Virus record (IMG/VR): IMGVR_UViG_3300007234_000148 | Location: 1 to 20,389 of that record | Strand: one strand, 5' to 3' | From: a virus | DNA length: 20,389 bases | Shown: one piece after another, positions 1-20,389 of the stretch | Layout of the letters: each line of letters starts with the position of its first letter | Position numbering within the stretch: the first letter of the stretch is position 1 | Notes under the pieces: model-generated | Seen by the model: only the letters and a program-made list of their open reading frames with translations | Told to the model about the DNA's origin: nothing | Database searches by the model: none | Position numbers and translations under genes: made by a program

Positions 1-692
1 TAACCGTAGCAATTCAGGAGTTAAAGAAAGGTCTTGAAGAATTAGTGAATCCTGTAAATCAAATTGTGGGCGCAGCAAACGCTATTGGTGATTCATTCGC
101 CCAGTCATTCAAAAGTGTTATTGACGGCAGCGCGACAGCGCAAGAAGCATTAGCTGGATTCTTCAGAAATATTGCGAGTTACTTCCTTGATATGGCAGTG
201 CAGATCATTCAGAAGATGATCACGATGTATATCTTGAACACCGTTGTTGGGTTGCTGCCTGGTAGTGGCTCGGCTCCTAGCTTCGGGAGTGGAGTTGGCT
301 CACTGCCGCTTTCTGGTGACTACAGCGGCCTCTCAGGTACTCCATTCGCGAAAGGTGGAGTATTCGCCAAGAACAAGATCGTGCCTTATGCCAAAGGCGG
401 CATCGTCAATAAGCCCACGATGTTTGCCTACGCCAACGGTGGTACTGGCAGGTTCGGGCTCATGGGTGAAGCTGGTCCTGAGGCTATTCTTCCCTTACGA
501 CGCGGTCCAGGCGGCAAGTTAGGTGTTCAGGCTTCTGGCGGTGGTGGCGTTTCAGTTGGTAACATAAATATTACAGTTGAGAACAAAGGCGATCAATTGA
601 ATCCTGCAGCACAAAAGCAGCTAGCCGGTCAGGTTCAAGGTATCGTGTTATCAACGCTGGCGAATGAGCGCCGTAGCGGAGGAATGCTCTAA
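1..692 (+). CDS. Tail tape-measure protein, C-terminal part (lambda gpH-like), cut by left edge
   Basis: The frame is open from base 3 to the TAA at 690-692, so this is the 3' end of a gene that starts outside the window; the GTG at 45 is only an internal codon. Family knowledge: tape-measure proteins set tail length and fill the tail tube. What supports this is the C-terminal style: a hydrophobic/amphipathic stretch (ASYFLDMAVQIIQKMITMYI), then glycine-rich sequence with AKGG motifs, and the motif GLMGEAGPEAILPLRRG, which is typical of the end of lambda gpH-like tape measures. It is followed by a gpM-like gene whose ATG overlaps this stop by one base (TAATG), the standard order in lambda-type tails. 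The long coiled-coil part that would confirm the call is not in the window. Confidence 0.88.
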   Translation, partial: TVAIQELKKGLEELVNPVNQIVGAANAIGDSFAQSFKSVIDGSATAQEALAGFFRNIASYFLDMAVQIIQKMITMYILNTVVGLLPGSGSAPSFGSGVGSLPLSGDYSGLSGTPFAKGGVFAKNKIVPYAKGGIVNKPTMFAYANGGTGRFGLMGEAGPEAILPLRRGPGGKLGVQASGGGGVSVGNINITVENKGDQLNPAAQKQLAGQVQGIVLSTLANERRSGGML

Positions 693-1213
693 TGACCTAT
701 TTATCTTTCAATGACATCAAGCTTGAACGGACCACTTCCATAAAAACAACTTCAAGAGTGCAAAGGGCTCAGTTTGGGGATGGTTACAGTCAAGTTTTGA
801 CTGATGGCTTGAATGCAGACGTTGAAAGGTGGGATTGCACTACTGGTCTTTTAACCAATGAAGAGGCTTATTCAATTGAAAGCTATCTGCTTTCAACAAG
901 AGGGCAGGCAATTAACTGGATCAGTCCATTAAATACTAAGACGTTCTCTAGGCCGTTTGCTTCTGGTCAGCTCAAGCTTGGATATACAAATTTAAGCGCA
1001 TTGACTTTGACCGGATATACAAGGCCAGCTAATTACACGGCCAATCTTGTAACGGGTGTTCTAACGTCTGTTGACATTGCTGACGGGACGGTAGTCCCAA
1101 TTTCATTGACTCTTGCGGCTAAGAATTATCTTTTAGATGACGGCTGGACTTTGACGCCAGAGACGCCAGCATACGCTCGAATCAAGTTTGGCCTTACGCA
1201 GGTTTATGTATGA
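692..1213 (+). CDS. Minor tail protein, lambda gpM-like
   Basis: A 173-residue protein, longer than lambda gpM (about 109). The N-terminal half has the gpM-family pattern: a short strand, RVQRAQFGDGYSQVL, then a segment on cutting or joining (LLTNEEAYSIESYLLSTRG) and a W-containing strand (INWISP). Family knowledge: gpM joins the tail tip complex after the tape measure and gpL assemble. The C-terminal part (about residues 95-173) is beta-rich and less recognisable. ATG overlaps the tape-measure stop by one base and its own TGA overlaps the next ATG (ATGA), so the three genes look translationally coupled. The position between tape measure and gpL-like gene supports the call more strongly than the sequence alone. 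Confidence 0.8.
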   Translation: MTYLSFNDIKLERTTSIKTTSRVQRAQFGDGYSQVLTDGLNADVERWDCTTGLLTNEEAYSIESYLLSTRGQAINWISPLNTKTFSRPFASGQLKLGYTNLSALTLTGYTRPANYTANLVTGVLTSVDIADGTVVPISLTLAAKNYLLDDGWTLTPETPAYARIKFGLTQVYV

Positions 1214-1917
1214 CGCAAACGCCTCCTAACGCTGAAGTTTTTAAGCCACAGCTGCCGCAGATTATTGATCTGTTTACGCTCGACATTACAGCAATTTTGC
1301 CTTCTGGCTCGTCAGACCAAGCGATTTATAGATTTGCAAATTGGTCACAAGTTAATGGCGCTGATGTTGTCTATCAAACGAACACTTATACGGCGTTGCC
1401 TCTAGAGGCATCAGGGTTTGAGCTAAACACCAAAGGGCAGTTGGCGCGTCCAAGCTTGACGTTTGCAAACGTAGGTCTTGGCATTACCGCTTTGACCAAC
1501 ACTTATGAAGATCTTGTTGGCGCAACGGTCCAGAGGATTCGCACGTTAACGACTTATCTTGACGGTGCTGAAGCTGCTGATCCAAACGCTTACTGGGGGC
1601 CAGACGAATGGATTGTTGAGCAAAAAAGCAGCGAAACTAAGTTAGCGGTATCTTTTCAGCTGGCGATTCCATTTGATCTTGAAGGACGTGCATTGCCTGG
1701 TCGCAGGTTGTTGCGTGAGCAATGTCAGTGGAGATATAGAAGCAATATTGGCTGCCATTACAGTGGAAGCAATTATTTCAACGCTAATGATCAAAGCGTT
1801 GCCAGCCTTAGCAATGATGTTTGCGGAAAACGTTTAACCAGTTGTCAACTAAGGTTTGGTAATACGTCAAGGCTGCCATTTGGCGGCTTTCCTGGTCTTA
1901 CGGACGCAATGGGCTAA
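1210..1917 (+). CDS. Minor tail protein, lambda gpL-like, with four-Cys C-terminal cluster
   Basis: A 235-residue protein matching the usual gpL length. The N-terminal part reads PQIIDLFTLDITAI, then a beta-rich domain with LNTKGQLARPSLTFANV, as in gpL homologues. The C-terminal part has LLREQCQWRYRSNIGCHYSG and four cysteines at residues 172, 182, 205 and 212. In lambda, gpL carries an oxygen-sensitive iron-sulfur cluster in its C-terminal domain; the same four-Cys arrangement makes cluster binding likely here (inference). gpL acts in the tail tip complex. It starts at ATG 1210, overlapping the gpM-like stop as ATGA, and ends three bases before the gpK-like ATG. Confidence 0.9.
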   Translation: MTQTPPNAEVFKPQLPQIIDLFTLDITAILPSGSSDQAIYRFANWSQVNGADVVYQTNTYTALPLEASGFELNTKGQLARPSLTFANVGLGITALTNTYEDLVGATVQRIRTLTTYLDGAEAADPNAYWGPDEWIVEQKSSETKLAVSFQLAIPFDLEGRALPGRRLLREQCQWRYRSNIGCHYSGSNYFNANDQSVASLSNDVCGKRLTSCQLRFGNTSRLPFGGFPGLTDAMG

Positions 1918-1920
1918 ACG

Positions 1921-2643
1921 ATGCTTTCTCAGTACAACAATCCGATTACGGGCGAACAGCAAGCAAGCATCCGTGCTTATGCAGAAGAGGCTCACCCTGT
2001 TGAGGCTTGTGGCTTTGTGCTTGTCGATGGAACGGTGGTGGAATGTACCAACACCGCAACACAGCCTGACACGTTCGTTATCAGTGCAGAAGAGACGGCT
2101 TTGTACTTAGACGATGCTGTTGCTTCGTGGCATAGCCATGCAGATTACGCAAGCATGAGCTTTGCGGACATTAATGCTTCCAAAGCGTTGAATTTGCCGT
2201 ATGTGGTCTTTAACTGTGCCAGCACAGAGTTCTATTACTTTGATCCGCGCCAGTCAGTAGGTCTGGTGGGACGTCCGTGGATGTATGGCGGTTATGACTG
2301 TTATTCAGCAGTCCGCGATTGGTATGCGCAGGAAATGGGCGTTGAGATGGCTGATTATGAACGCTTGTACGAGGGTGAATGGTCTCAGCGAGGTTTTACG
2401 CATTTTGAGGACAACTTCGCGGCTGAGGGCTTTTTCAAGATTCCTAAGACCGTTGATTTGCAACGTGGGGATGTGTTGTTGTTTCGGATCAGGAACGATC
2501 ACACTTGTAACCACGTTGCAGTATTTGAGGACGTAGAGGCCAATCAGATTTATCAGCACTTGGTTGATCGGGACTCAGCAATAATGGCTTACAGCGGCTA
2601 TTTCCGCGATAATACGTTCATGGTTCTGAGGCGCGACGGCTAA
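1921..2643 (+). CDS. Tail tip protein, lambda gpK-like: JAMM domain plus NlpC/P60 domain
   Basis: A 240-residue two-domain protein. The N-terminal JAMM/Mov34 metalloprotease-like domain shows E28 (HPVEACGF), H71 and H73 (WHSH) and D83 (SFAD). The C-terminal NlpC/P60 domain shows C127 (GGYDCYSAV), H198 (NHVAVFED) and H213 (YQHLVD), the Cys-His-polar arrangement of cell-wall endopeptidases. Family knowledge: lambda gpK is a tail tip assembly protein thought to process tail proteins or open peptidoglycan at DNA entry. Odd point: the distance from the second His of the HxH to the Asp is nine residues rather than the usual ten, with the conserved Pro after HxH replaced by Ala. Starts three bases after gpL-like stop; its TAA overlaps the next ATG. 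Confidence 0.92.
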   Translation: MLSQYNNPITGEQQASIRAYAEEAHPVEACGFVLVDGTVVECTNTATQPDTFVISAEETALYLDDAVASWHSHADYASMSFADINASKALNLPYVVFNCASTEFYYFDPRQSVGLVGRPWMYGGYDCYSAVRDWYAQEMGVEMADYERLYEGEWSQRGFTHFEDNFAAEGFFKIPKTVDLQRGDVLLFRIRNDHTCNHVAVFEDVEANQIYQHLVDRDSAIMAYSGYFRDNTFMVLRRDG

Positions 2644-3293
2644 TGGTTACCATCCGGTTATTAGGAGAAGCTGGTCGGCGTTATGGACGCAGGTTTCAGC
2701 TTGCTGTGAAGACACCTGCTGAGGCTTTAAGGGCACTGTGCTTGCAGATCCCTGGGCTTAGACAGTATTTGCTGGAGTCAGGTGAAAAGGGGGTCGATTG
2801 GCGCGTTGTAACTGATCATGCGGAAGGGCTTGATGAAGATCAGATGTTGTGGCCGCTGAGTAAGCGGATGGTGTTAGCTCCATTGCCTGCCGGTCGTGGT
2901 GGAGTGGGCAAGATTGTTGCTGGCGTGGCATTGGTTGCTGTAGCAGTTTTATTTGCGCCTGCCGGTTTACTGGCTGGATCCGTGTTTGGTTTCACTCTTG
3001 GTTCCTCGGCAGCCATGGCTGTTGGCGCAATCGGCGCTTCACTGATCTTTGGTGGCGTAGCAGACCTGTTAACACCAACGCCCAAGATGCCCAATGTTAA
3101 AGGCGGTGGCCTGGGTGGCGGGTCGAGTTCAACATCAGGTCGGGATAGGGATGAACAACTGAACAGCTTTGCCTTTGATAAGTCGAACGCGAATACAGTG
3201 CAAGGAGACGTGGTTCCTGTTCTTTACGGTGAGCGCATCATTGGCGCTTTGCCTGTTCTGAGCTTTGGCCTTGAATTGCAGAATTACTTGTGA
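2643..3293 (+). CDS. Tail assembly protein, lambda gpI-like
   Basis: A 216-residue protein of normal gpI length. The N-terminal ubiquitin-like region reads VTIRLLGEAGRRYGRRFQL, followed by AEALRALCLQIPGLRQYL, both typical of the lambda tail assembly protein I family. The middle (about residues 88-145) is a long glycine/alanine-rich hydrophobic stretch with two membrane-like segments, also usual for the family. The C-terminal part is GGGSSSTSGRDRDEQLNSF and then a beta segment with VVPVLYGERIIGA, which often precedes gpJ. Coupled on both sides: ATG overlaps the upstream TAA, and its TGA overlaps the gpJ-like ATG at 3293. Role is in tail tip assembly; exact action is not known. Confidence 0.9.
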   Translation: MVTIRLLGEAGRRYGRRFQLAVKTPAEALRALCLQIPGLRQYLLESGEKGVDWRVVTDHAEGLDEDQMLWPLSKRMVLAPLPAGRGGVGKIVAGVALVAVAVLFAPAGLLAGSVFGFTLGSSAAMAVGAIGASLIFGGVADLLTPTPKMPNVKGGGLGGGSSSTSGRDRDEQLNSFAFDKSNANTVQGDVVPVLYGERIIGALPVLSFGLELQNYL

Positions 3294-6200
3294 TGGACGA
3301 TCAAACCCAAGTGAACAACCTAGAGGTCAGTGGTGCTGGCGGTGGTGGCGGTGGTCGCAGTACCCCTCCGACAAAACAGGTTGTCAATCAGACAGTTGTT
3401 GTTCAGAATCCATCAAGACAGCCAGTCGTTGAAGCTAATAACTTATTTTCAGTTGCATTTGCGAAAACAGTTTATGCGCTAAGCGAAGGTGTCCTTGAAG
3501 GCTTTCCTAATGGCATCAATAAGGACGTTTACCTTGACGGCGTTCCAATTCAAAATCCTAATGGGAAAAATAATTTTGAGGGTTTTACGCTTAAGTCAAG
3601 GCTAGGCGAAGACGAAACACAAACACCTATTAAAGGATTTAGTACAACTGAGAATACTGTTGGCGTCAATGTAAACGTCACGCAGGCTTCTGGTGCGATT
3701 ACAAGGGCAATTACAGATACGGACACAGAGCGTTGCCGGGTAATCATTGCCTTACCTTCTTTGCAGGCTCAAAACGAAAGCAACGGAGACATCTCTGGCA
3801 CAAGCGTTCAATTTAAGATCCAGGTCAATTCAAACGGTGGCAGTTATACAACTATCTCTTCGCCCACCATTAGCGGAAAATCAAACAGCGAGTTTCAACG
3901 CGCTTATGAGTTTGACCTACCTGGCACAGGCCCTTGGAACGTGCGACTTACAAGACTGACATCTGACAGTAGTAGTAGTTTTATTCAGAACACAATTAAT
4001 TGGCAGAGCTTTGTCGAAATTATTGATGAAAAGTTCGCTTATCCAAATACCGGCCTTGTCGCGCTAAAGGTTGATGCAAGGCAGTTCAACACGATCCCTG
4101 ATGTATCAGTCAAGCTTCGCGGTAAGCGTGTTCAGGTTCCTACCAATTATGACGCTGCAACTCGTACCTACACGGGGTTGTGGGACGGAACGTTTCAGAT
4201 GGCATGGACCGATAACCCTGCTTGGATCTTCCGTGACATCGTTCTAAACGAACGCTTTGGCGTCAAACGTTATATCAATTCTATTGCGATTGACCCTTGG
4301 TATCTTTACACCGTTTCTCAGTATTGTGATGAACTTGTGCCGTCTGGCAGTGGTGGAACGGAGCCTCGTTTCACTTGCAACGTTTACTTGCAAAATCCAG
4401 GCTCGGTCTATCAGGTTCTTAATTCACTGGCCTCTTGTTTCCGGGGTCTTATTTATTACAGCGAAGGTGAGCTGTATTTAACGCAGGACCGAGAGCAAGA
4501 CGTAGTTCAGCAATTTAGCGAAGCCAATGTTATTCAAGATGTAGGCGAAGACGGAAAGGTCTCGTCACCATGTTTTAGCTATACGGGTTCGGCCAGGGCA
4601 GCACGTAAGACCGTAGTTTTAGCAAACTGGGATGATCCAAATCAAGTTTATTCAAGCGTCACAGAGTACCAGCAAGATGATGAGCTACTGGACAAGCTTG
4701 GGTATAACCCTGTTGATCTTCGCTTGATTGGCGTTACCTCTCGCGGTCAAGCTTTACGTGCTGCCAAGCATACGCTTTTCAGTGACAGGTATGAAACAGA
4801 AAAGGTTAGTTTCCGCATTGGAGCGGAAGGCATTGCGGCTGGCGTTGGCGAGATTATTAAAATTGCTGACCCATTAAAGCAAGGTCAACGTTTAGGCGGT
4901 CGCATCGTAGCTGTTGACGGAAACTTTATTACAGTCGATGCAGTCTTAACGTTATCGCCTGGAACTGACTACACGTTGACTGTTGTAATCCCTGAAGGGG
5001 AGACGGTTACCAACAATGATGGCTCGACAAAAGTAAATCCAAAGCTAGAGGTTTTAACTGTTGTCAGCTCTAGCGATATTGGCTTTCAAACTTTTGACGA
5101 GGGTAATATTTTGACCGAGGACTCGGACGAAGTAATAACGCAAAGTGCTGATAATTTAATCGCTCGATATGCTTCAAGCGACGCAACTACAACTATGTTT
5201 GAAGTGAGTTCAGCGGTGCCAACACAGGTCGGCGCTTTATGGGTGCTTGAGTGGACATCGATGAAGGCTGCGACTTATCGGATCATCTCAATATCAGAAG
5301 TTGAGTCTTTGATTTATCAAGTTGAAGCTATTCAATACAACAGCAGCAAATATGATTACGTTGACAACGATTTGCCCGTAGCGATACCAAAGGATCGCTT
5401 TACCCTTCAGCCCGTTGGTGTGCCAGCAAGCGTTGGCGCAATTCTTGTTTATTCAAATGGTCAAACATCAATTCTGGCCTCATGGCGTGCTCCTCAAGTA
5501 AATAATTCAATTGATCTTTTAGTAAGGGGTTACAGGTATCAGTGGAGAAAGGTTGATGACACGGAGTGGTCAAGCATTGCTGCATTGCAAGCAACAGCAG
5601 TCGAAATACCTCTTTCGACTCACACTTTCGGCAATGCGTATCAAGTTCGCGTTTCTTCTGTAAATCGTTTAGGCAGTCAGTCTGACTGGGTTGTTTATGA
5701 CGTTGATCCCTTTGATCCTATTCCTGATTTGAGTGATGTTGCTTTTGGGGCAACGGTTACGCACGCCAATCAACCAGATGGCACTCAATTAATCATCGTT
5801 GATCCTGGTACATGCCCGATTTTGCCTCGAATTAGTGGTTTTAAATGCTGGGTCAAACCTAGAAACCTTTCTTCTGGCGAAATTCCTGGAGTCAAGCCGC
5901 CTAACGATGATGGCTGGTATTTCTTGGCAGACATACCTTTAACTGGTTACTACACCGTTGCGTTCCATGCTCCAGATACTTACGACGTTCGCGTTAATTT
6001 TACGAGTTCAATTTTTGGCGAAAGTCCAAGTGATTACATTTATGACTTTGTGGAGCGCGGCGAAATTGCGCCTCCCACTCCAAGCAACTTTAGTGTTGTT
6101 GAAAATCAAAACAGTAGTGGCAAGCGTTTTAGCTGGCAATTACCCACGACAGAGTATGGCAGTTGGGACCAAGGTCTTGTTGCTGATGTCGTGAGTTACG

Positions 6201-7678
6201 AAGTCAGGTATAAAAACGGAAATATTGCCTTAAATATTATTGGGTTTGATGTTCAGACCGATCTTGTAACAGTAAAAACAGCAACGGTTATCGGTACTCG
6301 CGTCAATCAACACTTGTTAGATGTTGGTGATGAAATTGTGTTCGCCGCATCATCCGGCACGCTGCCTACTGGGATTTCTGACGGGGTAACTTACTACGTC
6401 GCAAGCGATGGCTTTACAAGTACAGCATTTAAAGTTAGCGCAACAAATGGCGGGGCGGCTATTAATTTTAGCGGAACTGCTAACGGCACTTATAACGTCG
6501 CTGGGCCAGCGGATTTAAAAACTCGACTAGACATTACTGCTAGCTGGGGGGCTGGGATAGAACTTGCCTCGGGTGGCTTGCCTGCTCAACAGCAATGGTT
6601 TGAAACTAGCTTGTTCGATGTAGATCGTTACGTTGTGATGGTCAAGTCAGTTGATGCAACGCAATGGCGTGCAGATATTCCGGCGTATGTGTTGGTAAAT
6701 ATTGGCGCTCCTCCAATTAGCAACGCAGTTCAATCAATTGATGCTAAAAATGCGCCAACCAACAACTGGCCTGGAGCCTATGACAACTGCTCTGTTGTCG
6801 GTGGCAGCATCGTTCAAACAGATCCAACATTGGACTCTTATTTTACCTGGAATTTTGACAATAATAATCTTGAAAGCGCATTGCTTCTGTCTACGACGGC
6901 AACAGCAACATATTCTCATTCGCTAGTAGCCTTAACAGGTGAAGCGACTGAAATAGCGCAAGAAAATGATTTTAATGTTTTGCAAGAAGACAAGCCTCTT
7001 GTGATAGATGTTTCTAATAACAATTTCTCAATTCAAAGAAACGGAATCACTGTTGAACATAACTTAAATCTCAACGACACTTTAGAATTTGTCGCTGTTT
7101 CTGGATCTCTCCCCACGGGAATATCAGCAAGCACTCTTTACTATGTGGTATCCACTGACCTAACGCTTACGACATTTCGAGTTGCTTCCAGTCAGGGTGG
7201 TACTGCAATAGTTCTGACCGGTTCTGCGTCTGGAACTTATGCGGCTTATGGATTCAAAATATTAGGCGAGCAGAGATATTACGATCTCAATGAGCTAACA
7301 GAAGGCGGTATTGTTCACCCTTATGCCCCATATGAAAAACTTCTTGGCGACGTGTATCGCGTTGAGACTCGCTTTAAAAGCCCTGACGGTGGGACGACTG
7401 CTGGCAACATCACGGCATTAACGGCTCAGCTTGACTATCCCGACGTGATCGAGAAGCAAAACGATGTTTCAATTTCTAACGTTGGAACGGCAGTAGCGTT
7501 GACCAAAACATTCCGAGCGGTTTCAAGCGTTTCGATTACAGCTCTTCAGACAGGTGGAAGCACTGCTGTTACGGCTGTCGTTACGGCTAAAACCACCAGC
7601 TCCGTTACTATTAAGTGTCTGGACTCCAGCGGGACCGGGGTCACTGGCCTTGTTGACATCACAGTAATTGGTTACTAA
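3293..7678 (+). CDS. Central tail hub / host specificity protein, lambda gpJ-like
   Basis: A 1461-residue protein, larger than lambda gpJ (about 1130). I chose ATG 3293, which overlaps the gpI stop as TGATG; a GTG directly upstream (3290) is also in frame. The N-terminal hub has a Gly-rich start and ALSEGVLEGFPNG followed by DGVPIQNPNGKNNFEG, as in gpJ. Around residues 308-415 lies the tail-tip hub domain (NPAWIFRDIVLNERFG, FRGLIYYSEGELYLTQDR). Fibronectin type III-like domains follow from about 705 and 925. Two copies of a ~65-residue LPTGI..YYV..FKVS module sit near 1002-1070 and 1252-1319. The C-terminal ~80 residues are Thr/Val/Ser-rich and are likely the receptor-contacting tip. In lambda gpJ forms the trimeric tip and sets host specificity. 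Stop TAA overlaps the next ATG. Confidence 0.92.
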   Translation: MDDQTQVNNLEVSGAGGGGGGRSTPPTKQVVNQTVVVQNPSRQPVVEANNLFSVAFAKTVYALSEGVLEGFPNGINKDVYLDGVPIQNPNGKNNFEGFTLKSRLGEDETQTPIKGFSTTENTVGVNVNVTQASGAITRAITDTDTERCRVIIALPSLQAQNESNGDISGTSVQFKIQVNSNGGSYTTISSPTISGKSNSEFQRAYEFDLPGTGPWNVRLTRLTSDSSSSFIQNTINWQSFVEIIDEKFAYPNTGLVALKVDARQFNTIPDVSVKLRGKRVQVPTNYDAATRTYTGLWDGTFQMAWTDNPAWIFRDIVLNERFGVKRYINSIAIDPWYLYTVSQYCDELVPSGSGGTEPRFTCNVYLQNPGSVYQVLNSLASCFRGLIYYSEGELYLTQDREQDVVQQFSEANVIQDVGEDGKVSSPCFSYTGSARAARKTVVLANWDDPNQVYSSVTEYQQDDELLDKLGYNPVDLRLIGVTSRGQALRAAKHTLFSDRYETEKVSFRIGAEGIAAGVGEIIKIADPLKQGQRLGGRIVAVDGNFITVDAVLTLSPGTDYTLTVVIPEGETVTNNDGSTKVNPKLEVLTVVSSSDIGFQTFDEGNILTEDSDEVITQSADNLIARYASSDATTTMFEVSSAVPTQVGALWVLEWTSMKAATYRIISISEVESLIYQVEAIQYNSSKYDYVDNDLPVAIPKDRFTLQPVGVPASVGAILVYSNGQTSILASWRAPQVNNSIDLLVRGYRYQWRKVDDTEWSSIAALQATAVEIPLSTHTFGNAYQVRVSSVNRLGSQSDWVVYDVDPFDPIPDLSDVAFGATVTHANQPDGTQLIIVDPGTCPILPRISGFKCWVKPRNLSSGEIPGVKPPNDDGWYFLADIPLTGYYTVAFHAPDTYDVRVNFTSSIFGESPSDYIYDFVERGEIAPPTPSNFSVVENQNSSGKRFSWQLPTTEYGSWDQGLVADVVSYEVRYKNGNIALNIIGFDVQTDLVTVKTATVIGTRVNQHLLDVGDEIVFAASSGTLPTGISDGVTYYVASDGFTSTAFKVSATNGGAAINFSGTANGTYNVAGPADLKTRLDITASWGAGIELASGGLPAQQQWFETSLFDVDRYVVMVKSVDATQWRADIPAYVLVNIGAPPISNAVQSIDAKNAPTNNWPGAYDNCSVVGGSIVQTDPTLDSYFTWNFDNNNLESALLLSTTATATYSHSLVALTGEATEIAQENDFNVLQEDKPLVIDVSNNNFSIQRNGITVEHNLNLNDTLEFVAVSGSLPTGISASTLYYVVSTDLTLTTFRVASSQGGTAIVLTGSASGTYAAYGFKILGEQRYYDLNELTEGGIVHPYAPYEKLLGDVYRVETRFKSPDGGTTAGNITALTAQLDYPDVIEKQNDVSISNVGTAVALTKTFRAVSSVSITALQTGGSTAVTAVVTAKTTSSVTIKCLDSSGTGVTGLVDITVIGY
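6298..6504 (+). repeat. LPTGI/YYV module, copy 1 (in gpJ-like protein)
   Basis: This codes for about 65 residues with the pattern H-x-L, D-x-[VL]-x-F, LPTG[IV], YYV, T-x-FKVS, GG-x-I, G-[ST]-A-x-GTY. The same pattern recurs at about 7048-7251 in the same gene and about 12800-13010 in the beta-helix fibre. Identity is at protein level; the DNA has diverged. Confidence 0.75.
7048..7251 (+). repeat. LPTGI/YYV module, copy 2 (in gpJ-like protein)
   Basis: Second copy of the ~65-residue module, reading EHNLNLNDTLEF, SLPTGISASTLYYVV, TTFRVASSQGG and GSASGTY. It lies about 185 residues downstream of copy 1's end, close to the C-terminal tip of the hub protein. Confidence 0.75.
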
Positions 7679-8769
7679 TGGCTGACGCACGCATTTCTCA
7701 GTTACCAGCCGCAACGACGGTTGATAGTCAAGACATTGTTCCGTTTACAAGCATTAGCGCGAGCGAGACGCGCAAAATTACGGCTAACAACCTGGCAATC
7801 AGGCTGGCGCAGCTGGGTCTAACGGTTGGAACGACTGTTCCAACAAGTCCTTACAACGGTCAGCTTTGGGTTGACACCAGCACAAACCCGCCAGTTCTGA
7901 AGGTTTATAACGGTGCAAGCTTTACAATTGTCAGTTTTCTGCCTGGTTCGTCAGTTGCTACAAGTCCAAGCAGCACAGCACCTTCGGGTCCAGCTTTAGG
8001 TCAATTATGGCTTGATACATCTCAAACGCCGGATGAGTTAAAGGTATATGACGGCGCGGCTTTCGTTCGGGTTGACCCTCAAGGGATTACTGATGCTGAT
8101 GCTGCCTCTAAATATCTACAAATCACGAACGCTGCTCTTACATATTTGCCATTGGCTGGCGGGACGCTAACGGGAGACCTGACCCTGACAGGCTCTCCAA
8201 CGACGACAAATATGGCCAGCAATAAGGGGTACGTTGATGCTCAAATTGCTGCGATTCCGGCAGTAACTGACCAGACGCCTGCTGGAACGGTTATTTATTC
8301 AGCACGATCTACCGCTCCAACTGGTTACATAAAAGCAAACGGTGCTGCGATTAGTCGATCAACATTTTCAGTGTTGTTTGCAGCGATCGGGACACAGTAC
8401 GGCGTTGGTGATGGGTCTACCACGTTCAACGTGCCTGATTTGCGTGGTGAGTTTATCCGGGGCTGGAGTGATGGTCATACGGTTGATAGCGGTCGAACGC
8501 TAGGCAGCAACCAAGGCGATCAGAACTCATCGCACAATCACGGCTTATCCGGAGGTGGCGTCTCTGGAACATTCGTAAGAAGTGTTTCGTTGAACAAGCA
8601 AAGCAACGAAGTACCCAATAGCCCTGACGAAGTTAATGTTCTTAATACTCAAACGAGCATTTCAGTTTCAACCGGTAGCCCGAACTATAGTCGGCCAACG
8701 GTGAACCACAGAGGCGGCTCAGAGTCACGTCCCAGAAACGTTGCCCTGCTGGCCTGTATCAAGACCTGA
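7678..8769 (+). CDS. Tail fibre with phage collar domain and HxH motif
   Basis: A 363-residue fibre protein. Residues 1-46 (MADARISQLPAATTVDSQDI...TRKITANNLAI) form an N-terminal segment shared with the next fibre. Two similar segments follow: GQLWVDTSTNPPVLKVYNGA (61-80) and GQLWLDTSQTPDELKVYDGA (108-127), probably beta-hairpin shaft repeats. Residues 155-190 read LPLAGGTLTGDLTL...NKGYVDAQI, a common fibre connector. Residues 202-262 are a phage tail collar domain (APTGYIKANGAAISR, FNVPDLRGEFIRGW). An HNHG motif at 286-289 resembles the metal-binding HxH of T4-type fibre tips. The C-terminus SRPRNVALLACIKT is the usual end of collar-domain fibres. ATG overlaps the gpJ-like stop by one base. 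Likely a receptor-binding fibre attached to the tail tip. Confidence 0.88.
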   Translation: MADARISQLPAATTVDSQDIVPFTSISASETRKITANNLAIRLAQLGLTVGTTVPTSPYNGQLWVDTSTNPPVLKVYNGASFTIVSFLPGSSVATSPSSTAPSGPALGQLWLDTSQTPDELKVYDGAAFVRVDPQGITDADAASKYLQITNAALTYLPLAGGTLTGDLTLTGSPTTTNMASNKGYVDAQIAAIPAVTDQTPAGTVIYSARSTAPTGYIKANGAAISRSTFSVLFAAIGTQYGVGDGSTTFNVPDLRGEFIRGWSDGHTVDSGRTLGSNQGDQNSSHNHGLSGGGVSGTFVRSVSLNKQSNEVPNSPDEVNVLNTQTSISVSTGSPNYSRPTVNHRGGSESRPRNVALLACIKT

Positions 8770-8803
8770 TCTGGCATTAAAATCAAGCTACTAGGGGTGC
8801 ATC

Positions 8804-10534
8804 ATGGCTGACATCAAAATTACTGATCTGGCTGCTTACACAGACCCGGTCAGCACTGATGTGTTGCCGATTGTTGATGTTGGTAGTGATCTGACCAAGA
8901 AAGTCAGTATTGCGGATCTGCTGGAGAATGCTGGGACGGGAAACGTTACTGCGCCTTCATTTTCTTTTGATGGCGATAATGATACGGGTATTTATCAGCC
9001 TGGACTGGATCAAATAGCAATCAGCACTGGCGGTATTCAGCGCCTCCAAGTTGACAGCTCGGGCAACATGTTGCTCGGCGGAACATTACCTTCAACGTCG
9101 AACATCACGCTGAATGCGGATGGCTCGGCTAATTTCAACAACTATGTTCAAGCTAAGGCTGGATTTAGAGCTAAGCAAGACACTGGCTATTACTTCATTG
9201 GGCAAAGCACCAGCAACGTAAATACGTTTTTGGTGGAAAGTGCCGGTAACGTCAAAATTGGCGGAACATTACCTTCCTCACCCAACATCACGCTGAAGGC
9301 GAATGGTACGGGTACTTTTACTGGAAATGTTAAAAGCTTAGGGCTCTTAACTTCCTCGGATACAGCGGTTAATGATAGAGTCCAGTTTGGCTACATGGCT
9401 ACTCCTACTGGACACAATCTTGGCCATAGGATTGTTGGTGATGGCCAGGATTTATACTATTTTTCGAGAGAAAACGGCACCTCGGGCCACAAATTCTACG
9501 TCCACGGCAGCGGCGGATCTTCCCATTTAATGGAGATCAATGGGACCCCTGCGAATGAGAAAGTCATGATCGGAGGCACCCTCCCATCAGCGCCAAACAT
9601 CACGCTGAATGCGGATGGGTCGGCTTCGTTTTCTAACGGTGATGTAAATATCGACAGCTCGGGCAGGCTCTTAGTTGGTACGTCTAGTGGATTTAATTTT
9701 ACTACTAATTCCGGGGCGGGAATCTCTCGGCAACAGCTAGTTGGGGTAGGTACTGACGAAACAGCAAGCTTTGCAATTACTCACTGCAACCAAGGAGGCA
9801 CCTCTAGAGGTCCAAGTCTTGTTTTGGCCAAAAATAGAAGTGGATCTACGGTCTTGGGTACTGTTCAGGTCGGTGAAAACTTAGGTGAAATTAGTTTCCA
9901 AGGATCTACCTCTTCTGGATTTGTTCGTAGTGCAGGTATTCGTTGCGAGCAGGACGGTGGCACACCAAGCAGTACATCAATGGCAGGCCGCCTCATATTC
10001 TCCACCACGGCGGATGGGGCGTCTTCTCCGAATAAGCGGATGCAAATCGACAGCTCGGGCGACTTACTTATCGGCGGATCATTACCTCTCGCCCCCAACA
10101 TCTCGCTGAATGCTGATGGGTCGGCTCAGTTCTCCAGCTCCGTCTCAATCGGTGGCACGGCTGCTGCTAACACGATTGATGAATATGAAGAGGGGACTTG
10201 GACTCCTACGATGACTGAATTCGGTGGCTCTTCTATTCCTTTTACCATCACTAACGCTGCCTATGTAAGAGTTGGTGAGGTAGTGACTATCCAAGCTTTG
10301 CTTGTCCTTACCGCTGCCTCTAATGGTCAGGTGCTTAATCCGGTTATTGCTGGACTGCCTTACACACAAAAAGGCAGGTCAAATTGCCAAATCACAACCA
10401 CTAATTCTACAGTCAATTCTCAGGGCTATAGTAGCTCTGGGCCTGTTTTTGTGGCCAGAAGCAATTCGTCCATTCAGTGTGGACCGACTGACGCCGAGCA
10501 GTTAGTAATTACCTCCACCTACATTATTGCTTAA
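8804..10534 (+). CDS. Tail fibre / structural protein with four GGTLP repeats and EEGTWTP C-terminal domain
   Basis: A 576-residue protein. Residues 1-45 (MADIKITDLAAYTDPVSTDVLPIVD...TKKVSIADLL) match the start of the upstream fibre, suggesting the same docking role. Next comes FDGDNDTGIYQPGLDQIAIS and LQVDSSGNMLLGG, widespread in cyanophage-type fibres. Four repeats of the pattern [IL]GG[TS]LP..[PS]NI[TS]L[NK]A[DN]G lie at about 9053-9136, 9241-9320, 9556-9637 and 10049-10135. The C-terminal domain begins IDEYEEGTWTPTMTEFGGSS and runs to the end; this beta-sandwich type is typically distal in phage fibres. A possible ribosome site AGGGGTG (8792-8798) precedes the ATG. Intergenic gap to the upstream gene is 34 bases, so it is not stop/start coupled. 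Receptor binding is inferred. Confidence 0.8.
   Translation: MADIKITDLAAYTDPVSTDVLPIVDVGSDLTKKVSIADLLENAGTGNVTAPSFSFDGDNDTGIYQPGLDQIAISTGGIQRLQVDSSGNMLLGGTLPSTSNITLNADGSANFNNYVQAKAGFRAKQDTGYYFIGQSTSNVNTFLVESAGNVKIGGTLPSSPNITLKANGTGTFTGNVKSLGLLTSSDTAVNDRVQFGYMATPTGHNLGHRIVGDGQDLYYFSRENGTSGHKFYVHGSGGSSHLMEINGTPANEKVMIGGTLPSAPNITLNADGSASFSNGDVNIDSSGRLLVGTSSGFNFTTNSGAGISRQQLVGVGTDETASFAITHCNQGGTSRGPSLVLAKNRSGSTVLGTVQVGENLGEISFQGSTSSGFVRSAGIRCEQDGGTPSSTSMAGRLIFSTTADGASSPNKRMQIDSSGDLLIGGSLPLAPNISLNADGSAQFSSSVSIGGTAAANTIDEYEEGTWTPTMTEFGGSSIPFTITNAAYVRVGEVVTIQALLVLTAASNGQVLNPVIAGLPYTQKGRSNCQITTTNSTVNSQGYSSSGPVFVARSNSSIQCGPTDAEQLVITSTYIIA
9053..10135 (+). repeat. Four dispersed GGTLP..NITLNADGS repeats inside fibre gene
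   Basis: Four copies of a unit of about 80 bases are spread over 1.1 kb (9053-9136, 9241-9320, 9556-9637, 10049-10135). Copies 1, 3 and 4 keep long stretches of DNA identity around the AATGCGGATGG segment, and a gacagctcgggc element precedes copies 1 and 4 and recurs at 9653. They encode strands of a beta structure with other domains inserted between. Confidence 0.8.
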
Positions 10535-10582
10535 TCAACAGACCGCAACAGTCTCTAAACTACGAAACCATTAAACCTGTCT

Positions 10583-10596
10583 CCCACAGTCGTGGG
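10583..10596 (+). promoter_or_regulatory. Small stem-loop just upstream of the 80-residue gene
   Basis: The sequence cccac-agtc-gtggg makes a 5-bp, GC-rich hairpin with a 4-base loop ending eight bases before the ATG at 10605. No clear purine-rich ribosome site is visible there. It has no long T run, so it is a weak terminator at best; it could affect translation start of the next gene (inference). Confidence 0.35.
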
Positions 10597-10604
10597 TTCC
10601 TAAT

Positions 10605-10847
10605 ATGGCTTTCACAGAAAAGCAGTCTTACAAAATTGAAGTAAACGAAGACCTCTCTATTGGTGTTCGTCGTGCTGACATCGTCCTCAAGGATGATGTT
10701 GAAGTTGGCCGCACCTATCACCGTGCAGTCTTCCAACCCGGTGATGATGTCTCCGGTGAAGTTCAAGGAGTACAAGACGTAGCCGCAGCAGTCTGGACTT
10801 CGGATATTGTTGCTGCGTACCAAGCGACACTCACACCTGTTGAATAG
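10605..10847 (+). CDS. Small conserved hypothetical protein (80 aa), fibre-associated
   Basis: An 80-residue acidic protein with the sequence features RRADIVLKDDVEVGRTYHR, FQPGDDVSG and a C-terminal VWTSDIVAAYQA. From memory, small proteins with the pattern ..TYHR....PGDD.SGE..V......W....VAAY occur next to fibre genes in many marine phages, without a known function. No signal peptide, membrane segment or catalytic motif is visible. It lies between two fibre clusters, 70 bases after the fibre stop, and is followed by another small protein after 35 bases. A role in fibre assembly is possible but unproven. Confidence 0.75.
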   Translation: MAFTEKQSYKIEVNEDLSIGVRRADIVLKDDVEVGRTYHRAVFQPGDDVSGEVQGVQDVAAAVWTSDIVAAYQATLTPVE

Positions 10848-10882
10848 CTTTAGCAGTAAACTTTTATTAACTCGGTATTACC

Positions 10883-11236
10883 ATGCCTTTCTCAATTTCA
10901 CGCATGATCGCAGACGGCGATCAAAAAGTTGTTGCTCTTGATTGGTCATACTCCAACGCTGATGGAACGCTATCCAATCAGCACATTCTAGAAAAGCCTT
11001 ACGGCGATACTTCCTTCGCTGATGTGACTGAAGAGCTAGCAATAACCTGGCTCGAACAGCAGCTTGCCAATACGCCTGAAGAGTTCGACGCTGCAATTGC
11101 AGAACGCAAAGCGGCTGTTGAATACGAAAAAACACTAGCTGCTTACGCCCCGCATCCTGACGGTCCTCCAACACCGATCACCGTACCGGTTGCTGAATCC
11201 GCCGGGGAGCTTTCGAGCTCATCGTCATCTGAATGA
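10883..11236 (+). CDS. Small conserved hypothetical protein (117 aa), possible fibre-assembly helper
   Basis: A 117-residue protein. The N-terminal half is beta-like (FSISRMIADGDQKVVALDWS) and ends with a helical segment (ADVTEELAITWLEQQL) followed by NTPEEFDAAIAERKAA, a pattern I recall from small cyanophage proteins near fibres with no known function. The C-terminus is low-complexity: PHPDGPPTPITVPV and then ELSSSSSSE. Its TGA overlaps the ATG of a 34-codon ORF (ATGA), and a stem-loop terminator follows 32 bases after the stop. No membrane segment or catalytic motif is visible. Confidence 0.72.
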   Translation: MPFSISRMIADGDQKVVALDWSYSNADGTLSNQHILEKPYGDTSFADVTEELAITWLEQQLANTPEEFDAAIAERKAAVEYEKTLAAYAPHPDGPPTPITVPVAESAGELSSSSSSE

Positions 11237-11337
11237 GCCTCAGGGCCAAAACCTTCAGCCCTTATGCGCTCCTGATCTACATCAGGGGCTTTTTCTTTTG
11301 CCTGTTCAAACTGTGCAAGCCAGACCCGCTAAACTAA
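11233..11337 (+). CDS. Possible 34-codon micro-ORF, hydrophobic, overlapping the terminator
   Basis: ATG 11233 overlaps the stop of the 117-residue gene as ATGA, the same coupling used by other genes here. The ORF encodes a short peptide with a basic start (MSLRAKTFSPY), a hydrophobic middle (ALLIYIRGFFFCLF) and the tail KLCKPDPLN, ending at TAA 11335-11337. The hydrophobic stretch could be one short membrane segment. The odd part is that codons 12-23 are also a well-formed intrinsic terminator (11268-11299). Its last codons share a 19-nt exact match with the end of the 42-codon ORF at 17066. It may be a real membrane micropeptide or an accidental reading of a terminator. Confidence 0.4.
   Translation: MSLRAKTFSPYALLIYIRGFFFCLFKLCKPDPLN
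11268..11299 (+). terminator. Intrinsic terminator after the 117-residue gene
   Basis: The stem gctcctgat pairs with atcaggggc (9 bp, one G-T wobble) around the loop ctac, and is followed at once by tttttctttt. This is a classic rho-independent terminator. It separates the first late cluster from the downstream fibre/lysis cluster, implying a new promoter or read-through before 11362. Confidence 0.82.
11315..11333 (+). repeat. 19-nt direct repeat, copy 1
   Basis: The sequence gcaagccagacccgctaaa is found exactly again at 17172-17190. It codes the end of the 34-codon ORF (CKPDPLN) here. It ends in an A/T-rich block that could serve as a -10-like element (taaact, 11330-11335) with a poor upstream hexamer. 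It lies directly after the terminator and 29 bases before the next gene. Confidence 0.8.
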
Positions 11338-11361
11338 GGAAACAAGCCCACAAAAAATGCC

Positions 11362-11700
11362 ATGGCAATACTTCCAGGCAAATACGACATTACGCTTAGG
11401 CGCAGGTCAGACTTTGATTTGACTTTTCAGATAAAAGACAGCGACAACTCTCCTGTTGACTTAACAGACTGGACTGCAGAAGTTGAGGCGTGGAACGCGA
11501 AAAGAACCAAAAAATATGTTGATTTTACTGTTGAGTATCTTGACAGGCCCAATGGTAAATTCAAAATACTATTGACAGACGACCAGTCTCAGTTAATTCC
11601 TAACGGTTCAAGTTATGACGTGCTTTTAACCAACCCGAGCGGATTAAAGGAGTATTATGTGGCAGGAAGCGTTCTCGTTCAAGAAGGGTACACAGCATGA
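11362..11700 (+). CDS. Small beta-rich tail protein, BppU-N-like (112 aa)
   Basis: A 112-residue protein that starts MAILPGKYDITLRRRSDFDL and continues FQIKDSDNSPVDLTDWTAEVE, RPNGKFKILLTDDQS and YDVLLTNPSG. This strand pattern resembles the immunoglobulin-like N-terminal domain of phage baseplate upper proteins and similar short tail proteins; the match is from memory and only moderate. It is the first gene of a three-gene coupled set: its TGA overlaps the ATG of the long fibre as ATGA. A role as an adaptor or baseplate-type part that carries the following fibres is inferred. A second ATG at 11357 is out of frame and stops after 21 codons. Confidence 0.62.
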   Translation: MAILPGKYDITLRRRSDFDLTFQIKDSDNSPVDLTDWTAEVEAWNAKRTKKYVDFTVEYLDRPNGKFKILLTDDQSQLIPNGSSYDVLLTNPSGLKEYYVAGSVLVQEGYTA

Positions 11701-14700
11701 GCAGCGACTCTGGGTGTAACGTTTCAATTGTTGAGATTAGTGCCGGCACCAATAAAATTGTTGAAGTTACTGACGCAACGGGCAAAATTGTCGAGGTTCA
11801 GACTCAAGGGCCTCAAGGGCCGGAGATAGATTTTGCTGCCTTAACCCAGTATCCCTCTCCAGTAAATGGCGATCAGCTTGCAATCTTCGACGCGGCAGCA
11901 AGCGACATCAAAAAGGTCAGCCTTGAAGATTTAATTGCAAAGCGGGCTCGTGATAGCCGCCGGATCTATCTCAGCAAAGATACCAAGGCAAACGACAGTA
12001 ATAACGGCACATCACCAGAAGAACCTCTGCTGACTTTTGCAGCTGCAATCGCGGCGGCAGAGCCTGGTGATGTTATCGAGGTTTCCCCTGGAACGTATAC
12101 AGAGGCATCGCTACCGCTTCGCGTCCCAAGGGACGTTGGAATTTTTGCCAAGTCCCTGCGTCAAGTAAAGATCCAACCTGCTGCTGGGCAGGAAATGAAC
12201 GGCTTTTTCAAAGTCGATTCAGGTTTCTGGGTGTGGGGCCTTGAGTTTGCTGGGCACCAAGCAGATCTTGGCAATAACCAGCAATCATGGGCAATTTCAT
12301 TTGATGATCAGGCAGACAACACCGCAGCGCCGCTAAACGCAAGCGGGCTGGGGGCTTTTATTCTCAAATCGCCTTACATCCAAAACTGCTCGTCAATCAC
12401 GGCAGAGGATGATGCTGGTACGGCAGGTTCAGTTTCTGTTGGCGATACTGGCGGGGGCATCGAAGTTGATGGTGACAAATGTGCGTTAAACAGTCCAATC
12501 CGCTCCATGGTGGTGGATTCTTACACCCAAGTGAATTTAGGAGGGCCTGGATGTTTAGTTAAAAACGACGGATATGCTCAATTAGTGTCATTTTTTGGCA
12601 CATTTTGTACGTTCCATGTTAAATCAGAGACTGGCGGTCAAGCTAACTTAAGCGGCGGTGGAACGACTGACTTTGGCGATCAGGGTCTAGTCGCCGATGG
12701 ATATAGCCGCTTACCTAACTTCACAGGGTCTGCTCGTGTTGCAGCCTATGGCGCTGACAGATCTGAAGCTCCAGTTGTAATCAATCCAAGCCTTGATACC
12801 TTCACGACTGTTAGTGCTCACAGCCTTGTCGCAAGTGATCAAGTAACGTTTAGCGCAACTGATGGGACGTTACCAACCGGCGTCACGGCAGGAACAACCT
12901 ATTACGTGATCGCGTCAGGATTGACAGCCACGGCTTTCAAGGTCAGCGCGACTGAGGGCGGCCCATCAATTGACGTTACTGGTAGCGCGACTGGGACGTA
13001 TCAGTTTGTTCGTCAGGGTCAATTAACTGCTGACGTAATCAGCTTCACAGCAAATAGAATTGGGAGCAAATCCAGGCCCAATCCAGGGCAGCTAATGTTC
13101 CCACGTCAGACGTTCCCGTCTGCTGGGCAACCCGGTTCTGCTGGCAATGCAGTTGGCGTCACGGCTGGGGCTGGATCTACGTTTACGGTAATTCTCAATA
13201 CGTTCAGTTATTCGCACGAATATGTTTCTGGTGGAACGGTAACAGTTGGTGGCACTTCTTACAACATCGCCACTGCAAGTTACGACCATACGACTGGAAT
13301 TACAACGCTGACAGCAACTGGTTACACGCCGACAACAGGGGATTCAGCCGTATTATCCGGCCTGAACTTCATTTGTCCTACCCATGGAGTGTACACAATT
13401 ACCGGCAGCGTACCAATCGACGCCAGCGGGAATGTTGTTGCAGTAGACAGCCCAAGCCTTGCAGGTTACAGGCTCAATTTTTACAACACGGTGAACGGCG
13501 GCCTTCGTTCTCCTATCGCTGCAAGTCAGGTTATTGATTTTAGGTTAAGGTCGCAAATTTCCTGCGCTTTGCATACCATGGAGTATGTAGGTTCAGGCAC
13601 TAATTACAATGCATTGCCTTGGAATGGCGGTGTACCTATTGCCGCAAATCAGCGGGTTGAGCTAAACAACGGCAGAGTGTTTGGTGCAACAATTAACGAA
13701 AAAGGTGACTTCGAGATTGGCGATGGAACGTTCAGCATTGATGGAACGACAGGCAGCGCAACAATTAACACTTCTGAGTTCAACATTTCGGGGCTGAATT
13801 TTGTTGGTCCGTTTAGCCGCAACGGTGGGTTTTCGACGGTTGGCGTACAGCTCCGTGAGGTGAGCGATAACACCAGCTTGATTGCATCAACTGGAGCGTC
13901 AGACGGCAACACCGTTCCAACCCAGAACGCTGTTAAAGATTACGTTGACAGTACAACGGTTCAGTCTGTTGATCTAAGTGCGCCAACTGGATTTACGTCA
14001 ACCGGCGGACCGATTACAGGTTCAGGAACTCTTGCTCTTGGGTACGACACTGGGTATCAAGGCTACCTAACAGCAGAATCGACCAAGCTTTCAGGGATTG
14101 AAGCTGGTGCCACAGCAGATCAGACCGATGCTGAGATTAAGGTCGCATACGAAAACAATGCAGATACAAATGCTTTTACTGATGCAGAACAAACCAAGCT
14201 CTCAGGCATTGAGTCTGGAGCGACTGCGGATCAAACGGCGGCTGAGATTAAAACTGCGTATGAGTCAAATTCAGACACCAACGCATTTACCGACGCAGAA
14301 CAAACCAAGCTCTCAGGTATAGAAGCTGGCGCTCAGGTAAATGTTGCCACCAATTTAAGCTATGCAAACAACACTCGCGTAATTAGCTCGTCAACCGGAA
14401 CTGATGCAACTCTTCCGCTTGCTGTAGCAGCTGGAGACGCTGGACTGCTCACAGGCGCAGATAAAACACAGCTAGACAACCTATCTACGAATCTTGCGGG
14501 CAAAGCAAACCTCTCAGGCGGCAAGCTAGCGATCTCGGAGCTGCCAGACTTAGCGATCACAGAATTTAAAGGGGTTGTTGCTGATCAGACCGCAATGCTT
14601 GCCGTTACTGGCGAGAAAGGCGATTGGGTTACGAGGAGCGATGACGGCAAGGTTTACCTAATTACCGGGAACGATCCAACCCAAGTTGGGAGCTGGACAG

Positions 14701-15290
14701 CATTAAGTTACCCTGCCTCCCCTGTACTTAGCGTCAACACTCAGACCGGCGCAGTCGTCTTAGATGCCGATGACATATCTGACTCAACAACGACTAATAA
14801 GTTCACAACAGCGGCGGAGATCTCAAAGCTTTCAGGGATCGAGGCCGGTGCTCAAGTAAACGTTGCGACTGATCTTACTTACACTGCTTCAACCAGAACA
14901 GTGACCAGCAGTACTGGAACGGACGCTGTTATTTCAGAAGTCGTTGCGGCTGGTGACTCTGGCTTGATGACTGGAGCTGATAAGACAAAGCTTGATGGGA
15001 TTGCTACTGGAGCTGAAGTTAACGTTCAGGCAAATTGGAACGAAACAAGCAGCGGTTCAGATGCGTTCATTCAAAACAAGCCAACCATCCCGGCTGCATA
15101 TACAAATTCAGACGTAGACGCTCATCTAAACACCTCCACCGCATCTAATGGAGAGGTCCTAAGCTGGACAGGTTCCGATTATGACTGGGTTGCTCAGTCT
15201 GGTGGTAGCGGTGTTGGAGCAAATCAGGCAGACTATGGTTTGGTAACCAATTCAGTCAGTTCAACCGCTGATTACGGAGTATTGAGCTAA
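11697..15290 (+). CDS. Large tail fibre with parallel beta-helix and tail-fibre repeats (1197 aa)
   Basis: Residues 1-45 carry three IVE[IV] strands and a short collagen-like QGPQGPE. Residues 46-80 (ALTQYPSPVNGDQLAIFDAA...IKKVSLEDLI) resemble the starts of the two earlier fibres. Residues 88-200 show the entry of a right-handed parallel beta-helix (RRIYLSKDTKANDSNNGTS, TFAAAIAAAEPGDVIEVSPG), as in DUF1565-type phage spikes, followed by more beta-helix rungs with VDGDKC and SLVASDQVTF. The ~65-residue LPTG..YYV module lies at about 369-437. Near residue 740 comes TVPTQNAVKDYVD, a fibre connector. The C-terminal part has TKLSGIEAGA repeats and KLDGIATGAEVNVQANW. No S74 chaperone is visible here. 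Likely a receptor-binding fibre or depolymerase spike; catalytic residues are not recognised. Its TAA overlaps the next ATG. Confidence 0.85.
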   Translation: MSSDSGCNVSIVEISAGTNKIVEVTDATGKIVEVQTQGPQGPEIDFAALTQYPSPVNGDQLAIFDAAASDIKKVSLEDLIAKRARDSRRIYLSKDTKANDSNNGTSPEEPLLTFAAAIAAAEPGDVIEVSPGTYTEASLPLRVPRDVGIFAKSLRQVKIQPAAGQEMNGFFKVDSGFWVWGLEFAGHQADLGNNQQSWAISFDDQADNTAAPLNASGLGAFILKSPYIQNCSSITAEDDAGTAGSVSVGDTGGGIEVDGDKCALNSPIRSMVVDSYTQVNLGGPGCLVKNDGYAQLVSFFGTFCTFHVKSETGGQANLSGGGTTDFGDQGLVADGYSRLPNFTGSARVAAYGADRSEAPVVINPSLDTFTTVSAHSLVASDQVTFSATDGTLPTGVTAGTTYYVIASGLTATAFKVSATEGGPSIDVTGSATGTYQFVRQGQLTADVISFTANRIGSKSRPNPGQLMFPRQTFPSAGQPGSAGNAVGVTAGAGSTFTVILNTFSYSHEYVSGGTVTVGGTSYNIATASYDHTTGITTLTATGYTPTTGDSAVLSGLNFICPTHGVYTITGSVPIDASGNVVAVDSPSLAGYRLNFYNTVNGGLRSPIAASQVIDFRLRSQISCALHTMEYVGSGTNYNALPWNGGVPIAANQRVELNNGRVFGATINEKGDFEIGDGTFSIDGTTGSATINTSEFNISGLNFVGPFSRNGGFSTVGVQLREVSDNTSLIASTGASDGNTVPTQNAVKDYVDSTTVQSVDLSAPTGFTSTGGPITGSGTLALGYDTGYQGYLTAESTKLSGIEAGATADQTDAEIKVAYENNADTNAFTDAEQTKLSGIESGATADQTAAEIKTAYESNSDTNAFTDAEQTKLSGIEAGAQVNVATNLSYANNTRVISSSTGTDATLPLAVAAGDAGLLTGADKTQLDNLSTNLAGKANLSGGKLAISELPDLAITEFKGVVADQTAMLAVTGEKGDWVTRSDDGKVYLITGNDPTQVGSWTALSYPASPVLSVNTQTGAVVLDADDISDSTTTNKFTTAAEISKLSGIEAGAQVNVATDLTYTASTRTVTSSTGTDAVISEVVAAGDSGLMTGADKTKLDGIATGAEVNVQANWNETSSGSDAFIQNKPTIPAAYTNSDVDAHLNTSTASNGEVLSWTGSDYDWVAQSGGSGVGANQADYGLVTNSVSSTADYGVLS
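12800..13010 (+). repeat. LPTGI/YYV module, copy 3 (in beta-helix fibre)
   Basis: The third copy of the ~65-residue module shared with the gpJ-like protein. It reads HSLVASDQVTF, GTLPTGVTAGTTYYVIAS, TAFKVSATEGG and GSATGTYQF. It is closest to copy 1 (FKVSAT in both). Confidence 0.75.
14082..14333 (+). repeat. 111-bp tandem tail-fibre repeats (two full copies plus a partial)
   Basis: Units start with codons for TKLSGIE[AS]GA at 14082, 14193 and 14304, exactly 111 bases (37 residues) apart; the third is cut after TKLSGIEAGA and leads into QVNVATNLSY. Related segments recur at about 14826-15030 (SKLSGIEAGAQVNVATDL, GADKTKLDGIATGAEVN). Such KLSGIE[AS]GA repeats are common in tail fibres and allow length change by recombination. 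Confidence 0.88.
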
Positions 15291-16801
15291 TGGCAGTACA
15301 AGTACAGCTACGCCGTGGCACCGCGTCCCAGAACAATAGTTTTACGGGTGTTGAAGGCGAAATTACAGTCGATACAACCAATCAGACTGTACGAGTCCAT
15401 GATGGGAGTACAGCGGGAGGCCATGCGTTATCTCCACTGACTGACGGAGACAAGGGCGACATTACAGTTTCAAACAGCGGCGCAACTTGGAACATTGACG
15501 CAGGTGCTGTTGGAACGACTGAAATTGCTGATGATGCTGTAACTGCGGACAAGCTGGCTGATACCGCCGTGACTGCTGGCAGTTATACCGCTGCTGATAT
15601 TACTGTTGATGCTCAAGGCCGAGTCACTGCAGCAGCGAATGGCTCTGGCGGTGGTGGTGTTTCTGATAACAGTACTTGCGCACAGAGTATTGGTCTTGGC
15701 ACATCTGCGCTTGATTCAGAAACTACAGGCTGCAACAACACTGCTCTAGGTTACGAAGCCCTTACTGACAACACCGGAGGTAACTACAACACAGCTACCG
15801 GAGGCAGCGCTCTCTATAGCAACACCACTGGTAACTACAACATAGCTAACGGATACAAAGCTCTCTATTCCAACACTACTGGTTCCTTCAACATAGCTAA
15901 CGGAGTCCAAGCTCTCCATAACAACACCACAGCTCTTAGCAATACTGCTACCGGATACCAAGCTCTCTATTCCAACACCACTGGTTCTGAAAATATAGCT
16001 AACGGATACAGAGCTCTCTATTTCAACGCCACTGGTAACCACAACACAGCTAACGGATACCAAGCTCTCTATTCCAACACCACTGGCATAAACAACACAG
16101 CTAACGGACACAGAACTCTCCTTTCCAACACTACTGGTTTCTACAACACAGCTAACGGATCACAAGCTCTCTCTTTCAACACCACTGGTTCTCAAAACAC
16201 AGCTAACGGATTCCAAGCTCTCGTTCTCAACACTACTGGTAATCAAAATACTGCTAACGGATACCAAGCTCTCTTTTACAACACCACTGGTAACCACAAC
16301 ACAGCTAACGGATACCAAGCTCTCTATAACAACACCACTGGTTCCGGTAACATCGGCATCGGGTTTGTTAACAACGCTGGAACTTACGCCCCAGTGTTTA
16401 ACCCAACAACAGAAAACAACCGCCTTGTTTTAGGCCATACAGCAATCACTAACGCTTACGTCAAAGTTGCTTGGACCGTTACTTCAGATGAGCGAGATAA
16501 GATGAACTTTGCTCCAGTGCCTTATGGTCTGGACTTTGTCAATCAACTTAAGCCAACGGCATACCAATTCAAGGTAGATCGTGACACTGAAACACCAAAT
16601 AGTGACGTACGTTATGGCTTTAAAGCACAAGATATTCTTGCCCTTGAAGGCGATGACCCCGTCATTATTGACATTGAAGATCCTGACCATCTCAAGTACA
16701 AAGGTGAACATCTTGTTCCTGTACTTGTTAATGCAGTTCAGGAGTTGACTACTATGGTCAACGAGCTTAAATCTGAACTAGCCGCCCTTAAGGGCGCTTA
16801 A
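15290..16801 (+). CDS. Tail fibre with 17-residue repeats and C-terminal peptidase S74 chaperone (503 aa)
   Basis: Residues 3-50 (QVQLRRGTASQNNSFTGVEG...VRVHDGSTAGGHAL) match the N-terminal fold of phage tropism-determinant-type fibres. Residues 76-118 (TTEIADDAVTADKLADTAVT, DITVDAQGRVTAAANG) are a common connector. Residues 150-353 are twelve 17-residue repeats of the form NTANGYQALYSNTTGNH, probably a beta-roll. Residues 398-503 are an S74 intramolecular chaperone: S399 and K404 of TSDERDKMNF fit the Ser-Lys self-cleavage dyad of the endosialidase family, and the end is an amphipathic helix (VQELTTMVNELKSELAALKG). Family knowledge: the chaperone trimerises the fibre, then cuts itself off N-terminal to the Ser. 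The mature fibre would end at about residue 398. Confidence 0.9.
   Translation: MAVQVQLRRGTASQNNSFTGVEGEITVDTTNQTVRVHDGSTAGGHALSPLTDGDKGDITVSNSGATWNIDAGAVGTTEIADDAVTADKLADTAVTAGSYTAADITVDAQGRVTAAANGSGGGGVSDNSTCAQSIGLGTSALDSETTGCNNTALGYEALTDNTGGNYNTATGGSALYSNTTGNYNIANGYKALYSNTTGSFNIANGVQALHNNTTALSNTATGYQALYSNTTGSENIANGYRALYFNATGNHNTANGYQALYSNTTGINNTANGHRTLLSNTTGFYNTANGSQALSFNTTGSQNTANGFQALVLNTTGNQNTANGYQALFYNTTGNHNTANGYQALYNNTTGSGNIGIGFVNNAGTYAPVFNPTTENNRLVLGHTAITNAYVKVAWTVTSDERDKMNFAPVPYGLDFVNQLKPTAYQFKVDRDTETPNSDVRYGFKAQDILALEGDDPVIIDIEDPDHLKYKGEHLVPVLVNAVQELTTMVNELKSELAALKGA
15737..16348 (+). repeat. Twelve tandem 51-bp repeats in S74 fibre
   Basis: Twelve consecutive 51-base units (17 residues each, pattern N[TI]A.G..AL..N.TG..) cover 612 bases without a gap. 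The sequence aacggataccaagctctct recurs almost exactly in several units. Hypervariable positions fall at repeat residues 6, 7, 10, 11, 16 and 17. It is coding, not a CRISPR array. Confidence 0.95.
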
Positions 16802-16829
16802 ACATCACTTCACTTTTTGGAGTTTTCCC

Positions 16830-17063
16830 ATGCCTGCACCTGAAACACTTACTGCTGAAGAAATCGCGCAGAGCTACTCTGCCGCTATGGACAGCGTTAA
16901 CTTAATCAATGAGTTGCTGGCTTTGCCATCGCTTGGTGACGAGCAGCAAGACACAGTTAGCCGAAACGTTGAGCATCTTGAAATAATGGTTGCCAAAGAC
17001 TATTGGACAACAGAAGACCTTGCACCATTTAATAAGGCAATTGCAGATGCCTTAGACGTTTAA
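16830..17063 (+). CDS. Small conserved hypothetical protein (77 aa)
   Basis: A 77-residue, all-helical, acidic protein. Features: LTAEEIAQSYSAAMDSVNLI, then DTVSRNVEHLEIMVAKDYWT and DLAPFNKAIADAL. I recall short proteins with the VxRNVEHLxxMxxKxxWxxEDxxPFxxAI pattern following fibre genes in cyanophages; no function is known. A ribosome site (ggag, 16819-16822) sits seven bases before ATG. No membrane segment or catalytic motif is seen. Confidence 0.72.
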   Translation: MPAPETLTAEEIAQSYSAAMDSVNLINELLALPSLGDEQQDTVSRNVEHLEIMVAKDYWTTEDLAPFNKAIADALDV

Positions 17064-17065
17064 GG

Positions 17066-17194
17066 ATGGACTCAGACACGCTAAAAAACTGGGCAAAAGT
17101 TGAAAAAGCTTTGCGGGAAGCTGGCAAAACCGACTGCATGTTTTACAAACGTGCGGTCGCGATTTTAAGTGGCAAGCCAGACCCGCTAAAATAA
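17066..17194 (+). CDS. Small conserved hypothetical protein (42 aa)
   Basis: The ORF ATG 17066 to TAA 17192-17194 starts two bases after the previous stop. It encodes a compact helical protein with WAKVEKALREAGKTDCMFYK, then RAVAILSGKPDPLK at the end. Its sequence looks protein-like and resembles, from memory, short cyanophage proteins. Its last codons contain the 19-nt repeat also present at the end of the 34-codon ORF (11233-11337). It is too short for most gene finders. Function unknown; being next to lysis genes it might be part of that cassette. Confidence 0.65.
   Translation: MDSDTLKNWAKVEKALREAGKTDCMFYKRAVAILSGKPDPLK
17172..17190 (+). repeat. 19-nt direct repeat, copy 2
   Basis: The exact match of 11315-11333. 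Here it encodes the C-terminal GKPDPLK of the 42-residue protein. The following bases make taaaat (17187-17192), a good -10-like hexamer, and then aaaaaggaaggag, the ribosome site of the next gene. Confidence 0.8.
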
Positions 17195-17215
17195 AAAGGA
17201 AGGAGTGCGTCAGCC

Positions 17216-17491
17216 GTGATTGAAATTTACGCAGCAATCCTAGGCGCCTCTATCGGCATAGCTGGGATGAGTGTCTCCGGGTTTACTAGGCGAACCAGCG
17301 AAAGCCGTGAAGCGGTTATTCGCCTCACGGCGGGCGTCGAATCCATTGCAACCAAACTTGAAGATCTTCATCAAGACATGAAGGCAGAAAAAGTTCAAGC
17401 CAATGCTGATCGCCGTGAAATTTACGAACGGCTGAATGATCATGGCAACCGAATAACTGTTTTAGAAACCACCAAGGCTAGAATCGACTAA
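17216..17491 (+). CDS. Small membrane protein with coiled coil, possible lysis protein (91 aa)
   Basis: GTG 17216 is chosen because the strong ribosome site ggaaggag (17198-17205) lies about ten bases upstream. The N-terminal segment IYAAILGASIGIAGMSVSGF is a likely membrane helix, then a basic turn (TRRTSESREA) and a charged helix, AVIRLTAGVESIATKLEDLH, DMKAEKVQANADRREIYERL, ending NDHGNRITVLETTKARID. The helix-plus-coiled-coil layout resembles, in reversed order, XhlA-type lysis proteins and also phage spanin-like or adaptor proteins. It sits next to the holin-like gene and endolysin. Role in lysis is inferred; a short spanin is another possibility, but no lipobox is seen. Confidence 0.6.
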   Translation: MIEIYAAILGASIGIAGMSVSGFTRRTSESREAVIRLTAGVESIATKLEDLHQDMKAEKVQANADRREIYERLNDHGNRITVLETTKARID

Positions 17492-17508
17492 GAATCAAAG
17501 GCATTGAA

Positions 17509-17661
17509 ATGAACATCGAAGAAGTCTTGGCGCATCCTGCTTTTTGGATTGTGGTAGCAGCAGCATCTGAACTGATTGGTATGTCGCCAAAGCTGCGTGA
17601 AAATTCCCTGCTGCAACTTTTGTTTACAGCACTTCGTTCCCTGAAAGCAAAAAAGGACTGA
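17509..17661 (+). CDS. Small membrane, holin-like protein (50 aa), with a slippery site at its end
   Basis: ATG 17509 follows the 91-residue gene by 17 bases, with aaagg (17497-17501) as ribosome site. The 50-residue product starts MNIEEVLAHPAFWIVVAAAS, has a short hydrophobic segment (FWIVVAAASELIGM) and a second amphipathic one (LLQLLFTALRSL), and ends with the basic KAKKD. From memory it resembles short cyanophage proteins of the type HPxFWxxxAxxSExIG. Position just before the endolysin suggests a holin or lysis-associated membrane protein (inference). Its last codons are gcA AAA AAG GAC TGA, a classic -1 slippery sequence that could extend it into the next ORF to a 123-residue form. Confidence 0.65.
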   Translation: MNIEEVLAHPAFWIVVAAASELIGMSPKLRENSLLQLLFTALRSLKAKKD

Positions 17662-17678
17662 TCCCTGCTGACGGCAGG
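17649..17678 (+). promoter_or_regulatory. Candidate -1 programmed frameshift signal (A AAA AAG plus stem-loop)
   Basis: The heptamer aaaaaag at 17649-17655 is read in the zero frame as A AAA AAG, the most efficient bacterial -1 slippery sequence (as in dnaX and IS911). The zero-frame stop follows one codon later. After an eight-base spacer a small stem (cctgc/gcagg, 17664-17668 with 17674-17678, loop tgacg) could stimulate shifting. The -1 frame is exactly that of the next ORF. No upstream ribosome-like stimulator is seen. Confidence 0.5.
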
Positions 17679-17879
17679 TGGTTGTTTCAGTTCTCAACTC
17701 GATCACCCTTCGAGGCGCTAAAGCGCGAAATCCAGCGTCGCAAATTCGAGGCAACACTAAAGCCTCGGATTGACGCTGAGGTTGAACGCTGGCACAAATC
17801 ACAGCCACCAGCAATGCCGCCACCTGAGCGGATAGGCGACCTACACATAAAATCACCCTGGAGCAATGACGAACAGTAA
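17655..17879 (+). CDS. ORF without ATG/GTG start, likely reached by -1 frameshift (or TTG at 17682)
   Basis: This frame is open from 17601 to TAA 17877-17879 but has no ATG or GTG; the only usual start is TTG 17682 with a poorly spaced AGG three bases upstream. Translated from the slippery site it adds GLIPADGRWLFQF, then FEALKREIQRRKFEATLKPR, a basic helix, then DAEVERWHKSQPPAMPPPER, a helix running into proline-rich sequence, and ends SPWSNDEQ (74 codons). From TTG it is a 65-residue cytosolic protein. It overlaps the endolysin start by 14 bases. The protein-like sequence suggests it is translated. Function unknown; if fused to the holin-like protein it would give it a cytosolic, positively charged tail. 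Confidence 0.6.
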   Translation, partial: GLIPADGRWLFQFSTRSPFEALKREIQRRKFEATLKPRIDAEVERWHKSQPPAMPPPERIGDLHIKSPWSNDEQ

Positions 17880-18939
17880 GGCAATCTCACTCGAACAGCT
17901 TTTTAGGTACTACAAAGGCTTGCCACATCAAGCCGCAAGTATTTCGCTTCTAGAAGAAGATCTAGCAAGTAATGGTTACGACGCAGCGATGCGACGTGAC
18001 CGTGAATGGTTTGCGACTTGGAGTCAATCAGGTAAGCAATCTGATCACAAGCAAGCATTAGACCTGATTAAAAAGTTTGAAGGATGGCACGCCGAGGCAT
18101 ACCTGTGCCCCGCAGGGTTTTGGACGATTGGATGGGGCGATCTGTCGCATCCAGATGGTCGCCCCGTAAGAGAAGGCGACTGGATCAGAAGGAAAGAAGG
18201 CGATGCTTTACTGGAAGGCACAGTAGACAAAATTGACGACAAGCTTTCTCAGACCGTTCCTTACTGGTCAGAAATGGCGGAGAATCAGCAGGCAGCATTG
18301 ATCAGCTTCGCCTACAACCTTGGCTCTGGATTCTATGGCTCTGAAGGTTTTGAGACAATCAGCCAAAAGCTTCGTGCGAAAGACTGGAAAGCTGTTCCTG
18401 ACGCGATGCTGCTCTATCGAAACCCTGGGAGCAGCTTTGAAGCCGGTCTAAAGCGTCGAAGGCAAGCCGAGGGAAACCTCTGGAAAGGTGGCGATCAATC
18501 ACCGCCTACTGAGACTGCCAAGTTACGGCCTGGGTCTCCATTCACCAGTCGGCTGACCCCACACATCACTCTGGGTGAGTTTGCTCTAAATCAAGAAGAG
18601 CGCAGATTCAACGAGCAGCACCAGCTAGACACCGCAGCCACTCTCGCGGCATTTTTAGAGCGTGTTCGTGGAAGGTTTGGGGGCAAGCCAGTAGTAATCA
18701 CATCTGGCTACAGACCACCAGCCATAAACAGATCGGTTGGCGGCGCTAGCGGGTCAGAGCACCTGTACCCGGCACCGGGAGTGGGTGCTGTGGATTTTTG
18801 TGTGCAAGGCGCTGACATTTTTGCGGTACAAGAATGGTGTGACCAAAACTGGCCGCATAGCTTAGGATATGGGGCCAATAAAGGATTCGTTCATCTCGGT
18901 ATGCGAGAAGACGGTCCAAGAATACGCTGGGACTACTGA
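17866..18939 (+). CDS. Bifunctional endolysin: GH24 lysozyme plus M15 peptidase (357 aa)
   Basis: A three-part protein. Residues 1-60 (ISLEQLFRYYKGLPHQAASI, AMRRDREWFATWSQSGKQSD) form an unassigned region, seen by memory at the start of cyanophage lysins and possibly wall-binding. Residues 62-206 are a phage-type lysozyme (GH24): E72 in KKFEGWHAEAYL, C81 and T87 (CPAGFWTIGWGD) fit the E-8aa-[D/C]-5aa-T triad, followed by ENQQAALISFAYNLGSG. Residues 230-357 are an M15_3-type carboxypeptidase/endopeptidase with TSGYRPPAINRSVGGASGSE, zinc ligands probably H299 and D310 (SEHLYPAPGVGAVDF) and H343 (GFVHLGM). It would cut both glycan and peptide bonds. No signal peptide or SAR helix is visible, so a holin is needed. 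A GGAG two bases before ATG is unusually close. Confidence 0.9.
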   Translation: MTNSKAISLEQLFRYYKGLPHQAASISLLEEDLASNGYDAAMRRDREWFATWSQSGKQSDHKQALDLIKKFEGWHAEAYLCPAGFWTIGWGDLSHPDGRPVREGDWIRRKEGDALLEGTVDKIDDKLSQTVPYWSEMAENQQAALISFAYNLGSGFYGSEGFETISQKLRAKDWKAVPDAMLLYRNPGSSFEAGLKRRRQAEGNLWKGGDQSPPTETAKLRPGSPFTSRLTPHITLGEFALNQEERRFNEQHQLDTAATLAAFLERVRGRFGGKPVVITSGYRPPAINRSVGGASGSEHLYPAPGVGAVDFCVQGADIFAVQEWCDQNWPHSLGYGANKGFVHLGMREDGPRIRWDY

Positions 18940-18940
18940 A

Positions 18941-19459
18941 ATGACTGTGCTTTGCGACTGGGAAATTAAATCGCTTTGCTACGGCGGAGCAATGGAAGAC
19001 TGGTCTGAAGATCTAATCAACCCGGCCTCGCTTGATGTGAGACTGGGCAGTGGGCTGATGATTGAAGTCGCTGGGCAAAAAGACCTGCTCCATGTTGACA
19101 TCTCGAACAGAACTGAAAAGAACCCTTATCGATTAACCCCCGGAGAGTTCTGTCTTGCTGAGACGCATGAAACGTTTAAAAAAATACCTGATCACATTTG
19201 TGCTCAGTTTGCATTGAAGTCAAGTAGGGCTAGGGAGGGATTCACACACGCCCTGAGCGGGTGGATCGATCCAGGGTACTGCAATAGCAAACTAACTCTT
19301 GAGCTTACAAACGTAAGGCGTCATTGCGATCTACCGTTATACCCTGGCCTAAAAATAGGACAAATTATATTTATCAGGATGAGCGAGGTTCCTCTAAACA
19401 GTTACTCGAAAACTGGTCGTTATAACGGTGATGCAACGGTCCAAGGCAGTAAAGGTTAA
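18941..19459 (+). CDS. dCTP deaminase-like protein (172 aa)
   Basis: I chose ATG 18941, one base after the endolysin stop, since an upstream in-frame extension (from 18869) would lie entirely over the endolysin and is not protein-like. The 172-residue product has DLINPASLDVRLGSGLMIEV near the start, SSRAREGFTHALSGWIDPGY in the middle with S94/S95 and R98, LTLELTN with the likely catalytic E121, a PGLKIGQIIF strand, and a C-terminus YNGDATVQGSKG that resembles the nucleotide-closing tail of Dcd. Family knowledge: Dcd deaminates dCTP to dUTP for dTTP synthesis; members may also be dUTPases. Slightly shorter than E. coli Dcd (193). The match is by motif only. Confidence 0.82.
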   Translation: MTVLCDWEIKSLCYGGAMEDWSEDLINPASLDVRLGSGLMIEVAGQKDLLHVDISNRTEKNPYRLTPGEFCLAETHETFKKIPDHICAQFALKSSRAREGFTHALSGWIDPGYCNSKLTLELTNVRRHCDLPLYPGLKIGQIIFIRMSEVPLNSYSKTGRYNGDATVQGSKG

Positions 19460-19617
19460 AGCAGACCACTTGGCTAGCATTAGTAAGCCTGATACCGGCA
19501 GTAGTGGTAGCTGAGTTTAGGCAGTGTCGGAGAAGCAGTCTATGCCGAGAGTATTTGCCTACCTCGGAGATGACCCACGGAAAAAACGGATGGTTTTGTG
19601 ATCCTCGAAGGTGCCCC
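19460..19617. other. Gap between dCTP deaminase and HNH gene (158 bases)
   Basis: I see no tRNA or clear terminator. It holds a 19-codon ORF (19542-19601, MPRVFAYLGDDPRKKRMVL) without a good ribosome site. A different frame reads DGFVILEGAP and ends at the TGA overlapping the HNH ATG (ATGA). The two look like pieces of one short gene broken at the six-A run (19582-19587), but this is weak. Confidence 0.3.
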
Positions 19618-20136
19618 ATGAGAGCATCCGAAAATGGTGCTTCTTATCAAGTCGAAAAACGCTACCTAACAACTGCGACAATTATGTTTCTGACCTCAGC
19701 AAAGGAAGATCAGGAACCTGAAGAGTTTAGTGAGATATTTGCATCACGATTAGAGGAGCTAACAGAGGAAATAGTAAGTTTTGAAATGGAAGTAGTGCCT
19801 CTAAGCGGCGGATTTATTGGCCATGAAATAATAGGATCAGAGCTTGTACCAAAGAAAACAAGTAAGCACAGGTTCAGGCGTCAAATACTTGATGAATGGG
19901 ACAATAGATGTGCTTACTGCGGCCAACCCGGAGATACCTTGGATCACATCCTTGCTAGATCGAAAGGTGGCAGTATGAGCGTTGTAAACAATCTTTTGTG
20001 TTGCTGTAGGTTTTGCAACGGATCAAAAAGTGACAAGGCAGTATGGGAGTGGTTTAGGGCACAGCCTTTCTGGAGCCAAGAGCGTGAAGATCTGATTAAT
20101 TATTGGATGGAGCATGGAACTTTGGATCAGCCATAG
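19618..20136 (+). CDS. HNH endonuclease (172 aa)
   Basis: I chose ATG 19618 because AAGG (19605-19608) lies upstream at a good distance; an upstream GTG (19504) would add a non-conserved leader. Residues 1-80 are a charged, mostly helical segment of unknown role (EDQEPEEFSEIFASRLEELT). Residues 83-140 hold the HNH domain: CAYC (C98, C101), DH (D109, H110) in TLDHILARSKGG, N124/N125, and CRFCNGSK (C130, C133). This two-CxxC HNH type binds a structural zinc and a catalytic metal. The C-terminal end (AVWEWFRAQPFWSQEREDL) is helical. Such HNH enzymes are often free-standing phage endonucleases, including ones near packaging genes; which applies here cannot be told. Confidence 0.86.
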   Translation: MRASENGASYQVEKRYLTTATIMFLTSAKEDQEPEEFSEIFASRLEELTEEIVSFEMEVVPLSGGFIGHEIIGSELVPKKTSKHRFRRQILDEWDNRCAYCGQPGDTLDHILARSKGGSMSVVNNLLCCCRFCNGSKSDKAVWEWFRAQPFWSQEREDLINYWMEHGTLDQP

Positions 20137-20389
20137 GAAGCATCATGTGATACAAATAAGTCTTTGCACGCCAAAAATCATCTGAATATCTGCAAATAGC
20201 TCCACCAGGACTGCAAGCCCTGTAGTAAACGCCTTGAGTGTTGTCATTCAATATCTCAATGTAAAAACCATTGCCGAAATCTATCGCCCAGCTAGGGACA
20301 TCAGTCGTTGATCCAAAAGGCCGAGCATTGGCTGGCAAATCTTCCGCCACTTGATTTCCCCTCGGCAAAACCAAGACTGCATTCTGATT
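20096..20389 (-). CDS. Convergent hypothetical ORF on minus strand, cut by right edge
   Basis: Reading leftward from the right edge, the frame is open to a stop at 20096-20098 and is not closed upstream, so the gene starts outside the window; the TTG at 20374 is only one possible start. It encodes at least 97 residues: VPSWAIDFGNGFYIEILNDN, QGVYYRACSPGGAICRYSDD, then FWRAKTYLYHMM and a short tail. The sequence looks like a small globular protein; I do not recognise it. The plus strand here (20137-20389) has stops in all frames, so this is the best reading. Its 3' end overlaps the HNH gene by 41 bases, tail-to-tail. No terminator is visible between them. Confidence 0.5.
   Translation of the reverse strand, partial: NQNAVLVLPRGNQVAEDLPANARPFGSTTDVPSWAIDFGNGFYIEILNDNTQGVYYRACSPGGAICRYSDDFWRAKTYLYHMMLPMADPKFHAPSNN

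Follow-up and report, generated by a model that had tools for sequence, protein, structure and literature searches.

A conserved slip site suggests that many cyanophages produce two forms of one small membrane protein by -1 ribosomal frameshifting

In many viruses that infect marine and freshwater cyanobacteria, the gene for a small membrane protein appears to yield two products, because some ribosomes slip back one base. The example described here comes from a 20,389-base virus record, called the window below. Sequence comparison makes it almost certain that this locus uses programmed -1 ribosomal frameshifting, because a slippery heptamer is conserved, the tail encoded in the -1 frame is conserved and under selection, start codons for that tail are absent, and homologues without the heptamer lack the tail in 13 of 14 cases. 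The explanation that best covers the observations as a whole, and which is very probably correct, is that the slip yields two membrane isoforms with a likely role in the lysis cassette. Involvement in lysis, taken separately, is favoured with less assurance; it is likely because the endolysin gene follows the tail and overlaps it in most loci.

The window carries lambda-like tail genes, followed by small genes and then by a gene for a transmembrane (TM) and coiled-coil protein, the 50-codon gene of interest and the endolysin gene (Table 1). The nearest isolates to the window are the Synechococcus phages KBS-S-2A and S-CBS1, and its host is therefore probably Synechococcus. A homologue of the TM/coiled-coil protein is encoded directly upstream in 127 of the 197 loci compared below. 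Searched against PHROGs, the window's version shows weak, sub-threshold similarity to hemolysin (E 0.08) and to an Rz-like spanin (E 0.09), and it is a candidate lysis partner.

Table 1. Features of the window
Feature	Position	Strand	Description
Tape-measure protein	45-689		C-terminus
Minor tail proteins			After the tape-measure C-terminus, in the lambda-like tail gene set
Tail-tip protein	3290-7678		J homologue; fibres also present
TM/coiled-coil gene	17216..17491	+	Upstream neighbour; 91-aa protein with one N-terminal TM segment and a predicted coiled coil; phrog_26178 (function unknown)
Zero-frame gene	17509..17661	+	50-aa holin-like membrane protein; phrog_22542 (function unknown)
Slippery heptamer	17649..17655	+	A_AAA_AAG, in the slip phase X_XXY_YYZ
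Zero-frame stop	17659..17661	+	TGA, one sense codon past the heptamer
-1 frame tail	17655..17879	+	74 codons and TAA
Hairpin	17664..17678	+	CCTGC-TGACG-GCAGG; present here, not conserved
TGGAG	17859..17863	+	GGAG, a Shine-Dalgarno-like sequence ahead of the endolysin start, shares bases with the conserved Trp codon in the tail's [AS]PW motif
Endolysin	17866..18939	+	Phage_lysozyme and Peptidase_M15_3 domains
dCTP deaminase-like gene	18869-19459		Longest ORF overlaps the endolysin 3' end by 71 bases, in another frame
HNH endonuclease gene	19504-20136		Close to the contig end

The zero frame of the 50-codon gene, whose product is MNIEEVLAHPAFWIVVAAASELIGMSPKLRENSLLQLLFTALRSLKAKKD, ends in GCA AAA AAG GAC TGA. 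A preliminary description of the window had placed A_AAA_AAG in this frame, and rightly so, although three bases separate the heptamer from the stop rather than the four it gave. It had also pointed to a -1 frame that stays open to 17879 and has neither ATG nor GTG. The sequence agrees: this frame runs from stop to stop between 17601, upstream of the heptamer, and the TAA at 17877-17879, and its sole TTG is at 17682. Fusion at the heptamer would give a product of 49+74 = 123 residues (14.2 kDa, pI 9.7), next to a short form of 50 residues (5.6 kDa).

The proposed mechanism is as follows. Most ribosomes would read AAA AAG GAC TGA and make the 50-residue, single-TM, holin-like protein. On A_AAA_AAG, a fraction would move back by one base, so that they miss the stop and extend the chain by 74 residues. 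The resulting 123-residue isoform would have the same membrane part and a probably cytosolic tail, made up of a helix and then a flexible proline-rich stretch, with [IL]x[AS]PW at its end. The endolysin ATG begins 11 nt ahead of the TAA of the tail ORF. Shifted ribosomes would terminate that far past the endolysin start, and the shift and the synthesis of endolysin may therefore be coupled. The likeliest role would be to provide a fixed ratio of the two membrane isoforms, and possibly a dose of endolysin, in a cyanophage lysis cassette.

The heptamer by itself is unremarkable, since AAAAAAG is rarer in the window (two copies) than expected from shuffling (about seven). What stands above chance, judging from related sequences, is its conservation. 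A first scan of IMG/VR gave 80 loci, all of which (80/80) have NNA AAA AAG, one sense codon, a stop and a homologue of the tail in the -1 frame. With wider scans seeded with divergent isolates, 197 distinct loci were collected from IMG/VR and isolates, and these include both siphoviruses and podoviruses. A slippery heptamer is found at the exact position in 183 of the 197. The zero-frame stop comes 0 or 1 codon past it in every case (183/183), and the -1 tail is present in all 179 heptamer loci that could be read through. Across homologues, then, the heptamer and the -1 frame are conserved while start codons stay absent; neither a conserved ATG for the tail nor a disrupted heptamer with a lost frame relation was seen in the main family. 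The comparison supports the earlier proposal of a -1 frameshift with two products that have a membrane N-terminus in common.

Different loci use different heptamers. Counted over distinct sequences, which are not phylogenetically independent, A_AAA_AAG occurs 158 times, G_GGA_AAG 16-17 times, C_CCA_AAG four times and A_AAA_AAC once. The residues encoded there vary between KK, GK, PK and KN. Thus it is slipperiness that is kept and not the peptide. GGA AAG is preceded by CCG in 17/17 cases, and CCA AAG by TTC in 4/4. With the same dependence between loci, the first Lys codon of the slip site is AAA in 158/158 and the second codon is AAG in 178/179 (AAC once); elsewhere in the gene, Lys codons are AAG and AAA in the proportion 293 : 115. 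A tree of the short protein, poorly resolved with its 49 columns, has at least six changes among the site classes.

Natural controls are provided by the 14 homologues (of 197) without a heptamer, 13 of which have no related tail. These tail-less, heptamer-less loci (13 in all) are P60, S-CBP3 and the MedDCM-S37-C6 group. In the last of these, Lys-Lys is encoded as AAG AAA, which is not slippery. A locus from a MAG (L333) behaves in the same way as these controls. The single tailed exception, L207, keeps its tail behind the site G_AAA_AAG. L201, whose site is A_AAA_AAG, encodes exactly the same short protein. Among host genomes, only four MAG contigs matched, and these are likely misbinned phage.

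Substitution patterns indicate purifying selection on the tail, beginning with its first codons. For 60 pairs sharing no sequence, dN/dS in the -1 frame is 0.106 for codons 2-17 past the site and 0.155 overall, and the other frames of the same DNA give 1.35 and 2.25. The 179 tails are 47-103 residues long and have no TM segment. Several types can be told apart by their N-terminal part (LIPxDGRW..FSTRS, LISFGKPGW, LGKTWEQA, LxPNV..VTLF and VIAREAVDKALSDL). The C-terminal part is common to the types: most siphovirus types have a helix end of the form [DE]xWHxxQP, and 171/179 tails carry [AS]P[WF] close to the C-terminus. In the window, the order is a helix, a proline-rich stretch and a C-terminal LHIKSPW motif; the AlphaFold2 model of the tail likewise consists of a helix followed by coil (pLDDT 73). 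The tail had been described at first as basic and proline-rich. It is proline-rich, and slightly basic in the window (13 K/R vs 11 D/E), but the tails of the family are acidic, with a median pI of 5.6. An outer-membrane spanin of the Rz1 type was considered and rejected for want of a lipobox cysteine, Cys being present in 1/179 tails.

The end of the tail is also DNA that may serve the next gene. The Trp codon of the APW motif is often 4 or 7 nt ahead of the ATG of that gene. For instance, in TGGAGCAATG of the window, GGAG would serve as a ribosome-binding sequence for the endolysin. Part of the conservation of APW may be due to such overlap. S-EIV1 keeps APW despite having no same-strand gene downstream, so APW also counts as a protein motif.

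The short protein has a TM helix at about residues 10-25, a second helix at residues 33-48 and a positive C-flank, and its AlphaFold2 model has two main helices (pLDDT 88). Its net charge is -1.2 before the hydrophobic stretch and +4.1 after it. This suggests that the protein lies N-out/C-in and that the tail is cytosolic. As expected of a holin, the short protein is a small TM protein encoded beside an endolysin. Neither the short nor the long protein matches a Pfam family, and both match only PHROGs of unknown function. Homology to characterised holins was sought in Pfam, PHROGs and the PDB, and none was found; the PDB search by sequence gave no match, and a Foldseek search of BFVD with the short protein gave no usable match (best E 1.5).

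An endolysin homologue follows in 152/197 loci, and its start usually overlaps the tail end. More generally, in most loci the last 60 nt of the tail include the ATG of the next gene, commonly at 10-29 nt from the tail's stop. In the S-B28/7B11-B podoviruses, which are T7-like, a terminase small-subunit-like gene follows instead. In T7, the same place before the terminase small-subunit gene is taken by holin 17.5. S-EIV1 and the S-B28 group have no adjoining endolysin and nonetheless keep the tail, so that the lysis role is drawn from the context of the majority.

How the two isoforms would act can be pictured in more than one way. Tentatively, a holin and an antiholin may come from one gene: the short form would make the lesion and the long form restrain it (or the reverse), and slip frequency would time lysis. 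Such an arrangement fits a small TM protein that adjoins the endolysin in most loci and whose two forms have the TM part in common and differ by a C-terminal tail. It also fits the constant distance of 0-1 codon between site and stop, by which the end of the short form is fixed. The lack of homology to known holins speaks against it, as does the upstream TM/coiled-coil protein (phrog_26178), which could equally be the holin or the antiholin. That the isoforms oppose each other is a guess.

It is doubtful that the main purpose is to bring ribosomes to the endolysin start, with slip frequency setting the dose and the tail peptide being secondary, a reading that the preliminary description had not raised. 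The closeness of the next ATG to the tail end in most loci, the endolysin homologues of 152 loci and the GGAG just ahead of the endolysin ATG in the window would all suit this purpose. However, the tail is strongly selected at the protein level from its first codons, and it is kept without a downstream endolysin in S-EIV1 and the S-B28 group. Endolysin delivery is therefore a possible added role and hardly the sole one, and as an added role it is more probable than as the main one. A combined scheme, in which slippage sets lysis time, is rather improbable. A holin and a longer regulator would then be made in a ratio given by the heptamer, while slipped ribosomes feed the endolysin. If this were true, pore, brake and enzyme would all be metered by one slip site.

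It is very improbable that the tail is a separate gene, reached by termination and reinitiation at a non-standard start that overlaps the stop (CTG in nnCTGA). CTG or TTG does overlap TGA in many loci. In S-CBS2 (L329, 866-1356), a distant version, the tail homologue can even start at a GTG overlapping the stop (TAGTGA), as a coupled pair, and fusion is thus not the sole route to the tail. However, the stop is TAG in 42 loci and TAA in 21 (63/179), which leaves CTA, TTA or no start at that place, and the tail and its frame are still kept. Because these stops remove CTG and TTG, reinitiation fails to explain the family. Moreover, it needs neither a heptamer in slip phase nor swaps among slippery heptamers, and selection begins at the codons directly after the heptamer. 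A conserved start codon was sought in the 179 tails and none was found: the first ATG or GTG is scattered, and wholly absent in 8/179. Of all the loci, S-CBS2, a distant one, is alone in having the start near or overlapping the first stop that such a pair calls for. Slippage of the polymerase on the run of A during transcription can practically be dismissed: the common site does have six A, but the frame relation is the same at GGGAAAG and CCCAAAG sites, which have no long run, and A_AAA_AAA never occurs at the site, where the last codon is AAG or AAC in 179/179.

Programmed -1 frameshifting, the preferred reading, is commonly, though not necessarily, helped by stimulators in the RNA. The 5-bp stem-loop reported earlier is present in the window, where CCTGC/GCAGG folds as 6 bp, but it is weak (z -1.95 for a 30-nt fold and -1.37 for a 61-nt fold) and is not conserved. 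Applied to 45 sequences from the tail group to which the window belongs, RNAalifold found no conserved pairs; in 25 sequences of another tail group, it found a weak structure. Over 85 non-redundant loci, downstream folding has a z of -0.72, against -0.61 for a control 60 nt further on. With no shared pairs in the window group and z near the control, the hairpin gained no support as a conserved stimulator. An upstream Shine-Dalgarno stimulator gained none either, pairing with the anti-Shine-Dalgarno sequence being the same as in shuffled sequences. The zero-frame stop, 0-1 codon away, may help slipping by stalling the ribosome.

Relatives of the tail are found in other settings. T4-like cyanophages (L326, L328, L331) have a single-frame protein of ~130 aa, phrog_6464, encoded near UvsY or glutaredoxin and away from lysis genes. 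Its C-terminal region is common with the tail of the podovirus S-B28 (E 6.6e-4). The phrog_6464 protein is unannotated in MED4-213.

The same type of tail also occurs in the -1 frame behind another TM protein, phrog_9685 (NLTPTPKDN), in five loci (L336-L340, around 2001-2482). The junction there is TCA AAG GAC TGA or TCA AAG GAT TAA, which offers only A_AAG; in tailless members of phrog_9685, the base ahead of AAG is mostly T, C or G. One further ORF, read by eye, lies between the tail and an endolysin-like gene in L336. The tail module may have joined a second holin-like family in the -1 relation. As these loci seem to form a single lineage, they offer a lead and not proof. A relationship between the window family and the TPTPKDN family was unsupported, profile comparison giving it a probability of 1%. 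The TPTPKDN protein was also dropped as a known holin: isolates annotate it as hypothetical, and LUZ100 places the gene between capsid genes.

The locus is handled poorly in deposited genomes. Most of the tail is unannotated in KBS-S-2A, it is annotated as a truncated separate ORF in S-CBS1 and S-CBS3, and in S-EIV1 it is annotated in part and the short gene is not. That the frameshift is conserved in both siphoviruses and podoviruses points to a gene of the lysis cassette which annotation now splits, mis-starts or omits. It also suggests that start-less ORFs are worth seeking downstream of other genes for small phage membrane proteins. The time at which picocyanobacteria lyse affects the release of marine carbon, and yet few cyanophage holins have been identified.

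Several known systems resemble this one in part. The dnaX gene of E. coli has the same heptamer, A_AAA_AAG. There, an upstream Shine-Dalgarno sequence and a downstream hairpin stimulate the shift, and the shifted product is the shorter one. In the present family, the search for a conserved stimulator found none, the shifted product would be the longer one, and the zero-frame stop is 0-1 codon away. The heptamer is known to be highly shift-prone in E. coli (review PMC5009743).

The G/GT tail-assembly chaperones, whose -1 frameshift is conserved in tailed phages, are alike in that one gene gives, through a -1 slip, a short protein and a second one with an added C-terminal part; in phiCbK-like phages, the slip sites reported are AAAAAAC and GGGAAAC (PMC3556154). 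G/GT precedes the tape-measure gene, whereas the present site is ~17 kb past the tape-measure C-terminus, beside an endolysin, and its protein has a TM segment. On grounds of position (tape-measure C-terminus at 45-689, site at 17649), identity with G/GT was rejected. Extended isoforms made by frameshifting are thus already known in phages, and a list of frameshift genes includes lysins (PMC10885494). In the open-access papers searched, no earlier description was found of a frameshift in a holin-like gene or a cell-lysis cluster, and novelty is therefore provisional; the preliminary description knew of none in a lysis cassette of this type. Neither the S-LBS1 paper nor the KBS2A paper has the word 'frameshift' in its text.

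Expression of the MS2 lysis gene L is reported to be tied to a frame change or to termination in an overlapping gene (Kastelein 1982 and Berkhout 1987, as cited in later papers). MS2 L has no slippery heptamer and no fused product, whereas here the tail would be fused. The homologue in T7-like cyanophages resembles T7 17.5 in preceding a terminase small-subunit-like gene, but no sequence match was obtained between 17.5 and the window family. No frameshift is known in T7 gene 17.5. In lambda, S105 and S107 are again two isoforms of a single small membrane protein, encoded next to an endolysin. Those isoforms arise from two start codons and differ at the N-terminus, whereas the pair described here would arise by a -1 slip and differ at the C-terminus. 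It would add dual isoforms by -1 slippage to the known ways in which phages regulate lysis.
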